Of a DNA stretch of 62,693 nt, positions 1 to 62,693 are shown in pieces; position 1 is the first letter of the stretch, and every line of letters starts with the position of its first letter. A model generated the notes under the pieces. That model was not told where the DNA came from. It searched no databases and saw only the letters and a list, made by a program, of their open reading frames with translations. A program made the position numbers and the translations under genes. The stretch spans positions 1 to 62,693 of the forward strand of contig JAJYTE010000010.1 of the NCBI GenBank assembly GCA_021793215.1. The letters run 5' to 3'. The stretch comes from Bacillota bacterium. GTDB taxonomy: Bacteria; Bacillota; Sulfobacillia; JAJZYS01; JAJYTV01.

Positions 1-2
1 TG

Positions 3-788
3 CGCCAGGGCCTCGAGCGGGAGACGTCGGAAGCAGAGGAGGCTTCGCGGCGCGCGCGCGCCGAGGAGGTCCAGATGCGCGCCGCCCGCGAGCAGGCTGT
101 CAGGGATCGAGAGGAGATGCGCGCCCAACTGCGGGTGCGGCTCGCGGAGGACCTGGCGAGCGCGAAGCGGGAGCTGCGCGCGATCCGCGACGAGATGCGC
201 CAGGAGCGGCTGCGTGAGCGGCGAGAGGAGCTTTTGCACGCGGCCCGCAGCCGCGTGGACGCGATCGAGGGAACGCTGCGCGAGGAGGCGCCCCAGCCTC
301 CGGAGCCCGGCGAGGCGGTAGAGGCCGTCCGGATCGGCGAGCAGGTCCTCGTGCCGAAGGTCGGGCAGGAGGGGGTTGTGCTGACCGCACCGGACGGCGA
401 AGGGAGACTGTGGGTCGCGGTCGGCTCGCTGCGGCTTCAGGTCGAACTCTCCGAGCTTCGACTGCCGCGGCGCGTGCGCCGCAAGGCGAAGGCCGAGCCG
501 CAGTCCGCCGGCTGGTCGGCGATCGCGCAGGAGAAGGCGCGAGACATCTCGACGGAAGTGACCCTGATCGGCATGCGTGCCGAGGAGGCGCTGATCGCGC
601 TCGACCGCTACCTCGACGATGTGGAGGTGGCAGGCCTGAAGACTGTGCGGGTGATCCACGGCAAGGGGACGGGGGCACTGCGCAAGACGGTGCATGAGTT
701 CCTTGCAGGAGATCGGCGCGTGGCGGCGCACCGGCTTGGGGCGCAGGGTGAGGGGGGCGTCGGCGCGACGGTTGTGGAGCTGCGCTGA
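3..788 (+). CDS. mutS2: MutS2 family protein, C-terminal part (gene starts before the window)
   Basis: The reading frame is open from base 3, so the 5' end lies outside the window. What remains is the long charged coiled coil (through about base 280), a small beta-rich KOW-like segment (about 320-470) and a C-terminal Smr nuclease domain (about 530-788). MutS2 acts in recombination control and, in Bacillota, rescue of collided ribosomes. In the Smr domain the HGKG motif is present (V-I-H-G-K-G-T-G), but the usual L-D-x-R-G motif reads V-T-L-I-G-M-R, so the Asp and Arg are missing. Family assignment is firm; nuclease activity is doubtful. Confidence 0.9.
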   Translation, partial: RQGLERETSEAEEASRRARAEEVQMRAAREQAVRDREEMRAQLRVRLAEDLASAKRELRAIRDEMRQERLRERREELLHAARSRVDAIEGTLREEAPQPPEPGEAVEAVRIGEQVLVPKVGQEGVVLTAPDGEGRLWVAVGSLRLQVELSELRLPRRVRRKAKAEPQSAGWSAIAQEKARDISTEVTLIGMRAEEALIALDRYLDDVEVAGLKTVRVIHGKGTGALRKTVHEFLAGDRRVAAHRLGAQGEGGVGATVVELR

Positions 789-1442
789 GCACAGGAGTCA
801 GTGTCGTGATACGCAGGTCGGGAGCGGGGCTACAAGGGGCCTGCGTGCGTCAGGAACAGGGAATCGCCGCCCTCGCGGGCTGTAGATCGGGATCCCACGC
901 GGGACCTGATGTGCCGGACTGCGAGGGCTCTTTCGGCGTTGCCCGGGGGAGATCGCCCGCCGCGCGGGGGCGGACGGCCCAGAGGGGCCTTGCGCGCCGC
1001 CGATGACGCAAGCCTGGCTGCCCACGAATTGGGTTCGGCGCGCTGGCAAGGAGACGTGACGACGACAACCGCAGGGGGCGCGGGCGCCTTTGCGCCTCTT
1101 ACTTCATGGAGCCGGGTAAGCCCAAAGACATTTCGCATCTGTCGAGCCCGCGGCATTTCGACAGTATCAACGGCAGTGCACGACCGACTGGTATGAAAGT
1201 CGTCGCCGCTTTTCGTACCGCATGTGCAGAGGATCTGGTTGCCGTGCTCCGGAATCCGCTAGATCAGCCCAGGGCGGTGCAAAGCCAGAAGGGGTGGTCG
1301 ACGGGAACACGCCAAATCAGTCTCCTGTTCGGATTGCCGTTCGACCTGGCTCGCTAGCGCGGATGCGCAAGGCCCGCCTGCGTGAACGGACTTCGTCGGC
1401 AGCATCGGGGTTTTGGGGTATGCGAAGGGAGGTCGTCAAGGC
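789..1442. other. Intergenic region, 654 bases, no convincing gene
   Basis: Short overlapping frames on both strands here have no ribosome site and no recognisable protein. The stretch is very GC-rich up to about 1090 and more mixed after that. It holds an imperfectly spaced inverted repeat (1139-1164) upstream of the transporter genes, and it must contain the promoter of the catabolic island. No tRNA, T-box or known riboswitch core was recognised. Confidence 0.5.
1139..1164. promoter_or_regulatory. Inverted repeat CTGTCGA-N12-TCGACAG
   Basis: Two perfect 7-base arms, 1139-1145 and 1158-1164, lie about 280 bases upstream of the first island gene. The arrangement would suit a dimeric regulator such as the PucR protein encoded at 9662-11290, or an RNA hairpin. 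No matching copy was noticed elsewhere in the island, so the role is speculative. Confidence 0.25.
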
Positions 1443-2510
1443 GTGAGATTGTCGATAGGAAAGATGCCTGCGTTGGCTGTGATGATCGCGGTCCCGCTGC
1501 TCGTGTCCGCTTGTGGTAGCACCACTTCAACCTCGCCCGCCGCGAAATCGTCGGCAACTGTTCCCAAGGTCTTCGGCGTCAACGTGGACATCAAGCACCC
1601 GAACGTCGCAGGGCAACACATCACGGTGGCCATCTCTGCTGCACCTCAGGTCAGCGACACGGTGCTGTACCTGACCACAGAGATCCTGGACGCGTGGGGA
1701 GCCAGCGTGAAGCGCGTCAACCTGACCGGTGACACGCAGGCGTCCCAGACAATCCTCGCTGGAGACGCGGACTTCGGCGGACTCGCGCTTGCGACCACCG
1801 TCAACGCGGGCCTCGTGGAGTTCGGGCCGAACCAGCCGCACGTCGACTACTTCATGATGGCGGCACCCTCGATCAAGACGGTCCCCCAGCTCGTGGGGCA
1901 CCAGTTCGCCGTTTCAAACACCGGCGGAATCGAGGCGGCGATGTACCGCATCATCTTGAGTCAGTACCACATCCCCACGAGCAAGGTCCCGCTGATCCTG
2001 TCGGGCGGTTCGTCCGTCCGCACCCAGGCGCTGCTCGCGCACCAGGTGAGCGCCGCGTTTGTGTCCTCAGACAACTACCTGACCATCAAGCAGGCCGGCG
2101 GCGGCTTCAACGTACTTGCGGTCGTGGGGAAGAAAGTGCCGTTCCTTGCGGACAGCTTCCTGGCCGGCTCGCCCAGCTGGGTCGCGTCGAACCCCAAGAC
2201 GGTCGAGGCCGTGGACGAGGCGTGGCTCGAGGCGGCCAAGATCTTCAACACGAACGAGGCCGCCTGGGCGAAGGCAGCGGTGGCGTACGCCGGTTCCGCG
2301 GCGGATCCCAGCAGCCTGTCGCAGGAGTACCAGATCCTCAAGGAAGCCGACTGCTGGGACCCCTCGCCAAGCTCCTTCTCACCGTCCGTGGTGACGCAGA
2401 ACGAGCAGGTCGAGACCCAAACCGGATCCATCCAGGTCAAGAAGGCCCTGCCTGCGTTCACCGAGTTCAGCAGCTGGAAGGAAGCCCAGAACCTGTTCAA
2501 GGGTCAGTAG
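1443..2510 (+). CDS. ABC transporter substrate-binding lipoprotein (SsuA/ThiY/NMT1-like)
   Basis: The GTG at 1443 is chosen because AAGGGAGG lies 10 bases upstream; an ATG at 1413 has no such site. The 355-residue product starts with a signal peptide ending in the lipobox L-V-S-A-C (Cys24), so it is a lipid-anchored receptor on the outer face of the membrane. The rest resembles the nitrate/sulfonate/taurine/thiamin-precursor binding family (type II periplasmic fold). It is followed at once by an ATPase and a permease, forming a complete importer. The ligand cannot be read from sequence; the downstream genes point to a small, probably nitrogen-containing cyclic compound. Confidence 0.85.
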   Translation: MRLSIGKMPALAVMIAVPLLVSACGSTTSTSPAAKSSATVPKVFGVNVDIKHPNVAGQHITVAISAAPQVSDTVLYLTTEILDAWGASVKRVNLTGDTQASQTILAGDADFGGLALATTVNAGLVEFGPNQPHVDYFMMAAPSIKTVPQLVGHQFAVSNTGGIEAAMYRIILSQYHIPTSKVPLILSGGSSVRTQALLAHQVSAAFVSSDNYLTIKQAGGGFNVLAVVGKKVPFLADSFLAGSPSWVASNPKTVEAVDEAWLEAAKIFNTNEAAWAKAAVAYAGSAADPSSLSQEYQILKEADCWDPSPSSFSPSVVTQNEQVETQTGSIQVKKALPAFTEFSSWKEAQNLFKGQ

Positions 2511-2556
2511 CAGAGACAGGGCGACGGAATACCACGGGACATGGAGGCTTGCGACC

Positions 2557-3318
2557 TTGCTCGAAGTGCGGAACGTATCGAAGGTCTTCGAAAAGGACGG
2601 CAAAGATTTCGTCGCCCTGCAATCTGTGAATCTGACGATCAAAGACGGGGAGTTCATGTGTCTTGTCGGTCCGAGCGGCTGCGGCAAGACGACGATGCTG
2701 AAACTCATCGACGGACTTGTGCCGAAGACGAATGGGACGATCGTGCTCGATGGCAAGGAAGTGAACGGCATTCCCTCGGAGATGTCCTTCGTGTTCCAGG
2801 ACATCAACCTCCTCCCGTGGCGCTCGGTGCAGCGCAACGTCGAGATCGGACTCGAAGTGCGCGGCGTTCCGAAGGCTGAGCGGGAGCGCCGGGCGCGCCA
2901 AGCCCTCGCGATGGTTGGTATGGAGGCGGACTATCGTTCCGCTCCCTACCAGCTGTCCGGCGGAATGCAGCAGCGCGTCGGAGTTGCCCGAGCCATCGCC
3001 GTTGAGCCGAAGGTCCTGCTGATGGACGAACCCTTCGGGCACCTCGACGCCTTTACGCGGGAGATCCTGCAGATCGAAATCCTGAAGCTCTGGATGCAGC
3101 TGAAGACGACGGTCATCTTCGTAACGCACGACGTCGATGAGGCCATCCTGTTGTCCCAGCGCATCGCGCTCTTCCAGGCGAAGCCGGGGCGGCTCGTGGA
3201 AGTCGTCGACGTGGACCTTCCGCAACCGCGCTGGGAGTACGACGTGCGCGCGCATCCAAGGGCCATCGAATTGCACAACTACATCGCTGCACGTCTCAAC
3301 GCGAAGGAGGCCGACTAG
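2557..3318 (+). CDS. ABC transporter ATP-binding protein (SsuB/TauB-like)
   Basis: A TTG start at 2557 follows GGAGG by about 9 bases. The 253-residue protein carries Walker A G-P-S-G-C-G-K-T-T (residues 38-46), a Q-loop at about 81, the signature L-S-G-G-M-Q-Q-R (133-140), Walker B L-L-M-D-E-P-F (154-160) and the H-loop in V-T-H-D. It energises the importer made with the lipoprotein before it and the permease after it. The stop codon is directly followed by the permease start, so the genes are translationally close. Confidence 0.92.
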   Translation: MLEVRNVSKVFEKDGKDFVALQSVNLTIKDGEFMCLVGPSGCGKTTMLKLIDGLVPKTNGTIVLDGKEVNGIPSEMSFVFQDINLLPWRSVQRNVEIGLEVRGVPKAERERRARQALAMVGMEADYRSAPYQLSGGMQQRVGVARAIAVEPKVLLMDEPFGHLDAFTREILQIEILKLWMQLKTTVIFVTHDVDEAILLSQRIALFQAKPGRLVEVVDVDLPQPRWEYDVRAHPRAIELHNYIAARLNAKEAD

Positions 3319-4152
3319 ATGAGTCAAGCGCAGATGGACATCAAGTCGGGCCTGGCCGCGCAGCGCGCAAAGCGCAAGACGCAAGCAACACGAGACAACG
3401 CCCTGCGCATCGGCGCGATCGTGGCATTTCTGCTCGTCTGGTACCTGATCGCAATTCGGACCAACCCGATCCTGCTTCCGACGCCGCTGGCCGTCGCCGA
3501 GTCCCTGTGGCAGATGGTCGTCAGCGGGCAGATCTTCGGGGCCTTCCTGACAAGCTTCGAGGACCTGTTCGGGGGGTTGATCCTGGCGGGCGTCCTGGGC
3601 ATCGGCATCGGGATCCTGATGGGTCGCTACCCGACCATCGAGAAGATCCTGGACCCCTTCGTCGCGTTCGCCAACGCGACGCCGATGGTCGCGATGGTGC
3701 CGATCGTGATCATCTGGTTCGGCATCGGCTACCCGGCGCGGGTGTTCTTCGTGCTGATCCTGGCGGTCTGGTCGATCCTGGTGAACACGCTCGCAGGGAT
3801 TAAGAATGTGAACCGCGGGATGATGGAAGTCGGGCTGTCGTTCGGACTGAGCGAGGCCCAAATCGTACGCTCCATCAGCATGCCAGCCGCCATCCCCTAC
3901 ATCCTGGCCGGCGTTCGCGTCGGCCTCGGCAAGGCGATCGTCGGCATGATCATCGGCGAGATGGACATCGCGCTCGCGGGCCTCGGGGGACTCGCGGCGA
4001 CGTATGGCGACGCGTTCCGGACGAACTACCTGCTCGCCGTCGTGTTCTCCGCCACCGTGTTCGGGGTCATCTTCGTCGCGCTGCTCAACCTGGTTCAGAC
4101 GAAGTGGTACCCCTGGATCGCAGGGGTCGCCGGTCGGCAGGTCTCCGAGTAG
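3319..4152 (+). CDS. ABC transporter permease (SsuC/TauC-like)
   Basis: The 277-residue integral membrane protein has an N-terminal cytoplasmic stretch and about six hydrophobic helices. The EAA-type coupling loop lies around the segment beginning M-E-V-G-L-S-F-G-L-S and followed by a conserved P-A-A-I-P-Y. It belongs to the binding-protein-dependent transport inner-membrane family. It forms the translocation pore with the ATPase encoded immediately upstream. AGGAGG sits at the end of the ATPase gene and serves as its ribosome site. Confidence 0.9.
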   Translation: MSQAQMDIKSGLAAQRAKRKTQATRDNALRIGAIVAFLLVWYLIAIRTNPILLPTPLAVAESLWQMVVSGQIFGAFLTSFEDLFGGLILAGVLGIGIGILMGRYPTIEKILDPFVAFANATPMVAMVPIVIIWFGIGYPARVFFVLILAVWSILVNTLAGIKNVNRGMMEVGLSFGLSEAQIVRSISMPAAIPYILAGVRVGLGKAIVGMIIGEMDIALAGLGGLAATYGDAFRTNYLLAVVFSATVFGVIFVALLNLVQTKWYPWIAGVAGRQVSE

Positions 4153-4181
4153 CGCTTCGCATATCGAAGGAGGTAACCTCT

Positions 4182-5150
4182 GTGTCCACCAAGTACGGCC
4201 TTCTCCTCCCGCACTTCGGCTACACGGCCACCAAGGAGCGCGTGATCGACCAGGCACCGCAGCTCGAGGAGTGGGGATTCGACTCCGTCTGGATGCGCGA
4301 CCATCTGATGTTCCAGCCCCACGAGTTCGAACGCCAGAGCACCAAGTTCTTCGAGCCGTTCACGACGCTGACCGCGATCGCCGCCACGACGAAGAAGCTG
4401 CTCGTCGGCACCGCCGTCACCGTTCCGTTCCGGCACCCGCTCGTCACCAGCCAGCTCTATGGCGGGCTGAGCCTCGTCGCCGGACCAGGGCGCCTGATCG
4501 CCGGCATCGGCGCCGGAACGCCCAAGAAGGCGTTCGACGCGACTGGGCTTCCGTTCGAGGAGCGCTACCGGCTCGTCCGGGAACTCGGCGAGATCCTGCG
4601 CCTGACCTGGTCGGGCGAGAAGTCGTCGTACCAGGGCAGGTTCTTCCAGTTCGAAGGCATCACCATCGACCCGCACCCGCCCGCGGACACGCCGATCTGG
4701 TACGGCGGAGCCACGATGTCGTCGGTGAAGCGCGCCCTCTCCTACTGCGACGGGTGGATGCCGGGCCGCTGCGTCTTCAGCGAGTTCGACAAGCTCCTCG
4801 AGTACCTGCGCTCCAAGGCGGCGGAGAAGGGGCGGACGATGGGCGTCGGCATCATCCCGGTCATGTCGATCGACCGTGACCGCGAGACTGCGCTCGCGAA
4901 GATCAACCTCGAAGGATTGCTCGAGGAGGCGCGCCACCGCAAGGACTGGACCGGAACCTTCGACACGGCGGACGACTTGGCCGGCATGTTGATCGCCGGA
5001 TCGCCAGAGGACTGCGTCCGGCAGATCCAGCAGTTCATCGACCGCGGCGTCGACCAGCTGGTCTTCGACTTCCGGATGCGCCCGGACGAGTACGACGAGC
5101 AGGTTCGCATTCTGGCCACCGACGTGCTGCCGGCGCTGCGGGTCTCCTGA
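4182..5150 (+). CDS. LLM-class (luciferase-like) oxidoreductase, possibly F420-dependent
   Basis: The GTG at 4182 lies 8 bases after AAGGAGG; the upstream extension of the frame overlaps the permease and is rejected. The 322-residue protein shows the luciferase-like barrel: start K-Y-G-L-L-L-P-H-F-G, the W-G-F-D-S-V-W strand, and G-R-L-I-A-G-I-G-A-G. This superfamily uses FMN or F420 for hydride transfer or monooxygenation; RutA-type ring-opening oxygenases and F420-dependent reductases both belong to it. F420 biosynthesis and F420:NADP reductase genes in the same island favour F420, but this is inferred from context. Substrate unknown. Confidence 0.85.
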   Translation: MSTKYGLLLPHFGYTATKERVIDQAPQLEEWGFDSVWMRDHLMFQPHEFERQSTKFFEPFTTLTAIAATTKKLLVGTAVTVPFRHPLVTSQLYGGLSLVAGPGRLIAGIGAGTPKKAFDATGLPFEERYRLVRELGEILRLTWSGEKSSYQGRFFQFEGITIDPHPPADTPIWYGGATMSSVKRALSYCDGWMPGRCVFSEFDKLLEYLRSKAAEKGRTMGVGIIPVMSIDRDRETALAKINLEGLLEEARHRKDWTGTFDTADDLAGMLIAGSPEDCVRQIQQFIDRGVDQLVFDFRMRPDEYDEQVRILATDVLPALRVS

Positions 5151-5196
5151 AAGGACGCGTCGCGGCCGGGGTACTCAACCATGGAGGGGATTGACG

Positions 5197-6135
5197 ATGC
5201 GGGAAGAGCGCTGCGAGTTCTATAGCGAGGGAGTCAAGCTCGCAGGGATCCTTCGGTTACCCGACGAGCCGTCTGCTGGAGCGCTTCCAACCCTCGTGCA
5301 CGGTCCGGGCTGGCTCGGCCTGAAGGACACGAAGATGTACGCGGGTTTCCACGAGGTGTTCACGCAGAACGGCTACGCCGTGTTCACCTTCGACTACCGC
5401 GGGTTCGGGGACAGCGAGGGGGAGCGGGGCTGGGTGAACCCGTTCTGGCAAGTTCAGGACATCCGCAACGCGATCACCTACCTGACGACCCGGCAGGAGG
5501 TGGATGCCACCCGCATCGGCCTCTATGGATCCGGCGGCACGGGCGGGGGAGTCGCCGCGTACACGGCGGCCATGGACCAGCGGGTCCAGTCCGTCGTCAT
5601 GAACGTCGGCATCGGCAACGGAACGGAGTGGCTGCGCCGCATGCGCCGCGAGTACGAGTGGCACGAGTTCTTGGCGCGGCTCGCGGAGGATGAGCAGCGC
5701 TGGTCCACATCCGGCACCGGCGAGATGGTGTCGGCGCGTGAGGAACTGATGGTGGCGACGCCGGAGCGCAAGCAGACCAGCGTGAAGAAGGACGTGGACT
5801 CCAAGGTCCCCGAGAAGTTCTACCTGCGCTGCGCCCGCTACATCCTGGACTTCAAGCCCGAGGACGTCGTCCACCTGATCGCGCCCCGCAGCATCATGAT
5901 CGTCTGCGTCGAGCAGGACGCGGTGACGGCGACAGAGCAGTCCGTCCGGCTGTTCGAGCGTGCCGTTGGGCCGCGGCGCCTCGTGGTGCAGCGCAACACG
6001 ACGCACTACGCGGCGTACAACAAGTACTTCGACGAAGTGACGCCGCTTGCGGTCGGGTGGTTCGACGAGTACCTGAAGTACGGCGCGGTGCGGCCCCAGA
6101 CGAGCACCTCTGAGATCCTGTACATTGGAGGCTAG
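5197..6135 (+). CDS. Alpha/beta hydrolase with altered nucleophile elbow
   Basis: The ATG at 5197 has GGAGGGG 7 bases upstream; a TTG two codons earlier is too close to that site. The 312-residue protein has the hydrolase fold: H-G-P-G-W-L-G (oxyanion region), F-D-Y-R-G-F-G-D-S-E-G, and a C-terminal T-T-H-Y that could supply the His. The elbow reads I-G-L-Y-G-S-G-G-T-G-G, where relatives have G-x-S-x-G; the usual nucleophile position is Gly, with Ser one residue earlier. It sits between the oxidoreductase and the amidohydrolase and probably acts on a pathway intermediate, if it is active. Confidence 0.8.
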   Translation: MREERCEFYSEGVKLAGILRLPDEPSAGALPTLVHGPGWLGLKDTKMYAGFHEVFTQNGYAVFTFDYRGFGDSEGERGWVNPFWQVQDIRNAITYLTTRQEVDATRIGLYGSGGTGGGVAAYTAAMDQRVQSVVMNVGIGNGTEWLRRMRREYEWHEFLARLAEDEQRWSTSGTGEMVSAREELMVATPERKQTSVKKDVDSKVPEKFYLRCARYILDFKPEDVVHLIAPRSIMIVCVEQDAVTATEQSVRLFERAVGPRRLVVQRNTTHYAAYNKYFDEVTPLAVGWFDEYLKYGAVRPQTSTSEILYIGG

Positions 6136-6138
6136 GCT

Positions 6139-7524
6139 TTGAGCAAGGTTGATGTGCTGATCCGCGGCGGCCAAGTGGTCATCGAAGACTCGGTCCTGCG
6201 CGCCGACATCGCAGTGAGCGGAGGCAAGATCGTCGGGATCCATGCGGCTGGCAGTGCTCCCGACGCGGAGCGGGTGATCGACGCGTCCGGCAAGGTGGTT
6301 CTGCCCGGCGTCATCGACACCCACACCCACCACCGCGAACCGGGCTTCGAGGCGAAGGAGGACATTACGACGGCGACCGCGGCCGGTGCAGTCGGCGGCG
6401 TCACGGTGAGTTTGGGCATGCCCAACGTCACGCCGCCGCCGACCACGGTCGAGAGGTACCGCGGCGTGATGGCCCACTACCCGCAGAAGGCCCACGTGGA
6501 CTACAACATGAACGCCTCACCCACGAACCTGCCCGAGGTCCAGGGGCTGGCGGACGAGGGCATCCTGGCCTTCAAGATCTTCATGGTGGAGGACACGGGG
6601 CGGGACTACCCGCACATGCCAGGCACGGGCGTACACAACCCTGGCAAGCTCTACGAGATCATGAAGAAGGTCGCCCAGACCGGGCGTCCTCTGATGGTGC
6701 ACCCGCACAATCAGGAACTGATGGACGCGATCGAGCAGGAGTACTGGGCGCGCGGCGAACACGACCCCCAGGCCTACGCCAAGGCGTACTCGGCGTACAA
6801 TGGGATCATCTGGGACACGGCGGTCTACACCCTGCTGCGGCTGCAGGAGGCGACCGGAGTCCACCTGCACATCCTTCACGTGTCCACGCGCCGCGTGATG
6901 AAGCTGATCCGCGAGGCGAAGGAACGCGGCCAGGCGGTCACCTGCGAGGCAAACCCCTGGGTGCTCTTCCTGACGAACGAGTGGTCCGTGGTGGAGAAGC
7001 TGGGCCCCTACTCGCTCTCCTACTACACGCCGCCCGAGGACGCGAGCGAGGTGTGGAACGCCCTGCGCGACGGGACGATCGACGTCATCGCGACAGACCA
7101 CGCGCCGCACACGCGCGAGGAGAAGGAGATCGGCTGGACCGACATGTGGAAGTCGCACAGCGGCACGCCCCACATCCAGTTCTACCTGAGCCTCTTGCTG
7201 GACGCGGTGAACGCCGGAAAGCTCACGCTGCCTGACGTTGCCCGCTTGACTGCCCGCAAGCCGGCAGAGATCTTCGGCATCTACCCGAAGAAGGGCGCCA
7301 TCACGGTCGGAGCCGACGCGGACCTCGTGGTGGTCGACATGGAGAAGACGCACACGATCACCAACGGCGAAGTGCTCAGCCGCTGCGGCTGGACCCCGTA
7401 CGACGGCAGGTCCGTGAAGGGCGTGCCACAGCTGACCATGCTGCGCGGCCGCGTCATCGCAGAGAACGGCAAGGTGGTCGGCAAGCCGGGGGACGGCGAG
7501 TTACTCGTTCCCGTCAAGCCTTGA
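6139..7524 (+). CDS. Cyclic amidohydrolase (dihydroorotase/allantoinase/hydantoinase family)
   Basis: The TTG at 6139 begins three bases after the hydrolase stop, with GGAGG 8 bases upstream. The 461-residue protein has the complete two-metal site: H62 and H64 in D-T-H-T-H-H-R-E-P-G, carboxylated Lys candidate K146 in A-F-K-I-F-M, H188 in V-H-P-H, H247 in L-H-V-S and D320 in A-T-D-H-A-P-H. The R-E-P-G and D-H-A-P-H forms are nearer dihydroorotase and allantoinase than dihydropyrimidinase. It should open a cyclic amide ring. A pyrimidine-biosynthetic dihydroorotase is unlikely because no pyr gene is nearby. Confidence 0.88.
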   Translation: MSKVDVLIRGGQVVIEDSVLRADIAVSGGKIVGIHAAGSAPDAERVIDASGKVVLPGVIDTHTHHREPGFEAKEDITTATAAGAVGGVTVSLGMPNVTPPPTTVERYRGVMAHYPQKAHVDYNMNASPTNLPEVQGLADEGILAFKIFMVEDTGRDYPHMPGTGVHNPGKLYEIMKKVAQTGRPLMVHPHNQELMDAIEQEYWARGEHDPQAYAKAYSAYNGIIWDTAVYTLLRLQEATGVHLHILHVSTRRVMKLIREAKERGQAVTCEANPWVLFLTNEWSVVEKLGPYSLSYYTPPEDASEVWNALRDGTIDVIATDHAPHTREEKEIGWTDMWKSHSGTPHIQFYLSLLLDAVNAGKLTLPDVARLTARKPAEIFGIYPKKGAITVGADADLVVVDMEKTHTITNGEVLSRCGWTPYDGRSVKGVPQLTMLRGRVIAENGKVVGKPGDGELLVPVKP

Positions 7525-7573
7525 CGGAACCCTGCGGAGGTAGCCTGGGTCCGCGCAACGAGGGGGAATCATC

Positions 7574-8275
7574 ATGGGGCAGGTAGACGAGTTGCGGCGC
7601 CGCCTCGTGCTTGCCATCCGCGTCGTGCACCAGATGGGACTCTTCGAACTCAACTCAGGCCATCTGAGTGTTCGCGTTCCCGGAGAGCAGGCGATGCTCA
7701 TCCTGGGTCACCTGCATACGGAGCAGGGCGCGAAGACGTTCGAGGAGGTCGACGAGTCGGACATCTGCCGCTTGGACCTCAGCACCTTCCGCAGTGAAGG
7801 GGAGCGGGAGCCGGCCGACGAATTCCACATCCACTCATCGATCTACGCACGACGGCCGGAGGTCCAGGCCGTCGTGCACACCCACGCATGGCATCCTGTG
7901 GCGATGAGCATCGCGAACCAACCGATACTGCCCGTTCTGCCGCATGGTCTGATCTTCGCGCCCGCCGTCCCGACCCTTGAGGACCACCGTCAGGTGGAGA
8001 CGCGGGAACTGGGCGACAGGTTGGCGGAGACGCTCGGGGACGGTTGGGCCGTGATGCTCCGCGCGCATGGACCAGTCACCGTCGGCACCAGTCTCGAGGA
8101 GGCGGTGGCCGTCATGTACACGCTCGACCAGTGCGCGCGGGCCCAGCTCCTCGCGGCTTCAGTCGGACAGGCGGTACCGATCTCGGCGCCGAGGCGCCAG
8201 CAGATCTCCGCGAACAGAGTGCGCAACATCTGGCGCGTATTCACCCAGCGGCTCCCCCAGCGCGCGGCGGAGTAG
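7574..8275 (+). CDS. Class II aldolase/adducin-domain protein
   Basis: The ATG at 7574 follows a GAGGGGGAA site. The 233-residue protein has the zinc-binding pattern of the family: H102 and H104 in V-V-H-T-H-A-W-H, and H165 in L-R-A-H-G-P-V. Relatives are fuculose- or ribulose-phosphate aldolases and epimerases, and also decarboxylases. The N-terminal phosphate-binding stretch (G-H-L-S-V-R-V) is recognisable but diverged from the usual G-N-I-S form. It follows the amidohydrolase closely and may cleave or decarboxylate the opened product. Exact reaction unknown. Confidence 0.82.
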   Translation: MGQVDELRRRLVLAIRVVHQMGLFELNSGHLSVRVPGEQAMLILGHLHTEQGAKTFEEVDESDICRLDLSTFRSEGEREPADEFHIHSSIYARRPEVQAVVHTHAWHPVAMSIANQPILPVLPHGLIFAPAVPTLEDHRQVETRELGDRLAETLGDGWAVMLRAHGPVTVGTSLEEAVAVMYTLDQCARAQLLAASVGQAVPISAPRRQQISANRVRNIWRVFTQRLPQRAAE

Positions 8276-8318
8276 CCGGCGGGTTCGGCTTCGGGCCTGG
8301 GCGTCAGGGGGCGAGGGA

Positions 8319-8666
8319 ATGCGTCTCGTACCAACGATCCTGCGCTTTGTCGCCGGTGGCGTGGTCGTCGCCGCACTGCCGCTGATCGCGAAGCTGCTCG
8401 GCTCCCGGGTGGCCGGTATCGCGGCATTGATTCCTGTAGTGAGCCTCACAGGCTTCTACGTACTCGGCTCATCGCGCGGGATGGCCGCAGTGTCCAGCGC
8501 AGCGATCGGCGGCCTGACGAGCCTTCCCGGCGTGGCCGCCTTTCTGCTCGCCACATACCTGGCGGCGAGGGCGCACTCTGGTCTATGGCCTTCGCTCCTG
8601 ATCGGCATGGCCGGGTGGTGCGTGGTGGCGGTCCCGCTCGCGGTGTTCTACCAGATGTCCGCTTAG
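8319..8666 (+). CDS. Small integral membrane protein, GlpM/DUF3147-like
   Basis: The ATG at 8319 has GCGAGGGA just upstream; the longer frame from 8067 overlaps the aldolase gene and is a shadow. The 115-residue product is almost entirely hydrophobic, with about four membrane helices and only a few charged residues, and resembles the GlpM/DUF3147 group by size and pattern. It may be an accessory of the EamA transporter that follows, or independent. Function unknown. Confidence 0.6.
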   Translation: MRLVPTILRFVAGGVVVAALPLIAKLLGSRVAGIAALIPVVSLTGFYVLGSSRGMAAVSSAAIGGLTSLPGVAAFLLATYLAARAHSGLWPSLLIGMAGWCVVAVPLAVFYQMSA

Positions 8667-8700
8667 TACGCCGACCCCTGGGGAAAGTAGGTGTCCGACG

Positions 8701-9633
8701 GTGCGGCGACCCAACTACGGTGCGATCGGGATCGCGTTCGCGGCTGCGCTGTGGGGAACCGACCCGCTGTTCAGGTTCCCGCTCGCCAACAGCTTCTCGG
8801 CGACGCTCGTCGTGCTTGGGGAGCACCTGATCGTCTTCCCCGTGGCCCTTTTGCTGATGATCGTGGGGTTCCGGCGCATCCAGAGGCTCGCGTGGACGGA
8901 CTGGATCTCCTTGCTCGTCGTCGCGTGGGGCTCGTCGGCCCTCGCGACGATCCTCTTCACCGAGTCGTTCACCTTGGTGAGTCCTGCGACGGCGATTCTG
9001 CTGCAGAAGCTCCAGCCGCTCTTCGCTGTGGCCGGCGCGAGGATCCTCCTGCGGGAACGCTTGCCGGCGCACTTCGGCCTGTACGCCGTGGTCTGCGTCG
9101 TCGGCAGTTACCTGGTCTCGTTCGGCTTCTCGCCCATCGGGGCGCTCACGGCGGGCTCGATGACCGGACCGCTGTTCGCGGTGGCCGCCGCAGCACTCTG
9201 GGGCATTGGTACCGTGCTCGGAAGGTCCCTTCTGCGCAAGCTCCAGTTTCCGGACCTCACCGCCATGCGGTTCGTGCTCGCCTTGCCGCTGCTCGCGGCC
9301 ATCAACGCAGTCAACGGTTCGTTCGGTACGATCGGCTCGATCACCGCCATCGACGTAGCCATGGTCATTGCACTTGCCCTGGTACCCGGTCTCGTGTCGC
9401 TGCTCATCTACTACCTGGGACTGGAGCGCGTTCCGGCCTCCGTCTCGACGTTCCTTGAACTGGCCTACCCCGCCACCGGTGTCCTGGTGAGCTACTTGGC
9501 GTTCCACCAGGGCGTCACGCTCGGGCAGGCGGTGGGCTTCGCGCTGATCTGGCTGATGATCGGCCAGTTCGCCAGGCAGCCGGCGTCCCCGGTGCGCACC
9601 ACCGCGTTGTTGGATGCGGGAGGCGAAGCCTAG
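8701..9633 (+). CDS. EamA/DMT-family transporter
   Basis: GTG start at 8701. The 310-residue protein has about ten membrane helices in two similar halves, the mark of drug/metabolite transporters with tandem EamA domains. The second half begins around residue 150, and a typical helix-ending segment (L-E-L-A-Y-P-A-T-G-V) is present. It probably exports or imports a metabolite of the island pathway. Its end overlaps the longest possible frame of the PucR gene, but not the preferred start of that gene. Confidence 0.88.
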   Translation: MRRPNYGAIGIAFAAALWGTDPLFRFPLANSFSATLVVLGEHLIVFPVALLLMIVGFRRIQRLAWTDWISLLVVAWGSSALATILFTESFTLVSPATAILLQKLQPLFAVAGARILLRERLPAHFGLYAVVCVVGSYLVSFGFSPIGALTAGSMTGPLFAVAAAALWGIGTVLGRSLLRKLQFPDLTAMRFVLALPLLAAINAVNGSFGTIGSITAIDVAMVIALALVPGLVSLLIYYLGLERVPASVSTFLELAYPATGVLVSYLAFHQGVTLGQAVGFALIWLMIGQFARQPASPVRTTALLDAGGEA

Positions 9634-9661
9634 ATCGGTCCGTCGGGGGGCGGAAGCGCAG

Positions 9662-11290
9662 ATGGGAGAGGGACCCAGGCTCACGAGGCGTGGAGTGCGG
9701 ATGCGCGACGTCATGCACCGACCTCTGTTCGCGGAAGCTGTCGTGGCTGGCGGAGCGTCGGGGCTGGATCACCTTGTGCGCTCCGTCTTCGCCGGTGAGA
9801 CGCTCGAGTCACTGGATGCGCTGGCCGGCAGCGAACTCGTGCTTTCCACCGGTATGGCCCTCGGGCAGGAGCAGCAGCTGCCTGCGCGGTACATCGGTCG
9901 GCTCGCTGAGCAGCATGCAGCCGGCTTGTGCCTGCAGCTCCCGCCGGACTGGGACGAGGCGACGGGAGCGATGGTGGAGGTGGCCAACCGAGCCCGCCTC
10001 CCGTTGATCGTCTTCCGCGGCCCGATGCCGGTGGTGGACATCTGGGAGGACGTCCAGCGAATGATCGCGGGTCGGTACGACCAGAGCGTGGCGCGCCTGA
10101 ATACGGCGTTCCACGCATTCCATCGGCTGAGCCGTTCCTCGTACACGCCGCTCAACGTCATCACGATGACATCGGACCTTACGAGCGCGATCGTGGTGTA
10201 CGTCGAAGAGGAAAGCGGACAGATGCTCATCCAACCGGAAGGTCGCTTTCCCGACCCGGCATCGCTGAGCATCGCCCTCTCCGAACTCGGCGGCAGCGAG
10301 GAGCCGCAGTACAGCGCGCTCGCGTTCGGCGGCAGGGTCTTCGGCGTGCTCCGCCAGAGCGTGAACGTCCTCGGCTCTTCCGTGGGGTGCATCTACATCC
10401 TCATCGACGAGCAGTCCTTCGACCCGGAGGATCCCATGATCCTGGAGCACGCCACGAACGCGCTCAGCTACATGCTCATGAAGGAGCACGTGCAGAACAA
10501 GGATCTATTCCGCGAAGGCAGCGAGGTCCTCCAGGACCTGATCCTCGGCAAGACGTTGCCGACGCAGGAAAGGCATCTGTGGCAGCGGCTTGGCGCGGTG
10601 AGCGGGGACCGCTACTTCATGATCGTCGGAACGGCCCTCGACCAGCATGCCAACGTCTTGAGCACGTCTCCACTGCCCGGCGTCGTTCGCGAAGTTCTGA
10701 AACGCGAGAGCTTGCGGGCCGAAGTGGGCGTGGTCGGCCGCGACACCGTCGCCGTCGTTTGCGGGGCACTCGACGCGGACCTGAAGCGCCGCATGCGGCA
10801 GACGATCACCGACATGGAGCGCGAGATGACGCATTCCGGGCTCAGGATTCGCGTCGGGATCAGCGCCGACCAGACGGTGGGAACCGCGATGCTGATCGCG
10901 CATCGCCAGGCGGAGGCTGTCCTGCGCAGCCAAGAGCTCCTGGGCGGAGAGATCGGCCGGTTCTACGAGGAGATGGGCGTATACCGCATACTCCTGGATC
11001 GGCCCCTCGAGGACTTGGAGCATTTCGTCTGGGAACAGCTCGGGCCGGTACTGGCCAACGACCAGAACCATCACGGGGATCTCATCGGCACCCTGCGCGT
11101 GTACCTGAACTGCCTGGGGCATACGAACGAGACGGCCCGCGCGCTGTTCATCCACCGCCAGACGCTGTACTACCGCCTACGGAAGTTGCGGGAACTACTA
11201 GGCAGTCAACTGGAGAACCCGGAGCAGCGGCTTGCGCTGGAGGTCGCCTTGCGCGCGCTGGACATCGTGGAATCAGGCAACCGGTCGTAG
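9662..11290 (+). CDS. PucR-family transcriptional regulator
   Basis: The ATG at 9662 follows a G-rich site (GGGGGGCGG); a later ATG at 9701 is the alternative. The 542-residue protein has the N-terminal PucR ligand-sensing domain (starting M-R-D-V-M-H-R), a central GGDEF-like linker region, and the C-terminal helix-turn-helix seen in L-N-C-L-G-H-T-N-E-T-A and H-R-Q-T-L-Y-Y-R-L-R-K-L. PucR proteins control purine, allantoin and other nitrogen-compound catabolism. Its place between the catabolic genes and the F420 genes makes it the likely regulator of the island. Confidence 0.88.
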   Translation: MGEGPRLTRRGVRMRDVMHRPLFAEAVVAGGASGLDHLVRSVFAGETLESLDALAGSELVLSTGMALGQEQQLPARYIGRLAEQHAAGLCLQLPPDWDEATGAMVEVANRARLPLIVFRGPMPVVDIWEDVQRMIAGRYDQSVARLNTAFHAFHRLSRSSYTPLNVITMTSDLTSAIVVYVEEESGQMLIQPEGRFPDPASLSIALSELGGSEEPQYSALAFGGRVFGVLRQSVNVLGSSVGCIYILIDEQSFDPEDPMILEHATNALSYMLMKEHVQNKDLFREGSEVLQDLILGKTLPTQERHLWQRLGAVSGDRYFMIVGTALDQHANVLSTSPLPGVVREVLKRESLRAEVGVVGRDTVAVVCGALDADLKRRMRQTITDMEREMTHSGLRIRVGISADQTVGTAMLIAHRQAEAVLRSQELLGGEIGRFYEEMGVYRILLDRPLEDLEHFVWEQLGPVLANDQNHHGDLIGTLRVYLNCLGHTNETARALFIHRQTLYYRLRKLRELLGSQLENPEQRLALEVALRALDIVESGNRS

Positions 11291-11303
11291 GAGGGCGGGC
11301 GAA

Positions 11304-11972
11304 GTGAGCGAGTCCGGCGCGGATCTCGGAGGGCCGAGTGGCGTGTACACCCTGGTGGCGCGGGTTCGCGCGGTCGTGCCCGTCAAGCCGTTCGCGCTCG
11401 CCAAGCAGCGAGTGCGGCAGCTGAGCGCGGTACGCCGGCAGGCGCTCGCGCAGCTTCTGGTTCGGAACGTGGTCTGCGCGCTCCACGGTTCAGGCAGCAT
11501 CGGGGAGATCGTGCTGGTGGGAGGTGCCGAGGCGCGCGAACTGGCGCAGGAGTTCGAGACCACGTGGGTCTCCGACCCTGGGCTCGGTCTGAACGGAGCG
11601 GTGGCAGCAGGCCTCGCGTGCTGTGCACCCGAAGCGCCTCGGTTGGTCGTGATGGCGGATCTGCCCCTCCTGGGGCCGGATGACGTGCGCCGCGCCCTGC
11701 TGCTTGCGCGCGCGCCGATCACCTTGTTCGCCTCGATGGCGCAGACGGGGACCAATGCGGTACTCTGCGCGGGGGGGGCATCCATGCCTCCGCTGTTCGG
11801 GGGCCCCAGCCTGCGACGCCACCTCGACTGGGCGAGACGGCAGGGCGTGCTCGCGCGGGTCGTACGCCATAGCGGCTTCGCGCTCGATCTCGACACCGAC
11901 GAGGACCTCTCACTGGCCGTGCGCGGAGGGTTCGCCTTCGACCGCGAATCGAGGGTCGGCGGGGGCGCCTAA
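11304..11972 (+). CDS. cofC: 2-phospho-L-lactate (or phosphoenolpyruvate) guanylyltransferase, CofC/FbiD
   Basis: The GTG at 11304 lies 8 bases after GAGGG, which overlaps the end of the PucR gene. The 222-residue protein shows the small nucleotidyltransferase fold: V-V-P-V-K-P-F-A-L-A-K-Q-R near the N-terminus, L-V-V-M-A-D-L-P-L-L (metal-binding Asp) and a G-T-N-A-V-L motif. CofC activates the phospho-acid with GTP for transfer to the deazaflavin Fo during F420 synthesis. cofE and cofD lie downstream in the same direction, separated by two other genes. Confidence 0.85.
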   Translation: MSESGADLGGPSGVYTLVARVRAVVPVKPFALAKQRVRQLSAVRRQALAQLLVRNVVCALHGSGSIGEIVLVGGAEARELAQEFETTWVSDPGLGLNGAVAAGLACCAPEAPRLVVMADLPLLGPDDVRRALLLARAPITLFASMAQTGTNAVLCAGGASMPPLFGGPSLRRHLDWARRQGVLARVVRHSGFALDLDTDEDLSLAVRGGFAFDRESRVGGGA

Positions 11973-12164
11973 GCCATGCCGCTGACGAGAGGGCTGTAAG
12001 GGCGGATGTGCACTGGCAGTGGGCTCGTGGCCAAGATGTATGAACTTCTGCGCACCGTTTCGTCACGAGATGAGAAGGTTGCGGGGGAACCTCTCGCCAA
12101 ATTACCACACGCAAGAACGAAGCTGCAGCCGAATCGAAGGCTCGAAACGAAAGGAGGGGGTAGC

Positions 12165-12791
12165 ATGAGTGGGGGGTACGGCATCCAAGGACTCTCCCCA
12201 CACGAGACTGCTGTGCTGGTACTCGGGATGCAGAACGACTACTGCCACGAACTTGGCGTGTACGGCCGCACGGGACATGATTTGACCGGTGTGCAGATGG
12301 CCGCGAGCCAAACCGACGAGCTCCTGGTCGCCAGCCGGGCGGCGGGATGCGCCACGGTGTTCATCCGCAGCGAACACGGGTCGGGTGATGCGGCGGTGCG
12401 GCAGAGCCTTCGGAGAATGCAGATCCACCCGCCCCATGCCGTGGCCAACACGTGGGGAGCGGAGTTCTTCCTGGCTCCGACAACGGACGATATCATCCTC
12501 ACGAAGCATCGCTACTCGGCGTTCGCGAACACCCGCCTCGAGCAAACCTTGCGCGATCGCGGCATCACGAGCGTCGTTGTGGTCGGTATTCAGACGCATG
12601 TGGCTGTCCTGGCGACGGTGATCGCCGCGTGTGATCTCGATTTCCGCGTCGTTGTCCCCGAGAACGCCGTCGCGTCGTACTCGACCGGGATGTCGGACTG
12701 GGCAATGTTGACGATCGGGAGCAGTTTCGGGACCGTCGTCACGAGCGAGATCCTCACGGAACACTGGAAGTCTCTGACCCACATGGCGTAG
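12165..12791 (+). CDS. Isochorismatase-fold protein lacking the catalytic Asp and Cys
   Basis: The ATG at 12165 follows AAAGGAGGGGG. The 208-residue protein has the cysteine-hydrolase fold: V-L-V-L-G-M-Q-N-D-Y (about 17-26), K114 in L-T-K-H-R-Y, and V-G-I-Q-T-H-V-A-V-L-A-T (140-151). In active members (nicotinamidase, ureidoacrylate amidohydrolase RutB) the triad is Asp-Lys-Cys. Here the Asp position before M-Q-N is Gly21 and the Cys position is Ala147; only the Lys remains. Hydrolysis by the usual mechanism is not expected, so it may bind a ligand or a partner. The 190 bases upstream carry no convincing gene. Confidence 0.85.
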   Translation: MSGGYGIQGLSPHETAVLVLGMQNDYCHELGVYGRTGHDLTGVQMAASQTDELLVASRAAGCATVFIRSEHGSGDAAVRQSLRRMQIHPPHAVANTWGAEFFLAPTTDDIILTKHRYSAFANTRLEQTLRDRGITSVVVVGIQTHVAVLATVIAACDLDFRVVVPENAVASYSTGMSDWAMLTIGSSFGTVVTSEILTEHWKSLTHMA

Positions 12792-13070
12792 CACTACTCC
12801 TGCGGGGGGCCGCTGCGGATCGGGGGAGGGGGGGCGTTCCTCCACGGCGTGTACTGCCCGCAGCCGGCGCAGTGCTTCGCGGTGCCGCGCTGCGGAATCG
12901 GGAACTGGACGCGTGCGGGTTCGCCACGTGCAGCGCGTGTCGGGATCCCGCCTGGGCTCGGCGGTAGCTCTGTGCCCCGCCGCGGGCTAATCGTGGCTCT
13001 ATACGGTTCTCCTCTCCTCTTCTCTTCTCCGGTCCAAGATGCAGTGGTTGAGTCTAGGAGGCGCCTTCGA

Positions 13071-13718
13071 ATGGATATCGCTGTGCTTGGCGGAACGGGG
13101 AATCTCGGGTACGGGCTCGCGGCGCGCATGGCCGCCGCAGGGCATCGCGTGTTCATCGGGTCGCGCGACGCGCAGCGTGCGCAGGCCGCGGCCGCAGCGC
13201 TGAACGAACTGACGTCTACGCAGAATCTGATCGGGCGCACGAATGCGCGGGCGATCGAACAAGCGGAGATCGTCATCGTGGCCGTGCCTGCCGCAGCGCA
13301 GGCTGAAACGCTCAAGGCCGTCGCCGCGGCGGTCGGCCAAAGAGTCGTCGTAGACGCGACCGTCTCCCTCAACCCCAAGGACGTGACGAGCACTCTTCCG
13401 CCGGAGGAGGGGTCCTGCGCACTGCGCGCGCGCGCACTTCTGCCGGAGGGAAGCCGGGTCGTTGCGGCATTTCATACCCTGTCCGGCAAACTGCTCGCGG
13501 ACCTCTCGAAGGAGGTGTCCGCCGATGCCCTCGTCTGCGGTGACCACGCGGATGCGAAGGGCACCGTGAGTGTGCTGTGCGAGAGTATGGGCATGAAGGC
13601 CATCGACGTCGGGCCGTTGAGCCGGTCGAGCACGCTGGAGCAGCTCACCGCGATGATCATCGGACTCAACAAGCGCTACCGGCGCGCACACGTCGGCGTG
13701 CACTTCACGGGCCTGTAG
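13071..13718 (+). CDS. npdG: F420H2:NADP+ oxidoreductase (FNO/NpdG family)
   Basis: The ATG at 13071 has AGGAGG 9 bases upstream. The 215-residue protein begins with a Rossmann motif G-G-T-G-N-L-G, then G-S-R-D at the end of strand 2, a pattern that binds the NADP phosphate and closely matches archaeal FNO. FNO passes hydride between NADPH and F420, so it would supply reduced F420 to the LLM-class enzyme. A similar pairing occurs in actinobacterial picrate-degradation (npd) clusters. The 280 bases before it contain no supported gene. Confidence 0.87.
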   Translation: MDIAVLGGTGNLGYGLAARMAAAGHRVFIGSRDAQRAQAAAAALNELTSTQNLIGRTNARAIEQAEIVIVAVPAAAQAETLKAVAAAVGQRVVVDATVSLNPKDVTSTLPPEEGSCALRARALLPEGSRVVAAFHTLSGKLLADLSKEVSADALVCGDHADAKGTVSVLCESMGMKAIDVGPLSRSSTLEQLTAMIIGLNKRYRRAHVGVHFTGL

Positions 13719-13755
13719 CGGACAGGGACGCAGAAGGGGGCCCCGAGGCAAGCCC

Positions 13756-14499
13756 ATGCGACTTGAGATCATCGGAGTGCCCTGCGCCAAGGAGTTCCGT
13801 CCTGGCGACGACCTCGTCGACGTGCTGGTGGACGCGCTTTCGGGCGTGGGCGGTCTTCACGCGGGCGATGTCCTGGTCGTGACGCAGAAGGTCGTGTCCA
13901 AGGCGGAAGGCAGGCTGGTCGCCTTGGCGACGGTCGACGCGCAGGCACTGGCACGTTCCTACGCCGCGCAGTGGCAGAAGGACCCACGCGTCGTGGAGCT
14001 GGCGCTCCGCGAAGCCTGGAGGGTTGTCCGCATGGTGCGCGGCGTGCTCCTGACCCAGACGCACCATGGCCTCATCTGCGCCAACTCGGGCATCGACTTG
14101 TCGAACGCGCGGGACGGGGAGGCAGTGCTCCTTCCGATCGATCCCGACGCATCGGCGGAGAGGATTCGCACGGGTATCGCGCGGCGCACCGGCGTCTTCG
14201 CTGCGGTGATCGTGACCGATACGTTCGGCCGCCCCTGGAGGAGAGGGCAGACGAACGTTGCGATCGGCGTCGCGGGTGCGGCACCGCTCGCGGATTACCG
14301 CGGGCAGCAGGACGCGCAGGGCCGGGAGCTGAAGGCAACCGAGATCGCTGTCGCCGACGAGATCGCGTCCGCGGCCGAACTCGTCATGAACAAGGCGGAC
14401 GGGACGCCGTTCGCTATCGTGCGAGGTTATCGCATGCCCGAGGGGGGCGGCGGCGCCAAGGACCTGGTCCGGCCTTCAGAGCAGGATCTCTTTCTGTAG
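13756..14499 (+). CDS. cofE: Coenzyme F420-0:L-glutamate ligase, CofE
   Basis: ATG start at 13756, 38 bases after the reductase gene. The 247-residue length and conserved segments (G-D-V-L-V-V-T-Q-K-V-V-S-K-A-E-G-R, a V-T-D-T-F-G-R-P-W-R loop and N-K-A-D-G-T-P near the end) match the CofE family. CofE adds glutamates to F420-0 using GTP. This is the stand-alone form without the C-terminal FMN-reductase domain found in actinobacterial FbiB, so dehydro-F420 reduction, if needed, must come from elsewhere. Confidence 0.9.
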   Translation: MRLEIIGVPCAKEFRPGDDLVDVLVDALSGVGGLHAGDVLVVTQKVVSKAEGRLVALATVDAQALARSYAAQWQKDPRVVELALREAWRVVRMVRGVLLTQTHHGLICANSGIDLSNARDGEAVLLPIDPDASAERIRTGIARRTGVFAAVIVTDTFGRPWRRGQTNVAIGVAGAAPLADYRGQQDAQGRELKATEIAVADEIASAAELVMNKADGTPFAIVRGYRMPEGGGGAKDLVRPSEQDLFL

Positions 14500-14824
14500 C
14501 AGCGCGGAGAACGGCAGTCCCGCGCCTCTGCCTGGCGCCGGTGTTGCCCGGGCCCCTCCCCCCGGGGGACTTTAGACCTCATGGACCGCCGAGGGCGCGT
14601 GCGCAGCGTGCTCCTGCGAGGAACCGGCCGGCAGCGCGGCCTGGACGCCCAGGCTGCGCTGCCCGTTGTGGTACTCTTTGTGACGGAAACCGTGGCAGCC
14701 GGGCGACCAGACGGCAACCCGATCGAAGGGGGGCGCGGAGCGTGTCTCACGTAGTACGCGTGTCGGCATCGGTGCGTTGGGCGCGTTCGGATTCGACGAA
14801 ACGGTACGATCAGGCGGCCTCTTC
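14500..14824. other. Intergenic region, 325 bases, no supported gene
   Basis: This stretch between cofE and cofD contains a C-rich/G-rich self-complementary patch (around 14548-14570) that could form a hairpin, but it has no T-run. Frames on either strand lack ribosome sites. A minus-strand 65-codon frame within a longer open frame was considered and not accepted. Confidence 0.4.
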
Positions 14825-17405
<2,581 letters not shown>

Positions 17406-17567
17406 GCGGCGGCAGCCGCGAGATGGGCGCCCGTTTCGCGCTCCGGCGCGAGGGGGCGCCCCTGCCGTTCCCCGAGGGCGGCCAAGGCGCATCGCGTCGG
17501 CCCTCCCGCGCAATGCTAGGGCTCGGGGGGATGGACGCTGATCTATCGGAAGTGGTCTCCGCTCCTC

Positions 17568-18173
17568 GTGACGCCGCCCGGATCGAGCGCCGCCGCGCTG
17601 CCTGCTTCACTGCTCGCCGCCATCGCCGCCGCGGCAGCCCTGGCCGCGGGGGATGGACCGTCCCGCGTACCGCTCGCCGTGCTGCTGGCGCTCGCGGTGG
17701 CCCTACCGTTCATTGCGCTCGCGATGCTGGAACGGCAGATCTGGGACCGCGGGCTGCATCTTCGGGTGGGACAGTTGGAGGCGATGCGCACGGAGGAGGC
17801 ATGGCATGGCGAGACCATGTGGGAACTTTCCGACCGGGTAGCGCTGCTGCTGCGACTCGAAGGCGTGCGCGTCGACTACGTCCCGCACTGGGTGGAGGCG
17901 GAGGAGGCGTTCTTCTCCGTGATCGGAGCGCGCCACGGCGGCCGACTCGTCGCGCACATCGTGCGCGACGGCATGCTGACGCGCGATCGGCTCGCGCTCG
18001 CCCTGGGCCGCGCCGCCCTGGAGGACGCGCGACAACTGCTCGTGGTCGCCCTCGGAGAAGTCGAGGCGTCGGTGCTCGACGCGGCGCAGCGCCGCAGCGG
18101 CCAGATCTCCGTCGAGATCTGGCGCGTTCCGGATCTCCTGGTGCGCGCGGAGCGGAGTACGGTGGCCGGTTGA
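17568..18173 (+). CDS. Hypothetical membrane-anchored protein
   Basis: GTG start at 17568, uncertain. The 201-residue product has two N-terminal hydrophobic helices (about 8-27 and 34-53) and then a soluble domain of about 140 residues rich in Arg, Glu and Ala, with hydrophobic strands alternating with helices. The later part could be a diverged restriction-endonuclease-like or nucleotide-binding fold, but no motif confirms this. It ends 73 bases before the next gene and may share its transcript. Confidence 0.5.
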   Translation: MTPPGSSAAALPASLLAAIAAAAALAAGDGPSRVPLAVLLALAVALPFIALAMLERQIWDRGLHLRVGQLEAMRTEEAWHGETMWELSDRVALLLRLEGVRVDYVPHWVEAEEAFFSVIGARHGGRLVAHIVRDGMLTRDRLALALGRAALEDARQLLVVALGEVEASVLDAAQRRSGQISVEIWRVPDLLVRAERSTVAG

Positions 18174-18246
18174 CGGCGCCTTCGCAGGTTTCTGGCCAGC
18201 CCTGGGCACACTGGGGCCGAAGTCCCATTCGAAAGGGGAAGGTTCG

Positions 18247-18849
18247 ATGAGAGGGCTACTGAGGATCGGACTCGTCCTGGGCCTCGGTCTCGCCGCCATC
18301 TTGCCCGCCGCCGCGGCGGCAGCGGCGCCGCCGGCGACGATCGGAGCGCCCAAGCGGCACATGGAGCGTATCGACGCGATCGCCAAGGCGCTTGGCATCA
18401 CGCCGCAGCAGGCGCTGACTGCCATCCACCAGGGTGCGCTCAAGGAACTCGCCCGGGTGTCGCACATGACGCCCGCGCAGGTGCAGACGAAGATCAAGGG
18501 GCTGCATCTCTACCGCGGCACGCTCAACACGGGGCACATGATCGGGCGGGCGGGCCTCAGGGTGGGAATCGCGGCCGTCGCCAGCGAACTGCAGATGACG
18601 CCCGAGGCGCTGCGGCAGTCGATCCGCGCCCGGAGCCTGAAGCTCCCTGCGGGCAAGACCGTCGCCGGCCTGCAGCAGACTGCGCAGAGCGCGGCGCAGG
18701 GATGGCTGCGCAGCGTCGCGGCGAAGCATCCGACGCTGACCCCTGCGCGTCAGCAGGAGATCGGAGCGCGCGTCGCCGCGGTGGTGGGCGAACTGCTGAC
18801 GAAGGCGACGACGCCGGCGGGTACGGCGGAGATGGCGCCCGCGTCCTGA
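18247..18849 (+). CDS. Hypothetical secreted alpha-helical protein
   Basis: The ATG at 18247 follows AAAGGGGAAGG. The 200-residue protein begins with a clear signal peptide (about 1-27, with an alanine run before the likely cleavage at A-A-A-A-P). The mature part is helical and basic, with repeats of the type I-T-P-Q-Q-A-L and M-T-P-A-Q-V / M-T-P-E-A-L, resembling short helix-turn-helix repeats of processed envelope proteins. No enzyme motif was seen. A strong terminator follows 18 bases after the stop. Confidence 0.6.
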   Translation: MRGLLRIGLVLGLGLAAILPAAAAAAAPPATIGAPKRHMERIDAIAKALGITPQQALTAIHQGALKELARVSHMTPAQVQTKIKGLHLYRGTLNTGHMIGRAGLRVGIAAVASELQMTPEALRQSIRARSLKLPAGKTVAGLQQTAQSAAQGWLRSVAAKHPTLTPARQQEIGARVAAVVGELLTKATTPAGTAEMAPAS

Positions 18850-18866
18850 GGTCGACGGGCTGCGAA

Positions 18867-18894
18867 GGGCGCCCGGCCATGCGGCCGGGCGCCC
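18867..18894 (+). terminator. Rho-independent terminator after the secreted protein gene
   Basis: A perfect 12-bp GC-rich stem (18867-18878 with 18883-18894) with a 4-base ATGC loop, followed by a T-containing tract (TTGCTCTGCTCTTT). It separates this gene from the marR operon promoter. Confidence 0.85.
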
Positions 18895-18933
18895 TTGCTC
18901 TGCTCTTTGAAAGGAACGTTGCGGAGGATCTCC

Positions 18934-18962
18934 TTGCGCGCCCAAAGGCGCGGTGCTAGAAT
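18934..18962 (+). promoter_or_regulatory. Sigma-A-type promoter of the marR efflux operon
   Basis: TTGCGC (18934-18939), a 17-base spacer and TAGAAT (18957-18962) form a good housekeeping promoter. The transcript would start near 18969, inside the palindrome that follows. Confidence 0.7.
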
Positions 18963-18965
18963 AAC

Positions 18966-18977
18966 TTCGTTTACGAA
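18966..18977. promoter_or_regulatory. Palindrome TTCGT-TT-ACGAA, likely MarR operator
   Basis: This 12-base inverted repeat lies just downstream of the -10 box and over the expected transcription start. Binding of the MarR protein encoded next would block transcription, the usual autorepression arrangement for MarR-efflux operons. Inferred from position and symmetry. Confidence 0.55.
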
Positions 18978-18996
18978 ATATCCGACAGCGAAGTGC

Positions 18997-19434
18997 TTGG
19001 CCGAAGGAAGGGACGCGAGGATCGACCGGCAGGAACACATACGCCACCTGATGCGTCAGGTGCGGAGGTTGAACCGAAGGGTGCATGGTCGCGTCAAGCC
19101 GATCGGCGCAGATGTGACGATCGGGCAGATCTCACTGCTGCACACGCTGCAGGAGATGGGACCTCTGCGCGCGACCGACCTCGCGCACGAGATCGGCCTC
19201 TCGGCGAGCAGTATGACGGGGCAGATCGATCGGCTTGAGGCGGAGGGTTACGTCGTTCGGCACCGCAGCAGCGAGGACCGACGGGAGGTCGTCGTGAGTC
19301 TGACGCCGCTCGCGGCCCGTGTGCTCGGCGAGTCGCAGGAGCGCATGGCAGAGGAGCTCGACGAACTCTTCTCCGCACTGTCGGACGAGGAGATCGAGAC
19401 GGTGGCCGCGATCATCGCCAAGCTGATCGGCTGA
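18997..19434 (+). CDS. MarR-family transcriptional regulator
   Basis: The 145-residue frame is a winged-helix MarR protein: dimerising N-terminal helix (R-H-L-M-R-Q-V-R-R-L), then L-R-A-T-D-L-A-H-E-I-G-L-S-A-S-S-M-T-G-Q-I-D-R-L-E (recognition helix) and the wing R-H-R-S-S-E-D-R-R-E. The start is uncertain. The TTG at 18997 has no ribosome site, while a GAAGGAAGGG site stands 8 bases before an ATC codon at 19021. It is first in the operon and should repress its own transcription and that of the pump genes after it. Confidence 0.85.
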   Translation: MAEGRDARIDRQEHIRHLMRQVRRLNRRVHGRVKPIGADVTIGQISLLHTLQEMGPLRATDLAHEIGLSASSMTGQIDRLEAEGYVVRHRSSEDRREVVVSLTPLAARVLGESQERMAEELDELFSALSDEEIETVAAIIAKLIG

Positions 19435-19462
19435 CGTCAGCACCTGTACCACGGAGGAGGGA

Positions 19463-20206
19463 ATGCGCCGGCCGCAGCGGGTTTGGCGCGAACGTTTGAA
19501 GATCGGACGCCTCATTGCAATTGAGCTCGTGATCGTCGTCGTCCTGGTGCTCGTGGGAGTCGGAGGCTACTACCTCTGGTCGCAGAGCCAGAACTACGTG
19601 TCCTCGAGTGACGCGCAACTCTCGGCGAACCTCGTGACGGTCGTCGCGACGGCGCCGGGCAAGATCGAGGGCACGCTTCCCCAGATCGGGACCAAGGTGA
19701 AGGCAGGACAGCAGCTGTTCACGGAGGCTCTCCAGGGTTCCGGATCCGCAGGGAGCGCCGCGGGCGCCGGCGCATCCAAGACGACGACCACGGTCGTCGT
19801 CAACACGGCCCCTGTGGCTGCGACGGCGTACGGCAAGGTCGCGCAGGTCTCGGTCGTCGATGGACAGGTCGTAGCGCCCGGCACGCCGCTCGCCACGCTG
19901 GTTGCGACGACGGGCAACACGGTCGTTGCGAACATCCCGGAGAGTGAGATCCGAAGCGTGAAGGTCGGACAGTTCGTCGACGTGACGATCGACGCCTACC
20001 CCGGTGACACGTTCCCGGGGCACGTCGCCGCGATCGTGCCGGCGACGCAGTCGGCCCTCTCGATCCTGCCGAGCACGCAGTCGAGCGGAACCTACACCAA
20101 GGTGACGCAGCGGATTCCGGTCGTCATCCAGTTCGAGAACCCGAACGGCGTCCGACTCTACACCGGACTCTCGGTCGAGGTCCGCGTGCACATCAGCGGA
20201 TCATGA
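19463..20206 (+). CDS. Membrane-fusion protein of an EmrAB-type pump, first of two
   Basis: The ATG at 19463 follows GGAGGAGGG. The 247-residue protein has one N-terminal membrane helix (about 17-38), then a Y-V-S-S-S-D-A-Q stretch and HlyD-like barrel/lipoyl segments (V-A-T-A-P-G-K-I-E-G, and later V-V-D-G-Q-V-V-A-P-G). It is compact and lacks the long coiled-coil hairpin of Gram-negative EmrA, as expected for a single-membrane cell. Its stop overlaps the start of the second such protein (ATGA). Confidence 0.8.
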   Translation: MRRPQRVWRERLKIGRLIAIELVIVVVLVLVGVGGYYLWSQSQNYVSSSDAQLSANLVTVVATAPGKIEGTLPQIGTKVKAGQQLFTEALQGSGSAGSAAGAGASKTTTTVVVNTAPVAATAYGKVAQVSVVDGQVVAPGTPLATLVATTGNTVVANIPESEIRSVKVGQFVDVTIDAYPGDTFPGHVAAIVPATQSALSILPSTQSSGTYTKVTQRIPVVIQFENPNGVRLYTGLSVEVRVHISGS

Positions 20207-20853
20207 GGAGCCCCTGGCCGCCGCTCGTCTTCCTGCTGCTCGGCATCGCAGGCGGCGTGGCCATCTTCCTCAGCTACACCTCCGACGCCGCCCACTGGGC
20301 GACGTCGCAGAACGCCGAGGTGTGGGCCCCTACCTACCAGGTGGCACCGCCTTCCGCCGGTCTCGTCACTTCGTGGGACACTAGATCTCCAGGCAGCTAC
20401 GTGGCCACGGGCGCGCGCCTCGGTGCGGTCCAGGGTCAGACCGGCGAAACGGCTTTGCGCGCTCCCCACAGCGGAACCCTCGTCAGCGCCTTCGGCTACC
20501 GGGGCGCGTTGGTGCAGAGCGGCCAGGAGCTCGCGCTGCTGGCGGAGCTTGGTCGCCCGTACGTGATCGCCTACGTCGGTGAGTCCGACGCCGGCAAGCT
20601 CGCGCCAGGACAGCAGGTAGACGTGACGTTCGCCTCCAACCCCGGCAAGACGGTCCAAGGCAGCGTCGCGCGCGTTTACCCGGCGGTGGCGGAGATTACC
20701 TGGCCGCTGCCCGCGATCGCGACGAGCTCGAGCTTCTCCAAGCAGGTCCAATGGGTGCCGGTCCGCATCGACTTCCCGCAGGGCGCGGCGGTGCCACGCT
20801 ACCTGGGCATGTCGGCAACCGTGCGTATCGCGATCGGAGGTGGCGGTTCGTGA
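20203..20853 (+). CDS. Membrane-fusion protein of an EmrAB-type pump, second of two
   Basis: The ATG at 20203 overlaps the stop of the previous gene by 4 bases. The 216-residue protein has an N-terminal membrane helix (about 7-25), a lipoyl-like segment (L-R-A-P-H-S-G-T-L-V-S) and a barrel region with G-Q-Q-V-D-V-T-F. It resembles the preceding protein in architecture but is diverged. It also overlaps the pump gene by 4 bases, so the three proteins are probably made in similar amounts and may assemble together. Confidence 0.75.
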   Translation: MRSPWPPLVFLLLGIAGGVAIFLSYTSDAAHWATSQNAEVWAPTYQVAPPSAGLVTSWDTRSPGSYVATGARLGAVQGQTGETALRAPHSGTLVSAFGYRGALVQSGQELALLAELGRPYVIAYVGESDAGKLAPGQQVDVTFASNPGKTVQGSVARVYPAVAEITWPLPAIATSSSFSKQVQWVPVRIDFPQGAAVPRYLGMSATVRIAIGGGGS

Positions 20854-22493
20854 GCGAGGATGAGGGGCGCACGGCGAGCGATGCCCTGATGGCCGAGGCC
20901 ACCGCTGCCCAGACCGCCCCGGCCACGGGCGGGCCACCTGCGCTCGGCCCCGAGGTCGAAGTCTCCAACTGGGTCGTTGCGCTGCTCGTCACGGTGATCG
21001 GCGGGTTCATGGCCATCCTCGACACGAGCATCGTCAACGTCGCGATCCCGACGATCATGTCCGTGTTCGGCATGAGCACGACCCAGGTCGAGTGGATCGT
21101 CACCGTCTACATGCTGACGCTCGGTGTCGTCGTCCCGACGAGCGCATGGCTGGGGGACAAAATTGGCTACAAGCGGCTGTACATCCTCTCGCTCGCCGTC
21201 TTCACGGTGGGATCGATGCTCAGCGGCATCGCTTGGAGCGGCACCGCCCTGATCGGGTTCCGCGTGCTGCAGGCCATCGGCGGGGGCATGATCATGCCCG
21301 TGATGACCTCGATGGTCTTCCGCATGGTGCCGCGCAACCGCATCGGCTCGGCGATGGGCATCCTCGGCGTCGCGATCATCATGGCGCCGGCGCTCGGGCC
21401 GACGCTCGGCGGCTACCTCGTGCAGTACGTGGACTGGCGGCTGATCTTCTACATCAACGTGCCGATCGGCGTGTTCGGCGTGATCGCGGCCCAGAGGGTG
21501 CTGCCGAACTTCAAGCGCCACCCGGTCGGGCCGTTCGATACGGTCGGGTTCCTGTCGGCCGCCTCCGGCCTGTTCAGCCTTCTCTACGCGCTCTCGCAAG
21601 GGTCGACGGTCGGCTGGGGCAGCGAGACCATCATCCTACTGCTCTACGGTTCAGGGGTCCTCCTCTGCTTCTTCGTCTGGTGGGAACTGCGCGCCGAGCA
21701 TCCGATGCTCGACATGCGCGTCTTCAAGTACGGAGAGTTCACCTGGTCGAACATCCTCGTGATCGTCTCGACCGTCGCGCTGTTCTCGGGCATCTTCTAC
21801 ATCCCGCTCTTCCTGCAGAACGTCGCCGGCATGGGTGCGTTGCAGACCGGGCTGATCCTCATGCCGGCAGCACTGGTCAGCGGCGTGATGATGCCGATCT
21901 CGGGGCGCCTCTTCGACCGGATCGGACCGCGGCCGCTCGCGATCGCGGGGCTCGCCATCCTGGCGTACTCCACCTATCTCCTGCACAACCTCAACACCAT
22001 CACGCCCACGTCGACGATCGTCTGGTGGATGGTCGTGCGCGGCGTAGGCATGGGTCTCATGATGATGCCCGTGCAGGCGGCGGGCCTCGCGGTCATCCCT
22101 ACGAAGGACGTCGGCCAGGCGTCGGCCGTCTCGAACATCATCCAGCGCGTGGCCGGCTCCTTCGGGATTGCCTACCTCACGGCCTACCTGACCGGGCGTA
22201 TGGCAGCGCACACGAACGACCTCGCGGCGGCCGTCTCTCCCGCGCACCCGTACGTGCTGAACCTGATGTCTCAGCTTTCGCAAAGCCTCTCGGGCCTCTA
22301 CGGAGCGTCGGGCGCCAGCGTCGTCACGAAGGAGCTGATCGGCGGACTGCTCTCGCAGCAGTCGTTCGTCTCCGGTATCGACGATCTCTTCCTGCTGACC
22401 GTGCTGATCCTGGTAGCGGGGTTCATCCCCGCGATCTTCCTGCGCCGACACCAGGGGAGCGGCGGGGCGATGGCCCGCTTCGGCGGAGAGTAG
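20850..22493 (+). CDS. MFS drug exporter, DHA2 (EmrB/QacA) family
   Basis: GTG at 20850 overlaps the previous stop and has GGAGGTGGCGG upstream. The 547-residue protein has 14 predicted helices. Conserved features include L-D-T-S-I-V-N-V-A-I-P in helix 1, W-I-V-T-V-Y-M-L, and the motif A-L-G-P-T-L-G-G-Y characteristic of proton-drug antiporters. An unusually long, polar N-terminal tail (about 35 residues) precedes the first helix. Together with the two fusion proteins it forms a MarR-controlled efflux system; substrates unknown. Confidence 0.92.
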   Translation: MSEDEGRTASDALMAEATAAQTAPATGGPPALGPEVEVSNWVVALLVTVIGGFMAILDTSIVNVAIPTIMSVFGMSTTQVEWIVTVYMLTLGVVVPTSAWLGDKIGYKRLYILSLAVFTVGSMLSGIAWSGTALIGFRVLQAIGGGMIMPVMTSMVFRMVPRNRIGSAMGILGVAIIMAPALGPTLGGYLVQYVDWRLIFYINVPIGVFGVIAAQRVLPNFKRHPVGPFDTVGFLSAASGLFSLLYALSQGSTVGWGSETIILLLYGSGVLLCFFVWWELRAEHPMLDMRVFKYGEFTWSNILVIVSTVALFSGIFYIPLFLQNVAGMGALQTGLILMPAALVSGVMMPISGRLFDRIGPRPLAIAGLAILAYSTYLLHNLNTITPTSTIVWWMVVRGVGMGLMMMPVQAAGLAVIPTKDVGQASAVSNIIQRVAGSFGIAYLTAYLTGRMAAHTNDLAAAVSPAHPYVLNLMSQLSQSLSGLYGASGASVVTKELIGGLLSQQSFVSGIDDLFLLTVLILVAGFIPAIFLRRHQGSGGAMARFGGE

Positions 22494-22503
22494 AGAACAG
22501 ATC

Positions 22504-22555
22504 GCAGCAAACGGAGTGGCCCGGCGCAACCGCGCCGGGCCACTCCGTTTGCTGC
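22504..22555. terminator. Perfect 24-bp hairpin between convergent genes
   Basis: The arms 22504-22527 and 22532-22555 are exactly complementary with a 4-base AACC loop. It lies between the plus-strand exporter gene and the minus-strand PBP gene and can serve both as a terminator. The outer stem includes an A-run/T-run pair (GCAAACGG/CCGTTTGC), giving a T-stretch on either transcript. Confidence 0.85.
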
Positions 22556-22576
22556 ATCGCTACGGGTCCCTCGGCG

Positions 22577-25078
22577 CTACTGGGCGGTCAGCGTCCCCTG
22601 CGCGGCGGACGGGACGTCTGTGAGGTCGTAGGTGAACTGGCCAGGCTGAGCCGGTGTGAAGGTCACGGTGATCTGGCCTCCGGCAGGCACCGACTCCGGT
22701 GCGGCCATGAAACTCTGGAGCTGGAACTGGTGCGGGACGCTGTCGTTGTTCTGCACCGTCAGGGTGTACTGCTGGCCCACCGTGGCAGTGAGCTGCGTCG
22801 GGGAGAGCTGGTTCTGCTGGATCGTCACGCTCATCGGCTGCGACTGGCCCTGCCCCGGCCCTCCGGGTGCCCCGGGGTTGCCTTGGCCTGGAGAGGACGG
22901 CGTGCAGTACTTCGTCGGTACCCAGAGATTCGCGTCGAGCGGCTTCGGGATGCCCTTGCCGATCTGGATGTCGGTCGGAGTCTGCAAGAACACCTTCGAG
23001 ACCGGTCCGGGGCAGCCCGGCATCCAGAGCAGGTTCGGCTGCTGCGCGTCGACGCCCTGCTGCGTCCAGACGGTCGACTGCTGGGTCGGCTGGGTGCCCT
23101 GGATGAACAGGTAGGACTTCTGGTCGGCGGCCGGCGTCAGGGGCGACGCCAGGAGCCCGCTCTTGTCGTCGACCGTCACGGAGACGATCCCAGGCGGGCG
23201 CTGGAAGTTCTGCACGGGCATGCTGGATGTCGCCTGCTGCATGATCTCCTGCCAGATCGGCAGGGCGTAGGTCGACCCGAACGTGTTCGGCTGGGGTTGC
23301 GGTGTGTCGTAGCCTTCCCAGACCGCCGTCACGAGCTGCGGCGTGAAGCCGATGAACCAGCCGTCCTGCCCGCCGTTCGACGTGCCGGTCTTGCCCGCGG
23401 CCGGCCGGCCGATCGACGCGCCGTACGCTGTGGCGCCCGGTTCGGTCAGAACCGCCTGCATCATGTTGATCATGATGTAGCTGACCTGCGGCGAGAGCTC
23501 TGGCGTAAGGTGCGGCGTCTGGCTGTAGAGCACCTGGCCGTTCGGTGCGACGACTTTGCGGATGATGATCGCCTTCGGGCGCAGTCCCTCGTTCGCGTAG
23601 GTGGAGTAGGCATCCGCCATCTGCTCGACTGATACGCCCCTCGTCAGTCCGCCGATTCCCATCGCGAGGTTGTAGTCGTTCGGCTGGCCGCTCTTGATCA
23701 GCGGGAGGCCGAACTTCTGCGTCGCCATGTCGAAGCCTTGCTGGATGCCGACGTTGTACAGAAGGTGCACGGAGTTGTTGTTGTCCGAGATGGCGAGCGA
23801 GCGCCGCAACGTGATGCGCCCGTAGTAGAGCTTGGTGTCGTTCTGCGGCCACCACTGCCCGTTGCGCTTCATGCTGGGGTTCCAGGGGCCGTCGTCGAGG
23901 ATGGACGCCTCCGTCCACTGGCCCGACTGGATCGCCGCGGGGTACTCCGCGAGCGGCTTGATCGAAGAGCCGGTCTGGCGGAGGTAGGGCGAGATCGCAC
24001 GATCTGTCCCGAACGCGACCGTGTGCTTGCGGCCGCCGACGATCGCCAGCACGTCGCCGTTCTTGGGGTTCATCACGACGGCTGCGGCCTGCGGTTCGGC
24101 GCTGTTCGGGAACGACTTGCCCATGACGCCGGCCACCGCGTTCTGCGCGATCTGCTCGACCTGCGGGTCGAGCGTCGTGTAGATCCTGAGGCCACCGTTC
24201 AGGATCTCATGCGTCGGGATGCGCTTCTCGAGCTGGGTTACGACCGCCTCAACGAACCAGGGGTCCGGGTAGGACGAGACCTGGGTGTCGCTCTGCAGGT
24301 GCAGCGCCTCCGCGTAGGCGGCGTTCGCCTGCTTCTGCGTGATGTCCCTCATGGTGACCATGTTCTGCAGGACGACCTTCTGGCGCGCCTTCGCGCCCTT
24401 CAGGTTGTAGTACGGGTCGTAGTAGGAGGGGGCCTGCGGCAGCCCGGCGAGCAGGGACGCCTGCGCGAGGTCTAGCTGCTGCGGCTTCTCGCCGAAGTAG
24501 GCGTGGGCCGCCGCACCGATGCCGTACGCGCCATTCCCGAAGTAGACTTCGTTGAGGTAGGCGGTGAGGATCTCGTTCTTCGTGTAGGTGCGCGTCACCT
24601 CGAGCGACAGCAGGATCTCCTTGATTTTGCGGGAGATCGACTTGGCGTCGCTGAGGTAGCGGGAGCGCACCAGTTCCTGCGTGATCGTCGAGGCGCCTTC
24701 GACGAAGCCGCCGCCGCGCAGGTCGACGAGGAGAGAGCGGGCGATGCCGCGCGGCGAGATGCCGGAGTTCGTGTAGAAGGTCCGGTCCTCCGTATCGATC
24801 AGTGCGCGCACGACGTCGTGCGGCACCTGGTTCAGCGTGACCGGCACCGTGCTGTGCAGTCCCACTGTGGTGACGTAGTTGTTGTGGACATCGTAGATCG
24901 TCGAACTCATGGCGGGGCTTTGCGTCAGGCCGTTGACGCTCGGCAGGTCGCGGGCCGCGTAGAACACTACGCCTGCGGTCCCCACGATGCCCAACGCGAA
25001 CAGGACACCGACGATGACGAGCAGAAGCCGCCACCAGACGATGCGCCGCCGCCGCGGAGTTTCCTTTTGGCGAGACAA
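22577..25078 (-). CDS. Class A penicillin-binding protein (PBP1-type) with C-terminal cupredoxin-like domain
   Basis: TTG start at 25078 with GGAGGG 8 bases upstream; a TATACT -10 lies at 25120-25125. The 833 residues run: cytoplasmic basic tail, membrane helix (about 14-40), glycosyltransferase-51 (about 60-240, Glu97 in T-E-D-R-T-F-Y and G-A-S-T-I-T-Q-E), and transpeptidase with S371-S-I-K374, S431-D-N and K563-T-G. It polymerises and cross-links peptidoglycan outside the membrane. After a Gly/Pro/Gln-rich linker, residues about 749-833 resemble a cupredoxin fold (N-N-D-S-V-P-H-Q-F-Q-L and P-G-Q-F-T-Y-D), with only one of the usual copper ligands visible. Confidence 0.92.
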   Translation of the reverse strand: MSRQKETPRRRRIVWWRLLLVIVGVLFALGIVGTAGVVFYAARDLPSVNGLTQSPAMSSTIYDVHNNYVTTVGLHSTVPVTLNQVPHDVVRALIDTEDRTFYTNSGISPRGIARSLLVDLRGGGFVEGASTITQELVRSRYLSDAKSISRKIKEILLSLEVTRTYTKNEILTAYLNEVYFGNGAYGIGAAAHAYFGEKPQQLDLAQASLLAGLPQAPSYYDPYYNLKGAKARQKVVLQNMVTMRDITQKQANAAYAEALHLQSDTQVSSYPDPWFVEAVVTQLEKRIPTHEILNGGLRIYTTLDPQVEQIAQNAVAGVMGKSFPNSAEPQAAAVVMNPKNGDVLAIVGGRKHTVAFGTDRAISPYLRQTGSSIKPLAEYPAAIQSGQWTEASILDDGPWNPSMKRNGQWWPQNDTKLYYGRITLRRSLAISDNNNSVHLLYNVGIQQGFDMATQKFGLPLIKSGQPNDYNLAMGIGGLTRGVSVEQMADAYSTYANEGLRPKAIIIRKVVAPNGQVLYSQTPHLTPELSPQVSYIMINMMQAVLTEPGATAYGASIGRPAAGKTGTSNGGQDGWFIGFTPQLVTAVWEGYDTPQPQPNTFGSTYALPIWQEIMQQATSSMPVQNFQRPPGIVSVTVDDKSGLLASPLTPAADQKSYLFIQGTQPTQQSTVWTQQGVDAQQPNLLWMPGCPGPVSKVFLQTPTDIQIGKGIPKPLDANLWVPTKYCTPSSPGQGNPGAPGGPGQGQSQPMSVTIQQNQLSPTQLTATVGQQYTLTVQNNDSVPHQFQLQSFMAAPESVPAGGQITVTFTPAQPGQFTYDLTDVPSAAQGTLTAQ

Positions 25079-25091
25079 GAGTATCCCTCCT

Positions 25092-25541
25092 GTGGGTGAC
25101 GCGGCGGAAACTAACGTTGAGTATACCCTGCGTCATTAGGGCGGGGAAATAGAGGTCCGGTGAGTCCGGCAGGGAGAACCGGCGCGAAGCCCCGCATACG
25201 GCCCGAAATGACGCGAGCCACATCGAGGCGCGAGGACGATCGCGAGGGCGACCGGGAGGAGTCATCGCACCTCGTCCTCACCCGACGCAAACGCGTGCGC
25301 CTCTAAGCAGAACGCCGCTCTAGCGGGTGCGTGACGTTTGGGGCATTGCGGCAGCAGACACGCGGTAGACGCCTCCGACGCATCGAGTTCTTGCCTGCGG
25401 TCTGCTAACATGGTAGGCACCCCCGGGCATGCCCCGGGAGGCGCCATCTGCCCGCTAGCCCCCCCCCGACTGGAGAACTCCTAATGCGGGAGAGGGGTTT
25501 CACGGTCGCGCGGCGCCTGCACTGTTTGGGACGGGCCAACG
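25092..25541. other. Intergenic region between divergent PBP and tyrS genes
   Basis: About 450 bases. It holds the PBP promoter (TATACT on the minus strand at 25120-25125) and, nearer tyrS, TAACAT at about 25405 preceded 17 bases earlier by a poor -35. A GC hairpin built on two CCCGGG copies lies at about 25422-25440, upstream of tyrS. The conserved T-box core (AGGGTGGNACCGCG) was looked for and not found, so tyrS is probably not T-box-controlled here. Confidence 0.4.
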
Positions 25542-26783
25542 ATGCGGCACGCCCCAGCCGTTTTCTCCAGAGCGCGCAGGGAGGGAGACATCATCGACGT
25601 CTCGGAACAGATCGTTCGCCTGACCCGCGGCGCGGCGGAGGTGATCGAGCCCTTAGAGCTTCGGCAGAAGCTCTTGCGCGGCCGACCGCTCACCGTCAAG
25701 CTCGGGGTCGACACGACGGCGCCGGTGATCACGCTCGGGCACGCGGTCGCCATCCGCCGCCTGGCGGCGTTCCAGGAGCTCGGGCACCGCGCGATCTTCC
25801 TGATCGGCGACGAGACGGCCCGCGTCGGCGACCCGACCGGGCGCAACGAAGCGCGCCCGCAGCTGAACGACGAGCAGATCGAAGAGTCCGCGGCCGGGTT
25901 CCTCGCGCAGATCGGGGCCATCGTCGATCTCGAGAAGATCGAGGTGCGCCGCAACTCCGAGTGGCTCAGGCAGCTGGGCTTCAGCGGCGCGCTGCAGCTC
26001 GCGAGCCGCTACACGGTCGCGCGCATGCTCGAGCGCGAGGACTTCAACAAGAGGTTCCGCGAGAACCGCCCGATCCACATCCACGAACTCCTCTACCCGC
26101 TGATGCAGGGCTACGACTCGGTCGCGCTGCGCGCGGACGTGGAGCTCGGAGCGACCGAGCAGAAGTTCAACCTGCTGGTCGGCCGCCAGCTGCAGCGCGA
26201 GGACGGGCAGGAACCCCAGGTGCTGATCATGCACCCGATCCTCACCGGCCTCGACGGAGAGCAGAAGATGAGCAAGTCGGTCGGCAACTACGTTGCGCTC
26301 AGCGACTCGCCCGACGAGATGTTCGGCAAGCTGATGTCGATCCCGGATCGAACCATCCCCGAGTACGTGCAGCTCGCGGCCGACCGTCCGGAGGACGAGG
26401 TAGCTGCGGTGCGGAACGCGCTGACGCAGGGCCAGGGGAACCCGCGCGATCTGAAAGCCAAGATGGCGGAGCAGACGGTGGCCCTCTACTACGGCGCCGC
26501 CGCGGCGCAGTCGGCGAGGGACCGCTTCGACGCCATGTTCCGCGAGCATGCGGCGCCGGACGACGCGCCGGAGATCTCGATCGGGGACGGCGATCCGAGG
26601 ATTGTTCCGCTGCTCGTTCGCGCGGGCCTCGCCCAGAGCACCAGCGCCGCGCGACGCCTTGTTGCGGATGGCGCCGTGCGCTTGGGAGAGGAGAAGCTCA
26701 CGGACCCGGGTCGGGACCTCAGCGACCTTGCGGGCAGCACCCTGCGGGTCGGGAAGCACCGCTTCATTAAGCTCGTCCGTTAG
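25542..26783 (+). CDS. tyrS: Tyrosyl-tRNA synthetase (TyrZ-like)
   Basis: The class I synthetase has its Rossmann fold at about 45-290, K-M-S-K-S in the C-terminal half of the core, and an S4 RNA-binding domain at the end (A-R-R-L-V-A-D-G-A-V-R-L). It charges tRNA-Tyr. The HIGH-equivalent motif reads T64-L-G-H67 where relatives have H-L-G-H or H-I-G-H, so the first His is Thr. The ATG at 25542 gives 413 residues; a much better ribosome site (AGGGAGGGAG) lies before ATC codons at 25590 and 25593, so the true N-terminus may be about 17 residues shorter. Confidence 0.93.
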   Translation: MRHAPAVFSRARREGDIIDVSEQIVRLTRGAAEVIEPLELRQKLLRGRPLTVKLGVDTTAPVITLGHAVAIRRLAAFQELGHRAIFLIGDETARVGDPTGRNEARPQLNDEQIEESAAGFLAQIGAIVDLEKIEVRRNSEWLRQLGFSGALQLASRYTVARMLEREDFNKRFRENRPIHIHELLYPLMQGYDSVALRADVELGATEQKFNLLVGRQLQREDGQEPQVLIMHPILTGLDGEQKMSKSVGNYVALSDSPDEMFGKLMSIPDRTIPEYVQLAADRPEDEVAAVRNALTQGQGNPRDLKAKMAEQTVALYYGAAAAQSARDRFDAMFREHAAPDDAPEISIGDGDPRIVPLLVRAGLAQSTSAARRLVADGAVRLGEEKLTDPGRDLSDLAGSTLRVGKHRFIKLVR

Positions 26784-26788
26784 GCGAA

Positions 26789-26825
26789 TGCAGGGGCTCC
26801 CGGCTCGTGGGCCGGGGCCCCTGCA
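26789..26825 (+). terminator. Terminator hairpin after tyrS
   Basis: TGCAGGGGC and GCCCCTGCA arms (26789-26797 and 26817-26825) extend inward with further GC pairs and one bulge. The following sequence (TGTCT) is only weakly T-rich, so efficiency is uncertain. Confidence 0.55.
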
Positions 26826-26867
26826 TGTCTCCGCCGTCCCGGGGACCGCTTCGGCGAGAGGTTCCGG

Positions 26868-26881
26868 TAGAATCGGTCGTA
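26868..26881 (+). promoter_or_regulatory. TAGAAT -10 box seven bases before the MFS gene start
   Basis: TAGAAT at 26868-26873 is followed by CGGTCGT and the ATG at 26881. A transcript from this box would begin at or next to the start codon, giving a leaderless mRNA. A matching -35 is not clear. Confidence 0.45.
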
Positions 26882-28110
26882 TGGTGAACGAGACGGGCGG
26901 GGGATGGCGGGCCGTTCTCCGGGTACCGGCTCCGCTCCTTTGGTTCCTGGGCGGGTCGAGCCTATCGGACCTCGGAAACGGGTTCTTTCGCCTCGCGCTT
27001 CCCTGGCTCGTCTACGATCTGACGCATTCCACCGCCGCCATGGGCGTGCTCGCCGCCGTGCAGTACCTGCCGATCCTCCTGAACCCGTGGGCGGGGGAGC
27101 TCTGCGACCGGTACGGCCCGCGTTCCACCCTGATCTGGTCATCCGTCGTCCAGATGGTCCTCGTGCTGCTCGTGCCGCTCGGTACGCTGACGGGGACCCT
27201 GTCGCTGCCGCTGCTCTACGCCGTGACGCTCGCCCTCGCGCTGGGCTCGGTGCTCACCCAGAGCGCGACGAGCGTGCTGGTGAAGCGGGCTACGCCTGTC
27301 TCCGCGCGCCTCGGGATCAACTCCCTCGTCGCGATGCTCTTCAACCTCTCGTGGTACGTCTCGCCCGGACTCGCGGGGTTCGTGATCGCGCGGGCGGGCG
27401 TGAACGCGGCGCTCCTCGTCGACGGCGCCTCCTTCCTGTGCATCCTCGTCCCCGTGCTGTTCACCCCCCGCCAACCGAAGGGCCTACGCGCACCACGTGG
27501 CGACCTCCGGGCCGCGATCCGCACGTTCCTCGCAGCGAAGGGCCTCCCTGCGATCACGGCTGTCTTTGGGATCTGGAACTTCACGTGGGGCGGTGTCTAC
27601 GCGCTCGAGGTGTACTTCTTCCGCAGCAGCCTGCACCTCGGCGCCGCAGCCGTCGGCCTGATCGGAACACTCGGCGGCATCCTCCCGGTGGTGCTTGGGT
27701 TCCTGGGGCCGTGGCTCGTACGGCGCGCGGCGCTGGACCGCCTGATGGCGCTAACGCTCGCCACGTCCGGCATCGGAATGGCGGCGCTCGGCGCAACCCG
27801 CGGCTGGGTCGGTGCGACCGCGGCGGTGAACGTGATGGACGGGGCGATCGCGCCCGTGCTGATCGCGCACGCGACGCTTGCGCAGGAAACGATCCCGGAC
27901 GCGGTCTACGGCCAGGTCTACTCCATTTCATGGGTCGCCGCGGGGGGCGTCCTGCCGCTCGGCGCCCTGCTCGCGGGCCTGCTCGGCGCGAGGATCGGAA
28001 CCCACTGGACGATGGCGCTCTTCGGCGCGTTCACGCTGCTGGGTGCGGTCCTCTCGCTCGGTTGGCTGCGGGGAGTGCGGGTTGGCAGGGCGTCCGACGA
28101 CCGGGCGTGA
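26881..28110 (+). CDS. MFS transporter (EntS/MFS_3-like)
   Basis: The frame is open from 26548, inside tyrS; the ATG at 26881 is chosen because the membrane protein begins there. The 409 residues have about 12 helices, a loop 2-3 motif in G-E-L-C-D-R-Y-G-P-R-S, and homology in pattern to the enterobactin-exporter/macrolide-efflux group. No ribosome site precedes the ATG, and a -10 box sits seven bases away, suggesting leaderless translation. Substrate unknown. Confidence 0.82.
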   Translation: MVNETGGGWRAVLRVPAPLLWFLGGSSLSDLGNGFFRLALPWLVYDLTHSTAAMGVLAAVQYLPILLNPWAGELCDRYGPRSTLIWSSVVQMVLVLLVPLGTLTGTLSLPLLYAVTLALALGSVLTQSATSVLVKRATPVSARLGINSLVAMLFNLSWYVSPGLAGFVIARAGVNAALLVDGASFLCILVPVLFTPRQPKGLRAPRGDLRAAIRTFLAAKGLPAITAVFGIWNFTWGGVYALEVYFFRSSLHLGAAAVGLIGTLGGILPVVLGFLGPWLVRRAALDRLMALTLATSGIGMAALGATRGWVGATAAVNVMDGAIAPVLIAHATLAQETIPDAVYGQVYSISWVAAGGVLPLGALLAGLLGARIGTHWTMALFGAFTLLGAVLSLGWLRGVRVGRASDDRA

Positions 28111-28182
28111 GCCTTCTGCGTCCAGCAATCGCCTCGCAAGAGGTACAACGCTCCCTGCATAGGTTCACTCGGGGGTGAGCCT

Positions 28183-28917
28183 GTGCCCCGGCTCAGCGAA
28201 CTGCAACGCGGTATCGAGCGCCTGCTCAAACAGTACATCGCCCAACCGGTGAACATCGCCGCGTGGATGGTGGGCGGCCTCGCCCTGCTCGCGATCGGCA
28301 GCATCGTCCTCCTCGAGATGAACCTGGACACGACGGTTGTCGACCTTGCGCGCATCGAGACACAGCAGATCGCGACGCGCGTCCTCTCTACGGCGCTGCA
28401 GCGAGACCTCGGAGCGCAGAACGCGCAGCTGTTCAAGGTGGACGTGAGGGGCAGTCAAGCGTTCATCACGCCCGACGTCGGGCGAATCAACGACGAGGCG
28501 GGGAAGGCGGGTCTCGCGATCGAGGCGGCGCTCAAGCATCTCCCGAGCCAGCCGATCTCCATTCCTCTTGGGCAGGCGCTTGGGTCGAAGCTGCTCTCCG
28601 CCTACGGTCCGATGATCCCCGTGACGCTGATCCCCTACGGCGCCTTGACGATCAACTTCCACGAGAGCTTCCAGCAGGCCGGCATCAACCAGACGCTCCT
28701 GACGGTCTACCTTGATACCGATACGACCGTCCAGGTCGTCGTGCCGCTCGTCTCCAAGGAGGAGCACCTCAAGGTGCAGGTGCCGATCGCGCAGGAGTGG
28801 ATCGCGGGTGCGGTGCCGCAGACGGTCGTGATGACAGGCACGACACCCTCGAAGATCATCTCGATCCCGATCGGGAGCAGTACGTCAACGAGTGGCGGGG
28901 TGGGAGCAGGCAAGTAG
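28183..28917 (+). CDS. yunB: Sporulation protein YunB
   Basis: The intact copy. The 244-residue protein has a membrane helix (about 25-44), then the YunB pattern: F-I-T-P-D-V-G-R-I-N, I-S-I-P-L-G-Q-A-L-G-S-K-L-L, G-P-M-I-P-V, A-G-I-N-Q-T and V-V-V-P-L-V-S-K-E. YunB is a mother-cell sporulation protein needed for normal spores in Bacillus; its mechanism is not known. The gene and its 3' flank are repeated about 2.7 kb downstream in damaged form. A GTG a few codons before may be the alternative start. Confidence 0.88.
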   Translation: MPRLSELQRGIERLLKQYIAQPVNIAAWMVGGLALLAIGSIVLLEMNLDTTVVDLARIETQQIATRVLSTALQRDLGAQNAQLFKVDVRGSQAFITPDVGRINDEAGKAGLAIEAALKHLPSQPISIPLGQALGSKLLSAYGPMIPVTLIPYGALTINFHESFQQAGINQTLLTVYLDTDTTVQVVVPLVSKEEHLKVQVPIAQEWIAGAVPQTVVMTGTTPSKIISIPIGSSTSTSGGVGAGK

Positions 28918-29604
28918 GGCCGGAACGAACCCATCGTGCGGCGGCCGCTGGTGAGGGAGGGGCGGTCGAACTGCCCGGCCCTCCCTCCGCGGTTCACGCT
29001 CGCCGGCCGCACCGGGACAAGCCGTCGACCGCCCGAGCCGCAAGCGGTGCGGCGGGCCGTGGGGCGCAGCCGCGTGGACGAATTGTCCATCTGCGGGCTT
29101 GAATAGTTTCCTTGAAACCAACGCGAATGTGATCGAAGAGTGTCAATATATAGAAATTGCCTGGAAGTGGTGAGAACGTTCTGGGTCGGACCGTGGCCGA
29201 CGGCCGACTGGGACAACGCCCTGAAACTGGCCACCCAGCAGGCGTCGAAGGACGCGCACACCCGATTCCCGGGCAAGGATGGAGTGGCCCTGTTCGCCGG
29301 GGGACAGGACGCTCCGTCCGAGGCCGCATTCTCGGTCGGGGCGGGCGAACCGCTACGTCGTCGAGTCCCTCGGCTACCGGGCGCCGGAACTGGCCGCTGT
29401 CATGGCCCCTGCACGCTGAGGGGGGATCGCAGGAACGCGCGCAGTCGGACCCTGAGGCACGACGCGCGATGCGCAAGAGCGGCGCCGCGGCCGGATCCGT
29501 GCGGCGGCACAGCGAGGAGAACGCCTCAGCCGAAGCCTCACAGGTGGCCACCTGAGGTGAACGCGAACTATCCTGGCCAGTTCCGGCACCAAGGCGGGCT
29601 AGCA
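28456..29604 (+). repeat. Duplicated block, copy A (internally deleted)
   Basis: Copy A is the 3' part of yunB, its 185-base 3' flank, about 70 bases of unrelated AT-richer DNA (29102-29170), then the end of an anti-sigma-like gene and its 3' flank. It aligns at high identity with 31191-33400 (copy B). Relative to copy B it lacks about 1.1 kb, the whole sigma gene and most of the anti-sigma gene. Confidence 0.85.
29170..29419 (+). pseudogene. 3' remnant of an anti-sigma-like gene (copy A)
   Basis: Translation in broken frames gives F-W-V-G-P-W-P-T-A-D-W and H-T-R-F-P-G-K-D-G-V-A-L-F-A-G-G, nearly the same as the C-terminus of the intact protein at 32321-33217. Extra bases after S-V-G shift the frame before the conserved end L-A-A-V-M-A-P-A-R. 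There is no start codon or 5' part. It is the scar of the duplication. Confidence 0.85.
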
Positions 29605-29610
29605 AGAGCC

Positions 29611-29696
29611 AGAAAAATGAGAGAGTACCCCGAGCGCACCGGGCTACTCTCTGACCGGAACCCTGGCCAAGCAGCCTGGGACCGCATGCAGCGAAT
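29611..29696 (+). promoter_or_regulatory. Structured leader upstream of a terminator and binding-protein gene
   Basis: The segment begins with an 8-bp stem AGAGAGTA/TACTCTCT (29620-29627 with 29645-29652) whose inner part adds CCCG/CGGG pairing, followed by about 45 bases that end in a T-tailed hairpin. The layout resembles a cis-acting aptamer plus terminator before a transporter gene. It did not match the SAM, TPP, glycine, cobalamin, guanidine or T-box cores recalled here. It could equally be two ordinary terminators. Confidence 0.35.
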
Positions 29697-29733
29697 AACG
29701 GCGCGCGGTCAGAAGACCAGGGCGCCGTTTTTT
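29697..29733 (+). terminator. Rho-independent terminator upstream of the orphan binding protein
   Basis: AACGGCGC (29697-29704) pairs with GCGCCGTT (29722-29729), with an inner GGTC-AGAA-GACC hairpin, followed directly by six T. It ends 107 bases before the ATG at 29841, so it may be an attenuator for that gene rather than the end of an upstream unit. Confidence 0.75.
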
Positions 29734-29840
29734 GAACGCAACCATCATACTAGCAGATTGTCAGACACTCAGGAAGGGAATGCCGTCGCTGCAACGAACT
29801 GACTGACCACTCTGATGTTGACACGAGGGGGAACGAAGTA

Positions 29841-31124
29841 ATGCGTCTACGTGGATCAGCGACCGCTCTCGCCTTCGCGTTCGTCTCCATGGCAGCTCTG
29901 GTTGGAGGCTGTGGATCCGCCCCGGCAACCGGGTCTTCCGCTCCGAAAGTCATCAAGATCGGGTTCCTCGCCCCCGAGACCGGCAACGCAGCCGCGTCTG
30001 GTGCGGACATGATCCACGGCTGGCAGATGTGGTGGAAGCAGCACGGGTCCACGATCGACGGGTACAAGGTCGAAACCACATTCTACGACACCGGATCGGA
30101 CCCGCAGCAGGCGCTGACCAAGGCGCGCCAGGCCGTCCAGCAGGACGGAATGCAGATGATCGTGGGGCCATACCTCGCATCATCCGGCCTCGCCGTCGCG
30201 CCATACCTCGAGCAGAGCCAGGTGCCGTTCTTCATGCCGACCGTCTCCGCGGACGATCTCACCCAGCGCACCCGCAGCCCCTACCTGATCCGCACAGCAG
30301 GCTGGACCTCGAGTCAGACGACGCACCCGGCGGGCACCTGGGCCTATGACCAGGGGTACCACACGGTCGTGACGATCGGGAGTGAGTACGCCTTCGGCTA
30401 CGAGACGGTCGGAGGGTTCGCGCAGACCTTTACGGCCAAGGGCGGCAAGGTGCTCAAGCAGCTCTGGACGCCGCTCGGCACGGCGAACTTCGGGCCCTTC
30501 CTCTCGCAGGTCCGGCTGCTCAAGCCGCAGGCCGTGTTCGTCGAGATGGTCGGCGCCGACGCGCCGAACTTCCTCAAGCAGTGGCAGTCCTTCGGACTCG
30601 CCGGCAACGTCAAGCTGATCGGCAACGAAACCCTGACAGACCAGTCCAACATCCGCACCCTGCCGCTCAAGGACGTGGTCGGGATCACGACCTTCGCGCA
30701 CTACGCCGAGGGGCGGCAGAACAGCGCGACGCAGCAGTTCGACCAGCAGTTCAGCAAGGCGTACAAGGAGCTCCCGTCCTACATGGCGGCCGCCTGCTAC
30801 ACCTCTGCGGAATGGATCGCCCAGGCGATCGGCAAGACGAATGGCAACGTCACAAAGAAAGTTGCGTTCTTGAACGCCGTGCGCTCTATCTCGTTCACAG
30901 ATACGCCGCTCGGTCCGATGAAGCTCGACCAGTACGGCAACCCGATCGAGAACGTCTACATCCGCACGGTGGAAGCCACGCCGTCGCAGTACAGCAAGGT
31001 CGCCGTCGCCTGGAACGTACCGACCTACACCTACCACAACGTCTCGCAGTTCTGGACCTTCAACCCCGCGCAGTACCTGAAGCAGCCCGACTACTCCCCG
31101 ACCTTCCAAGGCATCGCGAAGTAG
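29841..31124 (+). CDS. ABC transporter substrate-binding lipoprotein, LivJ-like (orphan)
   Basis: The ATG at 29841 follows GAGGGGGAA. The 427-residue protein has a lipoprotein signal with the lipobox L-V-G-G-C (Cys24), then the periplasmic-binding fold of the branched-chain amino acid/amide receptor type (I-G-F-L-A-P-E-T-G, then V-G-P-Y-L-A-S-S-G in the hinge region). No permease or ATPase gene lies next to it. It sits exactly between the two copies of the yunB-sigma duplication, which suggests that it came in with that rearrangement. Ligand unknown. Confidence 0.88.
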   Translation: MRLRGSATALAFAFVSMAALVGGCGSAPATGSSAPKVIKIGFLAPETGNAAASGADMIHGWQMWWKQHGSTIDGYKVETTFYDTGSDPQQALTKARQAVQQDGMQMIVGPYLASSGLAVAPYLEQSQVPFFMPTVSADDLTQRTRSPYLIRTAGWTSSQTTHPAGTWAYDQGYHTVVTIGSEYAFGYETVGGFAQTFTAKGGKVLKQLWTPLGTANFGPFLSQVRLLKPQAVFVEMVGADAPNFLKQWQSFGLAGNVKLIGNETLTDQSNIRTLPLKDVVGITTFAHYAEGRQNSATQQFDQQFSKAYKELPSYMAAACYTSAEWIAQAIGKTNGNVTKKVAFLNAVRSISFTDTPLGPMKLDQYGNPIENVYIRTVEATPSQYSKVAVAWNVPTYTYHNVSQFWTFNPAQYLKQPDYSPTFQGIAK

Positions 31125-31190
31125 GTCGCAGGACCGGGGGCGCGCCGCTGCGGCGGCGTCGCCTCCGGTCTCTGCCTGAGGAGGGCGCAG

Positions 31191-31643
31191 ACCGACGTTA
31201 CGCCCGACGTCGGGCGCATCAACGACGAAGCGGGGAAGGCGGATCTCGCGATCGACGCGGCGCTCAAGCATCTCCCGAGCCAGCCGATCTCCATCTGGGC
31301 AGGCGCTCGGGGCAAAGCTACTCTCCGCCTACGCTCCGATGATCCCCGTGACGCTGATCCCCTACGGCGCCTTGACGATCAACTCCCACGAGAGCTTCCA
31401 GCAGGCCGGCATCAACCAGACGCTCCTGACGGTCTACCTCGATACCGATACGACCGTTCAGGTCGTCGTGCCGCTCGTCTCCAAGGAGAAGCACCTCAAG
31501 ATGCGCGTGCCCATCAGCAGGAGTGGATCGCGGGTGCGGTGCCGCAGACGGTCGTGATGACAGGCACGACGCCCTCGAAGATCATCTCGATCCCGATCGG
31601 GAGCAGTACGTTAACGAGCGGCGGGGTGGGAGCAGGCAAGTAG
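31191..31643 (+). pseudogene. yunB: 5'-truncated, frameshifted yunB (copy B)
   Basis: The sequence aligns with bases 28456-28917 of the intact gene. It begins at T-P-D-V-G-R-I-N-D-E and so lacks the first 90-odd codons, including the membrane helix. A 5-base deletion at the I-S-I-P-L-G-Q segment (about 31294) and a 1-base deletion in the P-I-A-Q-E-W segment (about 31515) break the frame. It cannot make YunB. Confidence 0.88.
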
Positions 31644-31808
31644 GTCGGGAACGAGCCCGTCGCGCGGCAGCCGCTGGCGAGGCAGGGGCGGTCGAACTGC
31701 CCGTCCCTCCCTCCGCGGTTCACGCCCGCCGGCCGCACAGGGACAAGCCGCCGACCGCGCGAGCCGCAAGCGGTGCGGCGGGCAGTGGGGCGCAGTCGCG
31801 TGAACGAA

Positions 31809-32324
31809 ATGGCCAACTGCGGGTTCCTACTCTGTGCGGAGGTGGAGACGACGACGCTCGAGTCCCTCATGCGTACCTACGCCCGGAGCGTCTACCAGCA
31901 GGCCTACCTCTACACTGGGAATCCCGTCATGGCGGACGACGTTACGCAGAACGTGTTCCTTGCGGCGTACCGGCACCTCGGTGCGATTCGCAACCCGAAG
32001 GCTTGGCTGACGAGGGCAACGCTGAACGCCGCGCGCAACATGCTTCGCGATCTGGCGCGCCATCCTGCGGCGGAACTTCCGGCAGACCTCCCCGATGCAG
32101 GCGCCGATCCGGCCGCACGCTACGAGGAGCAGGACGTGATCGAGGCGATCCTCGCGCTTCCGGAGGACCTGCGCCAGGTGATCGTGCTCGTCTACTACCA
32201 GGGCAGTCTCGGGCGCGAGGCGGGCTCACTGCTCGGGGTTCCCGAGGGCACCGTGCGCAGCCGCCTGGCGCGGGCGCGTCGCCTGCTGAGGCAACGGCTG
32301 GAGGAGGAGGAGGGGGAAGGATGA
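31809..32324 (+). CDS. ECF-type RNA polymerase sigma factor
   Basis: The start is uncertain: ATG 31809 and GTG 31842 are both possible and neither has a well-spaced ribosome site; conserved sequence begins near L-E-S-L-M-R-T-Y. Region 2 includes D-D-V-T-Q-N-V-F-L-A-A-Y, and region 4 has the helix-turn-helix L-P-E-D-L-R-Q-V-I-V-L-V-Y-Y with G-V-P-E-G-T-V-R-S-R-L-A-R-A-R. It should direct polymerase to a small regulon. Its stop overlaps the start of the next gene (ATGA), the usual sigma/anti-sigma coupling. Confidence 0.87.
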   Translation: MANCGFLLCAEVETTTLESLMRTYARSVYQQAYLYTGNPVMADDVTQNVFLAAYRHLGAIRNPKAWLTRATLNAARNMLRDLARHPAAELPADLPDAGADPAARYEEQDVIEAILALPEDLRQVIVLVYYQGSLGREAGSLLGVPEGTVRSRLARARRLLRQRLEEEEGEG

Positions 32325-33217
32325 AGCGAGGCATCGAGGAGACGTTGCGCGATCTGCCTGACGCCATGGACCGGGCGGGAATCACACCAGATCTCAAGGC
32401 GCTCAGCAGCCGAATCGGGCGTGCGCCGCTGCGGCGGGGCGCCGGCCTTGGGTGGCTGCTCGCAGGCGTCGCCACCCTGACCGCCTTGGTGACGGTCGCC
32501 GCGCTGGTGCGCGGGACGGCAGGGCCCGGGCGGCATGTGAAGCCCACCGCAGCGAAGAAGGCAACCGGTGTTCGCAACTACGGAACGGCTCGGCAGGAAC
32601 TTGGACAGCGACTCTCGGGTGCGCCGATCCCCGTCTACCTTCCGCTGACGGTCGGCAAGGGCATGGTCCTTGGATCGATCGACGCCAGCTTTCGGGTGAC
32701 GGCGAAGGGGTACACGGTCACCATGGGGTACGGCCCAAAGACTGCGCTCCCCCTGAACTCGCCCAAGGCGCAGTTCGGGAACGCGGAACTCCTCATGATA
32801 GTGCGGGGCGCGGCACCCGGCGGCAGCCTGCAGCTCTCGCGCTGGATCCCCCTGCCGAGCCAAGCGCCGATCCCTGGCGCAGCGCAGGGCAGCGTGGACC
32901 TCGGCCACGGCATCGTCGGCACGACGTTCATCGGAGGCGGTGGACAGGAGGCGGTCACGTGGCACGAGGGCGGTTGGACGTTCTGGGTCGGGCCATGGCA
33001 GACAGCCGACTGGGGCAACCCCCTGAAACTGGCCGCCCAGCAGGCGTCGAAGTACGCGCACACCCGATTCCCGGGCAAGGATGGAGTGGCCCTGTTCGCA
33101 GGGGGACAGGATGCTCCGTCCGAGGCCGTCTTCTCGGTCGGCGGGAACCGCTACGTCGTCGAGTCCCTCGGCTACCGCGCGCCGGAACTGGCCGCCGTCA
33201 TGGCCCCGGCACGCTGA
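32321..33217 (+). CDS. Putative transmembrane anti-sigma factor
   Basis: The ATG at 32321 overlaps the sigma stop and follows AGGAGGAGG-rich sequence; the frame extends upstream to 31523, but that part is a shadow of the sigma gene. The 298-residue protein has a cytoplasmic N-terminus of about 40 residues, one membrane helix (about 43-64) and an outer domain of about 230 residues with no recognised enzyme motif. Position and topology suggest that it holds the sigma factor inactive until an external signal. A C-terminal fragment of its duplicate remains at 29170-29419. Confidence 0.7.
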   Translation: MKRGIEETLRDLPDAMDRAGITPDLKALSSRIGRAPLRRGAGLGWLLAGVATLTALVTVAALVRGTAGPGRHVKPTAAKKATGVRNYGTARQELGQRLSGAPIPVYLPLTVGKGMVLGSIDASFRVTAKGYTVTMGYGPKTALPLNSPKAQFGNAELLMIVRGAAPGGSLQLSRWIPLPSQAPIPGAAQGSVDLGHGIVGTTFIGGGGQEAVTWHEGGWTFWVGPWQTADWGNPLKLAAQQASKYAHTRFPGKDGVALFAGGQDAPSEAVFSVGGNRYVVESLGYRAPELAAVMAPAR

Positions 33218-33397
33218 GGGGGCGATCGCAGCAACGCGCGCGGGCGAACCCCGCGGCGCGAAGCGCGGTGCGCAAGAGCGGCGCCGCTGCCGGATCCGTG
33301 CGAAGCCCGGCGGCGCAGCGGAGTCTAGCCGAAATCTCGCATGTAGTCCCGTGAGGTGAAGGCGAACTCTCCTCGCAAGTTCCCACGCCAAGGCGGA

Positions 33398-34195
33398 CTA
33401 GGCGTCTTTTGGCGTCGTCGCGATGCGCAGTTCAGTCAGGAGCTGCTTCGTGATGCTGCCGCCGAAGCGCGCGTTGACCAGCGACTCGACGCAGTCCGCG
33501 AGACGCTCCCCGCGTTCGCCCAGGGCGCGGACGGCAGAGTACGTGCGCAGAAGGTCGCGGTACGCGGCCGCGGAGTAGGTGCGCTTCCAAAGGTAGCGTC
33601 GCAGCGCCACCTTGGCGAAGCGCGGTGAGCAGTCGAGCTCCGCCATCTCCCTGGGGAGTTCCTCGGAGGTTGGCAGGCGGAAGCCGAGCTTCACGTCGGG
33701 ATCGTAGCGCAGGTAGCAGTCCTGGCTCTCCGCGACGAACCTCCCGTCCTCGCCGGCGACGTCCGTGGTCTGGAGGATCGCGAGCGCGCCGCCTGGACGG
33801 AGTGCGTCGGCGGACTTCTCGACGCGTACCGCCGGATCCACCCAGTGGAAGGACGTCGCCGCGACCACCAGGTCGAAGCGCTCCGGCGGCAGATCGTACT
33901 CCTCGAAAGCGCAGACCGCGATCTCTACATCGGCGTAGGTGGCGAGACGGCGGCGCGCGGCCGCCGCCATGTGCTCGCCGATCTCCACCGCCGTGACTTT
34001 GAGGCCGCGCTCCGCAAGCGCCTCGGTGAAGATGCCCGTGCCGCAGCCGATCTCCAGCACCCGCGCTCCGGGCCCAAGGCGCGCTTCGCGGGTGAGGTCT
34101 GCCACAGCCTGCGGCGGGTAGGGGGGACGCGCGCGGTCGTAGAGTGGCGCATCCTCGTCAAAGGTCATGCGCAGCTGCTCGCGATCCAACCCCAT
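33398..34195 (-). CDS. SAM-dependent methyltransferase (class I)
   Basis: The ATG at 34195 has GGAGGGG about 6 bases upstream; the longer frame is an extension. The 265-residue protein has motif I V-L-E-I-G-C-G-T-G, an acidic residue after strand 2 (V-T-A-V-E-I-G) and the F-D-L-V-V-A-A-T-S-F-H-W segment typical of the UbiE/Tam-like group. It contains a Y-D-R-A-R-P-P-Y-P motif near the N-terminus, common in that subgroup. Substrate unknown. Its 3' end touches the edge of duplicated block B. Confidence 0.85.
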   Translation of the reverse strand: MGLDREQLRMTFDEDAPLYDRARPPYPPQAVADLTREARLGPGARVLEIGCGTGIFTEALAERGLKVTAVEIGEHMAAAARRRLATYADVEIAVCAFEEYDLPPERFDLVVAATSFHWVDPAVRVEKSADALRPGGALAILQTTDVAGEDGRFVAESQDCYLRYDPDVKLGFRLPTSEELPREMAELDCSPRFAKVALRRYLWKRTYSAAAYRDLLRTYSAVRALGERGERLADCVESLVNARFGGSITKQLLTELRIATTPKDA

Positions 34196-34623
34196 CGCCC
34201 CCTCCAGGTCGATCCGCAGTCTCCTTCGTCGTGAGCGAGCATGGACTTCGCCCGCCGGGGCAGCCGGCCCTGCGGCCCCGAGACGTCCCGTCGCTCGGCG
34301 CGAGATGCCTAAAGGGGCCGAGTCTTCTCCGCGCAAGACACCGTGCGGCACATCTTGCGATGCGACAAACATACAGGACGTTCGCCCGCTCCGCACGCGC
34401 TCGCCGAGTCCGAGCCGAGCAGAATTCTCCAGGCGGACGAAGCATCGCGCGGTCAGCAAATTCTCACACTTCCGACGGGAGACTGTGACGCGATCACGCC
34501 TCCCTCACGCGCAATGGCGCAGTTTCTTTGCACCAGGTGAACCTTGTCTTAACAGCCGACTCATTGCTAGAATAAAGTTGTTGGAGGCTGCGCAAGCCCC
34601 GCGGATACGAAAGGGGCGTTCAG
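34196..34623. other. Intergenic region between divergent methyltransferase and opuC genes
   Basis: 428 bases without a supported gene. The half nearer the opuC genes is less GC-rich and contains their promoter (34544-34573). No riboswitch or terminator was recognised. Confidence 0.45.
34544..34573 (+). promoter_or_regulatory. Promoter of the osmolyte transporter operon
   Basis: TTGTCT (34544-34549), an 18-base spacer and TAGAAT (34568-34573) lie 50 bases before the GTG start at 34624. This fits a sigma-A-type promoter. No operator symmetry was noticed. Confidence 0.6.
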
Positions 34624-35745
34624 GTGCTTGAATTTCAAAACGTAAGCAAGGCGTACCGCGACGGCACAGTGGCAGTTCGTGGACTGAACTTGCGCGTGGA
34701 GCGTGGCGAGTTCGTTGTGCTGATCGGCCCATCAGGCTGCGGCAAGACGACGAGTCTTCGCATGGTCAACCGGATGGTGGAGCCGACCGGCGGTTCCCTC
34801 ACGCTCGAGGGACGCGACGTGACATCGTACGACCCGGTGCAGCTGCGTCGGGGCATCGGCTACGTCGTGCAGCAGATCGGACTCTTCCCGCACATGACCA
34901 TCGCGGAGAACATCGAAGTGGTGCCCCGCCTGCAGGCATGGTCTGCGCAGCGCCGCTCCGAGCGCACAACCGAACTTCTGGGGCTCGTCGGGATGGACCC
35001 GGACACGTACCGGAACCGGTTCCCGCATGAGCTCTCCGGCGGCCAGCAGCAGCGCATCGGCGTGTTGCGCGCCTTGGCTGCCGACCCCGATCTCATTCTG
35101 ATGGACGAACCGTTCGGAGCGCTCGACCCGATCACGCGCGAGCAGCTGCAGGACGAACTGAAGCGCCTGCAAGAGGCCGTCCACAAGACGATCGTCTTCG
35201 TCACGCACGACATGGACGAGGCGCTGCGCCTCGCGAACCGCATCGCCGTACTGAAGCAGGGAGACCTCCTGCAGTACGACACGCCGGCGGAGATCCTGCG
35301 CAACCCCGCCGACGAGTTCGTCGCGCAGTTCGTGGGGCGCCACCGCCTCGCAGAGACGCAGATGCCCCGGTCGGTGCGCGACGTCATGAACCCGCGGCCA
35401 GTCACTCTGGGCATGGGTGCGTCGACGGAGGAAGCCTTCGCGATCATGCAGAGCCGTCAGGTCGACACGCTCTTGGTCATCGACCAGCAGGGCAAGATGC
35501 GCGGCTTCGTCAGCGCGCTCCACCTGGCGCACCGGCGCGCCGACGGCAAGACGCTCGGCGAAGTGTGCGAGCCGAACCTCGCGACCGTGGCGCCCGACGA
35601 GGACGCGTCCGCGGCCTTCAACCGTCTCGACCAGGAGCACCTGCAGTACCTGGCGGTCGTGGAGAACGGTCAGCTGAAGGGCATCGTGACGCGCCGCTCC
35701 ATGGTCCGCGCGCTCGCGGCTGCGGTCTGGGGTGATGCGCAGTGA
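34624..35745 (+). CDS. opuCA: Glycine betaine/carnitine/choline ABC transporter ATPase with CBS domains
   Basis: GTG start at 34624. The 373-residue protein has Walker A G-P-S-G-C-G-K-T-T, signature L-S-G-G-Q-Q-Q-R, Walker B L-I-L-M-D-E-P-F-G-A-L-D, and a C-terminal tandem CBS pair (about 250-365) that senses ionic strength or nucleotides in OpuA/OpuC systems. It energises uptake of compatible solutes under osmotic stress. Four genes follow one another with overlapping stops and starts, so they form one operon. Confidence 0.92.
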   Translation: MLEFQNVSKAYRDGTVAVRGLNLRVERGEFVVLIGPSGCGKTTSLRMVNRMVEPTGGSLTLEGRDVTSYDPVQLRRGIGYVVQQIGLFPHMTIAENIEVVPRLQAWSAQRRSERTTELLGLVGMDPDTYRNRFPHELSGGQQQRIGVLRALAADPDLILMDEPFGALDPITREQLQDELKRLQEAVHKTIVFVTHDMDEALRLANRIAVLKQGDLLQYDTPAEILRNPADEFVAQFVGRHRLAETQMPRSVRDVMNPRPVTLGMGASTEEAFAIMQSRQVDTLLVIDQQGKMRGFVSALHLAHRRADGKTLGEVCEPNLATVAPDEDASAAFNRLDQEHLQYLAVVENGQLKGIVTRRSMVRALAAAVWGDAQ

Positions 35746-36413
35746 CGAGCGGCATCTGGCCGGATATCGTCGCGCATGGCGCCCTGATCTGGCAGGACCT
35801 CCTGCAGCACGTGGAGCTCGTCTTCATCTCCGTTGCGATCGGCTGCCTGATCGCCATTCCCGTCGGCATCTGGCTCACGCGCCACACGCGGGCCGCAGAG
35901 GTCGTGATCACGATCACCGGGCTGATCCAGACCGTGCCGAGCCTGGCGCTGCTGGCCTTCGTGCTGCCGATCCTCGGCGTCGGCCTCGCCCCGTCGCTGT
36001 CCGCGCTGGCGCTCTACGCTCTGCTGCCGATCCTGCGCAACACCTACGTCGGCATTCGGGCTGTGCCTGGGCCCACCGTGGAGTGCGCGATCGCGATGGG
36101 CATGAGCCGGACGCAGGCGTTGACGCGCGTAGAGCTGCCGCTCGCGATGCCGGTGATCGTGGCGGGCGTACGGCTCTCGACGGTCTACCTGATCTCCTGG
36201 GCGGTGCTGGCGGCCCTGATCGGCGGCGGCGGCCTCGGGGTCCTGATTCTCGAGGGTCTGTCGACCTACGACTTCGGCCTGATCATCGCCGGGGCGGTTC
36301 CGGCGGCGCTGCTGGCGATCCTGGCCGGCTTCGGGCTCGGCTGGTTGCAGAAGGCCCTGACGCCGCGCGGGATCCGTGAACTCGCGACCGGTGGGAGGGG
36401 TGGAGCCGCGTGA
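35742..36413 (+). CDS. opuCB: Osmoprotectant ABC transporter permease
   Basis: GTG at 35742 overlaps the ATPase stop. The 223-residue membrane protein has about five or six helices and the coupling loop C-A-I-A-M-G-M-S-R-T-Q-A, followed by L-P-L-A-M-P-V-I-V-A-G. It pairs with the second permease two genes on. The family assignment rests on gene order and on the P-S-L-A-L-L-A-F-V-L-P segment typical of OpuCB/ProW-type proteins. Confidence 0.9.
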   Translation: MTSGIWPDIVAHGALIWQDLLQHVELVFISVAIGCLIAIPVGIWLTRHTRAAEVVITITGLIQTVPSLALLAFVLPILGVGLAPSLSALALYALLPILRNTYVGIRAVPGPTVECAIAMGMSRTQALTRVELPLAMPVIVAGVRLSTVYLISWAVLAALIGGGGLGVLILEGLSTYDFGLIIAGAVPAALLAILAGFGLGWLQKALTPRGIRELATGGRGGAA

Positions 36414-37105
36414 ACCTGTTCTCGTACCTCGTCCAGAACATGAGCACGGTCACGCAGACGGCTGGCATCCACGCCCTGCTCTCGGTCGAGGGCACCGTGC
36501 TCGGCGCGATCGTTGCGATCCCGTTCGGCCTGTGGGCCTACCGGCGCAACGGCGTGCGGCGCATCGCGGCTGCGGTCGCCGAGACCATCCAGACCATCCC
36601 GAGCCTTGCGCTCCTGGCGATCCTGATGATCTGGTTCGGCATCGGCAACACGACCCTCGTGGTCGCGCTCTTCCTCTACTCCCTGATGCCGATGCTGCAC
36701 AACACGGTCGAGGGGCTGCTGAGCGTGGACCCGCAGCTCGTGGAGGTGGCGAAGGCACTTGGGATGTCGAGTCGGCAGGCTCTTTTCAGGGTCCAGGTCC
36801 CACTCGCGGCGCCGATCATCCTCACGGGCTTCCGCGTCGCGCTGGTAACGTCGATCGGCATCGCGACCGTCGGCGTGTTCATCGGTGCGGCCGGCCTCGG
36901 CAGCATCATCTACGAGGGCATGCAGGTGCAAAGTGCCTCCCAGATCTTCGCGGGCGCCTTGCCCGCGGCGCTGATGGCGATCGTGATCGACGGCCTGCTC
37001 GCCGTGCTGGCCGCTAGGGCGGGAAGCAAGAAGGCGCGCCGCCCGCGACGCGGCGGCCCGCCCCGTCCACTTCAGACCACCACAGAAGGAGATGGCTCAA
37101 TTTGA
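36410..37105 (+). CDS. opuCD: Osmoprotectant ABC transporter permease
   Basis: GTG at 36410 overlaps the previous stop. The 231-residue protein is a paralogue of the preceding permease (I-P-S-L-A-L-L-A-I-L-M-I-W, then A-K-A-L-G-M-S-S-R-Q-A-L). The two permeases would form a heterodimer. A basic C-terminal tail rich in Lys and Arg follows the last helix. Its stop overlaps the start of the binding-protein gene. Confidence 0.9.
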   Translation: MNLFSYLVQNMSTVTQTAGIHALLSVEGTVLGAIVAIPFGLWAYRRNGVRRIAAAVAETIQTIPSLALLAILMIWFGIGNTTLVVALFLYSLMPMLHNTVEGLLSVDPQLVEVAKALGMSSRQALFRVQVPLAAPIILTGFRVALVTSIGIATVGVFIGAAGLGSIIYEGMQVQSASQIFAGALPAALMAIVIDGLLAVLAARAGSKKARRPRRGGPPRPLQTTTEGDGSI

Positions 37106-38049
37106 AGTTCCCTTCGAAGAAGAAGCGGGTTGGCTTTCTCGGTACGGTCGTCGTCGCACTGTCCGCGATGCTCCTCGCGACCGGCTGCGGCTCCTCGTCG
37201 GGCGGTAGCGGAGGCGGAAGTTCTGCCGACACCGGGACGATCGTGATCGGGTCGAAGAACTTCACCGAGAACCAGATCCTTGCCCAGATGTTCGCGGACC
37301 TCATCAAGGCGAACACGAAGATGAACGTCGTGCTGAAGCAGGACATGGGCGGCACGTTCGTGGTGTTCAACGCCCTGAAGGCCAACCAGATCGACGTCTA
37401 CCCGGACTACACCGGCACGGGATACGTCGAGATCCTCAAGCAGCCGAAGCCGAAGTCCGAGCAGGCGATGTACAACTACGTTCAGGCGCAGTACCAGAAG
37501 AAGTGGGGCCTCGAGTGGCTGAAGCCCTTCGGCTTCAACGACACGTACGCCCTGGCGATCCCGCAGTCGCTGGCGCAGAAGGACAACATCGATACCACGA
37601 GCCAGCTCGTGAAGTACGCGCCGCAGCTGACGGCCGGCATCGACGCCGAGTGCCAGAACCGCCCCGACTGCCTGCCGGGCCTGGAGAAGGTCTACGGCCT
37701 GCACTTCAAGAACGTCCTGACGATCGACCACTCGCTCGTCTACACGGCGATGCAGGCCGGCAAGATCCAGATCACGGACGCCTTCACGACGGACGGCGGC
37801 CTCGAGAAGTACCACCTCAAGGTTCTGAAGGACGACAAGAACTTCTTCCCCGCCTACTTCGCGGCGCCCGTGATCCGGATGGACTTCCTCAAGGCGCACC
37901 CGGAGATCAAGGGCATCCTGAACAAACTCGCCGGCCAGATCTCAAATACGGAGATGGAGCACCTCGACTACGAGGTCGACATCTCGAAGCAGACCATCCC
38001 GAACGTCGCGAAGGCGTTCCTCGTCTCGAAGGGCCTCCTGAAGGGCTAA
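37102..38049 (+). CDS. opuCC: Osmoprotectant-binding lipoprotein
   Basis: The TTG at 37102 follows AGAAGGAGATGG. The 315-residue protein has a lipoprotein signal with the lipobox L-A-T-G-C, a Gly/Ser linker, and the OpuAC fold: I-V-I-G-S-K-N-F-T-E-N near the start and V-Y-P-D-Y-T-G-T-G-Y in lobe 1. These segments are typical of glycine betaine/choline/carnitine receptors. It delivers ligand to the OpuCB-OpuCD pore. Confidence 0.92.
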   Translation: MKFPSKKKRVGFLGTVVVALSAMLLATGCGSSSGGSGGGSSADTGTIVIGSKNFTENQILAQMFADLIKANTKMNVVLKQDMGGTFVVFNALKANQIDVYPDYTGTGYVEILKQPKPKSEQAMYNYVQAQYQKKWGLEWLKPFGFNDTYALAIPQSLAQKDNIDTTSQLVKYAPQLTAGIDAECQNRPDCLPGLEKVYGLHFKNVLTIDHSLVYTAMQAGKIQITDAFTTDGGLEKYHLKVLKDDKNFFPAYFAAPVIRMDFLKAHPEIKGILNKLAGQISNTEMEHLDYEVDISKQTIPNVAKAFLVSKGLLKG

Positions 38050-38066
38050 CCGCCTTCGACACCGTC

Positions 38067-38104
38067 GAACGCCCCCAACGGCCGTAAGACCGGCGGGGGC
38101 GTTC
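38067..38104 (+). terminator. Terminator of the opuC operon
   Basis: GAACGCCCCC (38067-38076) pairs perfectly with GGGGGCGTTC (38095-38104) around an 18-base loop. The T-tract after it is poor (AGCTTG), so the hairpin may act on the convergent asparaginase-like gene as well. Confidence 0.65.
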
Positions 38105-38172
38105 AGCTTGACGCCGCCACTTCGTCAGGTACACGGTCTGCGCTTGCCCCCGGGGGGCACCGGGGCCACCGG

Positions 38173-39111
38173 TCAGGCGTCCACCGGCGACACGCGCACG
38201 AACGTTCGCGGCAGCATCTGCACCTCCGTGGAGGTCTCGTCCATCAGCGCGTAGCGCGCGCCCTCCTGGCTAGAGAAGGCTGCGTGCCGTCCGTCCGGCG
38301 CGAGGACGACACAGTTCATCGTGCTGAAGTAGGCGTCCGCGAAGTCGTTCAACTCCTCCATCGCGCGCCTGCCCGCCGCGAGGGGATCATCCCCGGCGCG
38401 CAGGTAGGACACGACGCTGTGGGCGGTGGCCGCGCGGATCGCGATCTCCCCGCGGCCGGTGCAGGCTGCGGCACCGAAGCGCCCGTCGCAGTAGTTGCCG
38501 GCGCCGATCACGGCGGAGTCCCCGACGCGTCCCGGGTACTTCCATGCGAAGCCGCTCGTGCTCACGCCGACGGCCAGGTTGCCCGCGCTGTCGAGCGCGA
38601 GCACGTTGACCGTTCCGGCGTCCTTGCCGGACGCGCGCTCGGGCTGCATCGCCAGGCGCCCGACGACGGCGCGCAGCACGGCGCTCGCGTAGGGTGCACC
38701 GTCTCCTCCGCGTCGAAGGCCCTGCTCGTAGATGTCCTGGGCCTCCGGCGTCAGCAGGTCGCGCTCCTCGAAGCCGCACTCGCGCGCGAAGCGCTCGGCG
38801 CCTTCGCCGACCAGCAGGGCATGCGGCAGGTCCTGCATCACGCGCCGGGCGATCGAGATCGGGTGCTCGAACCCGTGCATCCCGGCGACCGCGCCGGCGA
38901 GTCGGGTCGTGCCATCCATGATGCTCGCGTCCAGTTCGACGACGCCCACGAGGTTCGGCAGGCCCCCAAGGCCGACGGTGTGGTCGAGGGGGTTGCTCTC
39001 GACGGCGCGGATCGCGCGCTCGACCGCGTCGAGTGCGCTGCCGCCTTGGCGTAGCACCGCCATGCCGAGCGGGAGGCCGACGTCCGCATTGGAACTTCCG
39101 ATGATCTTCAC
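38173..39111 (-). CDS. N-terminal-nucleophile hydrolase, glycosylasparaginase/isoaspartyl peptidase family
   Basis: The GTG at 39111 has GAGGTGG just upstream, and the conserved V-K-I-I-G-S-S-N start follows. The 312-residue precursor has the self-cleavage region with nucleophile Thr in A-G-T-V-N-V-L-A-L-D, then V-S-T-S-G-F-A-W-K-Y-P-G-R-V-G-D-S-A-V-I-G-A-G-N-Y-style sequence that forms the substrate pocket. It would split into alpha and beta chains and hydrolyse N4-glycosyl-asparagine, isoaspartyl dipeptides or asparagine. The residue before Thr is Gly rather than the common Asp. Confidence 0.87.
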   Translation of the reverse strand: MKIIGSSNADVGLPLGMAVLRQGGSALDAVERAIRAVESNPLDHTVGLGGLPNLVGVVELDASIMDGTTRLAGAVAGMHGFEHPISIARRVMQDLPHALLVGEGAERFARECGFEERDLLTPEAQDIYEQGLRRGGDGAPYASAVLRAVVGRLAMQPERASGKDAGTVNVLALDSAGNLAVGVSTSGFAWKYPGRVGDSAVIGAGNYCDGRFGAAACTGRGEIAIRAATAHSVVSYLRAGDDPLAAGRRAMEELNDFADAYFSTMNCVVLAPDGRHAAFSSQEGARYALMDETSTEVQMLPRTFVRVSPVDA

Positions 39112-39278
39112 CTTGCGCCACCTCGTGAGGGAATTTGCCGTTCGATGCCCTGTCACCTGCGCGAGTCGCCTCCGCTGGCCGCCCCGCGGCTCCGCCCGAC
39201 GCGCGGACTGCAGGAGTTTGACGCCACCCGGCGAAGCGCACTAGGCTAGATTGAAGCGAGCAGAAGGGGAGTGGACCC

Positions 39279-39992
39279 TTGCCAACGGAGGTAGAGCGGA
39301 TCGCCGAATGGCTGCGCGCCGAAGTGTCCGGTGCGGGCAAGTCGGCTGCCGTCATCGGCCTGTCGGGCGGGATCGACTCCGCAACCGTCGCCGCGCTTGC
39401 GAAGCTGGCGTTCGGCGACCAGGCGTACGGCGTGGTCATGCCTTGCGAGAGCGACCCGAAGGACGCGGACGACGCGCGGTTCGTCGCCGAGGCGATCGGA
39501 CTGCAGTACCGTACGGTCGACCTGACGCCCGTATACCAGGCGCTGCGCGAGGCGATCGGACTGCCGGACGGCACACCGCGCCTCGCCGTCGCGAACCTCA
39601 AACCGCGCCTCCGCATGATCTCGCTCTACGCGGAAGCCGCCTTGCGCGGTGCGCTCGTCCTCGGGACCGGCAACCGGTCGGAACTCGAGATCGGATACTT
39701 CACGAAGTACGGGGACGGAGGCGTCGACCTCCTGCCGCTCGGCGGTTTCCTCAAGCGTGAGGTTCGCGATCTTGCGCGTCAGCTCTCCGTGCCCCAGCGC
39801 ATCATCGACCGACAGCCGTCGGCGGGCCTTTGGGAGGGCCAGACGGATGAGACGGAGATGGGGATGAGCTACGCGGAACTCGACGAGTACCTCGCGACGG
39901 GCGAGGGCAGCCCCGTGATCGCGGGACTCGTCGAGAATCTGCGCGCGGCATCGGCGCACAAGCGGCGCCTGGCGCCGATCTACCCGCGCTAG
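39279..39992 (+). CDS. nadE: NAD+ synthetase, ammonia-dependent
   Basis: TTG start at 39279. The 237-residue protein has the ATP pyrophosphatase P-loop L-S-G-G-I-D-S (28-34), L-G-T-G-N-R-S-E-L-E-I-G-Y-F-T-K-Y-G-D-G, and P-S-A-G-L-W-E-G-Q-T-D-E. It amidates nicotinic acid adenine dinucleotide with ammonia; there is no glutaminase domain. It stands between the divergent asparaginase-like gene and yebC. Confidence 0.93.
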   Translation: MPTEVERIAEWLRAEVSGAGKSAAVIGLSGGIDSATVAALAKLAFGDQAYGVVMPCESDPKDADDARFVAEAIGLQYRTVDLTPVYQALREAIGLPDGTPRLAVANLKPRLRMISLYAEAALRGALVLGTGNRSELEIGYFTKYGDGGVDLLPLGGFLKREVRDLARQLSVPQRIIDRQPSAGLWEGQTDETEMGMSYAELDEYLATGEGSPVIAGLVENLRAASAHKRRLAPIYPR

Positions 39993-40117
39993 ACGACCGG
40001 GCGGGTTGTGATCGATGGTAAGATGGTGAAGAGGCTGCGCCGCCTGCGTGGGCGGCGCGTTGCGGCGCGTCCAACGCATCAAGTGCGGGGAGGGACTGGC
40101 CCCCGGGGCCGAAACCG

Positions 40118-40855
40118 TTGTCAGGACATTCGAAGTGGGCGAACATCAAGCGGCGCAAGGCGGTCGTCGACGCCCAGAAAGGCAAGATCTTCTCGCGTCT
40201 GGCGCGCGAGATCATGGTCGCAGCGCGCCAGGGCGGGCCGAACCCGGACGCGAACTTCCGTTTGGCGACTGCCGTCGAACGGGCGCGCGCCGAGAACCTG
40301 CCTACCTCGAACATCGAGCGCGCCATCGCGCGCGGAGCTGGCGGCGGAGACGACGCCAACTACGAGGAACTGCAGTACGAGGGGTACGGGCCGGGCGGCG
40401 TCGCGATCCTGCTCTCGGTGATGACAGACAACCGCAACCGCACCGCCGCCGAGATCCGCCACGTGTTCGCCAAGCACGGAGGCGCGCTCGGCGAGACGGG
40501 AAGCGTCGGCTGGATGTTCCAGCGCAGGGCGCGCGTGCGCGTGCGGGCCAAGGACGAGGAGGAACTGATCCTTGCCGCCGCAGATGTCGGCGCGGAGGAT
40601 GTCGCGCAGGACGAGGAGGACTTCTACTTCGTCTACGGCAAGCCGGACGATCTGCGCGCGCTGCGCGAGGGCCTGATCGCTGCGGGCTGCGAGGTTGTCT
40701 CCGCTGACGTGACGCTGGACCCGACCGTGCGTGCCGAGGTGGCCCCGGAGGACCAGGACAGGGTGCTCTCCCTGCTCGACGCGCTCGACGAGCATGACGA
40801 CGTGCAGGAGGTATACACCAGCGCGGACTTCGGCGAGGACGGCGAGGACGCCTAA
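40118..40855 (+). CDS. yebC: YebC/PmpR-family protein
   Basis: TTG at 40118 gives the standard N-terminus S-G-H-S-K-W-A-N-I-K. The 245-residue protein also has F-S-R-L-A-R-E-I and the acidic C-terminal V-Y-T-S-A-D-F. The family has been described both as DNA-binding regulators and as factors that relieve ribosome stalling at prolines. The ribosome site is weak, and an 8-bp GC hairpin (40037-40058) lies in the leader. Its place upstream of ruvCAB is common in bacteria. Confidence 0.92.
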   Translation: MSGHSKWANIKRRKAVVDAQKGKIFSRLAREIMVAARQGGPNPDANFRLATAVERARAENLPTSNIERAIARGAGGGDDANYEELQYEGYGPGGVAILLSVMTDNRNRTAAEIRHVFAKHGGALGETGSVGWMFQRRARVRVRAKDEEELILAAADVGAEDVAQDEEDFYFVYGKPDDLRALREGLIAAGCEVVSADVTLDPTVRAEVAPEDQDRVLSLLDALDEHDDVQEVYTSADFGEDGEDA

Positions 40856-40901
40856 GATTTCCTCTCTTGGCGCAGACTAGCGCCCAGGAGGATGATCGCA
40901 C

Positions 40902-41417
40902 ATGCCAGAGAGTCAACGGCGGCTCTTGATTGGGCTGCTCGTGGCCGCGATGGTCGTCGGGGCGGCTGCGGTCGGCACGCGCATCTTGAGCCAGCCCCAA
41001 GCGGCGCACACCACGTTGACGCACGTCGCGCAGCGGCTCGGCCCCACGGACCAGGTGACCTTCCGCCTCGCAGGGCTCGGCAGCCGGGTCGACGAGACGA
41101 CGTTCCCCGCCCAGGCGCTGGGGGTTGCGCGCCTGACGACCGAACAGCTCCTCCAGGAGGTGCCCGGCTGGAGCATGCATGTCGCGCCGGGGCGCGTGAC
41201 GCTGACGCCGAAGCCCGGCGGCAAGCCGCTCTACCTTGGGATCGTCCAAGGACAGGTGGCGGTGTTCTTCGGCCCGCCCCGCTACGGCTGGGTCGACCAG
41301 ATGACGGGTCTGCGCTCCTCCGCGCTGCGGCCGGCCGATCTCAGCCGTCTCACCGCGGGCGTGCCCGTCGGCGGCATTGGCCAGGCTTGGCAGATGCTCG
41401 AGGGATTGGGCGGATAG
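40902..41417 (+). CDS. bofC: BofC-like forespore regulator
   Basis: The ATG at 40902 follows CAGGAGGATG. The 171-residue protein has an N-terminal membrane or signal segment (about 7-29), then a domain ending in Y-L-G-I-V-Q-G-Q-V-A-V-F-F-G-P-P, close to the BofC C-terminal pattern. BofC is secreted from the forespore and restrains SpoIVB signalling during sporulation. Position directly before ruvC-ruvA-ruvB matches Bacillus gene order. The assignment rests on this context and the short C-terminal motif. Confidence 0.68.
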   Translation: MPESQRRLLIGLLVAAMVVGAAAVGTRILSQPQAAHTTLTHVAQRLGPTDQVTFRLAGLGSRVDETTFPAQALGVARLTTEQLLQEVPGWSMHVAPGRVTLTPKPGGKPLYLGIVQGQVAVFFGPPRYGWVDQMTGLRSSALRPADLSRLTAGVPVGGIGQAWQMLEGLGG

Positions 41418-41467
41418 GAGGAGCCGCCCAGCCTGCGGGCGAATGCACGGCAGGGGAGGGCGGCCAC

Positions 41468-41956
41468 TTGATCGTTCTCGGCATCGACCCCGGAATCGAG
41501 ACCTGCGGCTACGGTGTCATCCGCGGGACGGGCAACCGGGTCGCGACGCTCTCCTACGGCGTGGTCGCCACCAAGGCGGCCCAGTCGACGGGAGAGCGCC
41601 TGCGCTTCTTGCACTCCGCGCTCATGGACGTGATCGCGCAGCACGCCCCGGACCGCGTCGCCGTCGAACGGCTCTACTTCAGTCGCAACGTCGGTTCGGC
41701 CATCGCAGTCGGACAGGCTCGGGGGGTCGCGTTGCTCGCCGCCGCGCAGCGCGGCGTGCCCATATCCGAGTACACTCCGCCGGAAGTGAAGCAGGCGGTG
41801 TCCGGTTATGGCTCCGCAAGCAAGCAACAGGTGCTGCGCATGGTTCGGACGATCCTGGGGCTTGGGGATGCGAAGATGCGCGACGACGCGGCGGACGCGC
41901 TGGCGATCGCGCTCTGCTGCTACTTCCGCGCCGACTGGGAAGCGAGGGCGCTGTGA
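41468..41956 (+). CDS. ruvC: Holliday junction endonuclease RuvC
   Basis: The TTG at 41468 follows GGGGAGGGCGG; the long upstream frame overlaps bofC. The 162-residue protein has the four acidic residues of the family: L-G-I-D-P-G-I near the start, V-A-V-E-R-L-Y-F, and D-D-A-A-D-A-L-A near the end. It resolves Holliday junctions with RuvAB. Its stop overlaps the ruvA GTG. Confidence 0.94.
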   Translation: MIVLGIDPGIETCGYGVIRGTGNRVATLSYGVVATKAAQSTGERLRFLHSALMDVIAQHAPDRVAVERLYFSRNVGSAIAVGQARGVALLAAAQRGVPISEYTPPEVKQAVSGYGSASKQQVLRMVRTILGLGDAKMRDDAADALAIALCCYFRADWEARAL

Positions 41957-42531
41957 TCGCGGGTCTGCGAGGGCGGGTCCTCGCGCGCGAGGACGACGCT
42001 GTCGTCCTGGAGGTCGGAGGCATCGCCTTCCGCGTGTTCGCCACGCCGCGCACTGTGGCGCACCTCGCGTCGCAGGACGGCGAGGTGCGCGTCACCACCC
42101 GCATGATCGTGCGCGAGGACGACGTGTCGCTCTACGGATTCCTCGGTGCGGAGGAGGATCGGCTGTTCGGGCTACTCCTGTCCGTGTCGGGCGTCGGCCC
42201 GCGCGTCGCACTCGCGCTGCTCGGCCAGTTCTCGGCGAGCGGCCTGGCGCTCGCGGTGGCGCAAGGCGACGAACGCCAGCTCACCCGGGCGTCCGGCGTC
42301 GGGCGCAAGCTCGCCGCGCGCATCGTGCTCGAGCTGCGCGACCGACTGCAGGCGACAGCCGCCAGCGAGGACGGCAGCGTGGTGCCAGCCGTCGATGACG
42401 AGGCACTGCTCGCACTGCTCGCGCTCGGCGTGCCGGAGCGGCGGGCGGAGGAACTGCTCGACGGGGCGGAGGGCTCCGTCGAGGAACGCGTTCGCCACGC
42501 CCTGGCGCGCGCCGACAAGGCGAGACTGTAG
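41953..42531 (+). CDS. ruvA: Holliday junction DNA-binding subunit RuvA
   Basis: GTG at 41953 overlaps the ruvC stop (GTGA). The 192-residue protein has an OB domain (V-I-A-G-L-R-G-R-V, then [11 protein letters not shown]), tandem helix-hairpin-helix motifs ([10 protein letters not shown] and [10 protein letters not shown]) and a C-terminal RuvB-contact domain. Length and domain order are normal. Confidence 0.94.
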
Positions 42532-42545
42532 GGGAGGGGAATGTC

Positions 42546-43559
42546 GTGGAGGAGCGCATCGTGACGAGCCGGGAGAGCGAGGAAGACGTTCGCGTCGACC
42601 TTGGCCTCAGGCCGCAGACGCTCGACGAGTGCATCGGCCAGGAGCGTGTGCGAGAGCAGTTGCGCGTGTTCATCGCGGCTGCCAAGGCGCGGCAGGAGGC
42701 GCTGGACCACGTGCTCCTGCACGGCCCTCCGGGGCTCGGCAAGACGACGCTCGCGCACGTGATCGCGCGTGAGATGGGCGTCTCGATCCGGGTGACGAGC
42801 GGCCCGGCGATCGAGCGCCCCGGCGACCTCGCCGCCACGCTGACGAACCTCGGCGATGGGGACGTGCTGTTCATCGACGAGATCCATCGTCTGCCGCGTA
42901 TCGTCGAGGAGATCCTCTACCCAGCGATGGAGGATGGAGCGCTCGACATCGTGATCGGCAAGGGTCCCGGCGCCCGCACGCTGCGCATTGACCTGCCGCG
43001 GTTCACGCTGGTGGGAGCGACGACGCGCAGCGGCCTGCTGAGCCTGCCGCTGCGCGAGCGCTTCGGGGTCGTCTGCCACCTCCAGTTCTACACGGACGAG
43101 GAGCTTTCGGACGTCGTCCGCCGTGCGGCCCGCATCCTCGACGTGCCGATCGAACCCGAAGGGGTCGCCCATATCGCCCGCCGCTCCCGCGGCACGCCCC
43201 GGATCGCGAACCGCCTCCTGCGTCGGCTGCGCGACTACGCGCAGGTGCGCGGGCAGGGAGTCGTCACGGAGGCCGTCGCGCTCTCCGCGATGGACCTCCT
43301 GGAGGTGGACCAGCGCGGCCTTGACCGGCTGGATCGCGCGTACGTCGAACTCCTGGCACGCGCCTACGGCGGCGGGCCTGCCGGACTCGAGACGCTGTCG
43401 GCCGCGCTCGGGCAGGAGAGCGACACGCTCGAGGACGTCGTAGAACCGTACCTCCTGCAGATCGGACTCCTGGAGCGGACGCCGCGCGGTCGCGTGCTGT
43501 CCGCCGCGGGTCGCGCCTGGGCGGGGCTCGCACAGGTGGCGGCGGAAGGTTTGTTCTAG
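42546..43559 (+). CDS. ruvB: Holliday junction branch-migration ATPase RuvB
   Basis: GTG at 42546. The 337-residue AAA+ ATPase has Walker [10 protein letters not shown], Walker B L-F-I-D-E-I-H-R, sensor 1 V-G-A-T-T-R-S-G, the arginine finger in L-R-E-R-F-G and a C-terminal winged helix. It drives branch migration with RuvA. Spacing to ruvA is 14 bases, so the ruv genes form one operon. Confidence 0.95.
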
Positions 43560-43563
43560 CCGA

Positions 43564-43779
43564 ATGGGGCAGTTCGGTCGCATCCTGATGGCCCTCGGCG
43601 GGCTGCTGTTCCTGTTCGGGCTTCTGGTCGCGACGCTCGGGAAGCTCGGGCCGTTCGGGCGCGTTCCCGGCGACCTCTACTTCCAGCGCGGCAACTTCGC
43701 GCTGTACCTGCCGCTCGGCACCAGTCTCCTGTTGAGCCTGCTGCTCTCCTTGGTCGGATATCTCTTCCTGCGCCGGTAG
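43564..43779 (+). CDS. DUF2905 family small membrane protein
   Basis: The ATG at 43564 starts four bases after the ruvB stop. The 71-residue protein has two hydrophobic helices flanking the family signature G-R-V-P-G-D-L-Y-F-Q-R-G-N-F. Such proteins often lie next to ruvB or queA, but no function is established. Confidence 0.82.
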   Translation: MGQFGRILMALGGLLFLFGLLVATLGKLGPFGRVPGDLYFQRGNFALYLPLGTSLLLSLLLSLVGYLFLRR

Positions 43780-43837
43780 CCCCCACATTCTCAGCCGGTC
43801 GTGCGAATCATCTATTCGGAGCCAGCGAGGTGTACAC

Positions 43838-44569
43838 GTGAGCTTCCTGCCAGGTACTCGTCCGGCGCCAGCGGACGTCGCTCGGGCGCAGGCGGACAAG
43901 GCAGCGCGCGAAGTGCTCATCGAGCGCTTCTCTCCGTTCATCCTGCGGGTCACGACGCGCACGGTGGGCCGCTACGTGCGGCTCGGCGAGGATGACGAGG
44001 TGTCGATCGCGCTGATGGCCTTCAGTGAGGCGATCGACCGCTTCGACCCCGAGCGCGGCGGGAACTTCCTGGCGTTCGCGGAGACGGTGATCAAGCGCCG
44101 CCTGATCGACCACTTCCGCCGCGAGGGACAGCGTCGGGAGATCCCGATGAGTTCCCTCCAGTCGGAGGACGGCGAGAACGAGGCGCAGATGCCGCTGGAG
44201 GCGGAAGCCGCCATCTCCGCGCACCAGGAGCGCACGGCGCAGGAGGAGCGGCGCGAGGAGATCGAGCGGTTGCAGGAGGCCCTGGGCGCCTTCGGCATCC
44301 GCCTCGCGGACCTCGCCCGACTCGCGCCGCGCCATCGGGATGCGCGTGCCGCAGCGCTCGGCGTCGCGATGCTGGTCGCGGAGCGGCGCGAGTTCCTAGG
44401 CTATCTGCGAGAACGCGGCAGCCTGCCGATGCGCCAACTGGAGGAGGAAGTCACCCTGAGCCGCAAGACGCTCGAGCGCCACCGCAAGTTCATCGTTGCG
44501 GTCGCCGTGGTACTCAGCGGAGACTACCCCTACCTGAAGACTTACTTTCGCTCGGGCGGTGAGGACTGA
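43838..44569 (+). CDS. sigI: RNA polymerase sigma factor SigI
   Basis: GTG start at 43838. The 243-residue protein has region 2 with L-M-A-F-S-E-A-I-D-R-F-D-P-E-R-G-G-N-F and a conserved C-terminal SigI domain with L-S-R-K-T-L-E-R-H-R-K-F-I-V-A. SigI controls heat-shock or cell-wall genes in Bacillus and cellulosome genes in clostridia. The stop overlaps the start of the adjacent anti-sigma gene by one base, as in other sigI-rsgI operons. Confidence 0.88.
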   Translation: MSFLPGTRPAPADVARAQADKAAREVLIERFSPFILRVTTRTVGRYVRLGEDDEVSIALMAFSEAIDRFDPERGGNFLAFAETVIKRRLIDHFRREGQRREIPMSSLQSEDGENEAQMPLEAEAAISAHQERTAQEERREEIERLQEALGAFGIRLADLARLAPRHRDARAAALGVAMLVAERREFLGYLRERGSLPMRQLEEEVTLSRKTLERHRKFIVAVAVVLSGDYPYLKTYFRSGGED

Positions 44570-45939
44570 TGCGTGCCCTTGTGCTGGAGCGACGAGGCAG
44601 TTACGCCATCGTGCTCATGCCCGGCGGCCGCTTCGCGCGCGTCCGCGCCCCGTACGCCGCCGTCGGCGAGGAGATCGAAACGGGGCGTCACGCACGGCTG
44701 CCTGCGGCGGGGCTCAGACCGTACGGATACGCGGCTGCGGCGCTCGCCGTAGTCCTCGCGGTGCTGCCTGCCGCACTGCCGCACGCGAACGCCCAGGTGG
44801 CAGCCTACGCCACGCTCGACCTGAACCCGAGCGTCGAGTTCGGGCTGTCCTCGTCCGGAGTCGTCGTGACGTCCAAGGGACTCGACCGCGATGGCAGGCG
44901 TGTGCTCGCGCAGGTGCAGCCGAACGGGCAGCCGTTCTCGAGCGTCGTGTCCGACGTGCTGCGCAAGGCGGCCGACGATGGACTGATCGCGCATGGCAGC
45001 GACGCGTCGCTGATCCTTGCGACCTACCCCGCCGGCCCCCACGAGCAGGTGCCGGCGGCGGTCAAGCAGCAGATGCTGGTCGCCAGGGCGAAGGGTAAGG
45101 CGTTCCTCGCCGCGCGCGGCGCCCTGGGCATCGTATCCGCCATGGTTTTGCCGACGTCACTGCGCCTAAAGGCCAGTCAGGCCGATGTTTCAGCCGGGAC
45201 GTACGCGCTCTACGCCGCGTTGAAGGGTGCGGGCATCCCGGTGACGGTGAAGGAGTTCAAGGGGCGGGGACTCGGAAAGGCGATCGAGCGCATCGCGGGG
45301 ACTCCGAAGGGCAAGGCGGTCCTGCCGTTGCTCACAGGCGCCGCGCAGCCGGCGACGTCGCCGACACCGCCGTCCGGGTCGTCGTTCTTGCCCACGACGC
45401 CGTCCGGGGCGACGCCGACGCAGCCGTCCACGACGCCGTCCGACGGGCCGCTGACCCCGTCGAACGCCGCGGGTCAGCCGTCGATCATCATCCTCTCGCC
45501 GGATGGCAGCAGTTCTGTCCTTGGGCCGGACGAAAGCGGAGCGGGGCAGTCGGCCCCTACGAAGGGACGCGACCGGCCGAGCGGGGCCGGAGGCGGTGCG
45601 AAGGGGCAAGGGCAAGGCGGTGCGGAACAAGGCGGCGGTCTGAAGGGGCACGGAAGTAAGCCAGGTCAGGGCTCTGGCGATCAGGGCACTGGTGGGAAGG
45701 GCTCCGACTCGGGTCGCGGTCAGGGCCAGGGGCACGGGCAGGGCCAGGGAGACCGGGGGAACGGGCGGAGCGGCGGCGGACAGACGACGGCGCCGGGCTC
45801 AGATGGCACGAACGTGCCTTCCGGGGTGTACGGCCCGGGCTCCCAGGACGGCACCCAAGGGTGGCTGCTGCCCCAGTCGGTATTCGGTTCGTGGTTCCAG
45901 GGAGACCAGGGACAGCCGGGCGGCGGCAGCGGGGACTAG
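44569..45939 (+). CDS. rsgI: Anti-sigma factor RsgI with long low-complexity outer region
   Basis: The ATG at 44569 overlaps the sigI stop. The 456-residue protein has the N-terminal RsgI domain that binds SigI (about 1-48), a membrane helix (about 52-72) and the periplasmic segment A-T-L-D-L-N-P-S-V-E, whose N86-P87 bond is the self-cleavage site reported for RsgI proteins. Residues from about 255 onward are Pro/Thr/Ser-rich, then Gly/Gln-rich with many G-Q and K-G repeats. No carbohydrate-binding module is seen, so the signal sensed is not evident. Confidence 0.87.
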   Translation: MRALVLERRGSYAIVLMPGGRFARVRAPYAAVGEEIETGRHARLPAAGLRPYGYAAAALAVVLAVLPAALPHANAQVAAYATLDLNPSVEFGLSSSGVVVTSKGLDRDGRRVLAQVQPNGQPFSSVVSDVLRKAADDGLIAHGSDASLILATYPAGPHEQVPAAVKQQMLVARAKGKAFLAARGALGIVSAMVLPTSLRLKASQADVSAGTYALYAALKGAGIPVTVKEFKGRGLGKAIERIAGTPKGKAVLPLLTGAAQPATSPTPPSGSSFLPTTPSGATPTQPSTTPSDGPLTPSNAAGQPSIIILSPDGSSSVLGPDESGAGQSAPTKGRDRPSGAGGGAKGQGQGGAEQGGGLKGHGSKPGQGSGDQGTGGKGSDSGRGQGQGHGQGQGDRGNGRSGGGQTTAPGSDGTNVPSGVYGPGSQDGTQGWLLPQSVFGSWFQGDQGQPGGGSGD

Positions 45940-46009
45940 CTGGGCAGGAGCGCCTTGGACGGCTGTCGAACGACCATCTCAGGCATACTTGGCCTGAGGA
46001 GGCAATCGT

Positions 46010-46372
46010 TTGAACTCGTTAGGTTCGCCGGTAGTCACGATCCTTTGGTTCGTTGTCCTGATCGCGATCTTCTGGTTCCTCCTGCTGCGCCCGCAACGCC
46101 AGGAGCAGAAGCGGCGTGAGCAGATGATCAAGAGCCTGCAGCGGGGAGCGCGGGTCGTCACGATGGGGGGCCTGCACGGCACCATCGTCGACCTGACGGA
46201 CGACACGGCGCTGGTGCGCGTCGCGGACAAGGTGGAGGTCACGGTGTCCCGCTCCTCGGTCGCCCAGGTACGCGAGGGCAAGGACAAGAAGGTCACCGAG
46301 CCGCGCGCCAAAACGCCGAAGGCAGAGCGCACCGACGACGAGAAGCCGCCCGAAACGCCCGCTGATCAGTAA
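46010..46372 (+). CDS. yajC: Preprotein translocase accessory subunit YajC
   Basis: The TTG at 46010 follows TGAGGAGGCAA. The 120-residue protein has one N-terminal membrane helix, the motif L-L-L-R-P-Q-R-Q-E-Q-K-R, and R-V-V-T-M-G-G-L-H-G-T-I-V as in all YajC proteins. The C-terminal tail is charged (K-T-P-K-A-E-R-T-D-D-E-K). It associates with SecDF; secD/secF are not in the window. Confidence 0.92.
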   Translation: MNSLGSPVVTILWFVVLIAIFWFLLLRPQRQEQKRREQMIKSLQRGARVVTMGGLHGTIVDLTDDTALVRVADKVEVTVSRSSVAQVREGKDKKVTEPRAKTPKAERTDDEKPPETPADQ

Positions 46373-46459
46373 TACCTATTTGCTGTTTCGCCCGGACAGG
46401 TTGCGCTATACTTCGTGGTGCAGCCGTCCGGGCGCAGTTTAACTTGCGGGAGGATGACT

Positions 46460-47707
46460 TTGGCTACATCGCTGGAGACGCGCAGCGCGGTGGAAGTCGC
46501 TCAGGGCGAGATACTGAGGGCGGTTTCTCAGATCGGTCTTCCGTCCGCCGTGTACGAGGTCCTTAGGGAACCCCAGCGCCTCGTCTCCATCACGATCCCG
46601 GTGCGGATGTCCGACGGCCGGTTCAAAGCTTTCAAGGGATTCCGCGCGCAGCACACCGACGTGCTCGGCCCCGGAGTCGGGGGCGTCCGGCTCGACCCAC
46701 GCCTCACCGCCGACGAGGTGAAGGCCAGAGCGATCCACACGACCCTTCAATGCGCCGTCCTCGGGCTCCCCTGCGGGGGCGCCGCGGGCGGCGTGATCTG
46801 TGATGCGGCGCTGCTCTCCCAGCAGGAACTGGAGGACCTCGCCCGCGGGTACCTGCGTGCCATCGCTCCGCTCTCCGGCCCGGAGATCGACGTGCCGGCG
46901 TACGGGTCGGCCACCGGAGACCAGATCTCCGGATACGTCTTCGACGAGTACTGCCGCCTGCACGGGAGGAATTCGCCCGGGGTAGCCACGGGGAAGCCGC
47001 GCGTCCTGGGTGGTGTGGGCGACCGCATCGAAGCGACGGGACTCGGATGCGCGATCGTCGTGCGCGAAGCGATGCGGCGCGGCGGCCGGGAGCTCGCCGG
47101 TGCGCGCATTGCGTTCCAGGGGTTCGGCAGGGCGGCAGGCGAGACCGCCGTACTCCTTGCGTCGCTCGGCTGCCGGATCGTCGCAGCGTCGGATGGAACC
47201 TCCGCATGGCACGACCCCGAGGGCCTCGATGTGTCCGCACTCGGCCGCGGCGGGTCGCCCGCGGGTCTTGGGCGTCCCGAGGGCGCGCTTGAGATCACGC
47301 CGGCGGAGCTCGAACGGCTCGAGGTCGACGTCCTGGTGAGCGCCGCAGCTTGGCGCGGGCTCTCGCCCACCGGCGTGCGAGCCGGCATCGTGGTCGAGTT
47401 CGCCCGCGGCTCCGTCAACGCGCAGGCGGCAACCCTGCTCGCGGGGGCCGGAACGCTCGTCGTGCCGCACATCCTTGCGACGGCAGGCGCTCCGGTGCTT
47501 GCATACCTCGAGTGGGCGCAGAGCCGGGTGAACTTCTACTGGCCCTCGGACGAGGTACATGAGAAACTGGAAAGGATGATGGTCTCCTCCGTCGAGGAGA
47601 TCTGGACGCTCCGCGGGGAGTTCGCGCTACCTCTGCGCGACGCCGCGTACGCCGTGGCCGTCCGTCGTCTTGCGAGCGCGCTAGCCGCCCGCGGTTGGAT
47701 CTCGTAA
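46460..47707 (+). CDS. Glutamate-dehydrogenase-like protein lacking the catalytic residues
   Basis: The TTG at 46460 lies 7 bases after GGGAGG; an ATG at 46454 directly abuts that site. TATACT at 46407-46412 may be the -10. The 415-residue protein follows the Glu/Leu/Phe/Val dehydrogenase fold, including F-R-A-Q-H-T-D and a C-terminal Rossmann domain with F-Q-G-F-G-R-A-A. Aligned with active enzymes, the K-G-G-x-R lysine is Val74, the M-T-W-K lysine is Gln97, the G-G-x-K-G-G lysine is Ala109 and the catalytic Asp of D-x-P-A-P-D is Gly149. Oxidative deamination is therefore not expected; a regulatory or binding role is possible. Confidence 0.87.
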   Translation: MATSLETRSAVEVAQGEILRAVSQIGLPSAVYEVLREPQRLVSITIPVRMSDGRFKAFKGFRAQHTDVLGPGVGGVRLDPRLTADEVKARAIHTTLQCAVLGLPCGGAAGGVICDAALLSQQELEDLARGYLRAIAPLSGPEIDVPAYGSATGDQISGYVFDEYCRLHGRNSPGVATGKPRVLGGVGDRIEATGLGCAIVVREAMRRGGRELAGARIAFQGFGRAAGETAVLLASLGCRIVAASDGTSAWHDPEGLDVSALGRGGSPAGLGRPEGALEITPAELERLEVDVLVSAAAWRGLSPTGVRAGIVVEFARGSVNAQAATLLAGAGTLVVPHILATAGAPVLAYLEWAQSRVNFYWPSDEVHEKLERMMVSSVEEIWTLRGEFALPLRDAAYAVAVRRLASALAARGWIS

Positions 47708-47722
47708 GGGAGGAGCGAGCGG

Positions 47723-49378
47723 ATGGACGAAGGGCAGCCGCATAGCCGCAGGGCGTGGGAAGAAGCGACACTCGGTCCATGGCGTTCGCGCAATCCGGAA
47801 CGCGAGGCGGAGTTCCGCACCCTCTCCGGCCTCGAGCTGCCGGTCGTCGCCGACCGCGGCGACTGGCGAACCGGCGAAGGGGAGATCGGCTACCCCGGTG
47901 CCTACCCCTTCACCCGCGGGATCTTCCCGACTATGTACCGCGGACGGCTTTGGACGATGCGCCAGTACGCGGGGTTCGGCACCGCGGAGGAGACGAACGC
48001 CCGCTTCCGGTTCCTGCTGTCGCAGGGGCAGACGGGCCTCTCCGTCGCCTTCGACCTCCCCACGCAGATGGGGTACGACTCGGATGACCCGATCGCGCGC
48101 GGCGAGGTGGGACGCGTCGGTGTCGCGATCGACTCGATCGAGGACATGGCACGCCTGTTCGCGGAGATCCCCCTCGACCGGGTGACGACCTCCATGACGA
48201 TCAACGCGCCCGCTTCGATCCTCCTCCTCATGTACGCGGAGGCCGCGCGGCGCCAGGGGGTTGCGGACGACCGCCTGGGCGGCACGATCCAGAACGACAT
48301 CCTCAAGGAGTACACGGCGCGCGGCACGTACATTCTGCCGCCGGCCGCATCGCTGCGGCTCGTGACCGACACGTTCCGCTACTGCAGCGAGCACATGCCG
48401 CGCTTCCACACCATCTCGATCTCCGGCTACCACATCCGCGAGGCGGGTTCCACGGCGCCGCAGGAGGTGGCGTTCACGCTCGCGAACGCGTTGGCCTACG
48501 TCGACGCCGCCGTGGCCGCAGGACTCGCCATCGACGACTTCGCGCCGCGCCTCTCGTTCTTCTTCAACGCCCAGAGCGACCTCTTCGAGGAGGCTGCCAA
48601 GTTCCGCGCGGCGCGCCGGCTCTGGGCACGGCTGATTCGAGGTCGCGGTGCGCGCGACGAGAAGTCGATGATGCTGCGCTTCCATGCCCAGACGGCTGGC
48701 TCCGCGCTCACCGCGCAGCAGCCACAGGTGAACATCGCCCGCGTGACGCTGCAGGCGCTCGCCGCGGTGCTCGGGGGGGCGCAGTCACTGCACACGAACG
48801 GGTTCGACGAGGCCCTGGCGCTTCCGACGCAGCAGTCCGCACTCCTCGCGCTGCGCACGCAGCAGGTGATCGCCCACGAGACGGGCGCAGCGGATGTCGC
48901 GGATCCGCTCGGGGGCTCGTACCACGTGGAGCGCCTCACGGACCTCATCGAGGAGGAGGCGGAGCACTACCTGCGGCAGATCGAGGTGCGGGGCGGAGCC
49001 GTGGCGGCGATCGAGCAGGGGTATGTGCAGCGCGAGATCCAGGAGTCCGCGTACCGCTTCCAGATGGACGTGGAGCACGGACGGCGAAAGGTGGTCGGGG
49101 TGAACATCCTGCAGAGTGAGCCGGAGGAGATGCTACCCCTGCAGCGCATTCCGCCGGAGCTCGAGGAAGGGCAGAGGCGGCGCGTGAAGGAACTGCGCGC
49201 GTTGCGCGACCAGGACGCGGCGCGCCGCGCCCTCGATGCCGTGGAGCAGGCAGCCCGCGGGACGGGCAACCTCCTCGAGCCGTTGCGCGAGGCGGTCGTC
49301 GCGCAGGCGACGCTCGGCGAGATGGTAGAGCGGCTCACGTCCGTGTTCGGTCGCTACCGCCCGAAGGATGCGCTTTAA
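47723..49378 (+). CDS. Methylmalonyl-CoA mutase, large (substrate-binding) subunit
   Basis: ATG at 47723, following GGGAGGAGCGAG. The 551-residue protein is the TIM-barrel half of the split mutase: [13 protein letters not shown]82-A-G-F, S-L-R212-L-V and S-G-Y-H237. The Tyr and Arg equivalents of Tyr89 and Arg207 identify methylmalonyl-CoA rather than isobutyryl-CoA or hydroxyisobutyryl-CoA mutase. It ends where large subunits normally end, so it needs a separate B12-binding subunit; none is next to it or elsewhere in the window. It interconverts methylmalonyl-CoA and succinyl-CoA. Confidence 0.92.
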
Positions 49379-49391
49379 GGAGGCGGAGACG

Positions 49392-49811
49392 TTGTCGAAC
49401 CAGGCGGTGGCGGGATTGGCGCACGTCGGAGTCGCGGTGCGAGACCTTTCCGCGGCTGAGCGCACCTATCAGGCGCTCGGCGCGGAGCTGCTGGGTCGGG
49501 AGGATGTCCCGGCCGAGGGCGTGCGCGTCTCGTTCCTCACGCTCGGGGGCGTCAGGATCGAACTGCTGGAGCCCCTCGACCCGAGCGCCGAGGCAGGGGT
49601 CGCGCGCTTCGTCCGCGAGCGGGGGGGCGGGGTGCACCATCTCGCCTTCGACACGGAGGACCTCGCGCAGGCGCTGGGAAGCCTCGGCGCGCAGGGCATC
49701 GCGCCCATCGGGGGCGGAGGGCGCCCTGGCGCCGAGGGACGTCAGGTGGCGTTCCTGCACCCCCGCGACACGGGCGGGGTTCTCGTGGAACTTTGCGAGG
49801 TGAGGCGATGA
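49392..49811 (+). CDS. mce: Methylmalonyl-CoA epimerase
   Basis: The TTG at 49392 follows AAGGAGGCGG, which overlaps the mutase stop. The 139-residue protein has the paired glyoxalase-type folds with metal ligands in A-H-V-G-V-A-V, I-E-L-L-E, V-H-H-L-A-F and V-E-L-C-E. It converts (S)- to (R)-methylmalonyl-CoA for the mutase. It overlaps the next gene by 4 bases. Confidence 0.92.
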   Translation: MSNQAVAGLAHVGVAVRDLSAAERTYQALGAELLGREDVPAEGVRVSFLTLGGVRIELLEPLDPSAEAGVARFVRERGGGVHHLAFDTEDLAQALGSLGAQGIAPIGGGGRPGAEGRQVAFLHPRDTGGVLVELCEVRR

Positions 49812-51352
49812 GCGACAGACTGCAGGACCTGGCCGCGCGGCGCAAGAAGGCGATGGCCGGCGGCGGGCCCAAGCGCATGGAGCGCCAGCACCAACTCGGC
49901 AAGTGGACGGCGCGTGAGCGGATCGCGGCGCTGTTCGACCCCGGCACGTTCGTCGAACTCGATCTCTTCACGACGCACCGCTCCACGCTCTTCGGCATGG
50001 ACAAGGCGGACGCACCCGCCGACGGTGTCGTGACCGGTTACGGCGCGGTGGACGGCCGCCTGATGTACGCCTTCGCGCAGGACTTCACCGTGCTCGGCGG
50101 ATCGCTCGGCGAGATGCACGCCGGCAAGATCCACAAGGTGCAAGATCTCGCGCTGAAGAGTGGAGCGCCGATCATCGGCATCGCCGATTCGGGCGGTGCG
50201 CGCATCCAGGAGGGCATCGACGCCCTGAACGGCTACGGCGAGATCTTCCGGCGCAACACGCTCGCGTCGGGCGTGGTGCCGCAGATCTCCGTGATCGTCG
50301 GGCCCGCGGCCGGAGGTGCGGTGTACTCGCCGGCGATCACCGACTTCGTGCTGATGGCCGAGGGCATCGGGCAGATGTACATCACCGGGCCCCAGGTCAT
50401 CGAGTCGGTCACGGGCGAGAAGGTGACGCATGAGGAGTTGGGCGGAGCCCACACGCACGCCCACCGCAGCGGCAATGCCCACCTCACGTTCGCGACGGAG
50501 GCGGAGCTCTTCTTGGGACTCCGCAGGCTCCTGCGTTACATCCCGAGCAACAACACGGCGCAGCCGCCGCAGATGGAGCCGCAGGAGCCGCCTTCTGGCT
50601 CGGCGGAGCGCCTGCGCGGCATCGTGCCGGCGGACGCGAACAAGCCGTACGACGTGCGGGACGTGATCCACTCCATGGTGGACGGCGGCGACTTCCTTGA
50701 GCTGCAGCCGGAGTTCGCCCGCAACCTCGTCATCGGGTTCGGCCGCGTGGAAGGGCACCCGGTGGCGATGATCGGCAACCAGCCGAAGGTGCTGGCGGGC
50801 TGCCTGGACATCGATGCTTCGGATAAGCTCGCGCGTTTCGTGCGCTTCGCGGACGCATTCTCGATCCCCCTCGTCACGTTCGTCGACACGCCAGGGTACC
50901 TTCCCGGGACCAAGCAGGAGTACGGTGGGATCATCCGGCACGGAGCGAAGGTGCTGTACGCCTACTCCGAGGCGACGGTGCCCAAGGTCTCGATCATCCT
51001 GCGCAAGGCGTACGGCGGAGCGTACCTCGCGATGTGCTCGCGTTCGCTGGGGGCCGACGCGGTGCTGGCGTTCCCAACCGCGGAAGTGGCGGTGATGGGG
51101 CCGGACGGAGCAGCGAACATCATCTTCCGCGGCGAGATCGACTCCGCGAAGGACGCCGTCGCGGAGCGGAAGCGACTCGTCGAGACGTACCGCGCGGAGT
51201 TCGCCAGCCCCTACATCGCGGCGGCGCACGGGTACGTGGACCAGGTCATCGATCCGGCGGAGCTTCGTCCGGCCGTCGCCCGTGCGCTCTGGGCCATGCG
51301 CCACAAGCGCGAGGAGCGGCCGCCGAAGAAGCACGGGAACATACCCCTATGA
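49808..51352 (+). CDS. Acyl-CoA carboxylase carboxyltransferase subunit (PccB/MmdA family)
   Basis: The ATG at 49808 overlaps the epimerase stop (ATGA). The 514-residue protein has the two crotonase-like halves of the biotin-dependent carboxyltransferase beta type: G-I-A-D-S-G-G-A-R-I-Q-E-G, P-A-A-G-G-A-V-Y-S-P, then P-G-Y-L-P-G and R-K-A-Y-G-G-A-Y-L-A. It moves CO2 between carboxybiotin and propionyl-CoA (or the reverse as a decarboxylase). No biotin carboxylase and no sodium-pump OadB subunit lie nearby, so direction is not decided by context. Confidence 0.92.
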   Translation: MSDRLQDLAARRKKAMAGGGPKRMERQHQLGKWTARERIAALFDPGTFVELDLFTTHRSTLFGMDKADAPADGVVTGYGAVDGRLMYAFAQDFTVLGGSLGEMHAGKIHKVQDLALKSGAPIIGIADSGGARIQEGIDALNGYGEIFRRNTLASGVVPQISVIVGPAAGGAVYSPAITDFVLMAEGIGQMYITGPQVIESVTGEKVTHEELGGAHTHAHRSGNAHLTFATEAELFLGLRRLLRYIPSNNTAQPPQMEPQEPPSGSAERLRGIVPADANKPYDVRDVIHSMVDGGDFLELQPEFARNLVIGFGRVEGHPVAMIGNQPKVLAGCLDIDASDKLARFVRFADAFSIPLVTFVDTPGYLPGTKQEYGGIIRHGAKVLYAYSEATVPKVSIILRKAYGGAYLAMCSRSLGADAVLAFPTAEVAVMGPDGAANIIFRGEIDSAKDAVAERKRLVETYRAEFASPYIAAAHGYVDQVIDPAELRPAVARALWAMRHKREERPPKKHGNIPL

Positions 51353-51540
51353 GCAAGACAGGCGCCATTCCCGGCGAGGTGGTGGCCGCGATCGCCGCAG
51401 CGCTGGCCGAGTCGATCGGTGTACCCCCTGATCGGTTACGCATCCGGATGGTGGGCGCAGCGCCGAGAGATGACGAGCGGGGGGCGTGGCAGCTGCTGAG
51501 CACGCTGCAGCAGATGCTTTCCCGCGGTCGATTGCAGTAG
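51349..51540 (+). CDS. Small protein between carboxyltransferase and biotin carrier genes
   Basis: The ATG at 51349 overlaps the carboxyltransferase stop by 4 bases. The 63-residue product is predicted helical (V-V-A-A-I-A-A-A-L-A near the start, then L-L-S-T-L-Q-Q-M-L) and has no membrane helix. Its position is that of the small epsilon-type or gamma-like subunits of acyl-CoA carboxylase/decarboxylase complexes, but it does not clearly match either. Confidence 0.6.
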   Translation: MSKTGAIPGEVVAAIAAALAESIGVPPDRLRIRMVGAAPRDDERGAWQLLSTLQQMLSRGRLQ

Positions 51541-51601
51541 GCGAGAACGCTTCAGGCGAAGGAGGGAATGCCCGCGCCGGGATGCACCGGCCGGGCGACG
51601 C

Positions 51602-52042
51602 ATGCGACGATTCCGCATCACGGTGAACGGGCTGGCGTACGAGGTCGAGGTGGAGGAACTCGCGTCGGACGGAGCGGTGGTAGCACCCGAACCAGCGGTG
51701 CAGCCCGCGGCGCCGCAGACGCAGAGCCGAAGCGCGGCCGCTGCTCCCCAGCCCCCGGCGGCGGCCCCGGCGCCGGCAGCGGCCGAGCCGCGACCGAAGA
51801 GCGTGCCGCAGCAGGCTGCGCCTGCCGGCGCGGGCGCCGTGACGGCTCCCTTGCCCGGTGCGGTGCTCGATGTCAAGGTGAAGGTCGGCGATACGGTCAA
51901 AGAGGGCCAGGTGCTGGCCATCCTTGAGGCGATGAAGATGGAGAACGAGATCACCGCCCCGCGCGCCGGCAAGGTCTCGGCCGTTCACGTGCGGCCCGGC
52001 TCGGCCGTCGGCCTGGGTGACGCGATTCTCGAGATCGAATAG
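51602..52042 (+). CDS. Biotin carboxyl carrier protein
   Basis: ATG at 51602. The 146-residue protein has a short N-terminal domain (about 1-25), an Ala/Pro-rich flexible linker (about 28-75) and the biotinyl domain with E-A-M-K-M, biotinylated at Lys112. It shuttles carboxyl groups to the carboxyltransferase encoded two genes upstream. The GAAGGAGGGAA site lies somewhat far upstream (about 30 bases), so translation initiation is less certain. Confidence 0.9.
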   Translation: MRRFRITVNGLAYEVEVEELASDGAVVAPEPAVQPAAPQTQSRSAAAAPQPPAAAPAPAAAEPRPKSVPQQAAPAGAGAVTAPLPGAVLDVKVKVGDTVKEGQVLAILEAMKMENEITAPRAGKVSAVHVRPGSAVGLGDAILEIE

Positions 52043-52144
52043 CCCCCTTCGTCGATGCGGGAACGGGCGGCGTAACATATTCGTGGGTGTCGGCGCAGCC
52101 GGCACCCTTTCGTTCGACAGATTGCGCTACGGCAAGGTCGTATG

Positions 52145-52181
52145 CTTGGAATGCCAAGTTACACCAAGTACGCAGCATAAT
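52145..52181 (+). promoter_or_regulatory. Inverted repeat and CATAAT box before the histidine kinase gene
   Basis: CTTGG-AATG-CCAAG (52145-52158) precedes CATAAT (52176-52181), 17 bases before the TTG start at 52198. This may be an operator with a -10 box, though no clear -35 is found at standard spacing. Confidence 0.35.
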
Positions 52182-52197
52182 CTGGGAGGGCTAGCCA

Positions 52198-53082
52198 TTG
52201 AGCCCGAGTTCCGGAAAGGTCCGGAGCCATCCGTCAACCGGGGGCGAGCCTGCGTCAGCGAACGACGCGGCCCGCCTCGCACCTCGCCCGCCCGAGGGAG
52301 CGCTGGCTGCGGCCAAGTCGCGCAAGCCTGCAGTGCTGGGACTGCGGGCCGGCTCCACGCGCGCGCAGTTGGGACAGGCCTACCGGGCACTCGGGAGGCC
52401 GCTTGAAATCGCCGCCCACGAGTTGCGTAACCCCCTGGCCGGGGTGAGCGGGATCCTGCAGCTCCTCCATGAGCGGCTTCGGTCCACGCGTGACGACGAG
52501 TGGCTTGAGCTCGTCGAGACCGCCCAAGGCGAGGTGCGCCGGCTGGCGACCCTGCTCACCGAACTCGTCGAAGCGGAGCGGACGGGTCGAAGCGCCGCGG
52601 CCGTGCCCCGTGAGCCATGCGATTTGCGCGACATCGTCAAGGCGGCAGTCCGCCCGATGCTGTTCGGGACGCATGCGATCATCCTCGACATGGGCGCGGG
52701 ATGCCCGATTCCCGTGCTCGCCGATCACGGCGGCCTCGAGCAGGTGTTCCGCAACCTCCTGGCCAACGCCGCCAAGTACTCGGAGCCCAAATCGCCGATC
52801 CGCGTCTCGCTGCGGCGTGAGCCGGAGTTCGGCGTAGCGAGCGTGCGCGACCAGGGGGTCGGCATCCCGACTGGGGAGGTGGACCAGATCTTCGAGCAGT
52901 TCTACCGGGGCAGCAACATACTGAGCGGCGGTCCTGGCGGCGAGGGCCTCGGACTCTTCGTTTGTCGCCAGATCGTAGAGGCGCATGGCGGAAGCATCTG
53001 GGCGCAATGCGAGGGAGACGTCGGCGCGAGCGTTCACGTCAGGCTTCCCCTCGCGGCAGACGTGTCTTGGCCCGAGTGCTGA
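52198..53082 (+). CDS. Sensor histidine kinase without a sensor domain
   Basis: The TTG at 52198 has GGGAGGG 7 bases upstream. The 294-residue protein has a disordered N-terminus (about 1-60), the phosphorylated-helix motif A-A-H74-E-L-R-N-P-L, and a HATPase domain with N-L-L-A-N-A-A-K-Y, D-Q-G-V-G-I-P and G-L-G-L-F. There is no membrane helix or PAS/GAF domain, so input must come from a partner or the N-terminal tail. It overlaps the receiver gene by about 16 bases. Confidence 0.88.
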   Translation: MSPSSGKVRSHPSTGGEPASANDAARLAPRPPEGALAAAKSRKPAVLGLRAGSTRAQLGQAYRALGRPLEIAAHELRNPLAGVSGILQLLHERLRSTRDDEWLELVETAQGEVRRLATLLTELVEAERTGRSAAAVPREPCDLRDIVKAAVRPMLFGTHAIILDMGAGCPIPVLADHGGLEQVFRNLLANAAKYSEPKSPIRVSLRREPEFGVASVRDQGVGIPTGEVDQIFEQFYRGSNILSGGPGGEGLGLFVCRQIVEAHGGSIWAQCEGDVGASVHVRLPLAADVSWPEC

Positions 53083-53438
53083 TCGTCGATGACGCCGCCG
53101 CGATCGTCCAGGTGCTGCAGCGCTTCCTCGGGCGTCAAGGCTTCGATGTCGCAGCGGACCACAGCGCCGAGGCGGCGCTTTCACGCATGCGGGGCGGCGA
53201 TCTGCCGGATCTCGTCATCGCGGACCTCGTCATGCCGGGGATCGGCGGACATGAGCTCGTCGGGATCATGCGCGACGAGGAAAGCCTCAGAGGCGTCCCC
53301 GTCGTCCTGATGTCCGGTGCGGGCCGCAGTTCTGCGCTGCGACGCCCGGAAGGCGACTACCAGGGATGGATCGACAAGCCGTTCGAGCTCCAGGACCTGC
53401 TCTTGACGGTACGCCGCGTCCTCGGTCGAGAGGCGTAG
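53067..53438 (+). CDS. Single-domain response regulator (receiver)
   Basis: TTG at 53067 (uncertain; GTG at 53076 is the alternative) overlaps the kinase gene in another frame. The 123-residue receiver has the acidic pair in L-I-V-D-D, phospho-acceptor D53 in I-A-D-L-V-M-P, and the Lys of D-K-P-F. There is no output domain, so it probably acts through protein contacts in a phosphorelay, of which sporulation Spo0F is one example. Confidence 0.86.
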   Translation: MARVLIVDDAAAIVQVLQRFLGRQGFDVAADHSAEAALSRMRGGDLPDLVIADLVMPGIGGHELVGIMRDEESLRGVPVVLMSGAGRSSALRRPEGDYQGWIDKPFELQDLLLTVRRVLGREA

Positions 53439-53441
53439 TCG

Positions 53442-53990
53442 CTAACGTTTTCCGTCCGCGCGCCAATCGCGGCGCAGCAAGCCGTAGAGGTACATGTCAT
53501 GGACGCCGCCCTCGCGCTGCAAGAACTCGCGGAACGAGCCCTCGCGCACGAAACCCAGCCCTTCGTAGAGGCCGATCGCGGCGACGTTGTACGAGAAGAC
53601 CGTGAGCGTGATGCGCCGCAGGTTCAGCTCGTCGAATGCGAAATGGATCAGCAGTTCCATCGCCTCACGCCCGAAGCCCTGGTGGCGATCCTCAGGTCTG
53701 CCGATCGCCAAGGTCAGCCAGGCGTTGCCCTGGGTCCAGAGGATCCCGTCGAGCGATGCGTACCCGACCATCCCGCGGTCTGCCCGTGCGCGCACCGCGA
53801 ACGGGAACGCCTGTCCGCGCGCACCTGCCGCGAGAAGGTCCGTGAACTCTGCAGGAAGGGCGGGGTACGCCGGCGCCGCGTCCAGGAGGCGCAGGTACTC
53901 TCCGTCCTCTCGCCATGCCGTGACCGCCGTCAGATCCTCCTCGCGCAGGGCCGTCAGCATGATCCTAGAGCCCTGCAGCGGATCTCGCAC
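53442..53990 (-). CDS. GNAT-family N-acetyltransferase (RimJ/RimL type)
   Basis: The GTG at 53990 has AGGAGGGG 6 bases upstream. The 182-residue protein shows the acetyl-CoA site in R-H-Q-G-F-G-R-E-A (in place of the more usual R-G-x-G-x-A) and the late motif N-V-A-A-I-G-L-Y-E-G-L-G-F. The substrate is an amine or protein N-terminus but cannot be predicted. It is convergent with the receiver gene, separated by three bases. Confidence 0.85.
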   Translation of the reverse strand: MRDPLQGSRIMLTALREEDLTAVTAWREDGEYLRLLDAAPAYPALPAEFTDLLAAGARGQAFPFAVRARADRGMVGYASLDGILWTQGNAWLTLAIGRPEDRHQGFGREAMELLIHFAFDELNLRRITLTVFSYNVAAIGLYEGLGFVREGSFREFLQREGGVHDMYLYGLLRRDWRADGKR

Positions 53991-54151
53991 GCGGACCCCT
54001 CCTCTGGCTGTTCGTGAGTGTTCGTCCCTGACCGGCCGGTAACCTTCGACGGCAGGGGTGCGGCGACGCCGCGTCGGGGAAGTGCGGACGGGCTTGGCCG
54101 GAACTCGCCCAGGCGTAACGGCATAGCAATCCTCACAAGAGGTGATAGATC

Positions 54152-54400
54152 ATGCTGACGCTCTACCAGTTCGAAGACTGCCCATGCTGCCAGACGGTGC
54201 GGCAGAAGCTGTCCGACATGGAGATGACCTACATCTCGGTCTGCGTCTCCCCGCAACACGTCGAGCGAGGCGCAGTCCGGCGCGTGTCGGGCCAGAGCCA
54301 GGTTCCCGTGCTCGTCGACGGGGACACGGTGCTAACGGACGAGCAGGACATCATCCCCTACCTCGAAAGGAACTACGCGCGCGGCGGCGTGCGGGTCTAG
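54152..54400 (+). CDS. Glutaredoxin/GST-N-like thioredoxin-fold protein
   Basis: ATG at 54152 after AAGAGGTGA. The 82-residue protein has the redox site C-P-C-C (residues 10-13) and the cis-Pro segment V-P-V-L-V-D-G, followed by T-D-E-Q-D-I-I-P-Y-L. It resembles the N-terminal domain of glutathione S-transferases and YruB-type glutaredoxins. A thiol-disulfide role is likely; the electron donor is unknown. Confidence 0.8.
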   Translation: MLTLYQFEDCPCCQTVRQKLSDMEMTYISVCVSPQHVERGAVRRVSGQSQVPVLVDGDTVLTDEQDIIPYLERNYARGGVRV

Positions 54401-54571
54401 CGTCGCGAAGCCGGATCTGAGATCGCCTTCTCGCCGGAGGCGGGCGCAGCACGCGGCTCGCGTGCGGCGGTGGAGTTGGCCCGCGCAAGGGCCCCCGCGT
54501 CTTGGCAGGCTTGGCCGCCACACCCGAAGAACCCTACCGGAACAGAAGAATGCGCTGCTAGGGGGGCCTTC

Positions 54572-55210
54572 GTGGAGATCGCCGAGGGCGTGCACCTGCT
54601 TGGGGCGACGAAGGGAAGTTATGTCTTTCTGGTGCGCACATCCGAGCCGGTGCTGATCGACACCGGTTTTCGTGGGCGCGCCGACCGCATCTTGGCCGAG
54701 ATCGCCGCGATCGGAATGCGGCCGCGCGACATCGCGCACATCACCTTGACGCACCACGACGTGGACCACGTGGGCAACGCGCACGCCCTGGCCGACGCGA
54801 CCGGGGCGCGCGTCTGGGCGTCTTCCGAGGACGGGCCGTTCATCCGTGGCGACGTGAGGCCAACTGGGCTCCGCGGCCTCATGCGCGGCGTCGTCCCGGT
54901 TGTGCCGACGTCCGTTGACCAGTTCTACGAGATCGGTGGGAGCGTCGGAGGACTCGAGGTGCTCGCGACGCCGGGCCATACGCTGGGCCACGTGTCGCTG
55001 CGGTACGGCGACATCCTGTTCGCGGGCGACCTCGTGACGAGTCGAGGCGGGCGGCTCGCGCCCTCGCCCCGCGTGCTGACGGCAGACCGCGCCGCGCTCC
55101 GCCGCTCGCTGCGGGAGGTGGGGAAGCTGCCGTTCCGCCTCGTCTGCCCAGCGCACGGCGAGCCGATCGCGAGGGGCAGCCTCTGGGAGGCGCTGGTCGG
55201 ACGGGCGTAA
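54572..55210 (+). CDS. Metallo-beta-lactamase-fold hydrolase
   Basis: GTG at 54572 is preferred, with a G-rich ribosome site five bases upstream. The 212-residue protein has the metal motif L-T-H-H-D-V-D-H-V-G, P-G-H-T-L-G-H, F-A-G-D-L and a late C-P-A-H-G-E-P. These supply ligands for two metal ions. Family members include glyoxalase II-like and lactonase enzymes; the substrate here is not evident. Confidence 0.87.
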   Translation: MEIAEGVHLLGATKGSYVFLVRTSEPVLIDTGFRGRADRILAEIAAIGMRPRDIAHITLTHHDVDHVGNAHALADATGARVWASSEDGPFIRGDVRPTGLRGLMRGVVPVVPTSVDQFYEIGGSVGGLEVLATPGHTLGHVSLRYGDILFAGDLVTSRGGRLAPSPRVLTADRAALRRSLREVGKLPFRLVCPAHGEPIARGSLWEALVGRA

Positions 55211-55357
55211 GCCGCTCGGCTGGCGCATCGTGCCGCTGTCTTGTACCATGAAGCGGGGGGCCAGGTCCGCGCGTCGCTTCGCGCTGCGGGATGCTGACGC
55301 CACAGGCGGCGCGGCGTGCCGCGCCGCCCGACGAGCACTAAGACAAGGCGGTCGGGC

Positions 55358-56026
55358 ATGCGAACAAGGCGTCTTGCAACGATCGGGCGCGGCACGCTGG
55401 CAACGACGATCGTCGGCCTTCTGATGATCGCGGCGCTGGTGTTCGTGTTCTTCTACTTCCTGCACACGGGCCGCGTCCATTCGATCATGCGCACGGTGCA
55501 CGCGCTCGGCGCGGCGGGCATCGCGATCGGCATTCTGCTGATGGCGCTCGCGTCGGTCCTGCCGGTTCCATCGGAGTTCCTCAGCATCTTTCTGCTGCGC
55601 TTCTACGGCGTGATCTGGGGGACGCTTTTCTCCTGGGTCGGCGGTATCCTGGGCGCGGTGATCGCCGTGTACGTCGCACGCCTTCTGGCCCGGCCCGTCG
55701 TCGAGCACATGGCTGGCCGCTACCTGCACCAGGTACAGCCCTGGATCTCCGATCACGGCACCGTCGGGCTCCTCGTTGCGCGCTTTCTACCCTTCGTGCC
55801 GTACCACCTCGTCAACTACGCGGCCGGCATCCTCAAGGTGCGGCTACTGCCGTTCATCTGGACCACGGCGGTAGGCACGCTGCCGTTCCAGGTGGCGCTG
55901 GCCGGCGTGTACTATGGTGTCAGCTACGGCGCCTTGCCGGAGGGAATCGCGGGCGTCGCGCTGTTCGCGATCGTCGTTTTGCTGGGTTGGCGCTTCCGCA
56001 AGCACTGGTTCCCCGACCTGCACTGA
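55358..56026 (+). CDS. DedA/TVP38 (VTT-domain) membrane protein
   Basis: ATG at 55358. The 222-residue protein has about five membrane helices and the VTT signature E-F-L-S-I-F, then F-S-W-V-G-G-I-L-G-A-V-I-A-V-Y and R-F-L-P-F-V-P-Y-H-L-V-N-Y-A-A-G. Such proteins move or scramble lipids, and some flip undecaprenyl phosphate. Close relatives are TVP38/TMEM64 proteins. Confidence 0.85.
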   Translation: MRTRRLATIGRGTLATTIVGLLMIAALVFVFFYFLHTGRVHSIMRTVHALGAAGIAIGILLMALASVLPVPSEFLSIFLLRFYGVIWGTLFSWVGGILGAVIAVYVARLLARPVVEHMAGRYLHQVQPWISDHGTVGLLVARFLPFVPYHLVNYAAGILKVRLLPFIWTTAVGTLPFQVALAGVYYGVSYGALPEGIAGVALFAIVVLLGWRFRKHWFPDLH

Positions 56027-56095
56027 GCGGAACCGCCGCAGCCCGTCGCGGCGTCACCGGATGGGCTGGGGTCCGTAGGCAAAGGAGTCTTTCGG

Positions 56096-57286
56096 ATGCT
56101 TGACGCGGTCACCACCTCACGCCCCTTGCCGAACGCCCCACGGTCGGCGCTTGCGGCCCTCTCCTGGGGGCACTTTCTGAACGACGCGCTCGCGAACTAC
56201 TTGCCCGGCGTTCTTCCGCTGATCGCCCTGCAGCGCCACGTACCGCTCTTCGCGCTGAGCGGGCTGATGACGGTCCTGATGTTCTGCCAGATGCTCCAGC
56301 CGCTCGCCGGCCTGCTCGCCGACCGCATCGGCGGCCGCCTGTTTGCGCTGGGCGGCCCTGCACTGTCCACAATCGGTTTGGTGCTGGTGAGTCTGTCGCC
56401 GTCCTACGCTGGCATGGCGATCGGCTTGCTGCTTTCCGGCATCGGTACGACGATCTTCCATCCGCAGGCGATCGCATCCGCCCGTCATCTTTCGGGCCGG
56501 CGTGTAGGCCTCTCGATGTCGCTCTTTCTGATGGGCGGCGAGTTCGGACGGGGCGTGGGCCCACTGGTGGCCGCAATGGTTGCGGGTGCCTTCGGACTGG
56601 ATCATCTCTGGCTGCTCGGCTTGGTGGTGCTGGTGACGTGGCCGTGGCTCCTGCGCGTCGTGCCGCTGCTGCCGCAGCGTCCCGCCGCAGCGGCGACCGT
56701 GAGGATCCGCGAGCACCTCGTGCCGGCCTCGTGGCTTAGCCTGTTCACGGGGCTGCGATCCGGAGCACTCCTCACGGTCGTGACGCTCGTGCCGGTGCTC
56801 TGGAGTCGAGAGGGCGGCTCCAGCGTGCTGGGCGCATCGCTCGTCACGACACTGTTCGCGATCGGCATCGTCGGCAACCTCATGGGAGGCATGCTGCGGG
56901 ACCGCTTCGGCGTGGGCCTCGTTCTCTGGACGTCCGCGTTCACCGGCGTCGCACTGCTCGTGATGCTGCAGTTCGCGCGCGGGCTAGGCTTCTGGCCCAT
57001 CCTCGCACTGCTGGGAATCGCGCTGTTCGCCACGGCGCCCGTGACAACTCTGCTCGGTCAGGACATCTTCCGCGAGAATCCTGCGCTTGGCTCGGGCATC
57101 CCGCTCGGACTCGGCAACGGGATCGGAGCCCTCTTGATCCTGCCGATCGGCTACGCCGCGCAGCACGTAAGCATCGCGTTCGCGCTCGCCCTCGGCGCAG
57201 GGCTTCTCGCGCTGGCCACCGTGAGCATCACCCCGCTGCTTCGCGCGTCTGGCGCCACCGCCCAGCCTAGGACGAACCCTCTCTAG
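56096..57286 (+). CDS. MFS transporter (Fsr, fosmidomycin-resistance-like)
   Basis: ATG at 56096 after AAAGGAGT. The 396-residue protein has about 12 helices, begins S-W-G-H-F-L-N-D in helix 1 and has L-A-D-R-I-G-G-R in loop 2-3 and F-H-P-Q-A in helix 4-5, a typical Fsr-family set. It probably exports small compounds. It converges with the RIO kinase gene, whose stop codon overlaps its end by a few bases. Confidence 0.88.
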   Translation: MLDAVTTSRPLPNAPRSALAALSWGHFLNDALANYLPGVLPLIALQRHVPLFALSGLMTVLMFCQMLQPLAGLLADRIGGRLFALGGPALSTIGLVLVSLSPSYAGMAIGLLLSGIGTTIFHPQAIASARHLSGRRVGLSMSLFLMGGEFGRGVGPLVAAMVAGAFGLDHLWLLGLVVLVTWPWLLRVVPLLPQRPAAAATVRIREHLVPASWLSLFTGLRSGALLTVVTLVPVLWSREGGSSVLGASLVTTLFAIGIVGNLMGGMLRDRFGVGLVLWTSAFTGVALLVMLQFARGLGFWPILALLGIALFATAPVTTLLGQDIFRENPALGSGIPLGLGNGIGALLILPIGYAAQHVSIAFALALGAGLLALATVSITPLLRASGATAQPRTNPL

Positions 57287-58023
57287 ATCCTGCCGCGCCG
57301 GAAGTCCTCCCAGAGGCGGTCCGCGTGGACGGCGCCGTCGTCGGCGAATCCGTAGCGTGTGAAGTGGCGCGTAAGGTTCACGATGTCGCGGCGCAAGAGA
57401 CCCTGCGCATCCATGTGCACGGCGGCGTCAACGGCCTGCGGCAGGTCGATGATCCAGGGCTTGCCCTCGAAGACGAGCACGTTGTACGGCGAAAGGTCGC
57501 CGTGGATGAGCCCCTCCCGCAGCAGCCTCTCCACGTCCTGGAGGAGGCGCGCGCGGAAGGACCCGGCCTCCTCCAGGGTGAGGGATGCGGCGACGAGGCG
57601 GGGTGCGGACTGCAGTTCGTCACCGAGGTACTGCATGAGCACAGCGTGCTCCGCGTACGCGAACGGCTCGGGCACCTGCACGCCAGCCTGGCGCAGGCGC
57701 CGGAGGACATCGTACTCCCGGCGCACCCAGGTCGCGGACAGAATGGCCCTGCCGGCGCGGCTTCGCCGCTCAATCGCGCGGGTCGCGCTGCTCGCTCGGG
57801 CGCGGCCGCGCATCAGGCTGCTGCGTCCCTCGAGGTACGCGGCCTCGCTTCGGAACGCGCGCTGCTCCCGCGGACGGTACACCTTGGCGGCCAGGAGCCC
57901 GTGACCCGTATGAGGATCAGCCCGGCAGACGAAGACCTGCGCCTCCTTGCCGGCCTTCAGCTCGCCGACGACGCCCGTGATCAGGTTGCGGTCGAAGAAG
58001 TCCAGGATCAGCTCTTCATCCAA
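57283..58023 (-). CDS. RIO-type atypical protein kinase
   Basis: The TTG at 58023 is preferred because GGAGGG stands about 10 bases upstream; the longer frame begins at 58041. The 246-residue protein has a modified P-loop (E-L-K-A-G-K-E-A-Q-V-F), the catalytic loop L-I-H-G-D-L-S-P-Y-N-V-L-V and the metal-binding I-I-D-L-P-Q-A-V-D. These are RIO1 features: S-P-Y-N replaces the usual D-x-x-x-x-N spacing, and I-D-L-P replaces D-F-G. RIO proteins are universal in archaea and eukaryotes (ribosome maturation) but patchy in bacteria. The target here is unknown. Confidence 0.87.
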   Translation of the reverse strand: MDEELILDFFDRNLITGVVGELKAGKEAQVFVCRADPHTGHGLLAAKVYRPREQRAFRSEAAYLEGRSSLMRGRARASSATRAIERRSRAGRAILSATWVRREYDVLRRLRQAGVQVPEPFAYAEHAVLMQYLGDELQSAPRLVAASLTLEEAGSFRARLLQDVERLLREGLIHGDLSPYNVLVFEGKPWIIDLPQAVDAAVHMDAQGLLRRDIVNLTRHFTRYGFADDGAVHADRLWEDFRRGRI

Positions 58024-58081
58024 GATGGAAAGTCCCTCCAAAGGAAGTTCATTGGGAACGGACCCGGTCGAGCAAATGAGA

Positions 58082-58108
58082 AGACCGCAGGCCGTCGGCC
58101 TGCGGTCT
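58082..58108 (-). terminator. Terminator after the tiny ORF
   Basis: A perfect 12-bp stem (58082-58093 with 58097-58108) with a 3-base loop. On the minus strand it is followed by TCTTCTCATTTG. It lies 15 bases after the stop of the 21-codon ORF and before the RIO kinase gene, so it would end the radical SAM transcript. Confidence 0.75.
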
Positions 58109-58123
58109 CAAACCCTGCTCAGC

Positions 58124-58189
58124 TCAGGATGGGGGAGAGACGGCGACCGACGCGGGACGCACGAAGATCTGCTTGACGTCGTAGGCCAT
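58124..58189 (-). CDS. 21-residue peptide ORF downstream of the radical SAM gene
   Basis: ATG at 58189, stop at 58124. The ribosome site AGGAGGAAG is near-perfect, about 7 bases upstream. The peptide begins M-A-Y-D-V-K-Q, has a hydrophobic I-F-V centre followed by R-P, and ends S-P-P-S; it has no Cys. It lies 63 bases after the radical SAM stop and 15 bases before a strong terminator. It may be a translated small protein, a RiPP-like precursor or chance. Translation is likely on the strength of the ribosome site; function unknown. Confidence 0.5.
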   Translation of the reverse strand: MAYDVKQIFVRPASVAVSPPS

Positions 58190-58252
58190 CGTCTCTTCCT
58201 CCTCTCGCAAGCCGAAGAACTGCGTCCAACGTACCCTGAGCCCCATGGGAAG

Positions 58253-59173
58253 TCAACCAGTCGGGGTGGCGTGTTGGGCGGGCAGGCCACCGTGCGGATC
58301 GCCGAACAGCGTCAGCTCCTCCCGCGGCCGCAGCGCGCAGGGCGGGCGGTCGAGGTCCGCGACGCGGCGAAGCGAACGGATCGGCGCGAGGATTCTCGTC
58401 GCCTCGCGCTGCGCGACGGTGTCCCGCCGTCCGTAGAGGCGTTCGAGCTCGGCCGTCTGCTCCGGGAGCTGCGCGCGGAGCCTGGGCAGGAGCCACTCCC
58501 GCACGCCGGGCGAGAGACGCAGCAGTCCGACCATTGCATGTCCTGCCCCGGCGTCCTTGGCCGCGCCGAGGACCGCGATCGCCTCCGCCTCTCCGATGTA
58601 CGGCACGACCGGGGCGAGGAAGACGGAGGTCGGGATGCCGGCGTCACCCAGCGTGCGCAGCGCCGCGATTCTCGCGTCGGGTCTGGGCGTCATCGGCTCG
58701 AGGAGGCGCCAGAGCTGCTCGTCGAGGACGGTTACGGTCATGTTGACGCGCAGCCCGCCGTACGAGGCGAAGCGGCGCAGCAGATCGATGTCGCGCGCAA
58801 CGAGCGGCGACTTCGTCGTGATCGATACGGGGCGTCCCGCCTCGAGCAGCACCTCGAGCAGTCGGCGCGTAATGCCCTCTTTTGCCTCAAGCGGCTGGTA
58901 GGGGTCCGTCGCGGTACCGATCGCGATCTCCCCCTCGAGCGGCTGGCTGCGGGCCAAGAGCTCGGTCCTCAGCCGGTCGGGGAGATCGCGCTTGTACAGG
59001 ACGACGCGATCGAAGTCGGCCGGATCTTCGTAGCCGATGTACGAGTGGTAGATGCGCGCGTAGCAGTAGATGCAGGCATGCCGGCAGCCGCGGTAGGGAT
59101 TGAGGCTCCATGCGAACGGCATGCCCTTCACGCGCTGCAGGGCAGTTTTCACGGGCTGGTCTCGGTACTCCAT
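58253..59173 (-). CDS. Radical SAM protein (Rv2578c/SplB-like group)
   Basis: The ATG at 59173 is chosen because a good promoter lies immediately upstream; the longer frame runs past that promoter. The 306-residue protein has the cluster motif C30-R-H-A-C34-I-Y-C37 after N-P-Y-R-G, then G-T-A-T-D-P-Y-Q-P-L-E and T-K-S-P-L-V. This is the Rv2578c subgroup, related to spore photoproduct lyase and annotated as DNA-repair or unknown. With -10 only six bases before the ATG, the mRNA is probably leaderless. A LexA-like palindrome lies in its promoter. Confidence 0.87.
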   Translation of the reverse strand: MEYRDQPVKTALQRVKGMPFAWSLNPYRGCRHACIYCYARIYHSYIGYEDPADFDRVVLYKRDLPDRLRTELLARSQPLEGEIAIGTATDPYQPLEAKEGITRRLLEVLLEAGRPVSITTKSPLVARDIDLLRRFASYGGLRVNMTVTVLDEQLWRLLEPMTPRPDARIAALRTLGDAGIPTSVFLAPVVPYIGEAEAIAVLGAAKDAGAGHAMVGLLRLSPGVREWLLPRLRAQLPEQTAELERLYGRRDTVAQREATRILAPIRSLRRVADLDRPPCALRPREELTLFGDPHGGLPAQHATPTG

Positions 59174-59525
59174 GCCCTTATAATAGAACGTTAGTTCTGT
59201 TAAGCCAATGGCCTTCCTTGACGGGACATGAGCATGGCGGGCGGGCGGACGAGGACGGCCGGGCTGCATGGGTCGATCATGAGATCGCTGTCGCTTGGCG
59301 GACGAGGGATTGACTTCCCGTCGCGGCGGCACGAATGTTCTCAGTATGGTGCCGCGAGGGTGGCGCCACCTGCCGAGGTGCTTCCGAGGGCGCAGGTGAG
59401 AACGCGGCACACGCGCGCGGCGTACCCTGAAGTGGGGCCAGTCGGCCCGCAGTGAAGAAACACCCGTCGGGCAGTGCGCGCCGATGCGCGGCGTCCTTGC
59501 CCGTGATGACCTGAGGAGGCTACCG
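59174..59525. other. Intergenic region between divergent radical SAM and cysH genes
   Basis: 352 bases. The left end holds the radical SAM promoter. A TTGACT hexamer at 59310-59315 with a weak -10 (GAATGT) 17 bases later could start the cysH transcript. AGGGTGGCGCCACC at 59357 resembles a T-box core but is simply a palindrome lacking the rest of that structure. No SAM riboswitch was recognised. Confidence 0.4.
59180..59208 (-). promoter_or_regulatory. Promoter of the radical SAM gene with LexA-like palindrome
   Basis: On the minus strand, TTGGCT (59203-59208) and TATTAT (59180-59185) are separated by exactly 17 bases. Between them lies AGAAC-TAAC-GTTCT (59185-59198), with the GAAC-N4-GTTC core of Gram-positive LexA (SOS) boxes. 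A bound repressor would block the promoter. The flanks and central bases differ from the full consensus, so LexA is likely but not certain. Confidence 0.65.
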
Positions 59526-60245
59526 ATGCTCGAGGCCGAGTACGAACCTACGCGCAGGACGCCGGGCGAACTGTATGCAGCGGATCCCGCGGATGTCCTG
59601 CGCTGGAGCGTTGAGAACCATCCGCGCGTTGGCTTCACGTGCAGCTTCGGAGGGACAGGAATCGTGCTCGCGCACATGATCGGCGTGCACGTACTGCCCA
59701 TCCCGATCTACTTCCTGGATACGGGCTTGCTCTTTCCCGAAACGATCGCCACGCGTCAGGCGTTCGCAGAGCGCTACGGCCTGACGGTCGTCGACGCGCG
59801 CCCCGCCCTCACCGTGGAGGAGCAGGCGGAGCAGTACGGCGAGGAGCTCTACCGCCGAGACCCGGACCTTTGCTGCAGCCTGCGCAAGGTCGACCCCATG
59901 CGGCAGGTGCTCGCGGGGCTCGACGCCTGGATCAGCGGTCTGCGGCGCGACCAGTCCACGGCGAGGGAGCGCGTCGAACTCGTGGAGAGCCACACGCTCG
60001 AGGACGGACGGGTGATCGCGAAGATCAGTCCCCTGGCGCTCTGGTCGCGCCAACAGGCCTGGGACTACATCGCGCAGCACGACCTCCCGTACAATCCGCT
60101 CGCCGACCGAGGCTACAAGAGCATCGGATGCTGGCCGTGCACGAGAGCAGTCGGCGAGGACGCGGACGAGCGCGCGGGGCGCTGGGCAGGCTCTGGCAAG
60201 ACGGAGTGCGGCCTCCACACGTTCACGCGCCAAGTCACCCCGTAG
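59526..60245 (+). CDS. cysH: Phosphoadenylyl/adenylyl-sulfate reductase, CysH
   Basis: The ATG at 59526 follows GAGGAGG. The 239-residue protein has the nucleotide-binding S-F-G-G-T-G segment (in place of the common S-F-Q/G-A), F-L-D-T-G, and the four [4Fe-4S] cysteines C116-C117 and C202/C205 with the catalytic C228 in E-C-G-L-H. The cluster cysteines indicate the APS-reducing type. It makes sulfite for cysteine synthesis. No other cys gene lies nearby. Confidence 0.9.
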   Translation: MLEAEYEPTRRTPGELYAADPADVLRWSVENHPRVGFTCSFGGTGIVLAHMIGVHVLPIPIYFLDTGLLFPETIATRQAFAERYGLTVVDARPALTVEEQAEQYGEELYRRDPDLCCSLRKVDPMRQVLAGLDAWISGLRRDQSTARERVELVESHTLEDGRVIAKISPLALWSRQQAWDYIAQHDLPYNPLADRGYKSIGCWPCTRAVGEDADERAGRWAGSGKTECGLHTFTRQVTP

Positions 60246-60256
60246 CGAGCAGCGCG

Positions 60257-61264
60257 CTAGGGTGCGTAGACCTTCACCACCTGCTTGCCGAAGTTCGATC
60301 CCTTGAACAGCCCGACCAGTGCTTCGGGCATCCTCTCGAATCCCTCGACGATCGTCTCGCGGTAGCGCAGTCGGCCGGAGAGCACCCAGTGCTCGAGGCG
60401 AGCGAGCGCCTCTGCGAACCTCGGCTGGAAGTCGCTGACAAGAAAGCCCTCGATGCGTAGCCGCCGTCCCACGAGGTCCCACGCGACGTCCGGCGGCTCG
60501 CGCCGCGTCTGGTTGTACGTGGCGATCTGTCCGCAGACGGCCACGCGGCCGTGCGTGTTCATCAGCGGTGCGACGGCGGCGGTGACGGCTCCCCCGACGT
60601 TGTCGAAGTAGGCGTCGACGCCGGTCGGGCACGCGTCGCGCAACGCACCTTTTAGGTCCCCTTCCGCCCGGTAGTCGACCGCGGCGTCGAACGCGAGCTC
60701 CTCGCGCAGGAAGTCGATCTTCTCCTTCGTACCCGCGATGCCGACGACCCGGCACCCGGCCTGCTTCGCGAGCTGACCGGCGAGCGATCCGACGGCGCCT
60801 GCGGCGGCCGACACGACGAAGGTGTCGCCCGCGCGCGGGCGCGCCACGTCGAACGTCCCGAAGTAGGCGGTGAGGCCCGGCATGCCGAGCACGCCGAGCG
60901 CGGCCTGGGGCGGCGCGCCAGAGGGGTCGAGCCGCCGCAGGCCATGTCCGTCCGAGAGGACGTACTCGGCCCAGTCCCACGTGCCGGCGACGAGGGACCC
61001 GACCGGGAGACCTACGATGTCGGACGCCTCGACGCGGCCGACAGCACCCGCCGTGGGGGACTCTCCGACCTGCCAAGGCGGGGCGTAGGACGGCCCCTCG
61101 CGCATGCGCCCGCGCATGTAGGGATCCACCGACAGGTAGCAGCTCCTGATCAGTGCCTGGTTGCGGCCTGGGGAGGGCATCGCCTCCTCCACCAGTTCGA
61201 ACTCTTCCCCGGTCGGCATCCCGTGGGGCCGCTGCGCGAACACGTACCTCCTGTTTAGGGCCAC
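60257..61264 (-). CDS. NADPH-dependent medium-chain reductase (CurA/LTB4DH-like)
   Basis: The GTG at 61264 has GGGGGAG 7 bases upstream. The 335-residue zinc-free MDR protein begins N-R-R-Y-V-F, has D-P-Y-M-R-G-R-M in the N-terminal domain, the coenzyme motif A-A-A-G-A-V-G-S, and Y-F-D-N-V-G-G. Relatives reduce the double bond of enones such as curcumin or prostaglandins. It converges with cysH, 12 bases apart. Confidence 0.9.
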   Translation of the reverse strand: MALNRRYVFAQRPHGMPTGEEFELVEEAMPSPGRNQALIRSCYLSVDPYMRGRMREGPSYAPPWQVGESPTAGAVGRVEASDIVGLPVGSLVAGTWDWAEYVLSDGHGLRRLDPSGAPPQAALGVLGMPGLTAYFGTFDVARPRAGDTFVVSAAAGAVGSLAGQLAKQAGCRVVGIAGTKEKIDFLREELAFDAAVDYRAEGDLKGALRDACPTGVDAYFDNVGGAVTAAVAPLMNTHGRVAVCGQIATYNQTRREPPDVAWDLVGRRLRIEGFLVSDFQPRFAEALARLEHWVLSGRLRYRETIVEGFERMPEALVGLFKGSNFGKQVVKVYAP

Positions 61265-61483
61265 GGAACGCTCCCCCTTCGTCGCGATCGTCGTTGAGTT
61301 CAGTATCCCAGACGGCTCGTCGGCGCGATAGGCATGGGGGAGCGGACGCGACCCGGTAGGATCTGCCGAGAACCAGGGATCCGTGAGGTACTGAGAGAAG
61401 CGGAGGAAGCGCGCCGCAGTTCTGGCTGGGGACGCCGGGGACCTTCGGTACCCCGCACGCGGCGAAAGCCTCACCCGGGATGA

Positions 61484-61756
61484 AGCCCGGACCTCGAAGT
61501 CTTCATCGGGCGCTACGGGCGCCAGTTCCCCTCCGCGGTGCGCAGCTTCACCGACGACCTCCCGGCCAGCCTTGCGCACCTGCAGCTGCCGGCCGCCTAC
61601 CGCAAGTTCATGCACACCGCGAACCTCATCGAGCGCAGCTTCGAAGAGGAGCGCCGACGCACCAAGACCATTCCCCGCTTCTTCGACGAGCACAGTGCCT
61701 TGAAGCCAGTCTTTGGCGCCCTGACCCGCGCGACTGCTCGGTGGCAGCGGCTCTAG
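61484..61756 (+). mobile_element. IS256-family (mutator) transposase C-terminal remnant
   Basis: The frame translates to about 90 residues ending in the conserved tail: T-A-N-L-I-E-R-S-F-E-E-E-R-R-R-T-K-T-I-P-R-F, then A-L-K-P-V-F-G-A-L. The 5' part of the transposase, with most of the DDE site, is missing, and a stop lies directly upstream. It abuts an ISL3 remnant on the opposite strand. Confidence 0.85.
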
Positions 61757-61759
61757 GTA

Positions 61760-62145
61760 GATGTCTGCCTCTGGGCAGCGCTCGTGGACGACCTCGCGGA
61801 TCCAGTCCGCCGCGTCGGCGGTGACTGTGGCGATCTTGTGCGAGCGCTCCTCGCCGAGCGCATCGAAGAACTGGCGCAGGGTCGCCTCGCCCGGGTGCGG
61901 CCCAGATCAGCCGAGCGGTGTCGTGGTCGACCACGACGGTGAGATATTTCTGCCGACGCTTGTAGCAGATCTCGTCGATGCCAATGCAGGTGAGGTTTTC
62001 GAAGCGGTTCTGCTCCCTCTATGCATCGGCGACCACGCGGGTGACGACTCGGCCGACACTACGCCAGGCGATCCGCATCAGGTCTGTACCGCGGACTTCG
62101 AGCAGTGCGCCGTCAGCCACGACACCATATCTTCGAAGACATAAG
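61760..62145 (-). mobile_element. ISL3-family transposase remnant
   Basis: On the minus strand, frames give R-I-A-W-R-S-V-G-R-V-V-T-R-V-V-A-D, then C-I-G-I-D-E-I-C-Y-K-R-R-Q-K-Y and V-V-D-H-D-T-A-R-L-I-W, then (after a frameshift at about 61903) T-L-R-Q-F-F-D-A-L. These are the central ISL3 transposase motifs, including the first DDE acid in G-I-D-E. Both ends are missing and the frame is broken, so it is inactive. Confidence 0.85.
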
Positions 62146-62201
62146 GGATGGGATGTGGGAGCCGGAGGCCCCGCGTGCGGCGGGGCTCCCGGCGACCGGC
62201 G

Positions 62202-62399
62202 TCAGGCCAGTACGTTCAGAAGCTGCCCTGTCTTGCCGGAACTGGCGCTCTGGGTCTCCACTCCGTGGTCTCCGTCGCCGTCGTGCGTACCGCCAGAGGC
62301 GGCCGAGAGCGACTGGCGAAGCGCCGCGCCCTGTGACGCCGCGGTCGCCTGCTGCATGGCCTGGTAGTTGGCCTGGCTCGAGACTGCGGAAACGTTCAC
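62202..62399 (-). CDS. Small hypothetical protein, 65 residues
   Basis: The GTG at 62399 has GGGGGAGG 7 bases upstream, a strong site. The product is polar and Ser/Ala/Gln-rich (N-V-S-A-V-S-S-Q-A-N, then an H-D-G-D-G-D-H-G stretch, ending G-Q-L-L-N-V-L-A), with no signal peptide or membrane helix. A GC hairpin about 10-40 bases after the stop (62164-62190) could end its transcript. Codon use resembles real genes. It lies among IS remnants; function unknown. Confidence 0.6.
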   Translation of the reverse strand: MNVSAVSSQANYQAMQQATAASQGAALRQSLSAASGGTHDGDGDHGVETQSASSGKTGQLLNVLA

Positions 62400-62573
62400 C
62401 TGTTCACCTCCCCCTTACCAAGGCTACCATCGTGTACCTGAGGCCTGTCTGAACATTACCCTGAGTCCGTGGTCTTAAGATAAGCTAATCCACGTGTGAC
62501 GCCTTGCGGAGGAGATTGATGGCGCTAGCGTCGAATATCCAGGTGTGGAAGACTTCACCTGGCAGATGACGGG

Positions 62574-62693
62574 ATGCGCTTCAAGATTGGCGAGTCGGAC
62601 GAGGTCATCACGACGCACGCAGGGCTGAGTCTGGTGGGTGAACTGCTCGGCAAGACGCAGCTGAAGCAGCGGTTGAACGCGGTACAGCTGCCC
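62574..62693 (+). mobile_element. IS1380-like transposase, 5' end (continues past the window)
   Basis: From the ATG at 62574 the 40 visible residues include I-T-T-H-A-G-L-S-L-V-G-E-L-L and L-K-Q-R-L-N, typical of the N-terminus of IS1380-family transposases. The ORF is open to the window edge. The terminal inverted repeat was not located in the preceding 170 bases. Confidence 0.6.

Follow-up and report, generated by a model that had tools for sequence, protein, structure and literature searches.

Sporulation genes are known hosts of intervening elements: skin lies in sigK, SP-beta in spsM, vfbin in spoVFB, vrin in spoVR, gin in gerE and yin in yabG. Our literature search found no report of yunB as the target of such an element or paired with a serine recombinase, and the literature pairing yunB with a prophage appears, by its title, to be unrelated. 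In E. coli, the integrated e14 prophage supplies a new 3′ end to icd and leaves behind a 163-bp pseudo-icd′ (PMC6379469). Insertion sequences of the IS607 family, in turn, target (G)GG and make no target duplication (PMC6188088).

Here, we describe a yunB locus of a Bacillota bacterium with a real, recent and partial duplication, of which the outcome is ordinary and the cause of gene loss unusually legible. The window, that is the whole stretch analysed, is an entire contig (C63, 62,693 nucleotides) of the source genome (G000; 2.74 Mb, 87 contigs, 97.7% complete), the only genome representing its species in our comparison. Three congeners (G001-G003) were available for comparison, and the closest relatives are metagenome-assembled Bacillota, whose isolate codes (DX, YF, DBS, HSP and SKS among them) might hint at acid-mine drainage. 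The features of the locus, in window coordinates, are the following:

28183..28917, + strand: yunB, copy A, intact and functional (TIGR02832, PF09560, codon-position changes, conserved left neighbours)
28468..29097, + strand: copy A, repeat block 1, spanning yunB codon 96 through the sigma leader (92.7% identity to 31200-31823)
28918..29097, + strand: yunB-sigma spacer of copy A with a decayed sigma promoter, TGGAC for TGAAC (alignments)
29098..29175, + strand: stub (left end) of an IS607-family element that entered after CTGCGGG, now fused by deletion to anti-sigma codon 220 (IS607 end match)
29176..29418, + strand: what is left of the copy A anti-sigma gene, codons 220-298, frameshifted by 4 bp (self-comparison, alignment)
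29419..29602, + strand: stretch 3′ of the anti-sigma gene, end of copy A and right limit of homology (75% identity to 33218-33401)
29603..31199, + strand: unique segment between the copies, with no repeat match (homology to G002 over 29749-31175)
29841..31124, + strand: gene for a branched-chain/amide-type substrate-binding lipoprotein, LivJ/UrtA-like (PF13458, Peripla_BP_6, E 7e-71)
31200..31643, + strand: yunB pseudogene, copy B, starting at codon 96, with 5-bp and 1-bp deletions
31801..31826, + strand: candidate ECF promoter TGAAC-N16-GGGTTC 5′ of sigma (alignments; the only such site in the window)
31842..32324, + strand: functional copy B gene for the ECF sigma factor (probable GTG start at 31842, possible start at 31773)
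32321..33217, + strand: putative membrane anti-sigma gene, copy B, functional (open frame, codon-position changes)
33218..33401, + strand: end of copy B (self-comparison)

Comparison of the window with itself yields exactly two direct repeats between the blocks, and these are collinear: 28468-29097 with 31200-31823 (92.7% identity, E=0) and 29176-29602 with 32978-33401 (86% identity, E 1e-127). The duplicated segment runs from yunB codon 96 to 184 bp beyond the anti-sigma gene and is present in two copies in direct orientation, with the 1.6-kb binding-protein segment between them. Identity is uneven along the repeat (95, 89, 93 and 75% in the copy A/copy B alignment), and the longest exact match between the copies is 54 bp. 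A preliminary description of this DNA had proposed diverged copies of one block at 28456-29604 and 31191-33400, set apart by a 1.6-kb segment with a single binding-protein gene; our limits agree within about 12 bases, and the segment is as described. The same description gave copy A as a full yunB lacking sigma and retaining only the tail of the anti-sigma gene, and copy B as an intact sigma and anti-sigma pair behind a truncated, twice-frameshifted yunB, and the open frames and alignments bear this out. A search of 28-34 kb against Rfam gave no match.

Could the two copies be an assembly artefact, with variants from two strains merged into a single metagenome contig? The genome is indeed fragmented into 87 contigs, and contigs of relatives often break at this locus. 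However, the copies decay in opposite directions, the IS607 stub is found in copy A only, exact matches do not exceed the length given above, and independently assembled relatives carry duplicated yunB pieces with differing limits. We thus consider an artefact very unlikely. The converse reading, two independent ancient loci, had been named beforehand as a finding that would overturn the duplication, and it can safely be set aside. Each copy is closer to the other copy than to any congener, and the synonymous divergence, which had been suggested for dating the event, is Ks 0.10 between the copies against 0.78-0.97 to the three congeners. The duplication is therefore young relative to the genus, and it postdates the split from the other known species of the genus.

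Which genes still work? Copy A yunB scores 127.9 bits against TIGR02832 (spo_yunB; cut-off 111.9) and 102.2 bits against PF09560 (cut-off 25), which makes it a YunB family member. The sigma factor exceeds the cut-offs of Sigma70_r2, Sigma70_r4_2 and TIGR02937, and with regions 2 and 4 only it belongs to the ECF group. The product of the overlapping downstream gene has one membrane-length hydrophobic helix, gave no match in Pfam or NCBIfam profile searches and has a poor AlphaFold model (pLDDT 31); we name it a putative anti-sigma factor from the position of its gene. Differences between the copies were polarised with the three congeners, and in the anti-sigma tail also with G005 and G006. In yunB, derived changes at codon positions 1, 2 and 3 number 0, 0 and 6 in copy A and 4, 6 and 6 in copy B (Fisher p 0.015, on small substitution counts). 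The trend is reversed in the anti-sigma tail, with 3, 3 and 5 changes plus a 4-bp insertion in copy A and 0, 1 and 4 changes in copy B, although this difference alone is not significant (p 0.31). Pooled, positions 1-2 against position 3 give 1 versus 10 in the functional copies and 16 versus 11 in the decayed ones (p 0.0099). The working copies are therefore yunB of copy A and the sigma pair of copy B, so that each function survives once, as had been proposed from the decay of the repeat.

The idea of complementary loss, however, holds only in part. There is one survivor per function, but yunB-B was not lost after the duplication: its homology begins at codon 96, directly after the binding-protein segment, and since the breakpoint cut the gene there, it has neither start nor promoter. 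Codons 1-95 are absent from copy B altogether, a feature passed over in the preliminary description. Changes in yunB-B fall at near-equal density on constrained and free positions (10/296 at positions 1 and 2, 6/148 at position 3), which fits a gene that was never functional. yunB-B was dead on arrival, and the only real loss is that of the sigma pair of copy A.

About 78 bp at 29098-29175, likewise overlooked at first reading, are foreign to the locus (40% G+C against 67.5% for the window). This stretch matches G000:C50:17886-17967 at 78%, directly 5′ of the tnpA and tnpB genes of an IS607 element in the same genome (Pfam domains: MerR-type helix-turn-helix and Resolvase in tnpA, HTH_OrfB_IS605 in tnpB). 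By this end sequence, common to an element encoding a MerR-Resolvase TnpA and TnpB, the stub is an IS607 end; the left ends of IS607 elements in G007 and G009 match it as well. GG/CTT is found at both junctions, that of the stub and that of the C50 element. Furthermore, the left junction CTGCGGG/CTTGAA, set against CTGCGGGTTCC in copy B, fits an insertion at GG, the right junction having been removed by deletion. Copy A sigma is reduced to its upstream and leader DNA. We conclude that the sigma pair of copy A was destroyed by an IS607 insertion followed by a deletion. In G007 and G009, IS607 ends with tnpA sequence lie just 5′ of sigma in the opposite orientation; together with the stub, they indicate that the upstream region of sigma has been invaded repeatedly.

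The origin of the intervening segment is a separate issue. It is 84% identical to G002:C194:1639-3065, and the G002 orthologue of the binding-protein gene is located away from yunB, beside what we take, from its sequence, to be an M24-type peptidase gene. The preliminary description had seen a receptor gene newly placed between the copies: the position is right, and the G002 location means that the gene came either separately or along with the duplication. A single tandem duplication would give the binding-protein gene twice, so that either the second copy was lost, exactly at 33401, or the locus arose by insertion-duplication, or the segment was inserted later. Tandem duplication with loss counts two events, insertion-duplication one and later insertion two. 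Insertion-duplication would involve a circle carrying the binding-protein gene and a yunB′-sigma-anti-sigma stretch of a close relative, joined by a single crossover, with the later IS607 step unchanged. As in a Campbell insertion, nothing but the end of copy A borders the unique segment on its left, and nothing but the start of copy B on its right; the locus is recombinogenic, the sigma/anti-sigma genes of G003 being a chimera of G000-like and G004-like sequence; and in G002 the binding-protein gene is at another site. On the other hand, yunB-B is near-neutral, with little trace of prior constrained divergence in a donor, and the segment is devoid of plasmid or element genes. We regard this route as possible but somewhat doubtful.

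We favour, as the probable history, a partial direct duplication with yunB-B dead from birth, destruction of the copy A sigma pair by IS607 and deletion, and a single working locus as the result. The mode of duplication and the order of events would then be as follows. The duplication would have occurred within the species lineage, well after its split from the other known species of the genus. Its breakpoint would have cut yunB, leaving the right-hand gene without promoter and first 95 codons to drift neutrally, while sigma and anti-sigma would at first have been complete in both copies. Next, an IS607 element would have landed on a GGG within the promoter/leader of the left sigma gene. A deletion starting inside the element would then have taken out the element's body together with sigma and three quarters of anti-sigma, sparing about 78 bp of the left end of the element. 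In function, the resulting locus would be single-copy, with yunB and the sigma pair still next to their respective ancestral outer neighbours.

Gene order in relatives agrees on this last point and changes another. To the left of yunB, PBP1a (a penicillin-binding protein) and TyrS are conserved in relatives of the family; to the right, a series of sigma remnant, Opu, asparaginase and NadE (NAD synthetase) is common to G003 and the window. The genes that survive are the outer ones, and each has kept its ancestral outer neighbour. An unduplicated yunB-sigma-anti-sigma order, which had been expected in relatives, was not found there as the ancestral state; MFS-MerR or permease genes usually intervene: the order is yunB-MFS-MerR in G001, MFS-MerR-sigma-anti-sigma in G002 and yunB-MFS-MerR-fragment-amino-acid permease-sigma-anti-sigma in G005, and in G007 and G009 the permease directly follows yunB. 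MFS-MerR has no match anywhere in G000. Only G000 and G003 have yunB directly beside sigma, and in G003 our reading of the sequence gives a recombinant pair, with a G000-like sigma start and a G004-like anti-sigma. No old coupling seems, therefore, to have been broken, and the proposed separation of a sporulation gene from its ECF sigma pair finds no support.

Nor is new regulation implied by the duplication. The two motif halves TGAAC and GGG(T/G)TC are present in all eight other aligned sigma upstream regions and stay recognisable, with variation, in relatives; in copy A the first half is mutated and the IS607 stub lies at the second. In the window, TGAAC-N16-GGGTTC was not found 5′ of yunB or of the binding-protein gene. 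Its distribution suggests an autoregulated ECF promoter that would not control either of these genes. Sigma control of yunB or the binding-protein gene had been raised as a candidate; with the motif occurring once in the window, before sigma itself, it finds no support.

In relatives, the yunB 3′ end has a history of its own. In five of them (G002-G006), a full yunB has one or more pieces of its 3′ end downstream, which cover the last ~170 bp, from codon ~183/184 to near the stop. Nine fragments, in G003-G006 and G010, share their start point. The 25 bases before it (-25..-1) are alike (pairwise identity 0.44, z 12.3), against 0.265 (z 0.4) further out. In G010, which belongs to another family, yunB is broken at codon ~183/184, and a large serine recombinase of 498 aa (Resolvase, Recombinase, Zn_ribbon) is encoded, intact, by the gene that faces the break (L098:3786-5282); this fragmented genome has the two halves on separate contigs, C213 and C61, and the 3′ part has the same flank as the fragments. 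In G004 and G006, degraded C-termini of serine recombinases are found next to fragments; some fragments have no such remnant. With their common start, flank motif and integrase genes or remnants, the G003-G006 and G010 fragments classify as attR scars. Arm similarity is modest at -23..-12 (0.65 between fragments, 0.41 between fragments and full genes); because the arms also resemble yunB, the main weight of this reading falls on the integrase genes and on the shared start point. Joining the G010 halves manually yields a symmetric attP, CGTGACCACGCTC-CA-CAGCATCGTCACG; the predicted attB comprises yunB codons ~175-192. Moreover, MFS-MerR follows yunB directly in G001, an apparently empty site, and a fragment precedes the same MFS gene in G003 and G006, which are occupied. 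In a class-wide scan of 154 genomes, 81 of them with yunB, split or extra pieces were seen only in the source order.

Serine-integrase elements thus appear to have integrated repeatedly at yunB in relatives, and the gene is likely a hot spot of mobile-element integration in this lineage. In family f1, where yunB is intact, the repeat ends near the stop, which fits an e14/icd model in which an element-borne 3′ end would keep the gene whole. On balance, we lean towards the view that the yunB 3′ end is a lineage-wide attachment site for large serine integrases, reused serially in this uncultured Bacillota order; f1 genes would have been restored by element 3′ ends, the G010 gene would still be split by an element that may be excised in sporulation as skin is, and the scars would serve as recombination substrates that dispose the locus to rearrangements like that of the window.

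Could the duplication itself be such a scar, left by a serine-integrase element that brought yunB a new 3′ end? The same is inferred in G003-G006 and G010. But copy B begins at codon 96, not 183/184, its core has a yunB-type (B-type) arm and not a P-type arm, and the scar motif has no exact match in G000. As an attR scar copy B was thus rejected, and we hold this origin to be highly improbable. As the window has no scar, we do not attribute its duplication to integrases, only to a locus of frequent rearrangement.

The window is a well-preserved case in which the agent of gene loss after a duplication can still be recognised: a gene truncated at the breakpoint marks one side, an IS607 end the other. 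It cautions that genes surviving in complementary fashion need not reflect adaptive partitioning. Through the relatives, yunB joins the few sporulation genes into which serine-integrase elements have moved, and their occupied and apparently empty yunB sites make repeated targeting testable by sequence comparison.

How does the locus compare with described systems? Like an IS607-family insertion sequence, with its TnpA serine transposase and TnpB, the stub corresponds to a left end 5′ of tnpA and tnpB in the same genome, and its left junction fits a GG target; unlike one, it amounts to ~78 bp of one end. As with skin and the other sporulation intervening elements, the large serine recombinase of G010 abuts a sporulation gene, broken at the scar codon; however, the window holds no such element. 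The e14 integrase is a tyrosine integrase. The yunB fragments resemble the e14/icd case in that they, too, comprise a 3′-terminal stretch (~170 bp) reaching nearly to the stop, but the host of e14 is of another phylum and the enzyme at yunB is a serine integrase.

Fragments of the yunB 3' end are repeated and arrayed serially after the full gene, with the same start point and a flank in common (L-numbers denote stretches of DNA from relatives, except L002, from the genome of the window itself, G000):
L082:949-1149 and 6097-6282, fragments
L089:6822-7061, fragment
L090:8135-8309, fragment
L091:5091-6998
L092:8576-8794, fragment
We read them as integrase scars. In relative G002 (L083:3280-3310), the core of a second 3' fragment is joined directly to the yunB stop codon (TAGATCGTGGTGCC), as if the cargo had all gone.

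In G010, which belongs to another family, yunB is broken at codon ~184, directly beside an intact recombinase, and a yunB 3' part, on a different contig, carries a P-type arm (the flank on the integrase-element side of the scar):
L098:3786-5282, + strand, large serine recombinase, 498 aa
L098:5321-5812, - strand, broken yunB
L099:1796-1987, yunB 3' part
This arrangement suggests a possible skin-like element.

Ahead of the binding-protein gene lies a leader that falls outside the region matched by the G002 orthologue and had zero Rfam matches; a second binding-protein paralogue has two notable neighbours, an M24-type peptidase and a permease resembling LivM, and the G002 orthologue of the window gene likewise adjoins a peptidase of that type:
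29603-29748, leader with apparent hairpin and terminator-like stretch GGCGCCGTTTTTT
L002:1102-3277 (G000:C82), paralogue

The sigma gene is preceded by a conserved motif, present once in the window, which is a candidate autoregulated ECF promoter:
31801-31826, TGAAC-N16-GGGTTC
The G003 sigma/anti-sigma pair (L082:6663-8107) looks like a chimera, its sigma start being G000-like while the sigma end and anti-sigma resemble G004, of a different genus. Just upstream of sigma, G007 and G009 carry IS607 left ends with tnpA sequence:
L093:3206-3299
L097:7683-8053
Their orientation is opposite to that of the IS607 stub in the window.
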